DNA of 64,000 nucleotides, taken from positions 852,501-916,500 of the forward strand of contig NZ_CP061336.1 of the NCBI RefSeq assembly GCF_005473905.2. Reading direction: 5' to 3'. The stretch is from Ruminiclostridium herbifermentans (GTDB lineage Bacteria; Bacillota; Clostridia; Acetivibrionales; DSM-1351). Below, piece by piece: positions 1 to 64,000 of the stretch. The notes under the pieces are model-generated. The model was not told where the DNA came from. It was given only the letters and a program-made list of their open reading frames with translations, and did not search any database. Numbering within the stretch: the first letter of the stretch is position 1; every line of letters begins with the position of its first letter. The position numbers were made by a program, and so were the translations under genes.

Positions 1-2029
<2,029 letters not shown>

Positions 2030-2146
2030 AAGAAGAGGAACAAAAGTTTCCAACAGGTATTCAAGAGTAGGTCGTTTTAATCTAGAAATGAGGAAAGTAC
2101 ATCTTCAATCGATAACATTATTTAGTTCTGAATGTACAAAATATGC

Positions 2147-2175
2147 TTGACAGAGTATATGAAATGTATTAACAT
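2147..2175 (+). promoter_or_regulatory. Sigma-A-type promoter in the 23S-5S spacer
   Basis: TTGACA at 2147-2152 and TAACAT at 2170-2175 are separated by 17 bp, close to the vegetative consensus. It lies about 90 bp upstream of the 5S gene, so 5S could be transcribed independently of the 16S-23S transcript. The spacer also contains a CTCTTC/GAAGAG stem (about 2230-2258) just before 5S, which could be a processing site. Confidence 0.6.
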
Positions 2176-2265
2176 ACAAAAGCAGTAAAGGTACATTTAA
2201 TGAATAGCAGTAAAAAATTAAGTCAAAAACTCTTCGAGGAGTAAAACTTTAAGAAGAGATAAAGT

Positions 2266-2383
2266 TTCTGGTGGATATGACGAGATGGACACACCCGTTC
2301 CCATACCGAACACGGAAGTTAAGCATCTCAGTGCTGATAATACTTGGCTGGCGACGGCCTGGGAAAGTAAGTCTCTGCCAGAA
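2266..2383 (+). rRNA. rrf: 5S ribosomal RNA
   Basis: About 118 nt. The ends TTCTGG (from 2266) and CCAGAA (to 2383) pair to form helix I, and the conserved core CCGAACACGGAAGTTAAG is present at about 2307. It follows the 23S gene after an unusually long spacer of about 235 bp holding its own promoter-like sequence. It is followed within 10 bp by a strong terminator. No tRNA genes follow it. Confidence 0.97.
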
Positions 2384-2389
2384 TTATAT

Positions 2390-2425
2390 CAGAGTTTCAA
2401 GTTCATAGCTTGAAACTCTGTTTTT
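2390..2425 (+). terminator. Terminator of the rRNA operon
   Basis: Perfect 12-bp inverted repeat (CAGAGTTTCAAG at 2390-2401, CTTGAAACTCTG at 2409-2420) with a 7-nt loop, followed directly by five T residues. It separates the rRNA operon from the S10 operon promoter at 2471. Confidence 0.93.
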
Positions 2426-2470
2426 ATTTATAAAAGACTTACTTTATTTTAAATAAAATAAAAATAAGGC

Positions 2471-2499
2471 TTGCAAAAGAATAAAAAATGTAGTAAAAT
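2471..2499 (+). promoter_or_regulatory. Promoter of the S10 ribosomal protein operon
   Basis: TTGCAA at 2471-2476 and TAAAAT at 2494-2499 with a 17-bp spacer. Transcription would start near 2506, leaving an untranslated leader of about 280 nt before rpsJ. It is the only clear vegetative promoter between the 5S terminator and rpsJ. Confidence 0.7.
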
Positions 2500-2505
2500 A
2501 TTGAA

Positions 2506-2700
2506 TGTTGTGGCGAAGGCATACGATGACGTAGGAGATTGCTATTCATAGAAATAGGTAACTTCTGCTGAGAATGTCCGATTCAAGAAACCGGGCGACA
2601 AGTCACTGTACATTTTGCGTTATATCATGCTGTGTAATATAATCGCTTTAAATGCCCAGGTTAAGTTTGTCCATTAGGATAAGAACGATCCTGGGTTTTT
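2506..2700 (+). promoter_or_regulatory. S10 operon leader with attenuator-like hairpin
   Basis: The leader contains segments such as GATGACGTAGGAGATTGC (about 2526) and GACAAGTCACTGTACATTT (about 2598) that I recall as typical of clostridial S10 operon leaders. Toward its end, CCCAGG (2655-2660) pairs with CCTGGG (2690-2695) around a partly paired loop, followed by TTTTT, which looks like an intrinsic terminator ahead of rpsJ. Inference: transcription attenuation, perhaps autoregulated by a ribosomal protein; the ligand is unknown. Confidence 0.6.
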
Positions 2701-2787
2701 ATATAAAACGTTATGAAACACCCGGCGTAGTGTACAGAGCAATACTTGTTGTACGTAACCAAATACAACGTACGAGGAGGTATATGT

Positions 2788-3099
2788 ATGTCAAACAAAC
2801 AGAAAATACGTATCAGATTAAAAGCGTTCGATCATCAGGTGTTAGATCAGTCGGCTGAAAAGATTGTTGAAACTGCTAAAAGGACAGGAGCTAGAGTTTC
2901 AGGACCAGTTCCACTTCCTACTGAAAAAGAAATAATAACAATCTTAAGAGCTCCACACAAATATAAGGACTCTAGAGAACAGTTCGAAATGAGAACTCAT
3001 AAGAGATTGATTGATATCCTTCTTCCAACGCCAAAAACTGTTGACGCATTAATGAGACTGGATCTTCCAGCTGGCGTAGATATAGAGATTAAGTTATAA
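2788..3099 (+). CDS. rpsJ: 30S ribosomal protein S10
   Basis: First gene of the S10 operon; S10 is a head protein of the small subunit and, as NusE, a partner of NusB in antitermination. The 103-residue product has the normal length. The ATG at 2788 is chosen because a perfect GAGGAGG lies at 2774-2780, whereas an upstream in-frame start at 2746 has no such site and would add a non-homologous tail. The 98-bp spacer to rplC holds two hairpins (3114-3129 and 3136-3173). Confidence 0.97.
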
Positions 3100-3113
3100 A
3101 CTCTATAATTCTA

Positions 3114-3173
3114 TTTTGCTAGAGCAAAAGGTCATGTTCATAGCGTGAATACATTACACGCAGATATATGAAC
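3114..3173 (+). promoter_or_regulatory. Twin hairpins in the rpsJ-rplC spacer
   Basis: First hairpin: TTTTGCT (3114-3120) with AGCAAAA (3123-3129). Second: GTTCATAGCGTG (3136-3147) with CACGC (3157-3161) and TATGAAC (3167-3173). There is no T-run, so these look more like RNA processing or control structures than terminators. The rplC ribosome binding site AGGAGG follows at about 3184. Confidence 0.5.
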
Positions 3174-3197
3174 CAATAACCATAGGAGGTAATTTAT

Positions 3198-3836
3198 ATG
3201 AAAAAAGCAATTATTGGTAAGAAAATAGGAATGACTCAGATATTTGACGAAAAAGGATTGGTTATACCAGTAACAGTTATCGAAGCAGGACCAATAACTG
3301 TTGTTCAAAAGAAAACAGTTGAGACTGATGGGTATGATGCAATAAAGGTTGGATATTTAAAAGTTCAGGAAAAGAAGCTAAGTAAACCAAAATTAGGTCA
3401 ATTTACAAAGTTCAAACTTGCTCCAATGAAATATCTTAAAGAGTTTAAATTTGAAGATGTTTCAGGTTACGAGGTTGGACAGGAAATTAAAGTTGAAGAT
3501 ATGTTCCAGTCTGGAGATAAAATAGACGTAACTGGTATCTCTAAAGGTAAAGGATTTGCAGGTGTTATTAAAAGATTTGGACAAAGCAGAGGTCCAGAAA
3601 CTCACGGTTCTATGTATCACAGAAGAACTGGTTCATTGGGTTCTGGTACAACACCAGGTAGAGTTATTAGAGGTAAGAGAATGCCAGGACATATGGGTAT
3701 GGATAAAATAACAGTTCAAAATCTTGAAGTTGTTAGAGTTGATGCAGAGAGAAACCTTATGTTAATTAAGGGAGCTGTTCCAGGACCAAAAGGTGGTTTG
3801 CTTGTTATTAAAAATACGGTTAAGTCCGGTAAATAA
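3198..3836 (+). CDS. rplC: 50S ribosomal protein L3
   Basis: 212 residues, normal length. L3 nucleates large-subunit assembly and its central loop reaches toward the peptidyl-transferase centre. That loop is visible at about residues 120-165 ([11 protein letters not shown] through KRMPGHMG). The Gln methylated in E. coli L3 appears replaced here in the [10 protein letters not shown] segment. ATG preceded by AGGAGGT; rplD follows 25 bp after the stop. Confidence 0.97.
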
Positions 3837-3861
3837 TAACGTTGAAGGGAGGACGTAACAC

Positions 3862-4485
3862 ATGCCAAAGGTTGATTTATATAACATGAAGGGTGAAGTA
3901 GTTGGAGATTATCAACTTAGTGATAATGTTTTTGGCGTAGAAATAAATGATTTAGCACTTCACACTGTAGTAGTTAATCAGTTAGCAAATAGAAGACAGG
4001 GAACTCAGTCTACTAAAACCAAGAGTGAAGTTAGAGGTGGCGGTAAAAAGCCGTGGAGACAAAAGGGAACTGGTCGTGCAAGACAAGGAAGTATCCGTTC
4101 AGCTCAGTGGATTAAAGGTGGTATAGTATTAGGACCTAAGCCACGCAGCTACAAATATACTCTTCCTAAGAAATTAAAGCGTATTGCATTAAAATCAGCA
4201 TTGACATCTAAGGTGGTAGAAAATGAAATATTTGTACTTGATTCCTTAGCATTAGATGCAATCAAGACAAAATCAATGGTAGGCGTTCTTAATAACCTAA
4301 AAGTTGATTCAACTGCGTTAATTGTAATTGATTCAGGCAATGAAAATGTTATTAAGTCTGCAAGAAATATTCCTGGAGTTAAGACAGCATTTGTAAATAC
4401 TATCAATGTATTTGATATATTGAAGTATGACAAATTCATTATAACAAAGGATGTTGTTGAAAAGGTTGAGGAGGTGTACGCATAA
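3862..4485 (+). CDS. rplD: 50S ribosomal protein L4
   Basis: 207 residues. L4 lines the peptide exit tunnel and, in E. coli, represses its own operon. The basic tunnel loop is clear at about residues 53-85 ([20 protein letters not shown]). The stop overlaps the rplW start as TAATG at 4483-4487, so the two are translationally coupled. Confidence 0.97.
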
Positions 4486-4838
4486 TGAGATTACCACAGG
4501 ACATTATTCTTAAGCCATATATTACAGAAAAGAGTAATATGGAAATCGCTTCTGGAAAGTACACTTTTATAGTTGATGTTAAGTCAACAAAGACCGAAAT
4601 CAGAAAAGCGGTTGAAGCACTTTTTAATGTTAAAGTAATTCAAGTAAATACAATTAATATGGATGGTAAAATCAAGCGCACAGGTGTTCATGTAGGACCA
4701 CGTCCAGCTTGGAAAAAAGCCATCGTTAAAATAGATACTAATCCAAAGCCAGTAGAATACTTAACTAAGGGTGGAAAGACAGTATCAAATGCTAAGAAAT
4801 ATAAGACTAGCATAGAAGAATTTGGCGTTGCTCAGTAA
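4485..4838 (+). CDS. rplW: 50S ribosomal protein L23
   Basis: 117 residues, longer than the usual 95-100 because of a lysine-rich C-terminal tail. L23 sits at the tunnel exit and docks trigger factor (encoded at 50732) and the signal recognition particle. The N-terminal IILKPYITEKS motif is typical. It starts inside the rplD stop codon; its ribosome binding site GAGGAGG lies within rplD. Confidence 0.96.
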   Translation: MRLPQDIILKPYITEKSNMEIASGKYTFIVDVKSTKTEIRKAVEALFNVKVIQVNTINMDGKIKRTGVHVGPRPAWKKAIVKIDTNPKPVEYLTKGGKTVSNAKKYKTSIEEFGVAQ

Positions 4839-4868
4839 AAGATTTAAGTTATAAAGGAGTGAGAAGAG

Positions 4869-5702
4869 ATGGCAGTAAAAAAGTATAGTCCTACAACCCC
4901 AGCGAGAAGGTTTATGACATCACTTGATTATTCAGAACTTTCAAAAGTTGAACCTGAAAAATCATTATTACAGCCTAAAAGTAAAAACGGGGGAAGAAAC
5001 TCATTTGGTAGGATTACTGTTCGTCACCAAGGCGGCGGTAATAGACAAAAATATAGAGTTATAGATTTTAAAAGAGATAAAGATGGTATCAAGGCAAAAG
5101 TTGCAACAATAGAATATGATCCTAATAGGACTGCAAATATTGCACTTCTTAACTATATAGATGGTGAAAAGAGATATATCCTTGCACCAGTAGGATTAAG
5201 TATAGGCGATATAATAGAATCAGGCGAATCAGCTGATATCAAGCCTGGTAATGCACTTCCATTATCAAATATTCCTGTTGGTTCATTGATTCATAACATT
5301 GAACTTAAACCAGGAAAAGGCGGACAGCTAGTAAGATCAGCAGGTAACTCTGCACAGCTTATGGCTAAAGAAGGAGATTATGCTCAAGTAAGACTACCAT
5401 CTGGCGAAGTTCGTATGATTAGAATTAATTGTAAAGCGACTATCGGACAGGTTGGAAATATTGAACATGAAAATATAAAGGTTGGTAAAGCTGGTAGAAA
5501 GAGATGGATGGGAATAAGACCTACTGTACGTGGTGTTGTTATGAACCCATGTGATCACCCTCATGGTGGTGGTGAAGGTAAATCACCTATCGGTAGACCA
5601 AGTCCAGTTACACCTTGGGGTAAACCAACTCTTGGCTACAAGACAAGAAAGAAGAAGAACAGTTCAGATAAGTTTATTATTAAGAAGAGAAATCAAAAGT
5701 AA
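4869..5702 (+). CDS. rplB: 50S ribosomal protein L2
   Basis: 277 residues. L2 supports subunit joining and the peptidyl-transferase centre. The conserved [14 protein letters not shown] motif, including the His important for activity, is near residue 228-241, followed by the basic GYKTRKKK tail. ATG preceded by AAAGGAGTG. A 92-bp spacer to rpsS contains a GC-rich hairpin. Confidence 0.97.
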
Positions 5703-5736
5703 TATAAAGGGATGGGCATTAGTAGCTATGAAGTGA

Positions 5737-5753
5737 GAGCGGTATAGCCGCTC
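5737..5753 (+). promoter_or_regulatory. Hairpin in the rplB-rpsS spacer
   Basis: Perfect GAGCGG (5737-5742) / CCGCTC (5748-5753) stem with a 5-nt loop and no T-run. The spacer is longer than most in this operon, and this is one of several stable hairpins between cotranscribed ribosomal genes. A processing or stability role is inferred. Confidence 0.5.
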
Positions 5754-5794
5754 CGCCAAATCCTAGAGATGCTGGCGAAGGGAGGATTAAGAAT

Positions 5795-6076
5795 ATGAGT
5801 AGATCAGTAAAAAAAGGACCTTACGTGTTAGATTCATTGATGAAAAAGATTGAAGAAATGAATAAGGCTAATGAAAAGAAAGTTATTAAGACTTGGTCAA
5901 GAGCTTCAACTATATTCCCTCAAATGGTCGGACATACAATTGCTGTTCATGATGGAAAGAAGCATGTACCAGTGTTTTTGACAGAAGAAATGGTTGGTCA
6001 CAAGCTTGGTGAATTCGCACCGACTAGAACATATAAGGGACACGGTGGTAATGAAAAGTCAACTTCACTAAGATAA
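5795..6076 (+). CDS. rpsS: 30S ribosomal protein S19
   Basis: 93 residues, standard length. S19 lies in the 30S head and contacts S13 and the A-site finger. It begins [11 protein letters not shown] and ends with the conserved [14 protein letters not shown] segment. Ribosome binding site GGGAGG about 9 bp upstream. Confidence 0.97.
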
Positions 6077-6142
6077 TTGAAGTTAGTTATTCCAACACCG
6101 AGATTATAAGTCTAAGATTAGAACTGAAAGGAGGCTATTCAG

Positions 6143-6619
6143 TTGGAGAAAAAGGTTTTGTCCAAAGAGGAGCTATTAAAAAATAAAGAGCAAATATTAG
6201 CTGAACAAAATGCTAAACACAGAAAGTCAAATAAGCCTGCACTTCTTACAAAGAAAGAAAGAAAAGTACTTGGTATTGGTAAGAATGAAGGTAGAGCAGT
6301 ATTAAAATATGCACGTATATCATCTAGAAAAGTAAAAATAGTATTGGATTTAATAAAAAATAAAGGTCTTGATGAGGCATATGCAATTCTTAGATTTACT
6401 CCAAAAGCTGCTGCGGAGGTTTTATATAAGGTTCTTAAATCAGCAGAGGCTAATGCAGTAAACAATAATAATTTAAATTATGATGATTTATTTGTTGCAG
6501 AAGCATACGCAACACAAGGACCTACATTAAAGAGAATCCAGCCACGTGCTCAAGGTAGAGCATTTAAAATTCTGAAAAGAACAAGTCACATTACACTAGT
6601 TGTAAAAGAAAGACAATAA
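6143..6619 (+). CDS. rplV: 50S ribosomal protein L22 with N-terminal extension
   Basis: 158 residues against the usual 110-115. The L22 core starts around residue 45 ([15 protein letters not shown]) and includes the tunnel-facing hairpin near [17 protein letters not shown]. The first 44 residues are a charged Lys/Glu-rich, probably helical extension. Start is TTG at 6143, supported by GAAAGGAGG about 7 bp upstream; no later start has a comparable site, so the extension seems genuinely translated. Confidence 0.93.
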
Positions 6620-6638
6620 GTGAAAAGGAGGTTAGATA

Positions 6639-7307
6639 ATGGGCCAGAAAGTAAATCCACATGGATTCAGAATCGGGGTAATTAAAGATTGGGATACTAA
6701 ATGGTATGCAAATAAGAAAACATTTAGTAGTTATCTCGTTGAAGATGTTGCAATCAGAGATTTTATAAAGAAGAAACTTTATGCATCAGGTATATCAAGA
6801 ATTGAAATTGATCGTGCTGCTAATAAAGTTAAAATAAATGTTAATACAGCAAAACCAGGTCTTGTAATTGGTAAGGGTGGACAAGGCATTGAAGATTTAA
6901 GAAAAGATGTAGAAAAGTTAACAGGCAAAAGCGTTCTAATAAATATTACAGAGATTAAATCTCCTGATAGCGATGCTCAGCTTGTTGCAGAAAATATTGC
7001 ATCACAGCTTGAAAAACGTATTTCATTTAGAAGAGCTATGAAGCAATGTATGTCAAGAACAATGAAAGCTGGTGCTAAAGGTATAAAAACTTCATGCGCT
7101 GGTAGACTTGGTGGTGCTGAAATTGCAAGAACTGAGCATTATCATGAAGGAACTATTCCACTTCAAACACTTCGTGCTGATATAGACTATGGTTTTGCAG
7201 AAGCAAATACAACATATGGAAAAATTGGCGTAAAGGTATGGATATATAAAGGAGAAGTTCTTCCAGCTGTTAAGAAAGAGACAAAAGCGGAAGGAGGAGT
7301 TAAATAA
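6639..7307 (+). CDS. rpsC: 30S ribosomal protein S3
   Basis: 222 residues, standard. S3 guards the mRNA entry channel and has helicase activity with S4 and S5. A KH domain with the [10 protein letters not shown] loop is at about residues 77-86, and the C-terminal domain ends in a Lys-rich tail. The stop overlaps the rplP start (TAATG at 7305-7309). Confidence 0.97.
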
Positions 7308-7744
7308 TGTTAATGCCCAAAAGAGTAAAACGTAGAAGGGTTCACAGAGGCAAAATGACTGGTAAAGCAACCAGAGGTAATGTTGTATCAAATGGTGAAT
7401 ACGGCATTCAAGCTACAGAACCTGCTTGGATTACAAGTAATCAAATTGAGGCTGCCAGAATAGCGATGACTCGTTATATTAAGCGTGGTGGTAAGGTTTG
7501 GATTAAGATATTCCCAGATAAGCCAGTAACAAAAAAACCTGCTGAGACTCGTATGGGTAGCGGTAAAGGTTCACCTGAGTACTGGGTAGCAGTAGTTAAA
7601 CCAGGTAGAGTATTATTTGAAATCGCGGGAGTACCAGAAGATACTGCAAGAGAAGCATTAAGACTTGCTATGCATAAACTTCCGGTAAAATGTAAATTTG
7701 TAACCCGTGAGGTAGAAATGGGTGGTGAAGCAAATGAAAGCTAG
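7307..7744 (+). CDS. rplP: 50S ribosomal protein L16
   Basis: 145 residues. L16 helps position A-site tRNA. The [11 protein letters not shown] start matches the family, and GGAGGAG lies 8 bp before ATG 7307, so this start is preferred over the ATG at 7313. The conserved [14 protein letters not shown] loop is present. The 3' end overlaps rpmC by 11 bp. Confidence 0.97.
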
Positions 7745-7937
7745 TGAAATCAGAGAAAAAAATATGTTAGAGTTAAATAAAGAATTGTTAGATTTAAAGT
7801 CTGAACTCTTCAAGCTTAGATTTCAGCTTGCTACAAATCAGCTTGAAAACCCAATGAAGCTAAAGGATGTAAAAAAATCCATAGCTAAAGTTAAGACAAT
7901 TATAAGGGAAAAAGAGCTTAGTGGTGCCGAAAAGTAA
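7734..7937 (+). CDS. rpmC: 50S ribosomal protein L29
   Basis: 67 residues, a two-helix protein at the tunnel exit next to L23. The ATG at 7734 ([10 protein letters not shown]) matches the family; it overlaps the end of rplP, and GGTGG lies just upstream inside rplP. An in-frame start at 7722 would add four residues. Confidence 0.95.
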
Positions 7938-8016
7938 TTTTTAATCAGATTGCTAAGAACTATTGAAAAACCTTAACCATAGAAGTATGTAAGTATTCGG
8001 AAGGAGGTAATTCCAC

Positions 8017-8274
8017 TTGGTAGAAAGAGCGCTAAGAAAGACTAGGGTTGGAAAAGTAGTCAGCAATAAAATGGATAAGACTATTGTTGTTGCTGTTGAA
8101 ACTAGTGTAAAGCATCCGTTATACGGAAAGATAATTAAGAGAACTTATAAGCTAAAAGCACATGATGAAGAAAATGCATGTAATATAGGCGATAAAGTTA
8201 AAGTTATGGAAACAAGACCATTAAGTAAAGAGAAGAGATGGAGACTTGTTGAAATCGTTGAAAAGGCACAATAA
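8017..8274 (+). CDS. rpsQ: 30S ribosomal protein S17
   Basis: 85 residues, an OB-fold primary binder of 16S rRNA. TTG start at 8017 preceded by GGAAGGAGGT; the product begins [16 protein letters not shown]. Conserved [20 protein letters not shown] segment present. The 79-bp spacer from rpmC is AT-rich without an obvious hairpin. Confidence 0.95.
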
Positions 8275-8320
8275 GATTTTTGTGTCTGCATGAGCAGAAA
8301 TATTGGAAGGAGGTACCATC

Positions 8321-8689
8321 ATGATTCAAGTTCAGTCTAGAATGAAAGTAGCTGATAATACTGGAGCTAAAGAACTTATGTGTATTAAAGTTCTTGGTGG
8401 TTCTTGGAGAAAGTATGCTAATATCGGTGATGTAATAGTTGCTTCAGTTAAAAATGCAACACCCGGCGGTGTTGTAAAGAAGGGTGACGTAGTTAAGTGT
8501 GTTATTGTGCGTTCAAAAAGAGGTGTTAGAAGAGCAGATGGCTCATACATCAAGTTTGATGAAAACGCTGCAGTAATAATTAAAGATGATAAAACCCCAA
8601 GAGGAACGCGTATATTTGGACCTGTTGCGAGAGAATTAAGAGATAAAGAATTTATGAAGATTGTTTCTCTAGCACCAGAAGTATTGTAA
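8321..8689 (+). CDS. rplN: 50S ribosomal protein L14
   Basis: 122 residues, the exact family length when started at ATG 8321 ([18 protein letters not shown]). An in-frame upstream start at 8303 falls before the GGAAGGAGG ribosome binding site and is rejected. L14 forms inter-subunit bridges and is the docking site of silencing factor RsfS. Confidence 0.97.
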
Positions 8690-8706
8690 GGAAGGAGGCG
8701 GCTTAA

Positions 8707-9054
8707 TTGGCTAACAAAGTTCATATAAAAAGTGAAGATACAGTACTTGTTCTTTCAGGTAAGGATAGAGGTAAAAAGGGCAAAGTATTAAGCGTAAATC
8801 CTTCTACTAATCAAGTTATTGTTGAAGGCGTTAACATGGCAACAAAACATAAAAAGCCTAGAGGAAGATATCAACAAGGTGGAATTGTTCATCAGGAAGC
8901 GCCTGTTCATAGCTCAAATCTAATGTTGATTTGTAATAAATGTGGTAAGCCTACAAAGGTTGCTAAGACAATTCTTGATAATGGTGAGAAGGCAAGAACT
9001 TGTAAGAAATGTAATGAAATAATTGAAGTAGTTTTAAATAAAAAGGAAGTATAA
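8707..9054 (+). CDS. rplX: 50S ribosomal protein L24
   Basis: 115 residues. L24 initiates 50S assembly through its N-terminal KOW domain ([16 protein letters not shown]). Four cysteines in CNKCGKP and CKKCNE form a zinc-ribbon-like pair. TTG start preceded by AAGGAGG; only 17 bp separate it from rplN. Confidence 0.95.
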
Positions 9055-9081
9055 TAGTTCTACTGGAAGGAGGTAACGTGA

Positions 9082-9624
9082 GTGGCAAGGTTAAAAGATA
9101 AATATAAATCTGAAGTGGTTCCAGCTTTGCAGACAAAGTTTAAATATAGTAGTTGCATGCAGATACCAAAGCTTGAAAAAGTAGTTCTTAACATGGGCGT
9201 TGGTGAAGTTAAGGATAATCCTAAAGCTATGGATTCAGCTGTTAATGATATGACGCTAATTGCAGGACAAAAGCCAGTTGTAACTAAGGCTAAGAAGTCA
9301 GTTGCAGCGTTTAAGTTAAGACAAGGAATGAATATTGGTTGCAAGGTAACATTAAGAGGAGAAAGAATGTATGAGTTTGTGGATAAACTCTTCAATGTTG
9401 CTATACCTAGAGTAAGAGACTTTAGAGGTGTTTCAAATAATTCATTTGATGGAAGAGGTAATTACTCATTAGGAATTAAAGAACAGCTTATATTCCCTGA
9501 AATTGAATATGATAAGGTTGATAAAGTTAGAGGAATGGATATAGTTTTTGTAACGACGGCAAAGAGTGATGAAGAAGCAAGAGAGCTTTTAAAATTACTT
9601 GGTATGCCATTCAGCCAGAATTAA
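9082..9624 (+). CDS. rplE: 50S ribosomal protein L5
   Basis: 180 residues, normal. L5 binds 5S rRNA and contacts P-site tRNA. Typical segments are [17 protein letters not shown] and the central [21 protein letters not shown] start at 9082 preceded by GGAAGGAGG. rpsZ follows after 15 bp. Confidence 0.97.
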
Positions 9625-9639
9625 GGAGGGATTTAAGGC

Positions 9640-9825
9640 ATGGCAAAGAAGTCTATGATAGTAAAGCAACAGCGTACACCTAAGTTTAGTACTAGAGGTT
9701 ACAATAGATGTAAATTATGTGGAAGACCACATGCATACATTAGAAAATTTGGAATTTGCCGTTTGTGCTTTAGAGAGTTGGCGTACAAGGGTCAAATACC
9801 TGGCGTTAAGAAGGCAAGCTGGTAA
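9640..9825 (+). CDS. rpsZ: 30S ribosomal protein S14, zinc-type (type Z)
   Basis: 61 residues, the short zinc-binding form of S14. Two CxxC pairs (CKLC and CRLC, about residues 24-43) bind one zinc. The long zinc-free paralogue is not in the window. Spacing to rpsH is 25 bp. Confidence 0.97.
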
Positions 9826-9850
9826 TAGTCTTTGGAAGGAGGTTAAACAT

Positions 9851-10249
9851 ATGCAAATCACTGATGCAATCGCTGATATGTTAACCAGAATTAGAAATGC
9901 AGGTTCTGCTAAACATGAATCAGTTGATATACCCGCTTCCAACCTTAAAAGGTCAATAGCAACTATATTGCTGGAAGAAGGTTATATAAAGAATTTTGAA
10001 GAAGTTAATGATGGTAAGCAAGGTATTATTAGAGTTAACTTAAAGTATACAAATAACAAACAAAATGTTATTACTGGAATAAAGAGAATAAGCAAACCTG
10101 GTTTGAGAGTATATGCTGGTAAGGAAGAATTACCTAAGGTATTAGGTGGTCTCGGAATAGCTATAATTTCAACTTCAAAGGGAATAATGACTGACAAGAA
10201 AGCTAGAGTTGAAGGCGTAGGCGGAGAGGTACTAGCATTCGTTTGGTAA
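9851..10249 (+). CDS. rpsH: 30S ribosomal protein S8
   Basis: 132 residues, standard. S8 binds the central domain of 16S rRNA and in E. coli represses the spc operon. Started at ATG 9851 ([16 protein letters not shown]), which has GGAAGGAGG upstream; a longer frame from 9719 only overlaps rpsZ out of frame. It is followed by an unusual string of hairpins before rplF. Confidence 0.97.
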
Positions 10250-10251
10250 AA

Positions 10252-10343
10252 GACGAATTTTACTTCGTAAAATTCGTCGGGAAAAACACTTTGTGTTTTT
10301 CCTGGCTGTTTGCCAGTCACAGGCTATTTTATTTATAGTAGCC
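10252..10343 (+). promoter_or_regulatory. Four consecutive hairpins in the rpsH-rplF spacer
   Basis: Stems in order: GACGAATTTTAC (10252-10263)/GTAAAATTCGTC (10267-10278); AAAAACAC (10282-10289)/GTGTTTTT (10293-10300); CTGGC (10302-10306)/GCCAG (10312-10316); GGCTA (10322-10326)/TAGCC (10339-10343). Loops are 3-12 nt. The 158-bp spacer is the longest between neighbouring spc genes before secY. The second hairpin ends in TTTTT and could cause partial termination; processing or mRNA stabilisation is equally possible. Confidence 0.7.
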
Positions 10344-10407
10344 CGATGAAAAAGGTCTGAAAAGGGCAATTATTTGCTCATAATTTTAAGAACTGGAGGT
10401 AATTGAA

Positions 10408-10959
10408 ATGTCAAGAATAGGAAAGTTACCAGTAGCTATTCCTAAGGGTGTAGATGTTAAGCTAGATGGTAACAATGTATTGACTGTAAAAGGAGCAAAA
10501 GGAACATTAGTAAAAGGGTTCCACAAAGATATGATTATTAAAATTGAAGGTGACCAAATAATAGTTGAGAGACCTTCAGATATAAAAATGCATAAGGCAC
10601 TTCATGGATTAACTAGAACTCTAGTTAACAATATGGTAGAAGGTGTAACTAAAGGATACGAAAAGAATCTTGAAATAAACGGTGTTGGTTACAGAGCTCA
10701 AAAGCAAGGTAAGAAGCTAGTATTAACATTAGGATACTCTCATCCAGTTGAAATGGATGATCCAGATGGAATTACAACTGAAGTACCTGCACCTAACAAA
10801 ATAGTTGTTAGAGGTATTGACAAGCAAGCTGTCGGTGAATGGGCAGCAAAGATTCGTGGAAAGAGATTGCCTGAACCATATAAGGGTAAAGGTATTAAAT
10901 ATGATACTGAAGTTATCAGACGTAAGGAAGGTAAGTCAGGCGGCAAGGGTAAAAAGTAG
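10408..10959 (+). CDS. rplF: 50S ribosomal protein L6
   Basis: 183 residues. L6 supports the sarcin-ricin region. It shows the family duplication, with [15 protein letters not shown] at the N-terminus and the conserved [11 protein letters not shown] near residue 153. The C-terminal tail is rich in Lys and Gly. ATG preceded by CTGGAGGT. Confidence 0.97.
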
Positions 10960-10976
10960 AAAGGAGATGAGAGTAA

Positions 10977-11345
10977 ATGATAAATAAACCAAATAGGAAC
11001 GATATCAGAAAAAGAAAGCACGTTAGAGTACGCAAAAAGATCACTGGAACTCAAGAACGTCCAAGAATGAACGTTTTTAGAAGTTTAAACAATATCTATG
11101 TTCAAATTATTGATGATACAATTGGAAATACTCTTGTATCCGCTTCAACCCTTGATTCAGCTATTAAAGGAAAAGTTGCTAACGGTGGAAACAAGGAAGC
11201 AGCTAAAGAGGTTGGAAAATTAATAGCTTCTAAGGCTATTGAAAAGGGTATAAAGAAGGTAGTGTTTGATAGAGGCGGTTATATCTATCATGGAAGAGTT
11301 AAAGAACTTGCAGATGCTGCTCGTGAAGCAGGTTTGGATTTCTAA
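10977..11345 (+). CDS. rplR: 50S ribosomal protein L18
   Basis: 122 residues. L18 binds 5S rRNA with L5. It has the basic N-terminus ([11 protein letters not shown]) and the C-terminal [24 protein letters not shown] signature. Ribosome binding site AAAGGAGATGAG upstream; 17 bp from rplF. Confidence 0.97.
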
Positions 11346-11363
11346 GAGAAGGAGGGGAATACA

Positions 11364-11867
11364 TTGCAACGAATTGATGCTAACGCTTTAGGAGAACTTA
11401 AAGAAAAAGTTGTAAATATAGGACGTGTAACAAAAGTTGTTAAAGGTGGTAGAAATTTCAGATTCAGCGCTCTTGTTGTTGTTGGAGATGAAAACGGATA
11501 TGTTGGTAGCGGTATGGGAAAAGCAGCAGAAATTCCTGAAGCTATCCGTAAAGGTATCGAAGATGCTAAAAAGAATCTTATCAAAGTACCATTAGTTGAT
11601 ACTACAATACCACATGAAGCTATTGGAGTATTTGGAGCAGGAAAAGTATTGATAAAGCCAGCTGGAGAAGGTACAGGAGTTATTGCTGGCGGTCCTGTTA
11701 GAGCGGTACTCGAACTTGCAGGAATACGTGATATCAGAACGAAGTCATTGGGATCAAATAATCCTATCAATATGGTTAATGCTACTATCAAAGGTCTTTC
11801 TCAGTTAAAGACTGTTGAAGAGGTTGCTAGACTTCGCGGAAAAAATCCAGAAGAAATACTAGGATAG
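11364..11867 (+). CDS. rpsE: 30S ribosomal protein S5
   Basis: 167 residues, standard. S5 works in mRNA unwinding and decoding fidelity. The double-stranded RNA-binding core includes [18 protein letters not shown] and the glycine-rich [13 protein letters not shown] start at 11364, preceded by AAGGAGGGG. rpmD follows 11 bp after the stop. Confidence 0.96.
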
Positions 11868-11878
11868 GGGGAACATTA

Positions 11879-12058
11879 ATGGCTAAGTTAAAGATAACTT
11901 TAAAACGAAGCACAAATAAAGCTGTTGCAAGTCAAAAAGCAACCGTAAAAGCGCTTGGTTTAGGTAAAATCAATACTTCTGTTGAGCAAAATGATAACCC
12001 TCAAATAAGAGGTATGATAAAAAAAGTTTCACATCTTATAAGTGTAGAAGAAATATAA
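11879..12058 (+). CDS. rpmD: 50S ribosomal protein L30
   Basis: 59 residues, found by reading between rpsE and rplO; it is short enough to be missed by length filters. The product begins [12 protein letters not shown] and contains the family segment [22 protein letters not shown] preceded by GGGGGA. Gene order rpsE-rpmD-rplO is canonical. Confidence 0.95.
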
Positions 12059-12072
12059 GGGAGGTGTAGTCA

Positions 12073-12516
12073 ATGAAATTATTTGAATTACAGCCTGCTC
12101 CTGGATCAAAAAAGCTACCTAATAGAAAAGGTAGAGGTATAGGCAGTGGTAATGGTAAAACAGGCGGCAAGGGTCATAAAGGACAAAATGCACGTGCTGG
12201 TGGCGGTGTAAGACCAGGTTTTGAAGGTGGTCAAATGCCTCTATATATGAGATTACCAAAAAGAGGATTTAATAACTATGAGTTTACATCTAAGTATACT
12301 GAAGTAAATATTTCTCAATTGAATATATTTGAAGATGGTACTGTTGTAAATGAAGAACTTTTAAAATCATCAGGCCTTGCTAAGAAGATTATAGATGGAG
12401 TAGTTATATTAGGAAATGGTGAGTTAAATAAGAAATTAACAGTTCAGGCTGCTAAATTTACGAAGACAGCTATTGCAAAGATAGAAGCTGTAGGAGGAAA
12501 GGTCGAGGTGGTATAA
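12073..12516 (+). CDS. rplO: 50S ribosomal protein L15
   Basis: 147 residues. L15 is a late-assembly protein with a glycine-rich extended N-terminus ([22 protein letters not shown]) and a C-terminal globular domain. ATG preceded by GGGAGGTG. The stop lies 1 bp before the secY GTG, so coupling to secY is likely. Confidence 0.97.
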
Positions 12517-12517
12517 C

Positions 12518-13810
12518 GTGAGTGGTATGTTGGAAACACTTAAGAATTCCTGGAAAATTCCTGATTTGAGAAAGAAACTACTTATTACAATAGGTTTGCT
12601 TATTATTTTTAGGTTAGGTTCAAGACTTCCTGTTCCATATCTTGATTCATCAGCATTTGAGAGCCTTATTAACAGCGGAGGTCAACTATTTAATTTTCTT
12701 AATGTTATCGGTGGTGGTGCTTTTAAAAATGCAACAATATTTGCAATGAGTATTACACCATACATTAATGCTTCTATTATAATGCAGCTTTTGACTATTG
12801 CTATACCAAAACTTGAGCAATTGTCAAAGGAAGGCGAAGAAGGTAGGAAAAAGATTGGCCAATGGATTAGATATGTGACAGTTATATTAGCATTTTTTCA
12901 GGCAACAGCTATTACAGTTGGTTTGAAATCTTCACTTGTTTCAGGACTAAGCGTTATATCCTTCATTACAGTTACATTTACACTTACTGCTGGTACTGCA
13001 TTTTTAATGTGGCTAGGTGAGCAAATTACAGAATATGGTATTGGTAATGGTATTTCAATGTTAATTTTCGCAGGTATAGTTTCATCTGCTCCAACAGGTG
13101 TTTTATATCTCATCAACAATTACCAAATTGGAAATCTTGGTACTGGATTCATTGGAATAATTAGTATTATTGCAATTCTTCTAGTATTTGTTCTTGTAAT
13201 CGCTTGTGTTGTTTGGGTTAACCAAGCTGAGAGACGTATTCCAGTACAGTATGCAAAAAGAGTTGTTGGCAGAAAGGTATACGGAGGCCAGAGTACTCAT
13301 TTGCCTATTAAAGTAAACTGGGCTGGTGTTATTCCAATAATATTTGCTATGTCTATTATGATGCTACCATCTACTTTAGTTGGATTTTTTGGTTCAAATT
13401 CAACAAATGCATTTCTTGTATTTATGAAAGATTGGCCATCACATTGGTCATATGCAATTTTCTACGGCATACTTATCGTTGCATTTACTTTCTTCTACAC
13501 ATATGTTCAGTTTAATCCAATTGAACTGGCAAATAATATGAAGAAAAACGGTGGGTTTATTCCTGGTATCAGACCTGGTAAGCCAACATCTGATTATATT
13601 GCAAAGGTTCTAAATAGAATAACTTGGTTTGGTGCACTTTTCCTCGCAGTAATTACATTGTTCCCATATATAATTGGTGCTATTACAGGTATACAAGGTG
13701 TATGGTTTGCAGGAACAAGCGTATTGATTTTGGTTGGTGTTGCACTTGATACTGTTAGACAGATTGAGTCACAAATGCTTACTAGACATTATAAGGGATT
13801 CTTAGAATAA
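12518..13810 (+). CDS. secY: Protein translocase channel subunit SecY
   Basis: 430 residues, the usual length, with ten predicted membrane helices. SecY forms the plasma-membrane channel for the Sec pathway. The plug region and NASIIMQLLTIAIP of TM2 are visible, as is the cytoplasmic NQAERRIPVQYAKRVVGRK loop near residues 240-258 that contacts SecA and ribosomes. GTG start at 12518 next to the rplO stop. SecE and SecG are not in the window. Confidence 0.97.
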   Translation: MSGMLETLKNSWKIPDLRKKLLITIGLLIIFRLGSRLPVPYLDSSAFESLINSGGQLFNFLNVIGGGAFKNATIFAMSITPYINASIIMQLLTIAIPKLEQLSKEGEEGRKKIGQWIRYVTVILAFFQATAITVGLKSSLVSGLSVISFITVTFTLTAGTAFLMWLGEQITEYGIGNGISMLIFAGIVSSAPTGVLYLINNYQIGNLGTGFIGIISIIAILLVFVLVIACVVWVNQAERRIPVQYAKRVVGRKVYGGQSTHLPIKVNWAGVIPIIFAMSIMMLPSTLVGFFGSNSTNAFLVFMKDWPSHWSYAIFYGILIVAFTFFYTYVQFNPIELANNMKKNGGFIPGIRPGKPTSDYIAKVLNRITWFGALFLAVITLFPYIIGAITGIQGVWFAGTSVLILVGVALDTVRQIESQMLTRHYKGFLE

Positions 13811-13828
13811 TTAAAAATGTAGTTAATT

Positions 13829-13885
13829 TAAGTTTATATTTATATTTGTTTGGGGTTTATGATACGTCATAGACCCTAAACTTAG
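13829..13885 (+). promoter_or_regulatory. Long hairpin in the secY-adk spacer
   Basis: GGGTTTATGA (13853-13862) pairs with TCATAGACCC (13867-13876) around a TACG tetraloop, extended outward by TAAGTTTA / TAAACTTA. No T-run follows. The 195-bp spacer may separate the spc operon proper from the adk-map segment; a second promoter downstream is possible but not obvious. Confidence 0.5.
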
Positions 13886-14005
13886 TATTAGGTATTTTAA
13901 TATTGATGATAGAAAGTTTTAGAATAAAAGTAGAAAATTTAGTAACAAAGGGGGGAACAAGTCCACGCTAGTACTTTTTTACCAATAAGGGGTGTGGACA
14001 TAAAT

Positions 14006-14650
14006 ATGAAAATAATACTATTAGGAGCGCCTGGTGCAGGCAAGGGAACACAAGCAAAAATAATATCTGAGAAATTGGAAATACCACATATATCTACTGG
14101 CGATATTTTTAGAGCAAATATAAAAGGAAATACACCATTGGGTATGAAAGTAAAAGAATATTTAGATAATGGTGAACTTGTTCCTGATGAACTTACTGTA
14201 GAGATTGTAAAGGACAGATTAGGAAATGATGATTGTGCTAAAGGATATATATTGGATGGTTTTCCAAGAACAATTCCTCAGGCAGAATATTTGGATAAAG
14301 TTTTAAGTGAAATGAATACTTCTATTGATTTAGCACTCTTAATAGATGTTAAGGATGAGGATATCATTACTAGAATGTCAGGAAGGCGTGTATGTACAAA
14401 TTGCGGTGCTACATACAATATAGTTTTTAATCCAACAAAGGTTGAAGGTATTTGCGATTCTTGTAATTCAGAGGTTATTCAAAGAGCAGACGATTCGGCT
14501 GAAACAGTTTTAAATAGATTGGAAACATATCATAAGCAAACGCAGCCATTGATTGACTATTATAAAAAGACAAATAAGCTAGTGGTAGCTGAAGGTGCAG
14601 AGGAAGTTAAAGATACTACTGAAAGAGTTTTGAAAGCATTGGGGATTTAA
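14006..14650 (+). CDS. adk: Adenylate kinase
   Basis: 214 residues. Converts ATP and AMP to two ADP in the cytosol. P-loop GAPGAGKGT at about residues 7-15, DGFPRT motif near residue 84, and a long LID domain with four cysteines (CTNC and CDSC) forming the Gram-positive zinc site. ATG 14006 is preferred over the in-frame GTG at 13994, which is inside the AAGGGGTG ribosome binding site. map follows 3 bp after the stop. Confidence 0.96.
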
Positions 14651-14653
14651 GCG

Positions 14654-15421
14654 ATGTTTACTATAAAGTCACAGGCAGAAATTGATAAGATGAGAAAATC
14701 AGGAGAGATTCTATATGAAACTCTTCAAATTATAAAGAAGAACACAGTTCCTGGAGTTACAACAAGGGAATTAAATAGAATTGCTGAAGAACATATACTT
14801 AAAAAAAATGCTATTCCATCTTTCAAGGGATACGATGTAGGGATACCAGGTGTGCCACCATTTCCTGCTAGTATATGTGCATCAGTAAATGAAGAAGTGG
14901 TTCATGGTATACCAGGTTTAAATATGCTAAAAGATGGCGATATTATTAGCATAGATGTTGGTGTATATTATAATGGATATCATGCTGATGCTGCCCGGAC
15001 TTTTGCAGTAGGAAATATATCTGAAGATGCTAAGAAATTAATTGATGTGACAAAGCAATGCTTTTATGAAGGTCTAAAACAAATGGTAATTGGAAATCAC
15101 ATCAGAGATATATCAGCAGAAATTCAAAAATGTGCTGAAAATGCTGGGTTTTCAGTTGTTAGAGATTTTGTAGGCCATGGTATCGGAGCAAAAATGCATG
15201 AACCACCTGAAATACCAAACTATGTTACAAAACGCAGAGGTATAAAATTAGAAAAAGGAATGACAATTGCTGTTGAACCAATGATAAATGCTGGAGATTA
15301 TGGTGTTAAAGTTTTAGATAATAACTGGACAGTTGTTACGATAGACGGTTCACTATCAGCACATTATGAAAACACAGTAGCAATAACTGATAATGGACCT
15401 TTAATATTGACAAAGTTCTAA
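14654..15421 (+). CDS. map: Methionine aminopeptidase, type I
   Basis: 255 residues. Removes N-terminal Met from nascent proteins. The five metal ligands are in place: the two Asp in IDVGVYYNGYHADAA, His in VGHGIG, Glu in AVEPM and Glu in HYENT. Location after adk is conserved in Firmicutes. Confidence 0.97.
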   Translation: MFTIKSQAEIDKMRKSGEILYETLQIIKKNTVPGVTTRELNRIAEEHILKKNAIPSFKGYDVGIPGVPPFPASICASVNEEVVHGIPGLNMLKDGDIISIDVGVYYNGYHADAARTFAVGNISEDAKKLIDVTKQCFYEGLKQMVIGNHIRDISAEIQKCAENAGFSVVRDFVGHGIGAKMHEPPEIPNYVTKRRGIKLEKGMTIAVEPMINAGDYGVKVLDNNWTVVTIDGSLSAHYENTVAITDNGPLILTKF

Positions 15422-15515
15422 AAAGTTTTTTAATAAGCTATTGTTATTATTTTTATTTTGTTGTATAATTTATAATTGGTTTGATTGTAAATCTAGATTA
15501 TTGAGGTGACTAAGT

Positions 15516-15797
15516 TTGAATGTAGTCCTGGGACAGGTTGTAATTTCGAAAGCAGGGCGAGACGTTGGAAAGGTATTTATAGTAACAGAGATCATAGATG
15601 CGAATTATGTTTATATTAGCGATGGTGATCTTAGAAGAGTTGAAAATCCAAAGAAGAAAAAAATCAAACACTTAGTTATTACGGAAGATGTCATTGAAAC
15701 GATAGTTCAGAAGATATCATCTGATATTAGAATTACAAATGCCGATATTAGAAAGGCAATTGCAGATATACAAAATTCATCTCAATCAGATGAATAA
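15516..15797 (+). CDS. KOW-domain RNA-binding protein (L14e/L27e-like)
   Basis: 93 residues. The N-terminal KOW motif (GQVVISKAGRDVGKVFIV) and the basic KKKKIKH segment resemble a small conserved Firmicutes family annotated as KOW-domain RNA-binding or L14e/L6e/L27e-like protein. The C-terminus is acidic. TTG start with TTGAGGTGA upstream. Its fixed place between map and infA suggests a translation-linked role, but the function is not established. Confidence 0.85.
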   Translation: MNVVLGQVVISKAGRDVGKVFIVTEIIDANYVYISDGDLRRVENPKKKKIKHLVITEDVIETIVQKISSDIRITNADIRKAIADIQNSSQSDE

Positions 15798-15856
15798 TTA
15801 CCTGCTTTAATATTTAATTTATATAGATATTTCGACCCTTTGGAGGAGGTGTTAGT

Positions 15857-16075
15857 TTGGCAAAAGATGATGTTATAGAGGTTGAAGGAACTGTTGTTGA
15901 GTCATTACCTAATGCAATGTTTCAAGTAGAATTGGAGAATGGACATAAGGTACTTGCTCACATTTCAGGTAAACTAAGGATGAACTTTATAAGAATTCTT
16001 CCTGGAGATAAGGTTACTCTTGAATTATCACCATACGATCTCACAAGGGGAAGAATTACTTGGAGAGCTAAATAA
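15857..16075 (+). CDS. infA: Translation initiation factor IF-1
   Basis: 72 residues, the exact family length. IF-1 is an OB-fold protein that covers the 30S A site during initiation. The product begins [15 protein letters not shown] and ends [11 protein letters not shown] start preceded by GGAGGAGGTG. A hairpin pairing ATACCTTT with AAAGGTAT lies in the 110-bp spacer before rpmJ. Confidence 0.97.
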
Positions 16076-16185
16076 TACATACCTTTGTTGATATGGTCGT
16101 TGACTAGAGGAAAAGGTATTATTAATATATAAGAGTTAAATGATATATGTAAATTTTTTTTTCTTACCATAAGGAGGGTAATGTA

Positions 16186-16299
16186 ATGAAAGTTAAACCA
16201 TCAGTTAAGCCTATATGTGAAAAGTGTAAGATTATAAAGAGAAAAGGCAGAGTTATGGTTATCTGCGAAAATCCAAAACATAAGCAGAAACAGGGTTAA
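16186..16299 (+). CDS. rpmJ: 50S ribosomal protein L36, zinc-binding form
   Basis: 37 residues, read directly from the sequence: begins [15 protein letters not shown] and ends KHKQKQG. The C-x2-C, Cys and His residues form the zinc knuckle of the C+ type. ATG preceded by AAGGAGGGT. infA-rpmJ-rpsM order is standard, but here rpmJ is separated from rpsM by 405 bp. Confidence 0.96.
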
Positions 16300-16354
16300 T
16301 TATAGACCCACTATGAATTTATTAACTTCGTAAAATCTCATCAAGAAGCGGCTG

Positions 16355-16404
16355 AACAATGAATTTTCAATTTATTTGAAATATCCCAATTCATTGTTTT
16401 TCTT
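16355..16404 (+). terminator. Terminator-like hairpin after rpmJ
   Basis: AACAATGAATT (16355-16365) pairs perfectly with AATTCATTGTT (16388-16398), followed by TTTTCTT. The 22-nt loop is large. It would at least partly separate the upstream operon from rpsM-rpsK-rpsD-rpoA-rplQ. Confidence 0.65.
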
Positions 16405-16704
16405 GCTGATATTTTAAATATTTGACGATATCGCTTGGGCATGATGCCTATGGGAATGGCGTTTAAACTACATCATTGACCACGCGGTGGAGAATTAGCT
16501 TGTAATAACTTGGAGGGTATAAGATAATAATCTTTCGTACCACCACGTTACTCTGCTGATTTTTATGCTGAAAATCAGTGTGAAGGTTAGTAAGAATAAT
16601 GCGAAAAATATATTTCTAAAATGAAAGTTATTCGCATTACAAAAGCCAAAGGCTTAAAAAGAGAATTATGTTACAGGAGAATTTTATTGGAGGTGTAAGA
16701 TAAG
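16405..16704 (+). promoter_or_regulatory. Structured leader region upstream of rpsM
   Basis: 300 bp with no plausible gene but several paired segments: ACGCGGTGG (16482-16490) with CCACCACGT (16540-16548, one mismatch); a CTGATTTT/AAAATCAG hairpin at about 16555-16580; and AATGCGAA/TTCGCATT at about 16597-16640. An untranslated leader of the alpha operon, possibly autoregulatory, is my reading. It does not match a named leader I can recall, and no clear promoter was identified. Confidence 0.4.
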
Positions 16705-17073
16705 ATGGCACGTATTGCCGGAGTGGATTTGCCCAGAGAAAAAAGGGTAGAAATTGGTCTCACTTATATCTTTGGAATTGGAAAAGCAAAGTCTAATGAA
16801 ATACTTACAAAGACTGGCGTTAATCCAGATACTAGAGTTAGAGATTTGACTGATGAAGAAGTAAATAAACTTAGAGAAATTATTGACAAAGAGTTTAAGG
16901 TTGAAGGTGACCTAAGAAGAGAGATTGCTTTGAATATTAAGCGTCTTATCGAAATTGGATGCTATAGAGGAAGAAGACATAGAATGGGTCTTCCAGTAAG
17001 AGGTCAGCGTACAAAGACTAATGCGAGGACTAGAAAAGGGCCTTCAAAGCCTATTAGCGGTAAAAAGAAATAG
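16705..17073 (+). CDS. rpsM: 30S ribosomal protein S13
   Basis: 122 residues. S13 in the 30S head contacts P-site tRNA through its basic tail and bridges to L5. A helix-hairpin-helix is near residues 14-45, and the [14 protein letters not shown] tail is typical. ATG preceded by TTGGAGGTG. First gene of the alpha segment. Confidence 0.97.
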
Positions 17074-17094
17074 TTAAAGGAGGTTTGCGAACAC

Positions 17095-17499
17095 ATGGCA
17101 ACAAAAACTGCTGGTGCTAAAAGGACTACCAGAAAGAGAAGAGAGCGTAAGAATATTGAACGTGGAGCTGCTCATATACGTTCATCTTTTAATAATACAA
17201 TTGTTACCTTAACAGATACTGCAGGAAACGCTCTATCATGGGCGAGTGCAGGTGGACTTGGTTTCAGAGGCTCAAGAAAGAGCACTCCATTTGCTGCTCA
17301 GATGGCAGCTGAAACTGCTGCAAAGGCTGCGATGGAACATGGACTTAAGACTGTTGAAGTTTACGTAAAGGGACCTGGAGCAGGTAGAGAAGCAGCTATA
17401 AGAGCTTTGCAGGCTGCAGGATTAGAAGTAAGCCTTATAAAGGATGTAACTCCAATTCCTCATAATGGCTGCAGACCACCTAAGCGTAGAAGAGTATAA
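17095..17499 (+). CDS. rpsK: 30S ribosomal protein S11
   Basis: 134 residues. S11 lines the platform and mRNA exit site. Family motifs: [23 protein letters not shown] and the C-terminal [21 protein letters not shown] preceded by AAGGAGG. Confidence 0.97.
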
Positions 17500-17529
17500 T
17501 TGTTTATTAAAATGGAGGTGTAAAATTAA

Positions 17530-18159
17530 ATGGCAAGATATACAGAGGCAGTTTGCAGACTCTGTCGTAGAGAAGGCGAAAAGTTATTCTTAAAAGGCGA
17601 GAGATGCTATACTGATAAATGTTCTATATCAAAAAGAGCGTATGCTCCTGGACAACATGGACAGGCAAGAAAGAAATTGTCTGAATATGGTATACAGCTT
17701 CGTGAGAAGCAAAAAGTTAGAAGATTCTATGGCGTAATAGAAAGCCAATTTAGCAAGTATTTTGAAATGGCTTCAAGAAGACGTACAGGAATCACAGGTG
17801 AAAACCTGTTACAAATTCTTGAAACAAGACTTGATAACGCTGTTTATAGATTAGGTTTGGCAACATCAAGACCAGAAGCAAGACAGTTAGTTAGTCATGG
17901 TCACTTTAAAGTAAATGGTAAGCGTGTTAACATTCCATCATACTTATTAAAGGTTGGAGATGTTATATCAGTTGCAGATAAAACTAAGAGTTCTCCAAAA
18001 ATTAAAGCAATTAGCGATATAGCTGGTGGAAAAGTAATACCAAAATGGCTTGAATTTGATGCTGAAAACTTAGTAGGAAAAGTTGCCGCTCTTCCTGAAA
18101 GAGAAGATATTGACTTACCAATCAAGGAACACTTAATCGTAGAGTTGTACTCCAAGTAA
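17530..18159 (+). CDS. rpsD: 30S ribosomal protein S4, cysteine-containing form
   Basis: 209 residues. S4 starts 30S assembly and affects decoding accuracy. Four cysteines near the N-terminus (CRLC, then two more in [10 protein letters not shown]) match the zinc-binding variety. The S4 RNA-binding domain lies at about residues 98-160. ATG preceded by TGGAGGTG. Confidence 0.96.
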
Positions 18160-18287
18160 TAATTGTAAAATGGTAATTGACTTGGAAGCAACTGAAAGGA
18201 TTATTTTATTAATAATTCTCTATGAGGATTGTTTGTTAGAATCAGTTGCCCTCAAAAAATAAAAATGTTGTTAAGGGAGGGTTCTTG

Positions 18288-19235
18288 GTGATAGAAATAG
18301 AAAAACCTAGAATAGAATGTGTATCTAATAGTGATGATAACACTTATGGCAGGTTTATAGTTGAACCTTTAGAAAGAGGCTATGGCATTACTCTTGGTAA
18401 TTCGTTAAGAAGAATACTGTTATCTTCATTACCGGGTGCTGCTGTTAATTCAATCAAGATTGATGGAGTATTACATGAATTTTCTACAGTTCCCGGTGTA
18501 GTTGAAGATGTTACAGAGATTATACTTAATATAAAGTCTCTTTCATTAAAAATGCATACAGAAGGATCTAAAGTTATTTACATTGATGCAAATGGTGAAG
18601 GACCAATCACGGCTGGTGATATTATCACAGATCAGGATGTTGAAATTTTAAATCCAGACCTTCATATTGCAACACTAAATGGTGACCACAGATTTTATAT
18701 GGAGTTAGTAATCAGTACAGGTAGAGGTTATGTATCTGCTGAGAAAAATAAGCAACCAGGACAACCAATAGGCGTGATTCCTGTTGACTCTATTTATACT
18801 CCAGTTAAAAAGGTCAACTATACTGTAGAAAATACTCGTGTTGGGCAGATTACAGACTATGATAAGCTTACTTTAGAAGTTTGGACTAATGGAAGTATAA
18901 ATCCAGATGAGGCTATAAGCCTTGGTGCAAAGATTCTAAGTGAACATTTGAATTTATTTGTTGATTTGTCTGATCAAGCAAAGCATACAGAAATTATGGT
19001 TGAAAAAGAAGAGACTAAGAAAGAAAAAGTTCTCGAGATGACTATTGAAGAGCTTGATTTATCCGTTAGATCATACAACTGCTTAAAGAGAGCTGGAATA
19101 AATACTGTAGAGGATCTTACTAACAAGACCGAAGAGGATATGATGAAGGTAAGAAATCTCGGAAGAAAATCTCTTGAAGAGGTTCTTCAAAAGCTACAAG
19201 CACTTGGTCTTGTCTTAACTCCAAGTGAAGAGTAA
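18288..19235 (+). CDS. rpoA: RNA polymerase alpha subunit
   Basis: 315 residues. The N-terminal domain dimerises and nucleates core assembly ([20 protein letters not shown]). The C-terminal domain (from about residue 250) binds UP elements and activators through its helix-hairpin-helix. GTG 18288 ([12 protein letters not shown]) is preferred because AAGGGAGG sits 7 bp upstream and the length fits the family; a longer frame from 18246 lacks a site. Confidence 0.96.
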
Positions 19236-19335
19236 TTTCTGAATGTTCATCTAAATTGATATTTCAATATTGTTTAGTTGTTTTATAAATATTAAATTGT
19301 ATTCGTTAAAATATTGAGCAAGGAGGGATATAGTA

Positions 19336-19860
19336 ATGCCAGGTTATAGAAAGTTAGGTCGTCCGTCAGACCAAAGAAAAGCAATATTAAAGAATCTGAC
19401 AACAGCCTTATTTGTAAGTGGTAGAATTCAAACTACTGAGGCGAGAGCTAAAGAAGTTAAAAATATTGCAGAAAAACTTATAACACTAGCAATTAAAGAA
19501 GCTGATAACTTTACTTCAAAGTCTGTTAAGGTAAGTTGTGCTAAAGTTGATAGTAAAGGTAATAAGCTTACTGATGCTAAGACTTCAAAAAATGGTAATA
19601 AATACTATGTTATAGATAGAGAAGTAAAGACTGATATGGTGTCTGTTGATAATCCTTCAAGACTTCATGCAAGAAGACTTATGATGAATTGGGTATACAG
19701 ACCAAAGACAGCTGATGGTAAGAACATTAATATCACAGATAAGCTTTTTGATGAGATTGCTCCTAAGTATAAAGGTAAAAATGGTGGATACACTAGAATT
19801 TACAAAATAGGACCAAGAAGAGGCGATGCTGCTGAAATGGTAATCTTAGAGCTTGTTTAA
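19336..19860 (+). CDS. rplQ: 50S ribosomal protein L17 with internal insertion
   Basis: 174 residues against about 113-127 in most bacteria. The N-terminal [16 protein letters not shown] and the C-terminal LFDEIAPKY and [14 protein letters not shown] segments are canonical. Between AIKEADN (about 53) and SRLHARR (about 110) lies an insertion of roughly 55 residues rich in Lys, Ser, Asp and Asn. The frame is intact and codon use matches the neighbours, so it is a real insertion. L17 sits near the tunnel exit. Confidence 0.95.
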
Positions 19861-19927
19861 GAGACGTTTTAAACATTAGCACTGTTGATTGTCAACTTTG
19901 GTTATTTAGTGATCAAAACAAAAATTG

Positions 19928-19968
19928 GGGATTAGGCACTAAGGAGTGCTTAGTCCCTATATTTATTT
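19928..19968 (+). terminator. Terminator of the alpha operon
   Basis: A 13-bp stem with three wobble pairs: GGGATTAGGCACT (19928-19940) and AGTGCTTAGTCCC (19945-19957) around an AAGG loop, followed by a T-rich stretch. It ends the ribosomal gene block that began at 2471. The remaining about 220 bp to the ABC gene at 20192 is AT-rich with no other feature seen. Confidence 0.88.
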
Positions 19969-20191
19969 AAAGTAGCCAAGCTTTGTTTATGATATAAAGA
20001 TTATTTATGAAGATATATAAGAATCTTTAAGTACATATATAATTAGTTTCTGCTTTAGTATAATATTATAGTGATGTAGGAAATAAATACTAAAAGGAAC
20101 TTTTACTAAAATAAAAATAGATATGGATGGGTAGCAAATTCTCTTTTGCTTAGTTATAAATCGTACATTTAAGCTTTTTTGGAGGTAGTTA

Positions 20192-21052
20192 GTGAAAAAG
20201 AATATTTTTGAAGTAAATAATGTTAATTATTCATATACCGTATATGATGATATCGGTAATGATATTCAAGCAGTTAAAGACATTAGTATCAATATTCAAA
20301 GTGGCGAGTTTGTTGTTGTTCTAGGAAGAAACGGTTCTGGGAAATCAACAATGGCAAGGCTTTTAAATGCATTACTAATACCTAAAAAGGGTAGAGTGTT
20401 AGTAATGGGAATGGATACAGCAGATGAAAATAATGTTTGGGATATTAGAAGTACAGCAGGAATGGTGTTTCAAAATCCTGACAATCAAATAATTGCTACT
20501 ACAGTTGAGGAAGATGTTGCATTTGGCCCTGAAAATTTAGGGGTTGACCCTAGTGAGATAAGAACAAGGGTAGACGATGCGTTAGCAACAGTTGGTATTA
20601 GCCACTTAAAAGAGAATGCACCACATCTTTTATCTGGAGGTCAGAAGCAACGCGTTGCAATTGCTGGAATTCTTGCAATGAAGCCACAGTGCATTATTTT
20701 AGACGAAGCCACTTCTATGCTAGACCCAGTAGGACGTAAAGAAGTTATAAATATATTAAGAAAACTGAATAAAGAAGAAAATATAACAGTAGTACACATC
20801 ACACACCATATGGATGAAGCTGCATTAGCTAAAAGACTTATAATTATTGACAATGGAAGTATTGTATTAGATGGAACACCCAAAGAAGTATTTAGTGAGG
20901 TGGATAGGATAAAAAGCCTTGGATTAGATGTGCCTCAAGTAACAGAACTGATGTACTCTCTAATGAAACAAGGCTTAAAGGTTGATAATTTGCCGCTAAC
21001 AGTGGATGAAGCGTTTGACTTAATTAATGATATATATCAGCATCTTTCTTAG
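20192..21052 (+). CDS. ecfA1: ECF transporter ATPase subunit A (EcfA1)
   Basis: 286 residues. One of two ATPases powering energy-coupling factor vitamin/metal importers at the inner face of the membrane. Walker [10 protein letters not shown] near residue 47, signature LLSGGQKQR near 146, Walker [16 protein letters not shown] start with TTGGAGGTAG upstream. No substrate-binding S component is nearby, so this is probably a shared (group II) module. Confidence 0.93.
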
Positions 21053-21109
21053 CATTTTTGCTGAAGTATAAATATAGTAAATAGTAAAAGCTGCTAATAT
21101 TAGTGTTAG

Positions 21110-21709
21110 TTAAGTGTTTTTTATACTTTTGTATACTCTAATTCCGCCGCTTTTATCTATATCTAAGACATTTCCAAAGACATTCATCATTATGTTTTTA
21201 AGTGTGGAACCTCCCTTATTATGAAAAGCTACTAGCCATAATGAGCCATTTTCTGATATATGGTGATAAGCTTCTTCAATTAAATGGGTGTTTAGTTCTT
21301 TTCCAGCAGCAATAGGGGGATTTGAAACTATATCATCAAATACCCTATTAGATAATGATGAAAATAAATTGCTGTTTAAAATTTCAACTTCAAGATTGTT
21401 TGTTTTTGCATTACTTTTTGCATAGTCTAAAGCTCTGTTATTTATGTCAATCATAGTTACCTTTTGTTCAGGAAAGATAGCTTTAATGTATAGCCCGATA
21501 GCTCCGTAACCACAGCCTATATCAAGTACATTTTTTCCAGTGGGGTTAAAGTTTTTAATTAAATTAGAGGAAGCTTTATCAATTTTAGTGCCAAATGAAA
21601 ATACTCCACTTACTGACGTAAATTTCATTTGTATACCAGATAAATTTTCAATAAAGGTTTTTTCTTTTATTTCCGAATCTGGATTTTCTGTATAATAGTG
21701 TTGATTCAT
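21110..21709 (-). CDS. RsmC/RlmG-type class I methyltransferase
   Basis: 199 residues on the opposite strand. SAM-binding motif VLDIGCGYGAIGLY near residue 83 and the NPPI catalytic motif near residue 131 are typical of small RsmC-like methyltransferases acting on guanine N2 in rRNA or on other nucleic acid substrates. ATG with a GGAGGCAAA-type site upstream. It interrupts the usual ecfA1-ecfA2-ecfT order. Substrate unknown. Confidence 0.85.
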   Translation of the reverse strand: MNQHYYTENPDSEIKEKTFIENLSGIQMKFTSVSGVFSFGTKIDKASSNLIKNFNPTGKNVLDIGCGYGAIGLYIKAIFPEQKVTMIDINNRALDYAKSNAKTNNLEVEILNSNLFSSLSNRVFDDIVSNPPIAAGKELNTHLIEEAYHHISENGSLWLVAFHNKGGSTLKNIMMNVFGNVLDIDKSGGIRVYKSIKNT

Positions 21710-22529
21710 ATATGTTATTTGCCTCCAAGGTTTTATTTAAAATTACTCTGAGCATAATGATATTACTCAAACTTGCACATATAAAATCTGATTGTGTGGT
21801 AGAATCATCAATGGTTTGTTGACAAGTTAACTCGATAGTATAGTATGTGCTTGCATGGTGCACTTTCGAGTCTCATATTTCTTGAAATTATTTGATATAT
21901 CATCTGACCTTGCTACCATATCTTAAATAGTAGGCTTTAAACAGGATATTCGTTAATCTTCAGCCTATTAAACTAGGTTAGTATATGAGTGTTCAAACTT
22001 ATCAATGGTTTGTTGACAAAATAATTGCTAGAATTAGTAATGATTCAACTTAGTAGTTTTTAACTGTGAAGTTTGAATTTCTTATTAGTTTAATATAATA
22101 ATATATAATTGATACTATATAATCAATATTAAATCAGTGTTTATTTGTAAATACTATTTCATATTTAAGTATAGAAAAATTATATTTAAAAGAACTATTT
22201 ATGTCATGCATCTTAACTCATTGCACATAGTTCGAAATTATAAAACTTAAATTATGCACAGTTTTGTGAAATAATTTTTCGATAATACAACATTATTATG
22301 GTATGATAGATTGACAGGCATTAAATTAGAATTGTAATATTATACTGATAATATTCATTCTATATTTAAAATATAGTAGTACAAGCGATATTACTGTAAA
22401 TAATAAATATAGAAGTTTCTATTAAGGACTTAAGCCTTAGATGGATTTCGTGCAAAATGCATGTTTGATATTAATGCTACCTGTTATTAAAAGGGGTTAA
22501 GTAAATATTTTTTAGGAGTAACAATAAGT
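21710..22529. other. 820-bp AT-rich spacer carrying dispersed repeats
   Basis: No credible gene. It holds two copies of the 15-mer ATCAATGGTTTGTTG at 21807 and 22001. The second begins a 78-bp element that ends with TTAACTGTGAAGTTTGA (to 22076), seen again at 56584-56701. The last 200 bp upstream of ecfA2 is very AT-rich and presumably carries its promoter, which I cannot place firmly. Confidence 0.6.
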
Positions 22530-23375
22530 ATGTCAATTAAAATAGAAAATTTGTATTATACTTATATGGATGGAGGGCCTTTTGAGAAAACTGCTCTGCA
22601 AGATATAAATATTGAGATAAATGATGGAGAGTTCGTAGGAATTATAGGCCATACAGGTTCTGGAAAGTCTACATTGATTCAGCATTTAAATGGTATTTTG
22701 AAGCCAACTAAGGGATATGTAATTATCAATAATATAAACACGCAGCAAAAAAATTTGAAAGAATTAAGAAGCCAGGTTGGGATTGTGTTTCAGTATCCTG
22801 AGCATCAGCTTTTTGAGGAAACTGTAAAGAAAGACATTGCATTTGGATTAATTAAGCAGGGCTTAAGCCAAGAGGAAATAGATAAGAGAGTTATTCAATC
22901 CTTGGAATCAGTTGGACTTAATGAATCTATTCTTGATAAATCTCCATTTGAGTTATCTGGTGGTCAGAAGAGAAGAGTAGCGATTGCCGGAGTCATTGCA
23001 ATGATGCCTAAAATATTGGTTTTAGATGAGCCTACAGCAGGCTTAGACCCAATAGGAAGAGATGAGATATTTGGATATATTAAAAAGCTGCATAAGGATT
23101 TCAATATGACAATCATTCTCGTTTCTCACAGCATGGAAGATGTAGCAAGACTAACAGATAGAGTAATTGTTATGAATCAAGGCTCTGTATTTATGGACAA
23201 ACCATCGAGGGAGGTATATGCTGAGCCTGAAGCTTTAGAGAAAATAGGGTTATCAGCTCCTCAAATTACTTATTTAATGAAAAGACTTAAAAAATCATTT
23301 CCAAATATTAATGAGAATGTTTTTACCGTTGAAGAAGCTTCTAAGGAATTAGCTAAGTATTTGATTAGAAAATAG
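22530..23375 (+). CDS. ecfA2: ECF transporter ATPase subunit A' (EcfA2)
   Basis: 281 residues, partner of EcfA1 and EcfT. Walker [10 protein letters not shown] near residue 39, signature ELSGGQKRR near 142, Walker [14 protein letters not shown]. Start ATG 22530 after a TTTTTAGGAGTAAC site. About 1.5 kb separates it from ecfA1, while ecfT follows after 157 bp. Confidence 0.93.
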
Positions 23376-23532
23376 TAGCTACGCGTTTGTAAACTTCTAT
23401 TTCCAAGCATAAGCTATATCAATTAAGAAGGAAAGCAAAGAATAAACTATTACTAAAACTTTGCTTGTAACTTATGGACATAATGATTTTAGAAGGGAGA
23501 ACTATCAAAAGGCAGCGCTTTTTGGAGAAAGT

Positions 23533-24333
23533 ATGATTAGAGATATAACAATTGGACAGTATATACCAGGGGATTCGCTTTTACATAAGGCTGACCCTAG
23601 AACGAAAATTACACTTACGTTTATAATGATGATATTCATTTTTATGATAGAGACTTATTGGGGATATTTGTCCCTTGCCATTTTTACTGCAATAACTATC
23701 ATTGGGTCAAAGATACCTGTTAAATTTGTATTAAAGGGTGTAAAGCCTATTTTATTTATAGTTATTTTTGCAGCAATTATTAATACGTTTACAATAAGTG
23801 GCACTCCTATTTTTGAACTTGGCTTTCTTAAACCTACATATGAAGGTGTAAATGTTGCTATTAAGATGGCTATTAGGCTATTTTTGCTAATAATCATTGC
23901 CAGCTTATTAACCTATACAACTACGCCCATATCTCTTACAGATGGAATTGAAAAGCTTTTAGGGCCTCTTAAACGAATTAATGTGCCAGTTCATGAAATA
24001 TCTATGATGATGACGATAGCGTTAAGATTTATTCCTACACTTCTTGAGGAGACAGATAAAATAATCAAGGCGCAATCCTCTAGAGGTGCAGACTTTGATA
24101 ATGGCAATTTAATTGCACGAGCAAAAAGCTTTATTCCAGTATTAATTCCACTATTTATCAGTGCTTTCAGGAGAGCAGATGAACTGGCAACCGCAATGGA
24201 AGCAAGGTGTTATAGAGGCAGTGAAGGAAGAACGAGATTGAAGCAGCTTAATTTTACCGAGAATGATGCCATTGTAGCAGCAATTACCATTTCATTTATG
24301 GTGTGGGTGTTGGTTTTTCAATACATTTCTTAA
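23533..24333 (+). CDS. ecfT: ECF transporter transmembrane subunit EcfT
   Basis: 266 residues with about six membrane helices. EcfT couples the two ATPases to exchangeable substrate-binding subunits. The two coupling-helix motifs are visible as SSRGADF and EARCYRG. ATG 23533 (MIRDITIGQYIPGDS) is chosen because the product then begins like the family and TTGGAG lies just upstream; the longer frame from 23461 adds an unrelated polar stretch. Confidence 0.92.
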   Translation: MIRDITIGQYIPGDSLLHKADPRTKITLTFIMMIFIFMIETYWGYLSLAIFTAITIIGSKIPVKFVLKGVKPILFIVIFAAIINTFTISGTPIFELGFLKPTYEGVNVAIKMAIRLFLLIIIASLLTYTTTPISLTDGIEKLLGPLKRINVPVHEISMMMTIALRFIPTLLEETDKIIKAQSSRGADFDNGNLIARAKSFIPVLIPLFISAFRRADELATAMEARCYRGSEGRTRLKQLNFTENDAIVAAITISFMVWVLVFQYIS

Positions 24334-24337
24334 TAAG

Positions 24338-24411
24338 AGCAGGTTATAAGACTTAGAATAAGCAGTGGACAATAGGTAGTAAGCGATATAAGTTCTAAAT
24401 ATAAGCCTGCT
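24338..24411 (+). terminator. Long imperfect stem-loop after ecfT
   Basis: Nested pairings AGCAGG/CCTGCT, TTATA/TATAA and TTAGAA/TTCTAA form an imperfect long stem around a loop of about 34 nt, 5 bp after the ecfT stop. No strong T-run follows. The rest of the 385-bp spacer up to truA is AT-rich, with TTGTTA near 24590 and TATAAT near 24612 as a possible truA promoter. Confidence 0.45.
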
Positions 24412-24718
24412 TATCGTAAACAGCATAATTAGATGGGTAGTAACTAATTAAATAAACTTAATTTACTAATTTGTTTACTAATTTATTTTGAACTGAGTTT
24501 TTAGGTAAATAACTTATTTCTTATACAGGTACGAGTGTACCACTTTACTAAAATTATATTTTTTTTCTGAAATAAAAGAATTAGGACAACTTGTTAAACT
24601 TACAATGCATAATATAATAGTGTAAATACGATATGTTTTTATAATTTTTTTGAAAATTATATTAATCGAAATGTAGATTAGTTATAATTAATTTTTAATA
24701 AATATTCATAGGTGGAAA

Positions 24719-25456
24719 ATGAGAAAAATAAAGTTAAAAATTGAGTATGACGGTACGAACTATCATGGATGGCAGATACAGAAAAATGTAATTACCGTAC
24801 AGGAAACTATTGAAAAGGCCATTTCAAAGCTATTGGGAAATCAAGTGGGGATTATTGGTTGCAGCAGAACGGATGTTGGAGTACATGCATATGGTCAAAT
24901 TGCCCACTTTGTTACAGATTCAAAAATTCCAGGAGATAAGTTTTCTTATGCAATAAATAATCTGCTACCAAGTGATATCGTTATTAAGCAATCTGAAGAG
25001 GTTTCAGAAGATTTTCATTCAAGATATTCTGCTAAAGGTAAAAGATACAGATATTTAGTATATAATGATGCACATGCTTCTGCAATTATGAAAAACAGAT
25101 CATATCATGTAAGACCAAAGCTTGATATTGAAAAAATGAAAAGAGCGGCTAAGTACTTTATTGGAGAACATGATTTTGCTGCTTTTCAGTCAACAGGTGG
25201 ACAGGTTTTAAGCACTGTGAGAGAAATATTCAGTTTGGAGATTGAAAAAAAGGAAGACAATATAATCAGCATAGAAGTTACAGGCAATGGTTTTTTGTAC
25301 AATATGGTAAGGATAATTGCAGGAACCTTAGTATATGTAGGAATGGGAAGGATAGACGCAGATGAAATACCATTGATAATTGATAGCTTAGATAGAACCA
25401 GAGCCGGTAAAACCGCACCTGCTGAGGGGCTATATTTGATGGAGATATTTTATTAA
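24719..25456 (+). CDS. truA: tRNA pseudouridine synthase A
   Basis: 245 residues. Converts U38-U40 of the tRNA anticodon arm to pseudouridine. The catalytic Asp is in CSRTDVGVHAYGQ near residue 53. ATG 24719 follows a TAGGTGG site. The position after ecfT is conserved in Firmicutes, but here it is 385 bp away and may be transcribed separately. Confidence 0.95.
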   Translation: MRKIKLKIEYDGTNYHGWQIQKNVITVQETIEKAISKLLGNQVGIIGCSRTDVGVHAYGQIAHFVTDSKIPGDKFSYAINNLLPSDIVIKQSEEVSEDFHSRYSAKGKRYRYLVYNDAHASAIMKNRSYHVRPKLDIEKMKRAAKYFIGEHDFAAFQSTGGQVLSTVREIFSLEIEKKEDNIISIEVTGNGFLYNMVRIIAGTLVYVGMGRIDADEIPLIIDSLDRTRAGKTAPAEGLYLMEIFY

Positions 25457-26127
25457 TTCTGTGTTTGTACATAGAGTATTTTAAAAAGTACTACCGTATA
25501 ATATATATCTATAGATCGATCACGAAAATGACGCTGAAAAAAACACTTTTCGCAGCTTCAATTGCTACTGGTTCATTACTTAATTGCATAATTGCTCCAT
25601 TGATAATATTTGGTTATCAGATTTAGTTGCTGCTATTTCAATTTTATGGGGTGAAGAACAAGCACTTTCGCCGACAATATTACCAAGGCATCTTGTCTTG
25701 GGTCAATATTCACAGCTAATGACTTCGGCTATGTCGGCTACAAATTGTTCTTCACTTATTATTTCTAGCATCAATTTCTAACCGAACTTCGCAATTAGAT
25801 ATATATTGCTGCTTAGTACTATTTCTTGAAATAAAATATCCATATACAGATAATGCTGTTTTGAAGTGCCTATTTTGCAAAAATACTTAGAGGTTGCTGA
25901 CCAACTTTAATCATAGATGAATACTGATTTAATAACATTTAATATACTTATTTCATGTTTCAACTATTTCTAAAAGTCTTCCACACCTATATATTTCAGC
26001 CGTTTAAGGGGTTTTTAGAATTTAAATAAAAAAGTGAAATGAAAAATGATTATACAAGAGAATGAGAGATATATTGAGATAAATAGAGAGAGAATGAGAG
26101 GTAAATTAAATTATCTGCAATTTATAC
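25457..26127. other. 670-bp spacer between truA and the rplM promoter
   Basis: No firmly supported gene. On the minus strand a 64-codon frame (25771-25580) begins MLEIISEEQFVADIAEV, meets one in-frame TGA at 25703-25705 and then continues to TAA with good-looking amino-acid composition (PHKIEIAATKSDNQ). It lacks a convincing ribosome binding site and could be a relic. Otherwise AT-rich, with the string TTTCTAACCGAACTTCGCAA near 25776. Confidence 0.4.
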
Positions 26128-26156
26128 TTGACAGGGTGATTTGTCTATATTAAAAT
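26128..26156 (+). promoter_or_regulatory. Promoter of rplM-rpsI
   Basis: Perfect -35 TTGACA (26128-26133), 17-bp spacer, -10 TAAAAT (26151-26156). The leader of about 85 nt to rplM contains GTTAC and GTTAA segments that can partly pair. In other Firmicutes rplM has an autoregulatory L13 leader; I cannot confirm that fold here. Confidence 0.85.
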
Positions 26157-26248
26157 ATGTAAGTGTCCTAAACGGTTACTTTTATAAATATGGAAATTAA
26201 CTGTTAACATAAAAAGGTTATAGATTTTAGAGGAGGTTGTATTAAAGA

Positions 26249-26683
26249 ATGAAGACTTTCATGGCAAAGGCTGAACAAGTTGAAAGAAAATGGTACATTG
26301 TTGATGCAGAAGGTAAGCCACTTGGAAGATTAGCAAGTCAAATTGCTAGTATTTTAAGAGGTAAAAATAAGCCAATTTATACACCACATTGTGATACTGG
26401 TGATCATGTAATTGTACTAAACGCAGCAAAAGTAGTTTTAACTGGTAAGAAGCTTGAACAAAAAACTCACAAAACTCACTCTCAGCATCCAGGTGGATTC
26501 AAGGAGATCAAGTACAGACATTTGTTAGAAAAGTATCCTGAGAGAGCTATTGAATTAGCTGTAAAAGGAATGCTTCCAAAGAATAGTCTTGGCAGACAAA
26601 TGTTTAGAAAACTTAAGGTATATGCTGGTTCAGAGCATGTTAACCAAGCACAGAAACCTGAAGTACTTGATTTAGATATTTAA
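26249..26683 (+). CDS. rplM: 50S ribosomal protein L13
   Basis: 144 residues, normal. L13 is an early 50S assembly protein. The segments [16 protein letters not shown] and [20 protein letters not shown] are family hallmarks. ATG with AGAGGAGGTTG upstream. Forms a two-gene operon with rpsI, 17 bp downstream. Confidence 0.97.
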
Positions 26684-26700
26684 GGGAGGGAGAATTTAAA

Positions 26701-27093
26701 ATGGCAAAGGTATATTACTACGGTACAGGACGTAGAAAGAAATCAATAGCGAGAGTTAGACTTGTTCCTGGTGAGGGCAAGATATTAATAAATGACAGAA
26801 CTTTAGATGATTATTTCGGATTAGAAACAATGAAAGTTATAGTTAAGCAGCCATTAACTCTTACTGATACACTTTCTAAGTTTGATGTTATATGCACAGT
26901 AGTTGGTGGTGGTTTCACAGGTCAAGCTGGTGCAATTAGACATGGTATCTCAAGAGCACTTTTAAAGGCTGATGAAGAACTCAGACCAGCTCTCAAAAAA
27001 GCAGGCTTCTTAACAAGAGACCCAAGAATGAAGGAAAGAAAGAAATACGGTCTCAAGAAAGCAAGAAAAGCATCACAGTTCTCAAAGAGATAA
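26701..27093 (+). CDS. rpsI: 30S ribosomal protein S9
   Basis: 130 residues. S9's C-terminal tail reaches the P-site tRNA; the conserved [12 protein letters not shown] end is present. It starts [19 protein letters not shown]. Preceded by AAGGGAGGGAG and followed after 26 bp by a strong terminator. Confidence 0.97.
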
Positions 27094-27119
27094 TATTCTT
27101 CAAAAGAAGAATTCAAAGA

Positions 27120-27152
27120 CCTCAGAAATCATATGGTTTCTGGGGTTTTTAT
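27120..27152 (+). terminator. Terminator of rplM-rpsI
   Basis: CCTCAGAAA pairs with TTTCTGGGG (one wobble) and is followed by a T-rich tail TTTTTATTT. A smaller CTTC/GAAG stem lies just before it. The remaining about 320 bp to the next gene is AT-rich. Confidence 0.88.
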
Positions 27153-27470
27153 TTGCCTTAGAAACCTTTATTCTACCCCAACATATAATGAGGGCGAATA
27201 TACTTATATTACAATTCTTAAAAAACTCATTATTATTTTAACATACCCAATCTAAAGCATTAAATTTCCACCCATACTTTAGCATCCAAGCTAATTTCAG
27301 CATAAAATTGGAATACTCTCACCATATTTATGTAAAAGAATAATGATTCATGTCAAAAAAATTATTGTTTATGAAATGAAAGTTTTGTCGATAAAAATTA
27401 TGATAGACTTAATTTGGGTAATAGACTTTCTACGCCTTAAACAACAATGCTTGAATAGGAGGAACAATAT
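27153..27470 (+). promoter_or_regulatory. Upstream region of the WG-repeat gene
   Basis: About 320 bp without a gene. TTTTGTCGATAAAA near 27383 resembles a Spo0A box (consensus close to TTTGTCGAA), which would fit stationary-phase or sporulation control; this is a weak single-site match. The ribosome binding site AGGAGGA is at about 27457. Confidence 0.3.
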
Positions 27471-30272
27471 ATGATGAAACGACTTATGAGTATTATGCTA
27501 ATTCTGTGTATGGTAATGACCCTGCTGCCTTATTCGGCAATAGCGGCAGACAGTAATACATCAACTGCTGAGTCCACTAATACAGCTGAGAATCAAAACT
27601 ACTATGACAGTGATGTCACATGGCTTGGCACCACATCCGACTATCAAAAGACCCTCAATGTTTTCTTTGATTCAGGATTGCGTAAGGTAGAGTTGAACAA
27701 CAAATACGGACTAGTTGACAAGAACGGAGTCTTCGTTGTTCAACCAATCTATGATAGTATAGAGGCGTATTACTTACACAAAGAACGTAGCGAAACAAAA
27801 TCAACCAACCAAAATAAGAAAAATGAAACCATTTTCGTTGACGGGTATGTTCAGGCAACTCGAAATGGAAAAATGGGATTGCTTGACAGTAAAGGCAAAG
27901 AAGTCATTCCATGTAATTATGATGCGGTAGGACTGCCATCGGAGGGCATATGCCGTATATCTAAAAAAACAAACGGAAAGACATACATAGGCTATTGGAA
28001 CCTGGCATTAGGAAAGGAAATTGTTGCACCAAATAAGTATGTTCTTCCTAAAGGGTATGAAGATTTAGGAGATGCTGAAGGAGGCACTATATATGGATTC
28101 ATTATGCCTGATATTGGTGAAAACAGGATTGCTGTAGTATTTGATTTCTATGGGGGATATGCTTTAGTACCAACAGCAAAAGTGGTTAATGTTACTGAAG
28201 AGTGTACAAACAACAGAGATTCTCGTGAAAGAACATTAGTATATGCTCAAATTATTGATAAAAACGGTAAAGAAGTACTAAAAGGCGGACCATACCCTTT
28301 TAATATAAATCCAGCTTCTATTAGAGACTACCCACAAACAGGAGCCTATATGGTTTATGACCAACTCTCCACAAAAAGAATTCGTATGAAAATGGATACT
28401 GGTGGAGAGGTAATATTTAAATCCCACCTTGAGTCGGGTATTGTGGGACCGAAAGGCATTATTGTAACCGCCCAATATCACGGAGGCATTTGGGGTAACT
28501 CTGCAGTAGGATGGTACGCTCCTGGTGCCCAAATGAAGGTAATCCCTGAACTGTCATTGGCTCTAACATATAAATGTGGATACGAAGGTATCAAAGAATC
28601 TGCCGCTCGATTTGGAGTTATTGATTTCAGCAACAAAATTATTATCCCTTTTGGAAGTACTGAGCATTTAGACTATGATTCTGATAGCAAGGTGTTTGTT
28701 ACAGAAATGGGCAAAGCTATATTAAAACCCAATGGAACCAAGATATCTGGAACAGAAAAGCGCTCAAACTATCTTATTGTGAATGGGTATACTATACTTG
28801 GAGAAAAAGGAGATGATACTGGTAAGCTTGTATTTTCTCCTAAGAAGCTATTGTCATTAAAGACTGGTAAAACCTATTCTATAGAAAGTATAAAGGGTTC
28901 AGTCTGTACTACGGTAAGTGTTAGTGATACTCTGTGGGTGAAAAAGAACAACAAGTGGGGGCTTATCAATGTAAATGGAAAAACAATTCTTCCATTTGAG
29001 TATGAGGATATTGATACCTACTCTTGGGAAGAAAAAACAAAACCCTATGCACTTGTAAAGAAAAGTGGGAAATGGGGTATGGTTGACGCAACTGGTAAAG
29101 TAATTTTAGCGTGTAATTATAAATCTATTTCATGGGGTGAGGATGGCTATTACAATATTCAGGATTATGCCACTGGGAAGTATGGCATATTTAACTTCAA
29201 CACCTCCAAAATTACAACTCCCTGCAGTTTACCAGGAGCCATTAACAACAAGGAATTTTTAGAAGATGGGTGGGGAGGTATTGGTGGTACAGTTTCAATT
29301 AATGTAGGAAATAGCTTGAACGCTCTATTTGACATGGATACTGGAAAACAAGTCACTTCCACATATTTAGTTATGAAAACATCAAGCCGAGGATTGTTTT
29401 ATAACACCTATAATGATATATTTGGACCAGATGGACGAATTGTATTTAATAGAGCAGAAGATACAATAAATTACACACTAGTGGTGAAGGATGGGAAGGT
29501 TGGTTCCATTAACGTATCAAGACTAAAAATAGGTGGAAAACTACCTACTTCAACTTATGAGAAACCTAAGCCTGAGCCCATAAATCCTAGATGCTACTTA
29601 GTTGCGTATCCAGAAAATAGAATGTATTTAATAGGCGATGGCTTTGATGTAAAGGGTCTTATTGTACATTATCAAGATGAAAATGGAGTTCGCAGTATTG
29701 TTGACAATTCAAAGCTTAAATTTATCACGTCACGTACGGTGGAATTAACACAGGGCAGAGCGTTTACAACTGGTGGAATAAAGACAGTCGAAGTTCAGTA
29801 TGACGGTAAAAAAGTTGATACATTTGACATTAATGTTTTACCAAAAGAAGCTGGTGACATTTTGAAGACTGGCGAATATTATATACAAATCTTAGGTAAG
29901 TACATTTATCCGGTAAATGCGAATGGTACTTTGTGGTTGGAACTTTCGGACAAAAAACCTGAAAAGCCGTTTAGTGTAAAACTGGTAAATTACATTGAAG
30001 ACCGTGGACCTGCGTACACAATTCATTATGACGGAAGAGCTATAGGGCAACCATCATCAAAGAACGGGGCTCAGTTGCAATCAGCTGCTCTTTCACATAC
30101 GTGGAGAATCAATAAGTATACTTCCTTCTGTACAATTAGAGATTATGGCAATCAAAAATTGCTTGTTAATGCAAGCGGTGAAAAGAATGCTAATGGTACG
30201 AAGGTTATAGTTTGGTCTCATACTGGGTCAGCACCCGAACACGGAAAGGTAAAATTTATTCCAGCAAAGTAG
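27471..30272 (+). CDS. Secreted WG-repeat protein with C-terminal trefoil-like domain
   Basis: 933 residues. A signal peptide (residues 1-25, hydrophobic core then AIAADS) directs export. From about residue 55 to 690 there are irregular WG repeats, e.g. YGLVDKNGVFVV, MGLLDSKGKEVI, WGLINVNGKTILPFEY and WGMVDATGKVIL. Residues about 705-795 look like a bacterial Ig-like domain, and the last about 135 resemble a ricin-like beta-trefoil (YYIQILGKYIY, TWRINKYTS). A surface or carbohydrate-binding role is inferred. GC content looks slightly higher than its neighbours. Confidence 0.75.
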   Translation: MMKRLMSIMLILCMVMTLLPYSAIAADSNTSTAESTNTAENQNYYDSDVTWLGTTSDYQKTLNVFFDSGLRKVELNNKYGLVDKNGVFVVQPIYDSIEAYYLHKERSETKSTNQNKKNETIFVDGYVQATRNGKMGLLDSKGKEVIPCNYDAVGLPSEGICRISKKTNGKTYIGYWNLALGKEIVAPNKYVLPKGYEDLGDAEGGTIYGFIMPDIGENRIAVVFDFYGGYALVPTAKVVNVTEECTNNRDSRERTLVYAQIIDKNGKEVLKGGPYPFNINPASIRDYPQTGAYMVYDQLSTKRIRMKMDTGGEVIFKSHLESGIVGPKGIIVTAQYHGGIWGNSAVGWYAPGAQMKVIPELSLALTYKCGYEGIKESAARFGVIDFSNKIIIPFGSTEHLDYDSDSKVFVTEMGKAILKPNGTKISGTEKRSNYLIVNGYTILGEKGDDTGKLVFSPKKLLSLKTGKTYSIESIKGSVCTTVSVSDTLWVKKNNKWGLINVNGKTILPFEYEDIDTYSWEEKTKPYALVKKSGKWGMVDATGKVILACNYKSISWGEDGYYNIQDYATGKYGIFNFNTSKITTPCSLPGAINNKEFLEDGWGGIGGTVSINVGNSLNALFDMDTGKQVTSTYLVMKTSSRGLFYNTYNDIFGPDGRIVFNRAEDTINYTLVVKDGKVGSINVSRLKIGGKLPTSTYEKPKPEPINPRCYLVAYPENRMYLIGDGFDVKGLIVHYQDENGVRSIVDNSKLKFITSRTVELTQGRAFTTGGIKTVEVQYDGKKVDTFDINVLPKEAGDILKTGEYYIQILGKYIYPVNANGTLWLELSDKKPEKPFSVKLVNYIEDRGPAYTIHYDGRAIGQPSSKNGAQLQSAALSHTWRINKYTSFCTIRDYGNQKLLVNASGEKNANGTKVIVWSHTGSAPEHGKVKFIPAK

Positions 30273-30378
30273 GGGAAGTTATTTTGAGTATAGTAAAATA
30301 AAATTTTTTTACAATGTTCTATGTTATAGTTAAGGCAAAATAGTAAACAGGTAATATTTACAGAGCCAATTGCTATGA

Positions 30379-31179
30379 TATGCTCCTCTCATAGTTGACA
30401 GTTTTTGTCTGATACAAGGTAAGCATATCTTTGAAATTGGAGATAAGGCTGAGGGATATGTTAAACAAAGAATCAATGAACGTCTTTACGAGGTTTTGGC
30501 CGCATTTATGACAATGTCAATTCGCGTAAAGTTAGGATATGGTTCTGAAAGAGGAAATATGGGACTTAGCCATAAAATATTAAGTGATCTTAGTAAGGGA
30601 ATAATTTCTATTGAAGATGAACGAGAATTAGAGAGCGCAGAAAGAATGGTAAATGAGTTTTTTACTCTAGCATATTCTGATATAAAAGAAGCTTACTATA
30701 AAAGAGAGGCTATTGATGGAAATATAAGATATAGTTCGTTTTTTAAAAAATTGATATATGGAAAAGTAGTTGATGTTGATTTTGAATTGGAATCTACAGG
30801 AACGCAATACCTGCTACAAATAATTCCTTTTTTATTTATGAGTGTTGAAGGAGAAACGGTTATTATTGATGAATTAGATACAGGTATTCACGACTTGCTA
30901 ATCAATAATATTTTATGCAATATTACTGATTCAATTAAAGGACAATTAATAATTACAACACACAATACTATGCTTTTAGAATCGGATATAAATGCGGAAT
31001 GTATTTATACATTTGTTGTAGATAAGGATGCCAATAAAGAATTAATACCAATTACAAGTTTTGAAGATAGAACACATCCAAATTTGAACTATCGTAACAG
31101 ATATTTAAAAGGTATGTATGGAGGAATTCCAATTGCTAGAGATCTTGATTTTGATGAGCTATTAGAAATGATGGAATAG
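30379..31179 (+). pseudogene. Truncated AAA/ABC-type ATPase, N-terminus and Walker A missing
   Basis: The open frame runs from just after a TGA at 30376 to the stop at 31179. It encodes the C-terminal half of an AAA_15/AAA_21 (OLD-like) ATPase: a signature-like ESTGTQYLLQIIP, Walker B TVIIDELDTGIHD and the H-loop LIITTHNT. No P-loop or N-terminal half lies upstream, and the first usable starts have no convincing ribosome binding site. Together with the broken TOPRIM gene 13 bp downstream it looks like a decayed ATPase-nuclease defence pair. Confidence 0.75.
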
Positions 31180-31191
31180 GGGGAACGAATT

Positions 31192-31783
31192 ATGAAACGT
31201 GAACCCTGCTATTTAAAAGCAATTGTTATTGTACATGGAAAGAGTGAGAAACAGATATGTGACTATATTAAGTCTAATTTAAGGTTAAAAATGGAGGTGA
31301 TAAGTGATAAAAGGGCGAAAAATCAATACAGATTACAAGTTTAATGAATATTTTGAATGATTCGAGATTTAAATCGCTTGATGCGTTATTAAAATATTTT
31401 GAGGATGTGGAGATTGTCTTTGAAAAAAAGAAAAGAAGATTGTCTCCAGATTTTAAGATTTTCACGATTATGGATACAGATGATTGTACAGAAAAAGAGA
31501 AAGAAGATTATATAAATAAGTCAATGTTTAAAGGACATTGGGCATATGACTACATAGTACCTATATATAATAATCCTGATTTAGAAAATGTATTGGTAAA
31601 AGCTAAAATTCCTTTTGAAAAAAAGGGGATGATCGTAAAAAAGAATATATTAAAATTTTTCCAACAAGTAGCAAATATACTATACGTGAATAAGCAGAGT
31701 TAAAAAGATTTTGTGAAAATTTAAGATTAGTTAAGGATACTAATATGGAAGAATTCATTGAATTTTGCTTATCGAAAGCATAA
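31192..31783 (+). pseudogene. Broken TOPRIM (RloB/OLD-partner-like) gene
   Basis: Three frames join into one protein. Frame 1 (31192-31344) starts MKREPCYLKAIVIVHGKSEK, with a TOPRIM-like Glu. A single-base shift near 31315 moves to frame 2 (DSRFKSLDALLKYF through IMDTDD, the TOPRIM DxD, to IPFEKKG). A second shift in an A/G run near 31617-31627 moves to frame 3 (EYIKIFPTSSKYTIRE), which has a TAA at 31691 and then continues ELKRFCENLRL to TAA at 31781. A good GGGGGA site precedes the start. Two frameshifts plus a nonsense codon make it non-functional. Confidence 0.8.
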
Positions 31784-32038
31784 AATGTATTAAGATAACT
31801 TTGATAATAAAATTGATTGTCCAATTTAAGGTACATAAAGGTAATAATGAATAAACGTTCAGAGTATTTTTGATTATAATTCAATTAGAGAAAGAGGCTA
31901 GTTGTTATTAAGATGGACAACCATAAAGATTGATTATTTTAATGGTAGTAATATTGCATAAGAGAATATTATTCACTATAGAAGTATATAGCCGTATATT
32001 TATATAGGTATAGATTATTTGGGAGGTTACAAGAATTT

Positions 32039-32503
32039 ATGAGCCATATTCTTACAGAAGAAAATATTCAAAAATTGAGAGAAGAACTGGATTATAGGAT
32101 GAATGTTAAAAGGAATGAGATAGCTAGAGAAAAGTTGATTGCCGCTGAACATGGAGATAGATCAGAAAATGCAGAATACAAAGAAGCCTGTGAAAGATTT
32201 AATGCAAACGATGATAGAATTCAGCAGCTAATGACCATTATTTCAACAGCTACAGTGATAGATGATAAAAATACAGATAAGACTAAGCTTGGAATAAATA
32301 CAAAGGCTAGAATAAAATTTATTGAAGATAATGAAGAAGATATTATAACGTTGGTTACTACTATGGATGCAGATGTAAAGAAAATGCACATAAGTATAGA
32401 AGCAGACTTGGGTAAGGCTTTATACGGTAAAAAAGTTGGAGATTTGGTTGAAGTTAATGCTCCTAGCGGTAAATATTTTGTTGAAGTATTAGAAATTTTA
32501 TAA
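32039..32503 (+). CDS. greA: GreA-family transcription cleavage factor
   Basis: 154 residues. Binds the RNA polymerase secondary channel and stimulates transcript cleavage in backtracked complexes. The N-terminal coiled coil carries the tip motif HGDRSENAEY near residues 38-47, with the acidic Asp and Glu needed for activity; a C-terminal FKBP-like domain follows (AIYGKKVGD-type segment near 130). ATG with GGGAGGT upstream. Could be a GreA paralogue rather than the main copy. Confidence 0.88.
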   Translation: MSHILTEENIQKLREELDYRMNVKRNEIAREKLIAAEHGDRSENAEYKEACERFNANDDRIQQLMTIISTATVIDDKNTDKTKLGINTKARIKFIEDNEEDIITLVTTMDADVKKMHISIEADLGKALYGKKVGDLVEVNAPSGKYFVEVLEIL

Positions 32504-32688
32504 TATTATTTTTGGGATTATAAATTTCACGTTTTTTATAATATTACAAAATAGGTTATTGTGGTACAGATTTATTAAGTTTATGAAGATGGGTTATATA
32601 TATTTGAGGAAGCACTTAGGAGTAAAACATTTCCTATAGTTGTTTCATTACTTTTTGTTGAATAAAACGAAAGGAATGTTAGCTAAAA

Positions 32689-33414
32689 GTGAGTAAAATT
32701 AAATTATTTTGCTTACCACATGCGGGTGGTTCGGCAGCAATATATTATAAATGGAAGAAATATATAGATAGCAATATAGAGGTAACTCCATTAGAATTAG
32801 CTGGCAGAGGCCGACGCATTAGTGAAAGCTTTTATGAAAGTATACTCAGTGCAGTTGATGGTATGTATAATACTATAAAACCAATAATTAGGGACTGCGA
32901 TTATGCGTTCTATGGCCATAGCATGGGAACTATAATAGCTTTTGAGTTATGTCGCAAAATTATGGATACAAATGAAAGACAGCCCTTACATTTATTTGTT
33001 TCAGGCAGATATCCTCCAAGCATTAAGAGAGCAGAAAGATATCTAAGCAGATTACCTGATAATATGTTTTTAGAGGAAATTTGCAAACTAGGAGGAACAA
33101 GTGATGAACTCATTAAAAATAAAGAATTATGCGACATATTTGTTCCAATTTTAAAAGCTGACTATAGGATTATTGAAGAATATAAATACATAGACTGTGA
33201 CAAAAAGTTTAATTATGGAATTACAGTTTTTAATGGTAAGGCAGATCCTGAAGTTTTCTATAATGAAGTGAAGGAATGGGAGAAACACACCTTGCTACAA
33301 TGCCCAATATATGAATTTGAAGGAGATCACTTTTTTATAAATGATAAAATTCCAGAAATTGCAGAAATTATTAACAGTACGATAGATTGTATAATATCAA
33401 AAAGTACTTATTGA
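32689..33414 (+). CDS. Type II thioesterase (GrsT-like)
   Basis: 241 residues, alpha/beta hydrolase. The nucleophile motif GHSMG lies near residue 83-87; the family's N-terminal FCLPHAGGSA and a late catalytic His in FEGDHFF are present. Such enzymes strip wrong acyl groups from carrier proteins of non-ribosomal peptide or polyketide synthases. GTG start, with GAAAGGAATG upstream. No synthase is in the window; the convergent neighbour is a phosphopantetheinyl transferase, supporting the assignment. Confidence 0.88.
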   Translation: MSKIKLFCLPHAGGSAAIYYKWKKYIDSNIEVTPLELAGRGRRISESFYESILSAVDGMYNTIKPIIRDCDYAFYGHSMGTIIAFELCRKIMDTNERQPLHLFVSGRYPPSIKRAERYLSRLPDNMFLEEICKLGGTSDELIKNKELCDIFVPILKADYRIIEEYKYIDCDKKFNYGITVFNGKADPEVFYNEVKEWEKHTLLQCPIYEFEGDHFFINDKIPEIAEIINSTIDCIISKSTY

Positions 33415-33418
33415 TATA

Positions 33419-33462
33419 GGCTTTACATAATATTTATGTGAAAAGCGATTTTTACTAAAGCC
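33419..33462. terminator. Hairpins between convergent thioesterase and transferase genes
   Basis: ACATAA (33425-33430) pairs with TTATGT (33434-33439), inside an outer GGCTTT (33419-33424)/AAAGCC (33457-33462) pairing with a T-run in the inner arm. Candidate terminator for the + strand gene; weak on the minus strand. Confidence 0.4.
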
Positions 33463-33580
33463 AATTAACGGAATATAGCAGGACTTGTGATATTGTATTA
33501 TTCCAAAAGCATAAAATGACCAGAAGTTTTATGGTTGAGTGATATTTATTAATGCTAAATAGATAGCCTTATACACTTAT

Positions 33581-34270
33581 TCACAGAGTTTTGCATGCTT
33601 CGTTATAGAATTCTTTTACATCAAAAACAATTTTTTTATAAGAATCAATATTTTTGGCGCAAACTGCAAAAAAGGTGCTTTCGTCAAGGGAGAAATGAAG
33701 CAGAGAATAATCTATAAGGGCTTCATTTGAATTGACGATAGCACTTTTTTCAACGCTTATTGTAAAGGAGTCGAGAGGAATTGAAAGTCCTTTGCCTACT
33801 GCTTTTATATAGCTTTCCTTCAATGTCCACAGCTTATAGAAATATGCTCGTTTTTGATCATCAGGCTGTTTTTGAAGTTCATCATATTCATTTTTCGAAA
33901 AAAATCTTTTAGCTATGTCAAATCCTATATTTTTAATTACCTCCACATCGATACCGACGGGATAATCACTTACTGCACAAGCTACCCATTTTCCAGAATG
34001 AGAGATGTTAAAATGAAAATTATTCTGACTTGATAGAAATGGCTTTCCATATTCATTTTTATCAAAAGTAATATCGGAATTTTTTATATTTAAGCCTTTA
34101 CAGATTGCGTATCTTGATAATACATTGCCGATAAGTGCTCTTTGTGAATCTTCAAAATGATAAAATCTATGTATTTGGGCTTTTTTATCTTCAGACACAT
34201 AGCAGAGCAGAGTATCAAAAGCTTCTTTATCTAAATTATTTTCAAGATTAACCATATATATTTCAAGCAA
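33581..34270 (-). CDS. 4'-phosphopantetheinyl transferase, Sfp type
   Basis: 229 residues, pseudo-dimer of two half-domains. Transfers phosphopantetheine from CoA to carrier-protein serines. Magnesium and substrate motifs are clear: VGIDVEVI near residue 103 and the W-x-x-KES-x-x-K block (LWTLKESYIKAVGKG) near 148. ATG preceded by TAGGAGGAC on the minus strand. The pairing with a type II thioesterase points to secondary metabolism encoded elsewhere. Confidence 0.92.
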   Translation of the reverse strand: MLEIYMVNLENNLDKEAFDTLLCYVSEDKKAQIHRFYHFEDSQRALIGNVLSRYAICKGLNIKNSDITFDKNEYGKPFLSSQNNFHFNISHSGKWVACAVSDYPVGIDVEVIKNIGFDIAKRFFSKNEYDELQKQPDDQKRAYFYKLWTLKESYIKAVGKGLSIPLDSFTISVEKSAIVNSNEALIDYSLLHFSLDESTFFAVCAKNIDSYKKIVFDVKEFYNEACKTL

Positions 34271-34665
34271 AGTAAGTCCTCCTAAACATATTTATCTACT
34301 GTACTTTAAATAGTTTCATGCTTAGACTTATTAAATCATAGAATAAATAGAATTTAAATGCAATACCTTATTAGTGCCTTTGGCTTTTTGAATGATTTAT
34401 AGTAAGCATATTGTATTGTGCTTTTGATTTTTTAGTTCAAATACTTATGGAGATAATGCTTAAAGATTTTTGATTTCAATTGTCAAATATTGATAATTTG
34501 TAAATAAGACAATCAATAACAGATGAAATGGAATAATATTATTTCAAGAAATAGTGACATGGAATATAGAATATCGTTGATATTCTTATCAAAATTGTTG
34601 ACAAATGATAAGGAAATGTATTATCTTATAGATAAGATATTATAATATATAAAAAATGAGGCGGT
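34271..34665. promoter_or_regulatory. Divergent spacer with promoter and palindrome upstream of fic
   Basis: 395 bp between divergent genes. For the fic side, TTGACA is at 34598-34603, and a perfect palindrome TATCTTAT-AG-ATAAGATA (34622-34639) sits where the -10 element should be, followed by TATAAT at 34641. The palindrome is a good operator candidate for a dimeric repressor. The rest is AT-rich with no gene seen. Confidence 0.5.
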
Positions 34666-35880
34666 ATGATGAACTACGAACTATTATCATCAATTTATTA
34701 TAAAAATCGTGAACAGTACGATAAAATATATCAGCAGAGATTTAATAGTGAAGCTAGCTATAAATTGCCTATTAATTTAAATGACTATAAAGCTTTTTTT
34801 ATAGTTACCAATGAGTTGTGCACAAAAATAGAAAGCATCTATTTAAAAAACATGCAATTAGAGAATGTTTGTAAGCAGCTTCCAGGTGTAGCTATGAATA
34901 AATATATCTTAAAAAATTTAGTAGATGAAATCATGCTTACTAATGATATTGAGGGTATTTATAGTACAAGAAAGGAAATAACAGATGCATTAAATAATAA
35001 TACTAGCAATAAACATGCTAGATTTATAGGGATTGTCAAAAAATATGAGAAATTAATTTCTAATGATGTTTTATCTTTAAATAATTGTGAAGATATAAGA
35101 AAATTATACGATGATATTGCATTAGATGAAATTGATAAAAATGATTTACCAGATGGGGCCATATTTAGAAAAAGTGAAGTTTCGGTTTATTCTGCAACTG
35201 ATAAAGAAAAGCATAAAGGTATATATCCTGAGAACAGTTTAATAGATTTTATGACTAAGTCGCTAGAAGTCTTAAAAGATAATAATATTGCCTTTTTAAT
35301 TAGGATATGTATATTTCATTATCTATTTGGCTATGCGCATCCGTTTTATGACGGGAATGGTAGAGTTAGCAGGTATATCAGTAGTTACTTATTAAATAAT
35401 CATTTAAATATACTAGTTGCTTTAAGAATATCTTATACAATAAAAAATAATAAAAGTTCTTATTACAAGGCATTTGATGATTGTAATAATAAAAAGAATA
35501 AGGGAGATATTACGCCATTTATATTAATGTTTTTAAATGTTATAGAAAATTCACTAATAAGTTTAATAGAAAAGTTATCTGAAGCATTAGAAAAACTGTG
35601 CTTTTATGATAGTATGCTTAGAGATGAAATATTTAGTTTATTTAACATATTGCATAAAAGAATTATATATATTCTTATACAAAATGCTTTGTTTGCAGAT
35701 GAGGGTATGGACATAGATGAACTAACAAAAGAGACTGAAAAAGGTAATACATTGATTAGACAGAATATAAAAGAACTTCAGCAAAAAGGTATCCCAATCG
35801 TAATAACAAGAAGTGGGAAAAAACTATTATATAGTATAGATTTAGAGCGATTTGAATTGCTAGGTAATGAAATTTCTTAA
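34666..35880 (+). CDS. Fic-family AMP-transferase with inhibitory helix (class II)
   Basis: 404 residues. Fic proteins transfer AMP or related groups to target hydroxyls. The active-site motif HPFYDGNGR is at residues 225-233. The N-terminal inhibitory motif T-x-x-x-E-G (TNDIEG) is at 92-97, making this a self-inhibited class II enzyme. A winged-helix-like C-terminus (from about 320) may bind DNA or autoregulate. ATG with GAGGCGG upstream; no separate antitoxin gene. Its very high AT content differs from the flanks and suggests transfer. Target unknown. Confidence 0.88.
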   Translation: MMNYELLSSIYYKNREQYDKIYQQRFNSEASYKLPINLNDYKAFFIVTNELCTKIESIYLKNMQLENVCKQLPGVAMNKYILKNLVDEIMLTNDIEGIYSTRKEITDALNNNTSNKHARFIGIVKKYEKLISNDVLSLNNCEDIRKLYDDIALDEIDKNDLPDGAIFRKSEVSVYSATDKEKHKGIYPENSLIDFMTKSLEVLKDNNIAFLIRICIFHYLFGYAHPFYDGNGRVSRYISSYLLNNHLNILVALRISYTIKNNKSSYYKAFDDCNNKKNKGDITPFILMFLNVIENSLISLIEKLSEALEKLCFYDSMLRDEIFSLFNILHKRIIYILIQNALFADEGMDIDELTKETEKGNTLIRQNIKELQQKGIPIVITRSGKKLLYSIDLERFELLGNEIS

Positions 35881-35909
35881 ATAAGTTTGTGGTAAGGCAC
35901 AATAAAAAT

Positions 35910-35954
35910 TTCTTCTGGTTAGTGATTTAATTCTTAACCAGTAACCAGAAGGAA
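35910..35954. terminator. Bidirectional terminator between fic and mntH
   Basis: TTCTTCTGGTTA (35910-35921) pairs with TAACCAGAAGGAA (35942-35954) with minor mismatch. On the minus strand the stem is followed by a T-run (AAATTTTTATTG), so it should end mntH transcription well; on the + strand the tail is weaker. About 100 bp of AT-rich sequence remains before the mntH stop. Confidence 0.65.
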
Positions 35955-36059
35955 GAATTTAATTATTATAGATAAAAAATTCTTTTCACATTTAATAAAA
36001 ATATCATTTAAAACTTATTATAGACGATTATAAAGCTGAAATCATTTTATTTTATGGAC

Positions 36060-37364
36060 TTATACGCCCCCAGTAAATGTAAGAAACAGCAATATAGCAT
36101 TTGCAGCAATAATTATGCTTGTGATAATAGCCCCTACAACATTTGTCAAAGGTTTATTGACTAAAGCACCCATCAAATCCTTACGTTTTGTGATAATTAA
36201 CATAGGAATTATTGCAACAGGAAGGATAAAGCTTAATATGACTTGGCTAATTATCAGAGCCTGCATAGGATTTATACCAATTAGAATAATAATCATTGCT
36301 GGCAGCATGGTAACAATTCTTGTTACATTATCGCTTACCTTTAATCCAACAAAGCCTTGCATTATAGTAGTTCCTGCCATAGTTCCTACAATTGAAGAGG
36401 ATAGTCCGGAAGCAATTAATGCTAACCCAAAAGCTCCACTTGAAGCGGCTCCTAAAAGTGGTGACAGTGATTGGTGAGCTTGCTCTATAGTTTCAACCAC
36501 TAAGCCATTTCGATAGAATACGGCAGCAGATACAATAACCATAGAAGCATTAATGATAAAAGCTATATTCATTGCAATGGTTATGTCAAGCCTTTCCATT
36601 TTCAGGTGCTGTTTTTTTGCTACATCTGAAGTGTGAGTATTTCTTTCTTGAACCAGCTGTGAGTGTAAAAAAATAACATGTGGCATTACGGTAGCACCTA
36701 GCATACCAACAGCAATCATTACAGCTTCGCCATTAGGAAGTGATGGAATCAAGGCGTGCAGTCCTGCAGACGCCCAGTCAGGCTTTGCCAAGAAAACCTC
36801 TAAGGTATAGGCTATACAGATTACTGCAACTAATAGTGAAATTAGTGCTTCTAGCACTCTCTGACCATATTTGCCCAAGTATATTATTAGAAAAGTAACA
36901 CTTGCAGTAATTATTCCAGCGATAGGCATAGGTATATGAAAAAGTAGATAAAGTCCAAGAGTGCATCCAAGAAATTCTGCAAGATTTGTAGCCATTGCTG
37001 CTAGTTCAGCAACAATCCAAAAACACCAATTAGTTTTCCGTGAAAAAACTTTTCCGCACATTTGCGGTAAATTATACCCAGTTGCAATACCCAGCTTTGC
37101 TGAAAGAAATTGCAAAAAGATTGCCATTAGATTACTCCATAGAATTACCCAAATCAGATTATAGTTAAACTTGGAACCTCCGCTGATATTTGTTGCAAAG
37201 TTACCCGGGTCTATGTAAGCGACACTTACTATAAAGGCAGGCCCTAAAAAACGAAGAGCATTTCTAAACTTATTAAATTTTACTTTGGGATTATTTATAT
37301 TTTTTACAGCAGACAAGGAGGGTTCTTGTGCATCTGCACTTGTTATATAGTTTTTTTCCAACAA
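36060..37364 (-). CDS. mntH: Nramp-family manganese/divalent metal transporter
   Basis: 434 residues with about 11 membrane helices. Imports Mn2+ (or Fe2+) with protons. The metal site is visible: DPGN in TM1 at residues 52-55 and the MPH motif in TM6 (LGATVMPHVIFLHS). The conserved ELAAMATNLAEFLG segment is present. Upstream are two DtxR-type boxes, and the next gene encodes a DtxR/MntR-family regulator, so manganese control is very likely. Confidence 0.93.
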   Translation of the reverse strand: MLEKNYITSADAQEPSLSAVKNINNPKVKFNKFRNALRFLGPAFIVSVAYIDPGNFATNISGGSKFNYNLIWVILWSNLMAIFLQFLSAKLGIATGYNLPQMCGKVFSRKTNWCFWIVAELAAMATNLAEFLGCTLGLYLLFHIPMPIAGIITASVTFLIIYLGKYGQRVLEALISLLVAVICIAYTLEVFLAKPDWASAGLHALIPSLPNGEAVMIAVGMLGATVMPHVIFLHSQLVQERNTHTSDVAKKQHLKMERLDITIAMNIAFIINASMVIVSAAVFYRNGLVVETIEQAHQSLSPLLGAASSGAFGLALIASGLSSSIVGTMAGTTIMQGFVGLKVSDNVTRIVTMLPAMIIILIGINPMQALIISQVILSFILPVAIIPMLIITKRKDLMGALVNKPLTNVVGAIITSIIIAANAILLFLTFTGGV

Positions 37365-37402
37365 TTGATAACACCTCAGCAGTTTTATACTCCGCTAACA
37401 AC

Positions 37403-37437
37403 TTTAGCTTAGCCTAAATTGATTTACCTAATCTAAA
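37403..37437 (-). promoter_or_regulatory. Two tandem DtxR/MntR-type operator-like boxes upstream of mntH
   Basis: Read on the minus strand, TTTAGGCTAAGCTAAA (37418-37403) is an imperfect palindrome resembling DtxR/IdeR boxes (core TTAGGTTAGCCTAA). A second, weaker box TTTAGATTAGGTAAA (37437-37423) lies 4 bp upstream. They sit about 40-75 bp before the mntH start, and TATAAT on the minus strand lies just upstream of them. Repression by the neighbouring regulator when metal is plentiful is inferred. Confidence 0.55.
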
Positions 37438-37671
37438 ATATGTGATGTTATTATAATGTGTTACAACTCAATATTATTTAATTTTAATTTATTATTTTAT
37501 GGATGCTAAAACAGTAATATAAGGATATGAAATGCGGTGAGCCATTATAGGAAAACATTATGCAGAGTATAGGTAAATGTTAATCCCATTTATATAAGTT
37601 GTACGTAAGTAAAAGCATAAAAGGTATAAGCAGATTATCTGCAACCTTAATTCATTTGATAACATAGAATA

Positions 37672-38163
37672 TTAATCGCTATTGTTTGAATTTGAAAATT
37701 CGTTGTACTTTTTAACTATTTCAGGGTTTTGACTAAGAAAACTATTAAAAAGCGAAATTTTTGACAGAGTGTTAGCCGAAATATAATGTTCAATTAGTTC
37801 GGTTTCAACAAGTATATTATCTGTAACACCTAAATTCTTTAAAAATGCTTCTATTAAGTTATGACGTTCTAATAAAAATTTACCTATTTCACGTCCATTT
37901 TCAGTTAAAAAAATAATTCCATATTTTTTATAATCAAGCAAACCTAGTTTAGTAAGCTTTTGAACCATTTTTGTAGCTGATGGAGCGGAAACATTAAGAA
38001 GTTCAGAAATAGTGTTTATACGCATATAGCCATCAGTAAGACTATTTCTGTATATCATTTCAAGGTAGTCTTCCATTCCGGAGGTTAGAAGATTTTTATT
38101 TTGAGATAGTAGTTGGTAACCACGAACAGTGTGAAACTTTGATATTTCTTCTATGTAAATCAC
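37672..38163 (-). CDS. mntR: DtxR/MntR-family metal-dependent transcription regulator
   Basis: 163 residues. N-terminal winged helix (MEDYLEMIYR to about residue 90) with recognition helix near VSAPSATKMVQKL, then a dimerisation domain. Metal-ligand candidates match MntR: Asp and Glu in MEDYLEMIY, His in ERHNLIEAF, and Glu, Glu, His in ETELIEHYI. GTG start at 38163 is uncertain because its ribosome binding site is very close; a conserved-looking 28-residue N-terminal arm precedes the winged helix. Same strand as mntH, 307 bp upstream of it. Confidence 0.88.
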   Translation of the reverse strand: MIYIEEISKFHTVRGYQLLSQNKNLLTSGMEDYLEMIYRNSLTDGYMRINTISELLNVSAPSATKMVQKLTKLGLLDYKKYGIIFLTENGREIGKFLLERHNLIEAFLKNLGVTDNILVETELIEHYISANTLSKISLFNSFLSQNPEIVKKYNEFSNSNNSD

Positions 38164-38317
38164 TACCTTTAAAATTTTTTTGATGACTCTATAAAAAGTA
38201 TATTCTTAAACAGGTTTTTAATAGTACCATTTTTATATTAAAATTAACGCTATGCTAATTATTTTTTACATATATTCTTTTGCTTTTATTTTTACTGCTT
38301 TTATTGATATAATATAA

Positions 38318-38470
38318 CGAGGCAATTAAATGTCATCCACTTCTATGAGTTGTGGATACCACTATGGTTTTCAGGCAGTGAGAATATCTCTTGCTTCGAT
38401 GAAATGCCGCTGAATGTAATGAAATTTTTCCACAATCGAAAAATTTCATTTTGAATCTAGGCATCATAAC
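38318..38470 (+). repeat. Structured repeat, copy 1
   Basis: First of five related copies in the window. Predicted fold: closing stem P1 CGAGGCAA (38318-38325)/TTGCTTCG (38391-38398); P2 ATCCAC (38335-38340)/GTGGAT (38352-38357); P3 CACT (38360-38363)/AGTG (38377-38380); then a perfect 3' hairpin TGAAATTTTTC (38420-38430)/GAAAAATTTCA (38438-38448), and the terminal motif GAATCTAGGCATCATAAC. Abuts copy 2 head to tail. No coding potential. Confidence 0.75.
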
Positions 38471-38626
38471 TAGGCAAGAAAATGTCCCACACTTCTATAA
38501 GTGGCGGGTACCGCTTTGGCTTTCAGGCGGTAAGAATTTTTTCTGCTCTGCTTACACGCCTCTGAATCCTAGTGAGATTTTTTCAATAAACGATAAATTT
38601 CATTTTGAATCTAGGCGTTTAATAAA
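38471..38626 (+). repeat. Structured repeat, copy 2
   Basis: Starts AGGCAAGAAAATG directly after copy 1 and ends GAATCTAGGCGTT. P2 is CACTT/AAGTG capped by CCC/GGG; P3 is ACCGC/GCGGT, where copy 1 has a different but still pairing stem, i.e. compensatory change. The 3' hairpin is weaker (AGATTTTTTC with GATAAATTTCA). Lies 70 bp upstream of the amidohydrolase gene. The remainder of the 38164-38697 spacer shows no gene. Confidence 0.75.
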
Positions 38627-38697
38627 AATGGACTGGCTTTAAAGGATTAGAATAACAATGCTTTGATTCTTAAATGTGTTATGTGGAGGAAATATTG

Positions 38698-39882
38698 ATG
38701 CTGCTAATTTACAATGGAAGAATAATAACAATGACTGATATAGACTTTGAAAATGGATATATACTAATAGATAATGGCAAAATAATTGCTATTGGTCAGG
38801 ATATAAAAGAAGTTGAAAATATGCTTCAGCGTGATGTATTGCAGATAGATGCTAAGGGAGGATATGTTCTTCCAGGTTTGATTGATGCACATTGTCACAT
38901 AGGAATGTGGGAAGATGCAGTAGGGTTTGAGGGAGATGACGGGAATGAGTCTACAGACCCTGTAATGCCTCATTTAAGAGCAATTGATGCTATTTATCAT
39001 GCTGACAGAGCTTTTGTTGAGGCATATGAAAATGGGGTTACAACTGTGGTAACAGGTCCCGGTAGTGCAAATGTAATTGGTGGACAGTTTGCAGCTCTAA
39101 AAACTTATGGACGCTATGTGGATGAAATGATTATTAAACATCCTGTAGCAATGAAGGTTGCATTTGGAGAAAATCCTAAGACTATATATAATGAAAAACA
39201 TCAGGCTCCAATGACAAGAATGGCGACAGCGGCTATTCTTAGAGAAAGCTTATTTGAGGCTAAGGAATACAAAGAGCGTTTGAAAAGCTTTATGAGTAAT
39301 CCTGATGAATATGAGAAGCCAGATTTTGATTTTAAGAAGGATTCACTTGTACAGGTGCTTAATAAAGAAATACCGCTTAAGGCACATGTTCATAGAGCTG
39401 ATGACATAATGACAGCTGTTAGAATAGCAAAGGAGTTTGATGTCAATATCACTTTAGATCATTGTACAGAAGGCTATTTGATTAAAGAGGTACTGGCGGA
39501 AACAGGCTTGCCTGTGATTATTGGGCCACTTATTACAGATAGATCAAAAATAGAACTCAAAAACCAAAATTTAGAGACACCAGGAATTTTATCAAAGTTA
39601 GGCATTAAGGTTGCTATTATGACAGATCATCCTTGTGTGCCAGCGCAATATTTATGTCTTTGTGCGGCTATTGCTGCCAGAGAGGGTATGGATGAGAAGG
39701 AAGCTATGAAGGCAATAACAATAAATGCAGCTGAGATTATAGGAATAAATGACAGGGTTGGCTCTATTGAAATAGGGAAGGATGCAGACATAGTAATATT
39801 TGATGGACATCCTTTTGAGTTAAAGACAAAGGTACAGAAAACAATAATAAATGGAAATATTATATACGAAAATCTTGAATAA
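38698..39882 (+). CDS. Metal-dependent amidohydrolase (imidazolonepropionase-like)
   Basis: 394 residues, TIM-barrel hydrolase of the amidohydrolase superfamily. Metal-ligand candidates in order: HCHIG near residue 62-66, HVHRAD near 230, DHCTEGY near 255, and the late Asp in TDHPCVP near 307. The C-terminal beta-sandwich strand IGKDADIVIFDGHPFE is typical. ATG 38698 is preferred because GTGGAGGA lies 8 bp upstream; the frame from 38674 lacks a site. Cytosolic; substrate unknown. Confidence 0.88.
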   Translation: MLLIYNGRIITMTDIDFENGYILIDNGKIIAIGQDIKEVENMLQRDVLQIDAKGGYVLPGLIDAHCHIGMWEDAVGFEGDDGNESTDPVMPHLRAIDAIYHADRAFVEAYENGVTTVVTGPGSANVIGGQFAALKTYGRYVDEMIIKHPVAMKVAFGENPKTIYNEKHQAPMTRMATAAILRESLFEAKEYKERLKSFMSNPDEYEKPDFDFKKDSLVQVLNKEIPLKAHVHRADDIMTAVRIAKEFDVNITLDHCTEGYLIKEVLAETGLPVIIGPLITDRSKIELKNQNLETPGILSKLGIKVAIMTDHPCVPAQYLCLCAAIAAREGMDEKEAMKAITINAAEIIGINDRVGSIEIGKDADIVIFDGHPFELKTKVQKTIINGNIIYENLE

Positions 39883-40033
39883 TAAGTATACGCTAACATA
39901 GTGCATATTAGAGTATCAATAAACCACAAGAGGTTTGCGCCAGTGCAGAGTATTATAATGCTATAAAGCTATAAATGTCTTTTTGCACAGATTTACGTGT
40001 GTGCAAATATATTTTAAGCTGCTTGAATATAAA

Positions 40034-40048
40034 GTTTGTCGAACAAAC
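40034..40048 (+). promoter_or_regulatory. Palindrome with Spo0A-box-like core upstream of tsaE
   Basis: GTTTGT-CGA-ACAAAC (40034-40048) is a perfect short palindrome followed 2 bp later by a T-run, and it contains TTTGTCGAA, close to the Spo0A box. It could be a terminator-like hairpin or an operator; the evidence does not decide. Confidence 0.35.
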
Positions 40049-40087
40049 GCTTTTTTAAGTTAGAGTCGGCATGGAGGTTAGTTTATA

Positions 40088-40546
40088 ATGATTAAAATTG
40101 AAACACATTCCTTTGAGGAAACAGTTGATTTTGGCAAAAAATTAGGATATCTATTGAATAGTGGTGATATAATATGCTTATCAGGTGATTTGGGAACAGG
40201 AAAAACAGCGCTTACAAATGGAATAGCCAAGTCACTTGGGATAACTTCATATATAACAAGCCCAACCTTTACACTTGTTAATGAATATGAAGGAAGGCTT
40301 CCGCTATATCATTTTGATGTTTATAGAATAGCCGATTCTGACGAAATGTTTGATATAGGGTTTGAAGAATACATTAATGGTCAGGGTGTTACAATAGTTG
40401 AGTGGGGAGAGCAGATAGAAGATATACTCCCAAGAGAATTAATTAGAATAAAAATTACTAAAAATCTTAATAAAGGTATTGATGTGAGAGAAATAGCTAT
40501 TGAATTTATTGGGGACAGATACTCTGGATATGAGAGTAAGCTGTAA
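40088..40546 (+). CDS. tsaE: tRNA t6A biosynthesis ATPase TsaE
   Basis: 152 residues. ATPase that works with TsaB and TsaD to make N6-threonylcarbamoyl-A37 in ANN-decoding tRNAs. Walker A SGDLGTGKTA near residue 34-43; conserved TSPTFTLVNEY and the acidic HFDVYR segment. ATG with ATGGAGG upstream. tsaB follows 176 bp later and tsaD lies at 58703. Confidence 0.95.
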   Translation: MIKIETHSFEETVDFGKKLGYLLNSGDIICLSGDLGTGKTALTNGIAKSLGITSYITSPTFTLVNEYEGRLPLYHFDVYRIADSDEMFDIGFEEYINGQGVTIVEWGEQIEDILPRELIRIKITKNLNKGIDVREIAIEFIGDRYSGYESKL

Positions 40547-40620
40547 AAACTCAAAAATAGCTTTGTTAAAACATGGTGCCATATCGTACTACAATAAATA
40601 CAAGTGGCTTTTGCCAGCGT

Positions 40621-40692
40621 TGGTAGAGTAGGTTGTCAAAAAGGAGGATACCTATGAAAATCTTATGTTCTCTACCGATAGGTTCATTATAA
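40621..40692 (+). promoter_or_regulatory. Possible leader mini-ORF upstream of tsaB
   Basis: A near-perfect ribosome binding site AAGGAGG (40641-40647) precedes a 12-codon frame (40654-40692, MKILCSLPIGSL). GGTAGAG at about 40622 and CTCTACC at about 40672 can pair and would enclose the site and start codon. Either a regulatory upstream peptide or a gene relic; no homologue recognised. Confidence 0.35.
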
Positions 40693-40722
40693 TTTCGCCG
40701 AAAGTAGGCGTGGGAGGTTAGT

Positions 40723-41442
40723 ATGCGAATACTTGCAGTAGATACATCCACTAATGTTGCTTCTGTCGCAATATTAGAAGATGATATAATAATAGGGGAA
40801 TATACTTGCAACAAGGGGAAAACACATTCACAGAAGCTTATGCCAATGATTCAGTGTTTGTTGGAAAAAGTGAATCTTAGTGCTGCGGACATGGATGTAT
40901 TTGCGGCATCTATTGGACCAGGTTCATTTACAGGTCTTAGGATTGGTGTAACAACAATTAAGGCTATGGCGTTTGCAGCCGAAAAACCAGTAATAAGTGT
41001 TTATACGCTAGATGCTCTAGCTTATAATGTGCAAATGTCAAAGGCACTGCTATGTCCAATTATTGATGCAAGGAATAGTCAGGTTTTTACTGCAATATAT
41101 AGATTTGTTGATGGAAAGCTTAAAAGACTCACAGATTATTTGGGGATACATATAAATGAATTAGTGGAGATTATTCGCCCAATGGAAGGCGAGGTTATTT
41201 TTTTGGGAGATGCTAGCGGTTTGCATAAAGATTATTTTACTGCAGAGTTAGGTGAGAGAATAAGTATAGCACCTCCTAATTTTGCACAGGCAAGTGCTTC
41301 TTCAGTAGCATTGCTGGCACGAGATTTGCATTTAGAAGGAAAAGCAGAAAGTTGTTTTGATATGGTACCTTTTTATCTTAGAAAGTCTCAGGCAGAACGT
41401 GAACGAGAAATAAATGAAAAAAGGATAACTCAAAATGATTGA
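40723..41442 (+). CDS. tsaB: tRNA t6A biosynthesis protein TsaB
   Basis: 239 residues, ASKHA-fold partner of TsaD. N-terminal ILAVDTSTNVASVAI and the GPGSFTGLRIG motif near residue 66 are diagnostic. ATG with GTGGGAGG upstream. The 3' end overlaps rimI by 8 bp, implying translational coupling. Confidence 0.95.
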   Translation: MRILAVDTSTNVASVAILEDDIIIGEYTCNKGKTHSQKLMPMIQCLLEKVNLSAADMDVFAASIGPGSFTGLRIGVTTIKAMAFAAEKPVISVYTLDALAYNVQMSKALLCPIIDARNSQVFTAIYRFVDGKLKRLTDYLGIHINELVEIIRPMEGEVIFLGDASGLHKDYFTAELGERISIAPPNFAQASASSVALLARDLHLEGKAESCFDMVPFYLRKSQAEREREINEKRITQND

Positions 41443-41887
41443 CAAAATTGAAGTAGTTGAAATGGGATTGGAGCATCTAGATGATGTAATGATAATAGAA
41501 AGCCTGAGCTTTAAGATACCTTGGTCAAGAAGTTCATTTATAGAAGAACTAGTTGATAATAAGCTTGCCTTTTACTTTGCAGCAGTTTCAGGAGGCAGGG
41601 TTATAGGGTATGGTGGTGTATGGAAGATATTTGATGAAGGGCATATAACAAATATTGCCGTGCATCCAGAGTTCAGACGTTGCGGAGCAGCTTCTGCAAT
41701 AATGGAAAGAATTCTTTATATGTGCAATGAAAATGAGATAAAGAGTCTTACTCTTGAGGTACGCAAAAGCAATATTGCAGCACAAAAATTGTATGAAAAG
41801 TATGGCTTTAAAGCTGAAGGTATCCGGAAAAGATACTATTCAGATAATAATGAGGACGCATTAATTATGTGGAGACATAATAACTAA
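41435..41887 (+). CDS. rimI: Ribosomal protein S18 N-alpha-acetyltransferase RimI
   Basis: 150 residues, GNAT fold. The acetyl-CoA pyrophosphate loop is PEFRRCGAASAIM near residues 76-88, preceded by HITNIAVH; LYEKYGFKAEGIRKRYY is the usual late motif. The tsaE-tsaB-rimI order is common in Firmicutes. Target specificity is inferred from context. Confidence 0.92.
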   Translation: MIDKIEVVEMGLEHLDDVMIIESLSFKIPWSRSSFIEELVDNKLAFYFAAVSGGRVIGYGGVWKIFDEGHITNIAVHPEFRRCGAASAIMERILYMCNENEIKSLTLEVRKSNIAAQKLYEKYGFKAEGIRKRYYSDNNEDALIMWRHNN

Positions 41888-42276
41888 ATAAACTTTCGCA
41901 CATAAGAACTATCGGTGCGTGAGGCTTATCAATGGTTTGTTGCCGAAATAATTTATTAAATTGGTAATTGCTAGTACTAGCAATTGTTCTGCTCAGCGTA
42001 TAAGCCGTCGTACACTTTCACCATTCATTGCTTATGGTGTGCAAACCCGACAATCTTGTCGCTTTGCGGCATAGAAGCTTAGAACTTACTTAACAATTGC
42101 AAAGGTACACGAATACTATCTTAATACTAAATACTTGTATTCATACAGCACGGCTTTTTTGCTATTTAATTTATGCAATTATTTCTAACCAAACTTTCCA
42201 TTTATAAGTTTCTTACACCTACAATTTTTACCTGCGTTAGTTAGCAACTAATAAATAACATTACCGGAGGGCATAT
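41888..42276. other. Spacer rimI to Lon-like gene with dispersed repeat
   Basis: 389 bp. Contains ATCAATGGTTTGTTG (about 41928-41942), the same 15-mer as at 21807 and 22001, followed by an AATAATT block and a GCTAGTACTAGC palindrome at about 41967. The rest holds nothing I can assign; the ribosome binding site of the next gene is CCGGAGGG. Confidence 0.5.
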
Positions 42277-44682
42277 ATGTCTATACCAAGGGAACTAACT
42301 TATCAGGAATTAGAAAATAAATGTGATACAGCTTCCTTTCCTTTCAGCAATACCTCAAAGCTAGGTACATATGAAGGAATAATTGGGCAGGAAAGAGCTG
42401 CTAAAGCTATGAAATTTGGCTTAAAAATGAAAACAAGAGGCTACAATATCTATATGGCAGGTCCTACAGGAACTGGAAAAACCAGCTTTGCAAGACAACT
42501 GGTGAATGAAATTGCAATAAATCAAAAAGTACCTGATGATTGGTGCTATATTTATAATTTCAATAAACCAAATCAACCTATGGCAATAAATCTTCCAGCT
42601 GGAATGGGAAAAGTATTTCAAAAGGATATGGAAGAATTTGTAAAAACAATAAAGCAAGAGATTGTAAATGCCTTTGATAATGAGAAGTATGAAAAAGAGA
42701 AAGAAGAAATTTTAGATGAATATGAGTCTACAAGGGATGAACTGCTTGCAAAGCTAAGTCAGGATGCTGAAGCACAAGGATTTAAGGTTAATACAGGAAG
42801 TTCAGGCATTTACTTTTTACCAATAATAGAAGGTAAAACATTAAGTGAAGAGGAATTTGAGAATTTAGATGATGACATAAAAGACCAAATAGATGAAAAG
42901 ACAAATATTCTACAACAGGACACATTGGAAATAATCCGAAAACTAAAAAATAATGAAAAAGAGACTAAAAAGAAAGTTGCTGAGTGGGAAAGCAGGATAG
43001 CATTACTGGCAATAGGAGTTCAGGTTAATGATCTGAAGGAAAAGTATAGTAAATATTCTGACATCGTTGACTATCTGGAAAATATTCAACAGGATATACT
43101 CAACAATCTGGATGAATTTAAAGAAGAAGAAATTAGTGAGGAACAACCTCAACTTATTATCCCATGGATGCAAAAGGAAGAAACACCTTTGCACAAATAT
43201 AAAGTAAATGTTTTAGTTGATAATAGCAATTTAAAAGGTGCACCAGTAATTGTTGATTTTAACCCGTCATATTCCAATTTAATTGGTAAAATAGAGTACG
43301 AAAATGAATTTGGATCAGTTTCAACTGACTATACAAAAATAAAGCCTGGATTATTTCATTTAGCTAATGGTGGATATATGATACTTCAAGCAAAAGATGT
43401 ATTGAGTAATCCACAGGCATACGAAGCAATTACTAGAGTACTTAAGACTAAGAAAATAACCATAGAAAATATGAAGGATCAGACAGGTGTGGTGACTGTA
43501 TCTGCCATTAAGCCACAGTCAATCCCTGTAGATATTAAGGTTATCTTAGTTGGAAGTTCTTCAATCTACCATCTGCTTTATGAATATGAAGAGGAATTCA
43601 GAAAGCTGTTTAAGGTAAAGGCAGATTTTGATGAGGAAATGGAAAAAAGTAATGAAAATATATTAAAGCTTGCCTCTTTTATAGGTGGCTTTTGCAAAAA
43701 GGAAAATACTCTTCATTTTGATAAATCAGGTGTTGCAAGTGTTGTTGAGTATGCTTCATGGCTTGTTGAAGATCAAAGGAAAATGTCAACAAGGTTTAAT
43801 GACATTTGTGAAATATTATGTGAAGCATGTATGTGGGCTGAATGTGATAATGCAAAGTATGTAAAGGCTAAGCATGTAAAGCAGGCAATTAAAGAAAAAA
43901 ATTATAGAAATGACAGGCTGGATAAAAAGCTGTTAGATATGTTAAACGAAGGTACCCTAATGATTGACACGGATGGCAGAGAGGTTGGACAGATTAATGG
44001 TTTGACTGTTATGGATATGGGAGACTATTCTTTTGGTAAACCAGCTAGAATCACAGCTTCTACTTATATTGGAGAAAGTGGAATTGTGAATATCGAAAGA
44101 GAAGTTGAACTAAGCGGAACATCTCACAGTAAGGGCGTTTTGATATTAAATGGCTATATTGGTCAAAAATATGCACAGGATTTTCCGCTGTCATTATCAG
44201 CAAGCCTGTGTTTTGAACAATTATATGGGGGTATTGACGGAGATAGTGCCTCAAGTGCAGAGTTATATGCTATATTATCAAGTCTTTCAGAGGTACCACT
44301 AAAACAATATATCGCCGTTACAGGTTCGGTTAATCAAAAGGGAGAAATTCAGCCTGTAGGTGGAGTAACACATAAAATCGAAGGCTTTTTTGAACTGTGC
44401 AAGCTTAGAGGGTTAAATGGTAAACAGGGGGTTATAATACCATATCAAAATATTAAAAATCTTGTATTAAATGACGATGTTGTAAATGCTGTTCGCAAAA
44501 AGCAGTTTCATATTTATCCAGTAAAAACAATAGATGAAGGAATTGAACTGCTGACAGATATGGAGGCTGGAGTTAAGGGCGCTGATGGCAAATATAAAGA
44601 AGGAACAATAAATTATTTGGTTAGCAAAAAATTGGAGCGATTTGCATTAGCAGTACTTAATTCTGGAAACCACAAAAAATAA
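42277..44682 (+). CDS. Lon-like ATP-dependent protease (AAA_32 type)
   Basis: 801 residues. N-terminal AAA region with Walker A GPTGTGKTS near residue 62, a long Glu/Lys-rich coiled coil (about 120-280), and a C-terminal Lon protease domain. The catalytic Ser is in DGDSASSAEL and the Lys in GGVTHKIEG, giving a Ser-Lys dyad. This family of ATP-binding Lon-like proteases is common in Clostridia and Gammaproteobacteria and differs from classical Lon in its DGDSA in place of GPSAG. Cytosolic quality control is inferred. Confidence 0.88.
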   Translation: MSIPRELTYQELENKCDTASFPFSNTSKLGTYEGIIGQERAAKAMKFGLKMKTRGYNIYMAGPTGTGKTSFARQLVNEIAINQKVPDDWCYIYNFNKPNQPMAINLPAGMGKVFQKDMEEFVKTIKQEIVNAFDNEKYEKEKEEILDEYESTRDELLAKLSQDAEAQGFKVNTGSSGIYFLPIIEGKTLSEEEFENLDDDIKDQIDEKTNILQQDTLEIIRKLKNNEKETKKKVAEWESRIALLAIGVQVNDLKEKYSKYSDIVDYLENIQQDILNNLDEFKEEEISEEQPQLIIPWMQKEETPLHKYKVNVLVDNSNLKGAPVIVDFNPSYSNLIGKIEYENEFGSVSTDYTKIKPGLFHLANGGYMILQAKDVLSNPQAYEAITRVLKTKKITIENMKDQTGVVTVSAIKPQSIPVDIKVILVGSSSIYHLLYEYEEEFRKLFKVKADFDEEMEKSNENILKLASFIGGFCKKENTLHFDKSGVASVVEYASWLVEDQRKMSTRFNDICEILCEACMWAECDNAKYVKAKHVKQAIKEKNYRNDRLDKKLLDMLNEGTLMIDTDGREVGQINGLTVMDMGDYSFGKPARITASTYIGESGIVNIEREVELSGTSHSKGVLILNGYIGQKYAQDFPLSLSASLCFEQLYGGIDGDSASSAELYAILSSLSEVPLKQYIAVTGSVNQKGEIQPVGGVTHKIEGFFELCKLRGLNGKQGVIIPYQNIKNLVLNDDVVNAVRKKQFHIYPVKTIDEGIELLTDMEAGVKGADGKYKEGTINYLVSKKLERFALAVLNSGNHKK

Positions 44683-44770
44683 TATATTTTATCACTACTC
44701 AAACTACTAACTGCTAATTGTTATTTATTAATCAGACAAATAATAAATTATAGCGTACTTAAATATATAA

Positions 44771-44920
44771 CGAGGCAAGAAAATGATCCCCTACTTCTAT
44801 AAGTGTAGGGAACCGCTCTGGTTTTCAGATGGTGAGAATATTTCCTGCCTCGATGAAATACCGATAATGTAATAAAATTTTTCTACAACTGCGAATTTTG
44901 TTATATCCAGTTGTTATAAA
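44771..44920 (+). repeat. Structured repeat, copy 3
   Basis: Single copy in the 332-bp spacer after the Lon-like gene. P1 CGAGGCA (44771-44777)/TGCCTCG (44846-44852); P2 CCCTAC (44789-44794)/GTAGGG (44805-44810); P3 ACC/GGT plus TCTG/CAGA (44812-44833); 3' AT-rich hairpin about 44871-44902; ends CCAGTTGTTATAAA, a degenerate form of the family terminus. Confidence 0.75.
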
Positions 44921-45014
44921 ATTTGCGTATTCTGCTCATTATGAAATTAAACTTGATTATACTTGTGCAGAATTAAACTAATAGCAGTTTATGAGTTAGG
45001 GGGTGTATCGAGCA

Positions 45015-45569
45015 TTGACCAAGACAGATGAAGAACTGGTGTCTCTATGTTTGAATGGCGATACTAGTGCTTTTGAAGAAATTGTCAGTAGGTATAAAAA
45101 GTTAGTATACAGTGTAGTTTACAAAATGATACCTGATAGAGAAGAAGTGAATGACGTATCTCAAGAGGTTTTTATCAGAATTTATAGATCTCTTGATAAA
45201 TATAATCCAGAATACAAAATGTCAACATGGATTGTAAAAATAACTACTAACCTTTGCTTAGATACTCTTAGAAAGAAAAAGCAGGATACCGTTTCTCTAG
45301 ACGATGCTATTGGAGTTTCAAGCAGTATAGATACACCCGAAGAGGCGTTGATAAAAGATCAAAGAACGCAGCTAATAAAAAATGCAATTGATGAATTGCC
45401 ACAAAAATATAAAATTTTAATAACACTATTTCATAGTAATGGTTTGTCGTATGAAGAAATGACAAAGGTACTTAATGAGCCAATGTCAATAATAAAGAAC
45501 AGACTTTATAGAGCAAGGCTTATGCTTAAGGGAAAACTTGATAGTGCAAGAAAGGAGGAGGTATTATGA
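45015..45569 (+). CDS. ECF-subfamily RNA polymerase sigma factor
   Basis: 184 residues when started at TTG 45015 (MTKTDEELVSLC), about 10 bp after AGGGGGTG; a GTG at 45003 is also in frame but overlaps that site. Sigma region 2 (DVSQEVFIRIYRSLDKY, STWIVKITTNLCLD) and region 4 (LPQKYKILITLFHSNGLSYEEM) are clear. The ATGA overlap with the anti-sigma gene implies coupling. Likely responds to envelope stress and activates its own operon. Confidence 0.93.
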   Translation: MTKTDEELVSLCLNGDTSAFEEIVSRYKKLVYSVVYKMIPDREEVNDVSQEVFIRIYRSLDKYNPEYKMSTWIVKITTNLCLDTLRKKKQDTVSLDDAIGVSSSIDTPEEALIKDQRTQLIKNAIDELPQKYKILITLFHSNGLSYEEMTKVLNEPMSIIKNRLYRARLMLKGKLDSARKEEVL

Positions 45570-46129
45570 AATGCGTTGATTCTCAAAATTTTATTATGAA
45601 ATTTTTTGATAAAGAACTAAATGATATTGAAGAGGCACAACTAAAACAACATCTAAAGAATTGTAAGAATTGTTCTGAAGAATTTAATAGTTTAAAAGAA
45701 ATATTTGATATAGTTGAGCAAGATTCTGGCATTGAACCTCCTGAAGATTTTGAATTTCAAGTTATGAGCCGTATAACAAAAGAAGAGAAAATTTACAAAA
45801 AGACGATGGATAATAATCTATTTGTGTATAATATCCTATTAGTTACAGTATCACTGATTTTTGTTATATTTTTTGCTGGAGCACTTTGGGAGGTTTTAAA
45901 AACTCCTATTAATTTAATACAAATCATGAACAGATTTGTTGATTCTTCTAAAGATTTAATTTTATCTGCTATAAGTATGTTTAGAGGTATTGTAATTGCT
46001 ATATTGAGTGTTGCAGCATCAATATATAAGACTTATTTTTTCGAATACATTGCACTAGGTTTTCTATTACTCATAACGCAAGGATTGTTTTTTAAAATGG
46101 TTAGACGGAGTAATGGAGGGTCACAATGA
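45566..46129 (+). CDS. Anti-sigma factor with zinc-finger-like domain
   Basis: 187 residues. The N-terminal segment has H-x3-C-x2-C (QHLKNCKNC near residues 28-36), the zinc anti-sigma motif that holds the cognate sigma factor. Two hydrophobic segments near residues 88-112 and 150-175 put it in the membrane. Start overlaps the sigma gene by 4 bp and its end overlaps the next gene by 4 bp, so all three are co-translated. Confidence 0.9.
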   Translation: MKCVDSQNFIMKFFDKELNDIEEAQLKQHLKNCKNCSEEFNSLKEIFDIVEQDSGIEPPEDFEFQVMSRITKEEKIYKKTMDNNLFVYNILLVTVSLIFVIFFAGALWEVLKTPINLIQIMNRFVDSSKDLILSAISMFRGIVIAILSVAASIYKTYFFEYIALGFLLLITQGLFFKMVRRSNGGSQ

Positions 46130-47037
46130 GGAAAATATCAAAGGCTATAATAATTACTCTCATTCTTTTGTTATCTGTACCATTTATAGTCTCAGCTAAA
46201 CAAAGTGATATAACTACAGGTAATCTTGTCATATTTGAAGATAGGATAGTAGACAATATAAGTAGTGGAAATGTGACTGTAGTGAGTGGCAATGCTGATA
46301 TTCGCACAAATGTCAGTGGAAGTATAATAGTTGTTTTTGGAAAGGCAACTATTAATGGAAATGTCAGCGGTGATGTTATTTCTTTATTTGGTGAATTGGA
46401 TGTTCTGGACAATACCATAATAAAGGGTAATTTAGTCTCAATAGGTAAGCTGAAAGCAAGTGATTTGATTTCAGTATTAGGAACAAAATTGTCAATTGAT
46501 TTTGATATTATTTCGTTATTCAAATCAAATGGTATTATTATTAATACATTTATTTTGCTTGCACTATTCTCGTTAGCTATAGGGCTTATTTTAATTAGTA
46601 TATTTACTAAAAGATATAGAAGTATGGCGTACTCTATGAAATCCGGAAATGCTAGAAGATTAGTATTGGGTTTGTTATTTTTTATTAGTGCTACTATAGT
46701 CTTAGTGTTCCTAATATTTTTGATTATTGTTCCAATAACTTATGTTTTACTTGTTATATTTGCTGAAATTGTAGTAGGTATATATATTGGAAGATTAATA
46801 TTTAAGAATAATAATGAAAAATCAACAATATTTATAGAGTTTTTTGTAGGACACATTATAGCTAGCATTTTTAAAATAGTACCTCTGATTTTATTGCCCG
46901 AAGGTTCATATTTTGCATTGATGATATATGGAATAGCATTGTTAGTAATTGAATTTGTAATGGCGTCTTTTGGAATAGGAACAATAATAGATACTGGTTT
47001 CGGTAAAAATATTAAGACAGTACAAAAAAGCAAATAA
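46126..47037 (+). CDS. Membrane protein with bactofilin-like (polymer-forming) repeat domain
   Basis: 303 residues. Signal peptide (about 1-24, ending in VSA), then a hydrophobic-periodic region 25-125 (GNVTVVSGNADIRTNVSG, GNVSGDVISLFG) resembling bactofilin/polymer-forming beta-helices, then about four membrane helices from residue 138 on. Third gene of the sigma/anti-sigma operon, so probably an envelope-stress target or sensor. Function not established. Confidence 0.75.
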   Translation: MRKISKAIIITLILLLSVPFIVSAKQSDITTGNLVIFEDRIVDNISSGNVTVVSGNADIRTNVSGSIIVVFGKATINGNVSGDVISLFGELDVLDNTIIKGNLVSIGKLKASDLISVLGTKLSIDFDIISLFKSNGIIINTFILLALFSLAIGLILISIFTKRYRSMAYSMKSGNARRLVLGLLFFISATIVLVFLIFLIIVPITYVLLVIFAEIVVGIYIGRLIFKNNNEKSTIFIEFFVGHIIASIFKIVPLILLPEGSYFALMIYGIALLVIEFVMASFGIGTIIDTGFGKNIKTVQKSK

Positions 47038-47072
47038 TATTTAGAGATGATAGGTTCAATACTTGAGATAAA

Positions 47073-47190
47073 CGAGGTATACCGCTTTGGCTTCTAGTTG
47101 GTGAGGAATTCCTTGCCTCGCATACATACCGCTGGTGTAATAAAATTTTCTGTGATCTAAAAATCTTATTATGAATCTAGGTATTATTAC
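47073..47190 (+). repeat. Structured repeat, copy 4 (P2 deleted)
   Basis: P1 is CGAGG (47073-47077)/CCTCG (47116-47120); the P2 arm is missing and the sequence passes straight to the P3 segment ATACCGCTTTGG. Ends GAATCTAGGTATTATTAC and abuts copy 5. Loss of one complete arm with the rest retained supports a modular RNA or DNA fold. Confidence 0.65.
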
Positions 47191-47362
47191 AAGAGAAAAA
47201 GAGTCCCTCACTTACACAAGTATTGAGAACAATTTGATTTTACCGGCAGTGAGAATATTTCCTGCCTCATTTACACCGTCCATGTAATAAAGCTTTTCTT
47301 TGATTGAAGAGTTAATGAAGATTTAATGAAGAGTTAAATTTTGACTCTAGGTGTTATAATAT
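47191..47362 (+). repeat. Structured repeat, copy 5 (degenerate)
   Basis: Begins AAGAGAAAAAGAGTCCC, keeps TACCGGCAGTGAGAATATTTCCTGCCTC, and ends GACTCTAGGTGTTATAATATT. P1 is decayed at its 5' side. An internal short direct repeat (GAAGAGTTAATGAAGATTTA) lengthens the 3' part. Lies just upstream of the HPr-like gene promoter (TTGATT 47372, TATAAT 47396). Confidence 0.6.
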
Positions 47363-47445
47363 TCACAGGATTTGATTTATATGGACTATTTTTGGTATAA
47401 TAGAAAATATATATTCTCAAGTATAGAAATTGGGGGAACATAGAA

Positions 47446-47703
47446 ATGATTTCAAATAAAGTTGTTATTAACTGTCCATCAGGATTGAATTCTAAAGCAG
47501 CGGCTTTGCTTGTACAAAAGGTATCTAAGTTTAGTTCAAATATCTGGTTGGAAAAGGGAGAAAGAAGAGCAAATGCAAAGAGCTTGTTAGGATTACTTTC
47601 ACTGGGGGTTGAGAGACAAGCAACAATAAATATAATAGTTGATGGTGAAGATGAAGAAAAAGCCTCAAAAGAAATTGAAGAATATTTTTTGGCAGGTTTC
47701 TAA
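47446..47703 (+). CDS. HPr-family protein lacking the active-site histidine (Crh-like)
   Basis: 85 residues, full HPr fold. Position 15, His in phosphotransferase HPr, is Asn here ([14 protein letters not shown]), and Arg17 is Lys, so PTS phosphotransfer is not possible. Ser46, the regulatory HPr-kinase site, is retained in [11 protein letters not shown]. The same combination (no His15, Ser46 kept) defines Crh in Bacillus, a co-repressor of CcpA. A regulatory role is inferred. ATG preceded by TTGGGGGAAC; uvrC follows after 143 bp. Confidence 0.88.
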
Positions 47704-47846
47704 TCCAATAGATTAATTATATTATAGGCTTAAAATTAGCTGTGGTTTATTATAAATCACAGCGCTTTTAAAATAGGCTGATTTTTAATGTAAAGCTGTA
47801 GTTAGACTAGTAATAAAGCTTTTATTGAATTTATGAGGTGAATTGT

Positions 47847-49694
47847 TTGTTTGATATCCAAGAAGAACTAAAAAAATTACCAGATAAGCCTGGCGTATAT
47901 ATAATGAAGGATGCTAATGGTATTGTTATATATGTTGGAAAGGCAGTAGTACTAAAAAACAGGGTAAGGCAATATTTCCATCAATCTGCAAATCATCCTC
48001 CTAAGGTTCAAGCAATGGTAGCAAAAATTAGCGAATTTGAATATATTATTACAGACTCTGAAGTTGAAGCTTTAATGCTTGAATGTAACTTAATAAAAAA
48101 GTATAAACCAAAATATAATATTTTATTAAAAGATGATAAGCATTATCCTTATATAAAAGTTACTATGAACGAAGAATATCCTCGGATACTTAAAACAAGA
48201 CGAGTTGAAAAGGATGGGGCTAAATACTTTGGACCATATTCAAGTGGCTTTGCAGTAAATGATGCAATAGACACTTTGAAAAAATTATTTCCGATAAAAA
48301 CCTGTAATAGAAAATTGCCCAATGACATTGGTAAGTTTCGTCCCTGTTTGAATTATCACTTGAAAAAATGTCTTGGGCCATGTCAGGGTGAAGTTAACAA
48401 AAATGAATACCATGAAATGATGAGAAAGATTTGCTCCTTTTTGAGTGGTCAATATGATGAAATACTCAATGATTTAAAAGCTCAAATGGAGGAGGCTGCT
48501 GAACAGCTTGAGTTTGAAAAGGCAGCGCAAATTAGAAATAAAATATCAAGTATGACTCAGCTGTCAGAAAAACAAAAAGTTCTTTCTACAGATGGGCAGG
48601 ATAGAGATGTAATTGGTTTTTCAAGAGATGCTACTGATTTATGTATTCAGGTTTTTTTTGTAAGGAATGGACGAGTTATTGGTAGGGAACATTATATTTT
48701 TGAAGGTGAAGGTGATGAAGAAATAGGATACTCCCTTTCAACCTTTATAAAACAGTTTTATAATAATGTTCAGTTTATACCATCAGAAATAGTAATTCAA
48801 AATGAAATTGAAGATAGTGAGACAATATCACAGTGGCTTACTGAAAAAAGGGGACACAAGGTAAGCATAAGAGTTCCTGTAAGAGGAGAGTTAGTCAGAC
48901 TGGTTAAAATGGTATCACAGAATGCGGAAGTTTCCTTAAAGCTTTTTAAAGATAGACTAAAAAGAGTGGATAATGTCAATGAAGAGGGTATTAATCAATT
49001 AATGAAGCTTCTTGAATTAGAGCAGAGGCCAAGGAGAATTGAAGCATATGACATATCAAATACAGGTTCTTCCGAAATAGTTGCTTCAATGGTTGTTTTT
49101 ATTGATGGAAAGCCAGCTAGACAGGAGTACAGAAAGTTCAAAATGAAATCAGTTGAGCAGCAAAATGATTATGCCAGCATGCAGGAAACATTATATAGAA
49201 GGTTATCACGTGCTAAAAAAGAAAAGGAAGAAAACATAGAAAAGCCTAAATTTTCTGACTTACCTGACTTAATTTTAGTAGATGGAGGCTTTGGACATGT
49301 CAGTGCTGCTCAACAAATAGCAGATGAGTTTGAATATAGACTTGTAATAGCAGGTATGGCAAAGGATAGCAGGCATCGCACAAAATCCCTTGTATACAAC
49401 GGTAAGGAGTATGAATTGTCAGCATATATGCCTTTGCTTAGATTAATTACAGAAATACAAGATGAAACTCACAGAGTAGCTGTTGATTATAATAGGACGC
49501 TAAGGGCTAAAAGATACACTCATTCTGAACTGGATGAAATAGAGGGGGTAGGAGAAACCAGAAAAAAGGCACTACTAAAGCACTTTAAGTCTTTGGCGGC
49601 AATAAAAAAAGCGGATATTGCTCAGCTTATGGAAGTTCAGGGAATAAATGAAAAGGTTGCAATAAAAATATATAATTATTTTAGAAACAAATGA
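47847..49694 (+). CDS. uvrC: Excinuclease ABC subunit C
   Basis: 615 residues. Makes both incisions in nucleotide excision repair. N-terminal GIY-YIG nuclease (GVYIMKDANGIVIYVGKA), four-cysteine segment (CNRK, CLNYHLKKCLGPC), UVR motif near residue 205 (LEFEKAAQIRNKI), the UvrC RNase-H-like domain and a C-terminal helix-hairpin-helix (DEIEGVGETRKKALLKHF). TTG 47847 fits the TGAGGTGA site 5 bp upstream better than GTG 47838, which overlaps it. Confidence 0.95.
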   Translation: MFDIQEELKKLPDKPGVYIMKDANGIVIYVGKAVVLKNRVRQYFHQSANHPPKVQAMVAKISEFEYIITDSEVEALMLECNLIKKYKPKYNILLKDDKHYPYIKVTMNEEYPRILKTRRVEKDGAKYFGPYSSGFAVNDAIDTLKKLFPIKTCNRKLPNDIGKFRPCLNYHLKKCLGPCQGEVNKNEYHEMMRKICSFLSGQYDEILNDLKAQMEEAAEQLEFEKAAQIRNKISSMTQLSEKQKVLSTDGQDRDVIGFSRDATDLCIQVFFVRNGRVIGREHYIFEGEGDEEIGYSLSTFIKQFYNNVQFIPSEIVIQNEIEDSETISQWLTEKRGHKVSIRVPVRGELVRLVKMVSQNAEVSLKLFKDRLKRVDNVNEEGINQLMKLLELEQRPRRIEAYDISNTGSSEIVASMVVFIDGKPARQEYRKFKMKSVEQQNDYASMQETLYRRLSRAKKEKEENIEKPKFSDLPDLILVDGGFGHVSAAQQIADEFEYRLVIAGMAKDSRHRTKSLVYNGKEYELSAYMPLLRLITEIQDETHRVAVDYNRTLRAKRYTHSELDEIEGVGETRKKALLKHFKSLAAIKKADIAQLMEVQGINEKVAIKIYNYFRNK

Positions 49695-49722
49695 CTTGTT
49701 AAGGAATAGGTGCGTAAACTTT

Positions 49723-50430
49723 ATGTCAATTTTCGCAATAGCAGACTTACACTTAGCATTGGGAATAGATAAACCAATGGACATTTTTGGCGGCAGATGG
49801 TCAAATTATATGGAGAAGCTTAGAAAAAACTGGATAAGTGTTGTTAGGGACGAGGACAGTGTAATAATTCCGGGGGATATTTCTTGGGCTACTTATATTG
49901 AAAATGCCTATGAAGACTTTGAATATATTGAAACTTTACCTGGAAAGAAGATTATTTCCAAAGGTAATCACGATTACTGGTGGACAACAGCTTCAAAATT
50001 AAACAAATATTTAGAAGAAAACAAATTTATGACTATTTCTTTTATGCATAACAATGCATTTAGTATTGAAGATATTGCTATATGTGGTACTAGAGGCTGG
50101 AAATGCCCGGGCGAGGATGATTTTAAAAAAGATGATGAAAAAATATATAAAAGAGAGGTTGCAAGGCTAGAATTGTCAATAAAATCAGCTCAAGCAATTA
50201 ATCATAAGAAAAAGTTTGTTTTTATGCATTATCCGCCAGTGACTACAAAAAGTCAAACCTCGGGCTTTATTGATATAATGAAACAACATGGTATCACAGA
50301 TTGCTTTTATGGTCACTTGCATGGCGAAGGAATAAAAGGAGCAATTGAGGGTGATTATGATGGGATTAAACTGAAGCTTGTATCGGCGGATCATCTCGAT
50401 TTTATGCCTGTTATGATATACGAAAAGTAA
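49723..50430 (+). CDS. Calcineurin-type metallophosphoesterase
   Basis: 235 residues. Two-metal motifs: FAIADLHLALG (D-x-H), GDISWA (GD), GNHDYW (GNHD), then HYPPV and GHLHGE. ATG 49723 (MSIFAIADLHL) gives the family start. Short spacing (28 bp) after uvrC suggests cotranscription. Substrate unknown. Confidence 0.9.
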   Translation: MSIFAIADLHLALGIDKPMDIFGGRWSNYMEKLRKNWISVVRDEDSVIIPGDISWATYIENAYEDFEYIETLPGKKIISKGNHDYWWTTASKLNKYLEENKFMTISFMHNNAFSIEDIAICGTRGWKCPGEDDFKKDDEKIYKREVARLELSIKSAQAINHKKKFVFMHYPPVTTKSQTSGFIDIMKQHGITDCFYGHLHGEGIKGAIEGDYDGIKLKLVSADHLDFMPVMIYEK

Positions 50431-50731
50431 TAATATATATAATGTATAATAAATGCAATACTGATTATAACATTATGGTAATTGAGTTTAGCATATATGG
50501 CAAAAAGAGGTTATGCAAACTATTTATTTTGTCGATAATAAGAGTATATAATGGCTTGAAATATCATTTTTATATGGTATAATTGAATGGTTAATTTTTT
50601 ATAATTGATAATATTTTCTGATTTTATAGTTAGAAAAATTAAATTCAGCTAGAAACTAGCGATTTAGAGTTATATATATTGCTGAGATAAAATTAATAAA
50701 TAAAACTAAATACTGGGAGGAAGTTTACAAA
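50431..50731. other. AT-rich spacer before tig
   Basis: 301 bp with no gene. TTTGTCGATAATA near 50531 is another Spo0A-box-like sequence, and TATAAT near 50579 could be a -10 element. No hairpin terminator was recognised after the phosphoesterase gene. Ribosome binding site of tig: GGGAGGAAG. Confidence 0.4.
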
Positions 50732-52018
50732 ATGAACGTAAAAATGGAAGATATCGAAAAGAATGTTGTTCAGCTTGAGATAGAAGTTGATGCAGCTAAA
50801 TTTGAAGAAGGTATGCAAAAATCTTTTGCTAAAAATGCTTCAAAATTTAATGTTCCTGGCTTTAGAAAAGGTAAAGCTCCAAGACATATTGTTGAACGTT
50901 ATTATGGGGAACAGGTATTGTACGATGATGCTATTAACATAGTATGTTCCGAGGCATATGACCAAGCCGTTGATGAAAAAAATATACATCCAGTGGATAG
51001 ACCGGAAATAGACATAATACAAATAGGCAATAAACAAAACTTGATATTTACTGCTAAAGTAACAGTTAAACCTGAGGTTGAACTAGGTGCATACATGGGA
51101 ATAGAAGTAAAGAAGGCAGAAGCTGTTGTAACTGATGAAGATGTTGAAAAAGAGTTACAAAAGGTTGTAGAGAAGAATTCTAGATTAATTTCTGTTTCTG
51201 ATAGACCAGTACAAAACGGAGATACTGCAATAATTGATTTTGAAGGCTTTATTGATGGTGTTCCTTTTGAAGGTGGAAAAGGTACAGATTATAATTTGGT
51301 AATTGGCTCAGGAACTTTTATTCCAGGATTTGAAGACCAATTAATTGGAAAAAATGTTGGCGAAGAAGTTGATGTCAATGTTAGTTTCCCAGAAGATTAT
51401 GGCAAGGAAGAACTTAGTGGTAAACCTGCATTGTTTAAGGTAACTATTAAGGAAATAAAATTCAAAGAATTGCCTACTGTAGATGATGAATTTGTTAAGG
51501 ATATAAGCGAGTTTGACACTCTTGATGAATATAAAGCTGATTTGAGAAATAAATTAGAAGAAAATGCAAAACATAAAGCTGAACACGAAGATGAGAATAA
51601 TGTTATAAAACAGATTACAGATAATGCAACTGTTGATATACCAGAGGTTATGGTACAAAATCAGATTGATGCTATGGTTAAAGATTTTGACATGAGACTT
51701 CGTTATCAGGGCTTAGAATTAAGAAAATACTTGGAAATAATGGGCATGGATTATGAAGGCTTCAGAGGACAATTTGCACAAAGAGCTGAGAATGAAGTTA
51801 AGGTACAATTAGTTGTTGAAAAAATATGCCAAGTAGAAGATGTTAAAGCTACTGATGAAGATGCTGATGCAGAAATTCAAAAGATGGCTGAAGCTTATAA
51901 GCAATCAGCTGAAGACCTCAAGAAAACATTAAGACCTGAAGATATGGATTATATTAAAAAGGATATAGCTTTCAGAAAAACAATAAAATTATTGGTTGAT
52001 AATGCTAAGTTTATATAA
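50732..52018 (+). CDS. tig: Trigger factor
   Basis: 428 residues, usual length. Ribosome-bound chaperone and peptidyl-prolyl isomerase. The ribosome-docking signature FNVPGFRKGKAPRHIVE is near residues 36-52; the FKBP domain is about 150-245; the rest forms the C-terminal chaperone arms. tig-clpP-clpX is a conserved quality-control cluster. Confidence 0.96.
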   Translation: MNVKMEDIEKNVVQLEIEVDAAKFEEGMQKSFAKNASKFNVPGFRKGKAPRHIVERYYGEQVLYDDAINIVCSEAYDQAVDEKNIHPVDRPEIDIIQIGNKQNLIFTAKVTVKPEVELGAYMGIEVKKAEAVVTDEDVEKELQKVVEKNSRLISVSDRPVQNGDTAIIDFEGFIDGVPFEGGKGTDYNLVIGSGTFIPGFEDQLIGKNVGEEVDVNVSFPEDYGKEELSGKPALFKVTIKEIKFKELPTVDDEFVKDISEFDTLDEYKADLRNKLEENAKHKAEHEDENNVIKQITDNATVDIPEVMVQNQIDAMVKDFDMRLRYQGLELRKYLEIMGMDYEGFRGQFAQRAENEVKVQLVVEKICQVEDVKATDEDADAEIQKMAEAYKQSAEDLKKTLRPEDMDYIKKDIAFRKTIKLLVDNAKFI

Positions 52019-52131
52019 CTTAATATTATATATCAAGGGGAAATAGGTAATATTATATTAATGTGGTTTTATTTACCACAAAGTGGTTCATGAATTAAAA
52101 TCAAACATATATTAATAAGGGAGGTATGTTC

Positions 52132-52716
52132 ATGAGTTTAGTACCTATGGTTGTTGAACAGACAAATCGTGGTGAGAGGTCTTATGATATTTTTTCCAGA
52201 CTATTAAATGATAGGATCATTGTATTAAGTGATGAGGTTAATGATGTTACTGCAAGCCTAGTGGTAGCGCAGATGCTTTATTTGGAAGCACAGGATCCTG
52301 ACAAAGACATACAGTTTTATATAAACAGTCCAGGAGGAGCAGTACACTCAGGATTTGCAATATATGATACTATGCAGTATGTTAAGTGTGATGTATCAAC
52401 AATATGTATGGGAATGGCTGCGAGCATGGGTGCTTTCCTATTAGCGGCAGGTGCAAAAGGAAAAAGATTTGCATTGCCAAACAGTGAAATTATGATACAT
52501 CAACCTCTTGGTGGTGCGAAAGGTCAGGCAACTGATATAAAAATTCATGCAGAGAATATCCTAAAAACTAAGGATAAATTAAATAAGATTTTAAGTGAAA
52601 GAACTGGGCAACCTCTTGAAAAAATTGAAAAAGATACAGATAGAGATTTCTTTATGTCTGCACAGGAAGCTAAGGCATACGGATTAGTTGATGACATTAT
52701 GGATAGAAGAAAATAG
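52132..52716 (+). CDS. clpP: ATP-dependent Clp protease proteolytic subunit
   Basis: 194 residues. Serine peptidase forming tetradecamers with ClpX. Catalytic triad: Ser in [11 protein letters not shown] near 97, His in [12 protein letters not shown] near 122, and Asp in the later DTDRDFFMS segment near 171. ATG 52132 ([11 protein letters not shown]) is chosen since GGGAGG lies at 52119-52124, too close to the in-frame ATG at 52126. clpX starts 13 bp after the stop. Confidence 0.96.
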
Positions 52717-52729
52717 TTGAGGTGCAATT

Positions 52730-54025
52730 ATGACCAGATATGATGAGAAGAAGCAGTTAAAGTGTTCTTTTTGCGGTAAATCTCAAGAACAGGTAAAAAG
52801 GCTAGTTGCAGGACCCGGAGTGTACATTTGCGATGAGTGTATTGAACTTTGCTCAGAGATTATCGAAGAAGAATTTGAAGATACAAAAATTGATGCAGAA
52901 GTTAACGAGATACCGAAACCAAGAGAGATAAAGGATATTCTTGATGAGTATGTAGTAGGTCAAGAGTATGCTAAAAAGTCTCTTTCTGTAGCTGTTTATA
53001 ATCATTATAAGAGAATAAATAGTGATTTTAAATCATCAGAAGTAGAACTTCAAAAGAGTAATATACTTTTACTTGGACCTACTGGTAGCGGTAAGACTTT
53101 TTTAGCACAGACACTTGCAAAAATACTGAACGTTCCTTTTGCTATTGCTGATGCTACTTCTCTCACTGAAGCAGGCTATGTAGGAGAGGATGTAGAAAAT
53201 ATACTCCTCAGACTGATTCAAGCTGCAGATTACGATATTGAAAAAGCCGAAAAAGGTATTATCTATATTGATGAAATTGATAAAATAGCCCGTAAGTCAG
53301 AAAATCCATCTATAACTAGAGACGTTAGTGGTGAGGGTGTACAACAAGCTCTATTAAAGATTCTTGAAGGTACATTAGCTTCTGTTCCGCCGCAGGGAGG
53401 AAGGAAGCATCCACACCAAGAATTTATCCAGATAGATACTACCAACATATTATTTATATGTGGTGGTGCTTTTGATGGTATTGAAAAGATAATTCAAAAT
53501 AGAATTGGCAAGAAATCTCTTGGATTTGGGGCTAAGATAGAAAGTAATAAAGATAAGGATGTAGGCGAACTACTTAAAGATTTACTTCCACAGGATTTAT
53601 TAAAATTCGGATTAATACCTGAATTTGTTGGAAGACTTCCGATTGTAGTTACTCTCCAGTCTTTAGACCAAAATGCTCTTGTGCAAATATTAACAGAACC
53701 AAAGAATGCTTTGATAAAACAATATCAAAAGATATTTGAAATGGATGATGTTATATTAGAAGTACAGCAAGAGGCTTTATTGGGAATTGCTCAGAAGGCT
53801 ATATCTAGAAATACTGGTGCAAGAGGCTTAAGAGCAATACTTGAAGAATTAATGTTAGGTGTAATGTACGATATTCCATCTATGAATAATGTAGAAAAGT
53901 GTATTATTAGTAAGGATGTAGTGGAAAATGGTGCAGAGCCTGAATTGATTTTTAATGAAAATCGCAAGTCTTTAAAAAAAACTGGCGTTAAAAAGCCAAA
54001 ATCCAAAAGGGAATCAGTTTCATAA
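52730..54025 (+). CDS. clpX: ATP-dependent Clp protease ATP-binding subunit ClpX
   Basis: 431 residues. Unfoldase feeding ClpP. N-terminal zinc-binding domain with CSFCGKS and CDECIELC, Walker A GPTGSGKT near 120, Walker [13 protein letters not shown], and the pore loop GYVGEDVE. The IGF-type ClpP loop is represented by [21 protein letters not shown] site upstream. Confidence 0.96.
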
Positions 54026-54668
54026 TTTTTTAAAATAATAAACTGTTTTGATGTTAAATTTGAAAGAATTTTTCGTTGGAGCAGTTTTTATTTTTTGTTT
54101 TTATGTCAATAGTTGAGGTAGAATAGCGAGAGAATTTTTAAGGTTTTATGCAATAGATGATGGAGTGCAGCAAATTAAATTTCGAAGAGTCAATTGCTTA
54201 ACAGGCGATTGGCTCTTTGTTAGTTTGCAAGGTATATCATTTATAGTATGAACACCAACCAACTTAATTAATAATCTAATTTAGTAACTGATTAGTAACG
54301 AGATACTAAATTATTTTTTTATTTATTTCTTAAATTATTTTTCATAGAGAAAAAAATATAATAAAGTCTATACTTATTGGATAAAATATTAAACATTGCC
54401 AATAATATTACTATACACGTAAAAACAAGTTCTTAGGCTATTAGTTATCTCAATCAAAATAGTTAAAACTAAGGCTGAGTAGAACCCAATTATCTAGAGC
54501 GCAGAGAACTTTGGCATATGTTTATACTAATTTTTGCTTAAAATATGTACTTTAATATTTTAGTGAAGAAATAATATTTTAAGTGAAAACTGCAAACATA
54601 TACATCGAAAAAAGAACAGGTATTTATTAGTGCTGTGTATGAATGAAAATCTAGGGAGGTTTAAGATT
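54026..54668. other. Spacer clpX to lonB
   Basis: 643 bp. AAACTG near 54043 can pair with CAGTTT near 54086 followed by a T-rich tail, a weak terminator for clpX. GAGTCAATTGC (54187-54197)/GCGATTGGCTC (54205-54215) is a second hairpin. The remainder is AT-rich with no recognisable gene. Confidence 0.4.
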
Positions 54669-56351
54669 TTGACAACTATAATGTTGATTATACAGTTTTT
54701 TTTCTCTATTGTTATCGGTATTTACTTTTTTTCATTACTTAAGAACCAACAAGGCAATAAATATGCTATCGAGAAAGAATCTAAAAAAGAGCTTGAGAAA
54801 TTGAGAAAATTAAGGGATATACATTTATCTGAGCCATTATCAGAGAAGACACGTCCTGCTACTCTAAAGGACATAGTAGGACAGGAACAGGGAATTAAAG
54901 CGCTTAGGGCATCACTTTGCGGCACAAATCCACAGCATGTATTAATTTATGGGCCTCCAGGGGTTGGAAAAACTGCTGCAGCAAGAGTTATTCTTGAAGA
55001 GGCAAAGAACAATGCATGTTCTCCATTTAAAAAAGAAGCGAAATTTATAGAAATTGATGCAACAACATTAAGGTTTGACGAAAGAGGCATTGCAGATCCT
55101 TTGATTGGTTCAGTTCATGATCCCATTTATCAGGGCGCTGGTGCATATGGCATGGCTGGTGTGCCTCAACCCAAGCAGGGAGCAGTAACAAAAGCTCATG
55201 GTGGTATATTGTTTATCGATGAAATAGGAGAACTTCATCCTATCCAAATGAACAAGCTTTTGAAGGTACTTGAAGATAGAAAAGTATTTCTAGAAAGTGC
55301 CTATTATAGTTCAGAAGATACCAATATTCCAATTCATATACATGATATATTTCAGAAGGGTTTACCAGCTGATTTTAGATTAGTAGGAGCCACTACCAGA
55401 ACTCCGGATGAAATTCCAGCAGCAATTAGATCCAGATGTGTTGAAATTTATTTTAGACCGCTAAGGGCTGATGAGATTAGCAAGATATGCGAGAATGCAG
55501 CTAAAAAGGGTGGATATGATTTAGCAGAAGGATGTAGTGATGTAGTAGCTAGATATGCTCAAAATGGAAGAGATGCTGTAAATATCATTCAAATAGCTGG
55601 AGGAGTAGCAGCTGTTGAAAATAGATGTAAAATCGAAATAAAGGATATAGAATGGGTAATTGAGTTTGGGCACTATAGTCCAAGAATTGAAAAGAAAGTA
55701 ACAGCAAAACAGCAGATTGGCTGCATAAATGGATTGGCTGTATTTGGGAATAGTACAGGTATGGTGCTTGATATAGAGGTTTCAGCAATACCAGTTGGAC
55801 ATGGGAATGGTGGAATTAAGATAACTGGTATAGTTGAAGAAGAAGAAATGGATAATAGAGGTCATAAGCTAAAGAGAAGCAGTTCAGCTAAGGCTTCTGT
55901 AGAAAATGTTTTAACAGTGCTTAAACGATATTTGAACATAGATTTTAAAGACTATGAAATCCACTTGAATTTTCCGGGAGGTATTCCTATTGATGGACCA
56001 TCAGCTGGTATTGCTATTGCTACAGCTGTATATTCTGCAATTAAAAACATACCACTAAGTGGAGAGATAGCTATGACAGGTGAAATATCTATTAAAGGAA
56101 ATATAAAGCCTGTAGGTGGAGTGGTAGCAAAAGTTGATGCTGCTAAAGCTGCAGGTATAAAAAAAGTATTTATTCCAAAAGATAATTATCAAGAACTATT
56201 TGATGATATGGATATAGAAGTAATACCTGTAGAAACCATAGCAGAAGTAATGAAATTAGTATTCAATGCTTCTATTGATGAAAGAAAAGATGACGCAGTT
56301 ATTAATAATACCGTTCCAATATCAATACTAACTGCTCAAGGGACAACTTAA
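54669..56351 (+). CDS. lonB: Membrane-anchored Lon-family protease LonB
   Basis: 560 residues. An N-terminal membrane helix (about 4-23) anchors it to the cytoplasmic face. AAA region with Walker A GPPGVGKTA and Walker B GGILFIDEIGEL; Lon protease domain with Ser in DGPSAGIAIA and Lys in GGVVAKVDA. TTG 54669 is chosen because AGGGAGGT lies at 54653-54660 and the length then matches Bacillus LonB, which acts in forespore sigma-factor control. Follows clpX as in other Firmicutes. Confidence 0.93.
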   Translation: MTTIMLIIQFFFSIVIGIYFFSLLKNQQGNKYAIEKESKKELEKLRKLRDIHLSEPLSEKTRPATLKDIVGQEQGIKALRASLCGTNPQHVLIYGPPGVGKTAAARVILEEAKNNACSPFKKEAKFIEIDATTLRFDERGIADPLIGSVHDPIYQGAGAYGMAGVPQPKQGAVTKAHGGILFIDEIGELHPIQMNKLLKVLEDRKVFLESAYYSSEDTNIPIHIHDIFQKGLPADFRLVGATTRTPDEIPAAIRSRCVEIYFRPLRADEISKICENAAKKGGYDLAEGCSDVVARYAQNGRDAVNIIQIAGGVAAVENRCKIEIKDIEWVIEFGHYSPRIEKKVTAKQQIGCINGLAVFGNSTGMVLDIEVSAIPVGHGNGGIKITGIVEEEEMDNRGHKLKRSSSAKASVENVLTVLKRYLNIDFKDYEIHLNFPGGIPIDGPSAGIAIATAVYSAIKNIPLSGEIAMTGEISIKGNIKPVGGVVAKVDAAKAAGIKKVFIPKDNYQELFDDMDIEVIPVETIAEVMKLVFNASIDERKDDAVINNTVPISILTAQGTT

Positions 56352-56399
56352 ACTTAAATAACAATCTTAAGTGATATCGGCCAATACACTTAATGAATA

Positions 56400-56438
56400 A
56401 ATACCACGACTTAGATCAAAATAAGCGTGGTATTTTAT
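56400..56438 (+). terminator. Terminator of lonB
   Basis: AATACCACG (56400-56408) pairs perfectly with CGTGGTATT (56426-56434), followed by TTATTTT. About 570 bp of AT-rich spacer follows, including a relative of the dispersed repeat (56584-56701). Confidence 0.8.
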
Positions 56439-57010
56439 TTTGCAGCTAGTATACAAAACATTCGTATACACCACAGTAATTCACAATTAAGTTATGCTGC
56501 TGCAAAATAATAATGCTGTAAAACAAGAAATAATATAATCAACAGTAAACAGCTTAAATAGTACTCCAGTGAAATGATTTAGATTACCAATGGCTTGTTA
56601 TGCAGTAAATTAGGTTATATTATGAAATTTCTTTTCATTTGATAGTGCAGTCGCACCTAATTTTATTAGGTTTAAGAAGTATATTTAACTGTGAAGTTTG
56701 ATGAGCAATCAGTAATTTTATTAGTTATTCTAAATCCCAATTTAGAGAGTCTTTTTTTAGAAATTGTGTTATGTATATTCATCTTCGCTATGTAAATACA
56801 TGTTACAATCTATAAATAATAAATATGATATAATAAGAAAGTATGAAATTAGAAATACTGAGGCAGTTAATATAATAGATGGTAGTTGAGCCTACAAATT
56901 ATACTGATGTGTAAAATCCTAAAACTCTATCATTGACAAGTATGAACTCCTGCAATCTTTTGGGAAAATAAATTTTTAAGTATCAAGTAAAAATAAAAGG
57001 GTGTAATAAA
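56439..57010. other. Spacer with dispersed repeat relative
   Basis: 572 bp with no gene. ACCAATGGCTTGTTA at about 56586 and TTAACTGTGAAGTTTGA at 56685-56701 mark an element sharing both ends with 21999-22076 but with a longer and different middle. TATAAT-like sequences near 56831 and 56870 might serve the nuclease gene. Confidence 0.45.
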
Positions 57011-57952
57011 ATGAAGAAAAAGAATATAAAAGCAGTAGCATCGCTAGTTACTGCAGTAGTAGTTCTAATAGGCAGTTATATCTATAAAACCGATGTGATA
57101 CAGTTTGATAATGTTTCACAGAATACACAAAGCCAGAGCAGTTCATTGAAGGAAAACAAGCAGAACACGGAACCTAATAGTAGTTCTTTTGAGGACGCAA
57201 ATAGTACAGATTCGCAAAATACTTCTATTGAGGATACACAAAGTGCAGAGTTGCAGGATGGTTCTGTTAAGGGCGCACAGAGCACAAAATCACAGAATAA
57301 TCCAGATAAAGATGGACAGGTCACAGACTCAAAAGGTATTTCTGCAAAAGAGTCAAAGGCTAAAAGTGATGAAAAACAAAGTGACCCTGCAAATAAATTT
57401 GAAAAGTTAGAAAAAACGAAATTTCCGGAGTCAACTATTAAAATTCAAAAGGAAGGTATACATTCCTTTGGCTATATTAATGCATATGTTAAAAAGGTGG
57501 TTGATGGAGATACATTTCACATAAAATATGGTGATAAAGATTACAAGGTTAGAATGCTTGATATAGACACTCCTGAATCTATAAAATCAGGGGTTGAAGC
57601 CCAGCCCTATTCATTAGAAGCTAGCGAGTTAACAAAAAATAACTTAACAGGTCAAAACATAAAACTAGTTTTTGAAAAGGACACTACAGACCAATATGGA
57701 AGACTGCTTGCTCATGTAATCCTAGAAGATGGTACATATTATAATGCTTTAATGGTTCAAAATGGATTTGCCATATCTGTTTTTTATAGTCCCAATACAC
57801 TATTTAAAGATTATTTTACTGAGTTGCAAAACAAGGCCATTGAAAATAAGGCTGGGTTTTGGAAATTGCCTGAAAAAGACCGCCCGTTTGTGAAGAATAG
57901 TAAAGGAAAATATGTAGCAGCATATAAAATAAAGGAAGATGATGCTGCATAA
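57011..57952 (+). CDS. Secreted thermonuclease (SNase domain) with long Ser/Gln-rich linker
   Basis: 313 residues. N-terminal signal or anchor segment (about 6-24). Residues 35-130 are a low-complexity Ser/Gln/Asn/Asp linker with an irregular SQN-x-S repeat. The staphylococcal-nuclease domain runs from about 148 to 300 and keeps the catalytic set: Asp in VVDGDTF, Arg and Asp-Glu in VRMLDIDTPE, Arg in QYGRLLAH. Extracellular Ca-dependent DNA/RNA cleavage is expected. ATG after AAAGGGTG. Confidence 0.9.
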   Translation: MKKKNIKAVASLVTAVVVLIGSYIYKTDVIQFDNVSQNTQSQSSSLKENKQNTEPNSSSFEDANSTDSQNTSIEDTQSAELQDGSVKGAQSTKSQNNPDKDGQVTDSKGISAKESKAKSDEKQSDPANKFEKLEKTKFPESTIKIQKEGIHSFGYINAYVKKVVDGDTFHIKYGDKDYKVRMLDIDTPESIKSGVEAQPYSLEASELTKNNLTGQNIKLVFEKDTTDQYGRLLAHVILEDGTYYNALMVQNGFAISVFYSPNTLFKDYFTELQNKAIENKAGFWKLPEKDRPFVKNSKGKYVAAYKIKEDDAA

Positions 57953-58091
57953 ATATAAATTTTTTCTGTATATTGTATATATAGACTAAAAATTAGGACT
58001 TTTGGACTAGAAGTTGTGGTATATATTTTCTATATTAATAATATATATTATTTGGTAATATGAGTAAGAACATTAGCATATCTCCTTTTTC

Positions 58092-58124
58092 GGAGCATGG
58101 GGCCTAATGGCTCCATGTTTTTTG
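58092..58124 (+). terminator. Terminator after the nuclease gene
   Basis: CATGGGGCC pairs with GGCTCCATG (one wobble) around a TAAT loop, followed by TTTTTT. It is 140 bp after the nuclease stop. Confidence 0.85.
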
Positions 58125-58207
58125 TTACCTTTTTTCCTTATTTATTATCAGAAGACAAGTACTATCATTTAGAAAGCCATATCATCAAGTAAAAACATAT
58201 AATTATA

Positions 58208-58532
58208 ATGCCTGTGCATCTGTTGCTGCTTCGAAATCAGCCTCATAGCATGTAAAAACTTACATTAGTAAAATTGCTATGCATTTGTTGAGCTTTTGAA
58301 GTCAGCCGTAAAGTATGTAAAAAGTATACTAGTAAAATGGTTTTACATTTATTGTTGTCTAGAAATCAGCCCTATAGCATGTAAAACTCATACATATTAG
58401 TAAAATGGCTCTACATTTGTTGATGCCCAGAAATCAGCCCTATAGCATATAAAAACTCATATTTTATAATGGCTGTGCATCTGTTGGTTTCCCAAAGTCG
58501 ACTTCATAGCAAGTAAAAACTATATTATTAAA
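58208..58532 (+). repeat. Five tandem units of about 65 bp
   Basis: Units start at about 58208, 58272, 58337, 58405 and 58469 (lengths 64, 65, 68, 64, about 64). Each has ATGGCTNTNCATNTGTTG, then AAATCAGCC, then ATAGCATGTAAAAAC and TTAGTAAA. Partial units flank both ends. Each unit can form a small hairpin around AAAAACT whose arms vary but stay paired in the first copies (ATGTAA/TTACAT, AGTAT/ATACT). Lengths are not multiples of three, so non-coding. Upstream of tsaD. Confidence 0.85.
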
Positions 58533-58702
58533 ATAGTTTTAGTCAATTATGCAGCTAATGCATAAGTTTCTATACATTAATTTTGAATTCTTGAACATAT
58601 TCACAAATAATAATACCCACAAATTAGGTTTCACAGTATACCTTGAAAATTAATATGCATTGGGCTATTATAAAGAAGACCTAGTCTAGAATGGAGGGTA
58701 AA

Positions 58703-59713
58703 ATGGATACATTAATTCTTGGAATAGAAAGCAGCTGTGATGAAACGGCAGCAGCTGTTATCAAAAATGGTAGACATATTATGTCAAATATTATTTCAAC
58801 ACAAGTTGACTTACACAAAAAATACGGCGGGGTAGTACCTGAAATAGCATCAAGAAAGCATGTGGAGTTAATTATACCTGTTATAAATCAAGCACTTGAA
58901 GAGGCAGGAGTATTACTTTCGGATATAGATGCAATAGGAGTCACCTATGGTCCAGGTCTTGTTGGAGCTTTATTGGTAGGGTTAACTGCAGGTAAAGCTA
59001 TTGCTTATACTACAAACAAGCCATTAGTAGGTGTACATCATATTGAGGGTCATATTGCCGCAAATTACTTGCAATATCCAGAGTTAGAACCGCCTTTTAT
59101 TTGCTTGGTAGCATCTGGTGGTCACAGTCATATAGTTCATGTGAAGGATTACAGAGAGTTTGAAATACTTGGACAAACAAGAGATGATGCAGCAGGAGAG
59201 GCATTTGATAAAATTTCTAGGGCAATTGGATTGGGCTATCCTGGGGGTCCTCTTATTGATAAGTATGCTCAAAAGGGCAATAGTAAAGCCATCCCATTTC
59301 CTAGAGTTTATTTTGATGATGGTACTTTGGATTTTAGCTTTAGTGGATTAAAAACCGCTGTTTTGAACTATTTAAACAGAATGGAGCAAACTGGCGAGGC
59401 AATTAATATTCCAGATATTGCAGCAAGCTTTCAGCAAGCTGTTGTAGACGTGCTTGTCAAGAATACTATTGCAGCAGCAAAGCTAAAAAATATAAAAAAG
59501 ATAGCACTAGCAGGGGGCGTTGCAGCTAATTCACAGCTAAGGCATGATATGAAGGAAATAGCTGAAAAGCAGGGTATGGAGGTTATGTATCCAGGATTGA
59601 TTTTGTGTACTGATAATGCTGCAATGATTGGATGCGCTGCATATTATGAGTTTATTAAAGGTGAACGAGCAGGTATGGACTTAAATGCAATACCAGGATT
59701 AAAATTGGGTTAG
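58703..59713 (+). CDS. tsaD: tRNA N6-adenosine threonylcarbamoyltransferase TsaD
   Basis: 336 residues. Catalytic subunit of the t6A machinery; works with TsaB and TsaE encoded at 40-41 kb. [15 protein letters not shown] at the N-terminus, the iron-binding HIEGH motif near residue 112 and SGGHSHI near 137. ATG 58703 is chosen since TGGAGGG overlaps the in-frame ATG at 58691. Confidence 0.96.
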
Positions 59714-60465
59714 CTGAAAAATAAAGTTTGTACAAACATGGTGCGTTTTCGAGCCAAAAAACACAGTAGATTTGGATGACATGCTTGAAATACTGTTTGA
59801 AAAAATGAAGTTTTAGCTTTATATGTTCAAGCTTCTCTTCGCTCATTTGAGCAATTTTTTGCAGGAAATAGAATGCTATTAAACGGAAAAGCAACAGGAG
59901 TTTTTATTACTGTGTTTGAAATGAAGCTGTTAAAATAGACGAATGTATGCAAGCATAATTAATTGATTAACTAAATGGCAATTGTTTGAATAAAGTTATC
60001 CACATGCATGGAAAATATTGAAAAATCTCTGTTTTGCTGTAATATTGGCGGATACAAAGATTGTATTTATAGAAAAACAATGTTAAAAATGTTCTGAAAG
60101 CCTTGAAAAGACTGCTTTTCAAAATTGGGTTTTGAGATTGTGAATAAAATCACGTTCAATATTTGTGGGTTATGTGGAAATATCTCAAAATGTAGAAAAC
60201 ACAAGTGTTTCAATGTTGTGGATAATTATGTGGATTATGTGAATAAAATTTGTTGCTTGAGTAATATTATTTAGGAAATAGAATATAATGGTTATCCTGT
60301 AATATTAATTTAATAATTGACAAATCAGTTAAGGTACATGGAGTTCTATATAAGCTTATAGAACGATAAATAACCCCCAGTGACTAAAGGATAAGGTTTA
60401 CACAAGCCATATCAATAGTCAAAGGAGGAATATGTTTGAGAGCAAAATATAAATTTAGTTTGCTA
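59714..60465. other. Convergent spacer with DnaA-box cluster
   Basis: 752 bp between tsaD and the transglycosylase. Exact DnaA 9-mers: TTATCCACA (59996-60004) and, reversed, TGTGGATAA (60217-60225). One-mismatch forms: TGTGAATAA (60139), TGTGGGTTA (60164, two differences), TGTGGATTA (60229) and TGTGAATAA (60238). Near 60427 a perfect AAAGGAGGAA site precedes a 16-codon frame (60436-60486, MRAKYKFSLLLLLSSG), a possible gene relic starting like a signal peptide. Confidence 0.55.
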
Positions 60466-61215
60466 TTACTTTTGAGCAGTGGATAGCTGCTGATATTGAT
60501 TATAGTATTCTGTTACTTTTTTTACATAGTTTTGTGTTTCAGCGTATGGTGGTATGCCGTCATATTTTATTACACTATTTGGACCGGCATTATAGGCGGC
60601 TAAAGCCAAGCTTATATCACCCTTGAAATTGGACAGTTGATCTCTTAGATAAAGTACACCACCATTTATATTTTGAACAATATCAAAAGGGTCAGTCACG
60701 CCCAGTGAAGCTGCTGTACCAGGCATTAATTGCATTAAACCCTGTGCTCCAGAAGAGGATATTGAAGTAGGGTTAAAAGAGGATTCCTGCTTCATTACAG
60801 CACGGATTAAGTTTTTATCAACGCCATATTTAGCTGAGGCATTATCAATAGCTGTATTTATTAATTCCATTAATTCTGTTTTATCACTTGGAATATAAGC
60901 TGTGGAATTTGCAAGTGCTTTCTGCGCTTTTAGTATATTGGAACTTTTAGAATCTCCAGACTTGTCCAGCAAATCTTCTAAGTATTTGTTCAAGACAGAA
61001 TTGCCTGATAATTCTGAAGAATCTCCATACAAGGAATCATTTAAGCCTAATGAAGAGGAATCTAAACCTAACAAAGCGGCATCTGATAAGTAATCTTGGA
61101 AGGAAGTATCAGATGAACTTGCTTCACTAGAACCCAATTTTGGAGCCATACTAGAAAGTCTGCTGTTTATATCGGCTATTTTTTGTTGGAAAATAGCATT
61201 AATGTCTAATTTCAT
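60466..61215 (-). CDS. Lytic transglycosylase (SLT domain)
   Basis: 249 residues. Cleaves peptidoglycan with formation of anhydromuramic ends. The SLT domain covers about residues 125-240: catalytic Glu in AVMKQESSFNP, then SGAQGLMQLMPGTA, GVLYLRDQL and ALAAYNAGPNSV. The first 110 residues are Ser-rich and lack a signal peptide, so export may be non-classical or flagellum-type. ATG 61215 fits the AAGGAAGGA site; an ATG at 61233 is upstream of it. Confidence 0.92.
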   Translation of the reverse strand: MKLDINAIFQQKIADINSRLSSMAPKLGSSEASSSDTSFQDYLSDAALLGLDSSSLGLNDSLYGDSSELSGNSVLNKYLEDLLDKSGDSKSSNILKAQKALANSTAYIPSDKTELMELINTAIDNASAKYGVDKNLIRAVMKQESSFNPTSISSSGAQGLMQLMPGTAASLGVTDPFDIVQNINGGVLYLRDQLSNFKGDISLALAAYNAGPNSVIKYDGIPPYAETQNYVKKVTEYYNQYQQLSTAQK

Positions 61216-62199
61216 AAATATCCTTCCTTTCAATGTCTTCTACTAACAAAAGAAGCAGTTAACACCAGTCAATTAACTTCTAATCCAAAGCGCTTCCGGT
61301 TTAAAGTGGCAAACATTTTTGCTTATGCGCAGAAGCACTAGTTCATCAAATATGTTAATAGTGTTGATATACTGACATTATCCCGTTTCTTTGGAATGAA
61401 GCTATTTCATGTAATTATTTCAAAATCAACGTATATTCATAAGTTGTACTCATATTGAACTGTGAAATTCGAGTCAATATGCTTTAAGCAAATATGATAT
61501 TACTTGATTAATTAGCGGATAATTCCTTTAAAGTGCTAGGAGATCATCCCAGTTACAAATATTTAATGTAATATAACTGAGTAACATCCAAAATTATAAT
61601 TTATTTATCGGCAGTTTTGCAAGCTAAGATAACAGGGAATATTTTCTGAATGCAAATTAAGATTATAAAATATAAAATACTTCTATTAAGTAGATTTCTT
61701 AAGGATAAGAAGTATCATTGAATATTAATAAAATATTAATAGGTTCTAATATAGTCATCAAAGATTTCTATAAGAAATATCATTGAAAAGTAATAAAAGT
61801 ATGCTCAAAATGATAAAAATTCAAGGTAGAAGTAATTGTTGAGAACCATTTGATGGAAATGGATTTTTGCATAAATGCTAGGCAGGGGTGCTGGTTTCTT
61901 AACATACATAAAATTTACAAACTTTATTATTTCGTACAACTCATTTTGTGAGAAAATTAAATTACAAATGGTTGTATTGGCGTAGAAAGGTAATTGTTTA
62001 TACTACTGCTTAAGTCTATTAGGATGCGAAAATATTTGTGAATAAAAGTTTATTTTACTAACTCAAATTTATGATGTTAACTATAATTCATCAAGCCCCA
62101 AGACCCAATAGCGGCATGTACTAATTGACTAAATTTAGATCTTTGACAAAAAACAGTGTTAGTATAAAATCGTATAAATGATTAAAAGATATGTCTTAG
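61216..62199. other. 984-bp AT-rich spacer
   Basis: The longest gene-free stretch. AAGTTGTACTCATAT at 61441 resembles the repeats at 62649 and 62749, and TTGAACTGTGAAATTCGA at about 61455 resembles the end of the dispersed repeat. No ORF with a ribosome binding site, tRNA or terminator could be supported. Confidence 0.4.
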
Positions 62200-62511
62200 T
62201 TAAGAAACTTCAATAAGCATTTTTTTAGAAAATTTTGAGCAAACATTTCTGGTTGTTCCATCAAACTCTCTTGCGGAGAAAAGCTTACATTTTCCAAGAT
62301 GCTCATTTGGTGAATCCAATTGTACTATAAAGTACTCACAATGGATACATTTATAGTTCTTTTGCCTAGAAGCAGTTGATTCAGAGCGCTCCTTATATTT
62401 GAAGCAAACATAATCTGGTGTTACCACTCCATGATATTTGCACAAAATATCCTTTGTAAGATGTATAGATAATCCTCTTTCACAATTATTGCAGCACTTT
62501 GCTTGCCTCAT
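62200..62511 (-). CDS. Small cysteine-rich protein with two zinc-ribbon-like modules
   Basis: 103 residues. Two similar halves: first CCNNCERG, then CKYHGVVTPDYVCFKY; second CIHCEYF, then GKCKLFSAREFDG and NVCSKF. Each half has a C-x2-C pair and two further cysteines, as in rubredoxin-like or treble-clef knuckles. ATG 62511 (MRQAKCCNN) follows GAGGTG on the minus strand, better than an in-frame start at 62547. No family recognised. Confidence 0.7.
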   Translation of the reverse strand: MRQAKCCNNCERGLSIHLTKDILCKYHGVVTPDYVCFKYKERSESTASRQKNYKCIHCEYFIVQLDSPNEHLGKCKLFSAREFDGTTRNVCSKFSKKMLIEVS

Positions 62512-63084
62512 ATATTTCACCTCATCTATCAAATAAATATTATTCACAATTATAACATTTATAAATTACAATGTAAAAAGGTGGGAAATAATATTGCTTA
62601 AATCACATGTGATATTCAGTTAACTTTAAAAAGTGTTGTGTTTGTCTAAGTTGTACTCACATACAGTTTAAAGCAATAAATAGTTTACTTGGAAACTTTT
62701 ATTCACAAATTCAAATAAATATCTTTAAGCAAGTAGTAAATTTGTCTAAGTTGTACTCGCGTATAAGTAAATAAGCAAAAACTAGTTTTTTAATTACAGT
62801 CCCAGTTAAAATAGCACAATGAGTCAAATTAATTACTTTATAAACATTCTAGGTAAATTAATATACTGGCGTACTGGCACTTCCATGCAAACTTATGTAT
62901 ATGGGATTTCCAAGATATTTTTGATTGGCGTGTAAGTAATGAGCAATAAGTAATTTACTTAAGCTCAGTTTAATATAAGCAAATAGTTAAGTTAAATATA
63001 TTGTATAACTTGAATTACCTTCTAAAAAATCAATTTCTAATGTATAATAACAATAAATAAAATTTTTGGGATTTGGGAGAGATT
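62512..63084. other. Spacer with 100-bp-spaced direct repeats
   Basis: 573 bp. TTTGTCTAAGTTGTACTC occurs at 62641 and again at 62741, exactly 100 bp apart. GCAATAAATAGTTTACTT (about 62673) recurs as GCAATAAGTAATTTACTT (about 62942). TATAAT near 63043 may be a -10 element for the DUF402 gene. No other feature seen. Confidence 0.5.
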
Positions 63085-63567
63085 ATGAAAAAGCCAAGTA
63101 TATTACGAACAAGATACATTCCATTCGAAACTGTAGATATTTCAAGTGATGAGATGCTTTTTAGAGATGATGAGATTTTAATAACCAGATGGAAAGCAAT
63201 AAAGCCTAGAGCAGATATTTCGGGCGGTATTTCATATACATTCCTAAAAGAAGGTGTTAAAATAAGCAGATTCTATGATGCTGCTAAAAGGTTTGCATAT
63301 TGGTATTGTGATATTATAGATGTTAAATATGACAGTGATATAGATCAATACACATTTATAGATTTGTTGTTGGATGTAAAGCTTATGCCTGATGGAACCA
63401 TGCAGGTATTGGATGCAGATGAACTTGCAGTAGCACTTGAAGAAGGATTGATTACTCAGGAACAGGCATGCAGGTCATTAAAGAAAATGGATAGTATATT
63501 GCAAAAAGTATATAAAAACAGTTTTCCGCCTCCGATTTGTCTAGAGGAGAAATATTGGGAGGTATAG
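63085..63567 (+). CDS. DUF402-family protein (possible nucleoside phosphatase)
   Basis: 160 residues. Family segments: RYIPFETVDIS at the N-terminus, YWYCDIIDVKYD near 79 and the acidic FIDLLLDVKLMPDG near 95, all typical of DUF402/Ntdp-like proteins, some of which hydrolyse nucleoside di- or triphosphates using Asp-bound metal. ATG 63085 follows TTGGGAGA; an in-frame TTG at 63073 lies inside that site. Confidence 0.85.
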   Translation: MKKPSILRTRYIPFETVDISSDEMLFRDDEILITRWKAIKPRADISGGISYTFLKEGVKISRFYDAAKRFAYWYCDIIDVKYDSDIDQYTFIDLLLDVKLMPDGTMQVLDADELAVALEEGLITQEQACRSLKKMDSILQKVYKNSFPPPICLEEKYWEV

Positions 63568-63911
63568 AAATTACCTGACGTTTTATTTCCTTAAGTAATT
63601 ATTACACAAAATAAATTATTACACACTAAAATCGACTATCCAAGTTTAAAACTTGAAAAGATTAGTGTTTAATTTATTGTTTTGAATAAATTTAAGGAAA
63701 TAAATTTACAGGGATTTGTTCCATTAAGCTATGGAAAATTTATACAAGGACTTTCAAGAGTATAGAAAACAATTTAATAGAAAATAATGTAATAGAAAAC
63801 AATGTATAAGAGCGTACTTACTTTAAAATTATGATTAAAGAATGCTTTTTGATAGTTCTATTTTGAGTTGAAATTCAATAACTAGAAAATATAAAGATTT
63901 GGAGACCTTGC
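63568..63911. other. AT-rich spacer before the PHP gene
   Basis: 344 bp, nothing assignable. It contains a short direct repeat (AATAGAAAATAATGTAATAGAAAA-like, about 63776-63800) and no convincing promoter or terminator. Confidence 0.4.
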
Positions 63912-64000
63912 ATGACTGAAATTATTGATTTGCATACACATAGCACTGCTTCAGACGGAAGTATGAGTCCTGCTCAACTGGTACGCCACGCAAAGGATAA
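63912..64000 (+). CDS. PHP-domain phosphoesterase, N-terminal fragment
   Basis: The first 29 codons before the window ends. The product starts MTEIIDLHTHSTASDGS, the metal-binding first motif of PHP (polymerase and histidinol phosphatase) domains. ATG 63912 is preceded by TTTGGAGA. Which PHP family it belongs to cannot be told from this fragment. Confidence 0.85.
   Translation, partial: MTEIIDLHTHSTASDGSMSPAQLVRHAKD

Follow-up and report, generated by a model that had tools for sequence, protein, structure and literature searches.

The window analysed here is a 64,000-nt stretch of Ruminiclostridium herbifermentans DNA (contig NZ_CP061336.1, positions 852,501–916,500 of the forward strand). 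At 38313–38620 it holds a ~150-nt structured repeat in two head-to-tail copies, whose neighbours are a minus-strand gene with iron-dependent-repressor domains (the mntR of the initial annotation) and a plus-strand amidohydrolase gene. The two copies align over a 102-nt block (75% identity, spacing 152) and a further 38-nt block (89% identity, spacing 154). Copy 1 (38313–38468, plus strand) has a blastn family in its own genome and matches positions 1–155 of the family profile with 138.2 bits; copy 2 (38466 to about 38620, same strand) matches positions 2–152 with 120.0 bits. Folded as RNA, copies 1 and 2 give z-scores of -3.58 and -4.13, respectively, and folded as DNA, copy 1 gives -4.13; in each of the three cases, 0 of 200 shuffles folded as well. 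Block identities, profile limits and folds thus confirm the initial annotation, which had described two tandem structured copies in this spacer.

In copy 1, the left TATAA (38313–38317)—a motif that recurs at the left flank of the family, as described below—is followed by the 5' side of stem P1 (CGAGGC, segment A, 38318–38323), which pairs with GCTTCG (segment C, 38393–38398); the pairing is seen in the fold and in A–C covariation. P1 carries the P2 hairpin (ATCCAC...GTGGAT, 38335–38357), in which six of nine pairs show changes on both sides. The stretch at 38360–38380 can form a third hairpin, P3 (CACT...AGTG), in the pairing originally proposed, and is paired differently in the minimum-energy fold of copy 1. 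Overlapping it, segment B (GGCAGTGAG, 38374–38382) is a possible alternative partner of segment C, with marginal support. The 3' hairpin, P4, has its base (ATGCC/GGCAT) at 38403–38464 and a long AT-rich stem at 38418–38430/38438–38450, both seen in the fold and as a perfect (100%) inverted repeat. The P2 palindrome, the AT-rich 3' hairpin and the differing P3 stems of the two copies (CACT/AGTG versus ACCGC/GCGGT) are as the initial annotation had them. Its terminal CTAGG motif is instead part of the 3' side of P4 (GAATCTAGGCGTTATAA) and forms no separate signal. The tandem pair has three end motifs: the leftmost is an unaltered TATAA, and the right-end motifs of copies 1 and 2 are degenerate (CATAA and TTTAA, respectively).

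The family profile also recovers the three further plus-strand copies that bring the window to the five previously proposed: one at 44766–44918, with a LonB-like protease gene on one side and a sigma-70-type gene on the other; one at 47068–47187, with a reduced 5' part and, by eye, no P2; and one at 47192–47358, upstream of an HPr-like gene. A second genome (G003) has no element at the place matching the 44766 copy, in a weak alignment.

Copies in the genome and across the Bacillota

The genome from which the window comes (Ruminiclostridium, 4.82 Mb; hereafter G000) gives 73 blastn matches with copy 1, including some in which P4 matches itself in antisense. With a covariance model built on 33 copies (R2) and at most 150 candidates scored per genome, there are 145 matches at E≤0.05 in G000, 53 in genome G419, 43 in G331 and 41 in G376; an earlier-stage model with only five pairs (R1) carries none of our conclusions. 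In all, at least 103 copies and fragments (about a hundred) were tallied in G000, consisting of 74 in the fetched stretches and 29 positions among the matches listed for R2. Many of these are decayed or truncated. The element is about 135–155 nt long, counting one end motif, and is without coding capacity. Under mechanical gene calling, overlap with an open reading frame is flagged for few copies (G000, 2 of 43 clusters; G419, 2 of 35 hits; G331, 6 of 30 hits). The family therefore has the general traits of a miniature inverted-repeat transposable element (MITE): short, gene-less, multi-copy and mostly intergenic.

Matches were found in at least 16 of 60 genomes (own included), a scan in which at most 14 candidates were scored per genome, so that its counts are lower bounds; two genomes without a match there (G002 and G007) each gave one match to the element part of another query. 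In a phylum-wide scan of 398 genomes, own included, 13 had a match at E≤1e-6. The R2 model finds matches in three genomes of the G419 family, and eight single-contig genomes of that family have none at E≤0.001. Among these eight is G550, from the same genus as G331: 43 matches (E≤0.05) in one genome face none (E≤0.001) in the other. Such patchy presence among relatives is the distribution of a mobile element. One plasmid record, Selenomonas ruminantium pSRC1, carries a copy; viral contigs gave no exact match to two element patterns, and phages no blastn match to the element.

Two of the hosts hold young copies in quantity. In 20 fetched stretches from each of G419 and G331—the sample on which all counts of ends, contexts, identity and direction in these genomes rest—letter-identical copies make up 10 of the 28 full-length ones in G419 and 7 of the 23 in G331. 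The gene contexts of these young copies are mixed.

Several partial or composite forms were also seen. In six loci of G000 (L012, L029, L011, L021, L047 and L048), a stretch of ~70–90 nt (TCGAAAATAAAGTATGTACGAACAAGGTGCATTTTCGAGC...ACCATAAGTGGTTTTTGG) is nested in P4, and may represent a subfamily or a second small repeat. In Ruminiclostridium hungatei (L059:13713–13802), P4 is missing between two TTGAA repeats. Conversely, a P4-like hairpin stands alone at G331:C5:152628–152743 and at further isolated right-end matches in both G331 and G419, mostly ending in TTATAA; they could be either remnants or a mobile unit of smaller size. The 6 kb upstream of the lone right ends in G419 and G331 contain no left ends save those of neighbouring copies.

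Fold and covariation

The element has a two-part fold, in which a linker joins a 5' hairpin (P1 bearing P2) to a 3' hairpin (P4) with GTTATAA at its end. Pairing was assessed in two alignments hand-picked for spread, one of 33 Clostridia copies (A2) and one of 29 sequences from across the phylum (A3); a further alignment (A1) comprises 22 of a set of 28 full-length copies. In A2, both partners have changed in 26 of 40 pairs, and 83.6% of cells are paired, as compared with 36–51% when the partners are slid. None of 500 shuffles reaches the observed values, a count that is not a probability because the shuffles keep the relatedness of the copies. In A3, P1, the inner P2 stem and the P4 base pair above all 200 shuffles. 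Other parts of the fold do not: P3 scores 0.616 against a shuffled mean of 0.630, the outer P2 pairs 0.790 against 0.798, and the inner B–C pairs, at 0.862 against 0.855, are not above all shuffles. The P3 pairing of the initial annotation is accordingly supported in the Clostridia copies and unsupported phylum-wide. With regard to its larger claim, that the stems are under selection for structure, neither the absence of other genomic copies nor a predominance of pairing-breaking changes is found: the genome holds many copies, and their changes preserve pairing.

Segment C (CCGCCTCGTT) has two possible partners, A at the left end (AACGAGGC) and segment B (GGCGG), and in G419 the three segments have all changed together (AACGAGCT, CAGCTGG, CCAGCTCGTT). 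A switch of segment C between A and B may be suggested from these sequences; it is a suggestion only, because B–C pairing in A3 merely reaches the best shuffle (0.855; mean 0.817). The linker CGTTGAAA, usual outside Ruminiclostridium, is present in 20 of the 29 phylum-wide copies, 10 of the 33 in A2, and neither copy of the tandem pair; CGTTGAAACG is present in 13 of the 29. Short variants of the element are without P2, and the G376 copies have two mismatches in P1.

Among mismatched pairs, G–T hardly exceeds A–C (100 versus 82 in A2; 52 versus 37 in A3 without P3), whereas a functional RNA would be expected to tolerate wobble pairs; of such tolerance there is little sign. A separate observation concerns L017 (G000:1565339–1565491) and L190 (G376:C14:390–529), in which P4 is a perfect or nearly perfect palindrome, one arm appearing as if rewritten from the other. 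Perfect palindromes of this kind are expected of hairpin-templated DNA repair.

Ends, target sites and orientation

In the young copies, the right end is TATAA in all 51 full-length cases (28/28 in G419, 23/23 in G331), and 48 of them have TATAA as their left flank too (28/28 and 20/23); the three exceptions, all in G331, read AATAA, AATAA and CATAA. As "full-length" denotes a match reaching both ends, the criterion favours intact motifs. With truncated copies included, the right TATAA is present in 35 of 35 (G419) and 27 of 30 (G331), while the old copies of G000 retain the left motif in 29 of 40 cases and the right one in 28 of 34. The copies thus lie 3' of a fixed short target, and the young ones carry a terminal inverted repeat, TATAACG...CGTTATA. 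Because the left motif varies beside a constant right one, these ends suggest that the left motif belongs to the target and the right motif to the element. In tandem arrays, neighbouring copies share one motif, a pattern that would arise if a younger copy inserted at the TATAA with which an older one ends.

An exact empty site is found in an ars-like operon encoding an ArsP-type permease, an ArsE-like thioredoxin and a DUF2703 protein. The filled sites (L040–L042) read ATAT-TTATAA-CGAGGC...GGCG-TTATAA-AGAAGG, and a second, element-free operon of this kind in G042 reads ATAT-TTATAA-AGAAGG. A duplication of TA only was considered and rejected, as it does not fit this site. A second and looser empty site is provided by G419:C5:34952, where four related genomes all lack the element: two have just the length that one 5-bp motif would leave and two are four bases shorter, and none of the four has TATAA (two read TTTAA or TTTTA on that strand). 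Together, the empty sites show insertion, and the right motif may be the element's own rather than part of a true target duplication.

The ars copies in L040–L042 (about 5960–6090) are a short variant of the element, lying inside a ~4.8-kb ArsP-type permease/ArsE-like thioredoxin region that is 93–97% identical between genomes of two families. This region is a case of recent horizontal transfer, with the element as passenger.

Orientation is biased with respect to replication. The 103 or more copies and fragments tallied in G000 group into 69 clusters, of which 62 are oriented with replication when the arms are taken to divide at 2.4 Mb. This division is consistent with GC skew in 37 of 38 blocks; the discordant block, at 67 kb, contains one of the seven clusters of opposite orientation. 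The bias is also present where neighbouring genes are divergent or convergent (12 of 14 clusters, from 43 with mechanically called neighbours). Of the young copies, 19 of 28 in G419 and 15 of 23 in G331 run with replication, neither being significant alone (pooled 34 of 51, p 0.024). Strand-coupled insertion is a plausible source of this bias; since it is weak in the young copies, the strong bias in G000 may partly be the product of selection.

Mode of movement and known systems

The gene-less repeat is almost certainly a mobile DNA element. The initial annotation had offered a non-autonomous mobile element as one explanation, and the end motif, the empty sites, the letter-identical dispersed copies and the patchy distribution all back it. 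As for how the element moves, we regard the following statement, taken whole, as moderately probable: a short element without genes, one folded strand of which an enzyme acting in trans cuts and joins again 3' of TATAA. At a filled site, TATAA flanks the element on either side; at an empty one, it stands once. One strand would fold (P1 with P2, linker, P4); the enzyme would cut after the left TATAA, which is the target's, and after the right TATAA, which is the element's; and the freed strand would be joined 3' of a new TATAA. In one reading, the TTGAA of the CGTTGAAA linker could form an imperfect duplex with TATAA at the left or the right end. Where the target was the TATAA closing an older copy, a tandem array would result. 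The folding, cutting and rejoining of the strand 3' of a new TATAA are the steps that we infer. Several observations sit less well with this proposal: P2 is missing from the short variants, and P1 has two mismatches in G376; the searches for Y1, TnpB and RVT_1 proteins found no enzyme for it; the direction bias of the young copies is weak; TATAA itself is absent from the four relatives at the second empty site; the CGTTGAAA linker is in a minority of A2 copies; and the terminal inverted repeat fits a conventional MITE too. A more far-reaching version—in which (i) a class of folded-strand elements is widespread in Bacillota, (ii) the TTGAA linker serves both TATAA sites, (iii) the A/B–C switch acts as a gate, and (iv) the enzyme is a resident host protein other than a known transposase—is unlikely.

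Y1 transposases (PF01797) occur in eight of 12 copy-bearing genomes searched, counting a broken fragment that is the only match in G331, and are not found in G419, G041, G397 or G339; G000 has one. TnpB (PF07282) is present in G000, G331 (three), G376 and G041, is absent from G419, G397 and G426, and gives a sub-threshold match in G550. Reverse transcriptase domains (RVT_1) were found in G000 (two), G041 (one) and G419 (one), fell below cut-off in G426, and gave no match in G331, G376, G053, G397, G203 or G283. Most of these genomes are drafts, and loss of an enzyme since amplification may also account for such absences. Y1 elements were tried as autonomous partners and rejected: run against Y1 loci, the element profiles gave best E-values of 2.5 in the genus and 0.063 in the 12 hosts, both at chance. 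The IS200/IS605 transposases with matching ends that the initial annotation had envisaged were thus not found at these loci. The right end of the IS605 element in L327 was also considered as a counterpart of P4, and is unlike it by eye.

These results bear directly on the suggestion that the element is an IS200/IS605 derivative, moved as single-stranded DNA by a Y1 TnpA that binds P2. P2 (GTCCCCCACCTCTGCAGGTGGGGG in the Selenomonas copy) does resemble the IS605-type left-end hairpins of G376 (GTCCTCCACCTCTTAGGTGGGGG) and G203 and the right-end hairpin of L327; the short fixed target with its constant, element-borne right motif is also in keeping with such a derivative, as is the presence of Y1 or TnpB in many hosts. 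The likeness noted at the outset holds for end hairpins in one host family, but the ends of the IS200-type copies inspected in the genus are unrelated, G419 has 28 recent full-length copies and shows neither Y1 nor TnpB, the Y1 of G331 is broken, the Y1 loci score at chance, and the short variants lack P2 altogether. We therefore disfavour this derivation and consider it unlikely. A MITE moved by a conventional DDE transposase through the inverted repeat, the internal fold being secondary, is improbable: it accounts for the terminal repeat, the lack of genes and the clean insertion, but DDE elements normally duplicate a target that varies from one copy to the next, and here one motif recurs. 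In elements of the IS630 type the duplication is TA only, which misfits the ars empty site. The three G331 copies with a variable left and constant right motif do not fit a duplication either, unless mutated later, and covariation of the internal helices goes against a secondary role for the fold.

Readings that start from RNA fare worse. A new small or cis-acting RNA class with a host function, dispersed by an unrelated process, would explain the covariation, the downstream genes of G000 (co-directional with the element in 36 of the 42 clusters that have a called downstream gene) and the two overlapping terminator-like sites of copy 2 (mean of 0.2 in shuffles). Yet promoter-like sites are at chance level (2 versus 2.5 expected), the element matches no Rfam family at gathering score (the best sub-threshold match is CsrC; E 0.0044, 21.7 bits versus 61), and G–T mismatches are scarcely in excess. 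The family is also absent from G550, the same-genus relative of copy-rich G331; its young copies lie in mixed gene contexts; and many G000 copies are decayed. The small RNA class that had been raised as an alternative thus finds little support and is unlikely; with an assigned host function and a separate means of dispersal, it is highly improbable. Covariation in dispersed repeats need not imply a functional RNA. Least probable of all, and very improbable in itself, is movement via an RNA copy and reverse transcription, for instance by the enzyme of a group II intron resident in the host. Both tandem copies fold strongly as RNA, RVT_1 is present in three hosts, and the direction bias resembles that described for group II introns; against this, G331 and G376 carry young copies and gave no RVT_1 match, and the G–T to A–C ratio is again barely raised.

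Cutting of a folded strand 3' of TATAA, the reading we prefer, invites comparison with known systems. IS200/IS605 elements have a fixed target of 4–5 nt at their 5' side, imperfect hairpins near their ends, and a bias towards the direction of replication. The element described here shares the P2-like hairpin, the fixed short target 5' of the element and a direction bias; it differs in having a short terminal inverted repeat besides its hairpins, and in its presence in G419, where neither Y1 nor TnpB was found. REPs and REPINs, which are associated with TnpA-REP, are presented in excerpts of two papers as likewise short, palindromic, non-autonomous and present in many copies (PMC8266576, PMC3733652). 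REPs are there given as 20–40 bp long with GTAG or CGTC tags (PMC3733652), whereas the present element is ~150 nt long with TATAA, and a Y1-family protein was not found in 4 of its 12 hosts.

Among titles and the beginnings of abstracts, no description of the repeat was found, and none of the terms looked for is present in a review of prokaryotic MITEs (PMC10969869). By description, the nearest known kind is the bcr1 repeats of the Bacillus cereus group. In the portions of text consulted, bcr1–bcr3 are MITE-like, have many intergenic copies with a repeated TTTAT motif, and are suspected of moving by a mechanism like site-specific recombination; for structured ~150-nt repeats such as bcr1, those portions name only a possible mechanism, and no enzyme (PMC6542083, PMC3446304). 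Compared on this descriptive level, both kinds are intergenic and folded, with a 5-base AT motif at either end; they differ in motif, which in the present element is TATAA, and in hosts, which are Bacillota outside that group. The element described here is a MITE-like folded repeat with a fixed AT-rich target that spans distant families of one phylum and has young copies. The many young copies, the exact empty site and the copy-free relatives make it practical to look for the enzyme and to put the folded-strand model to the test.
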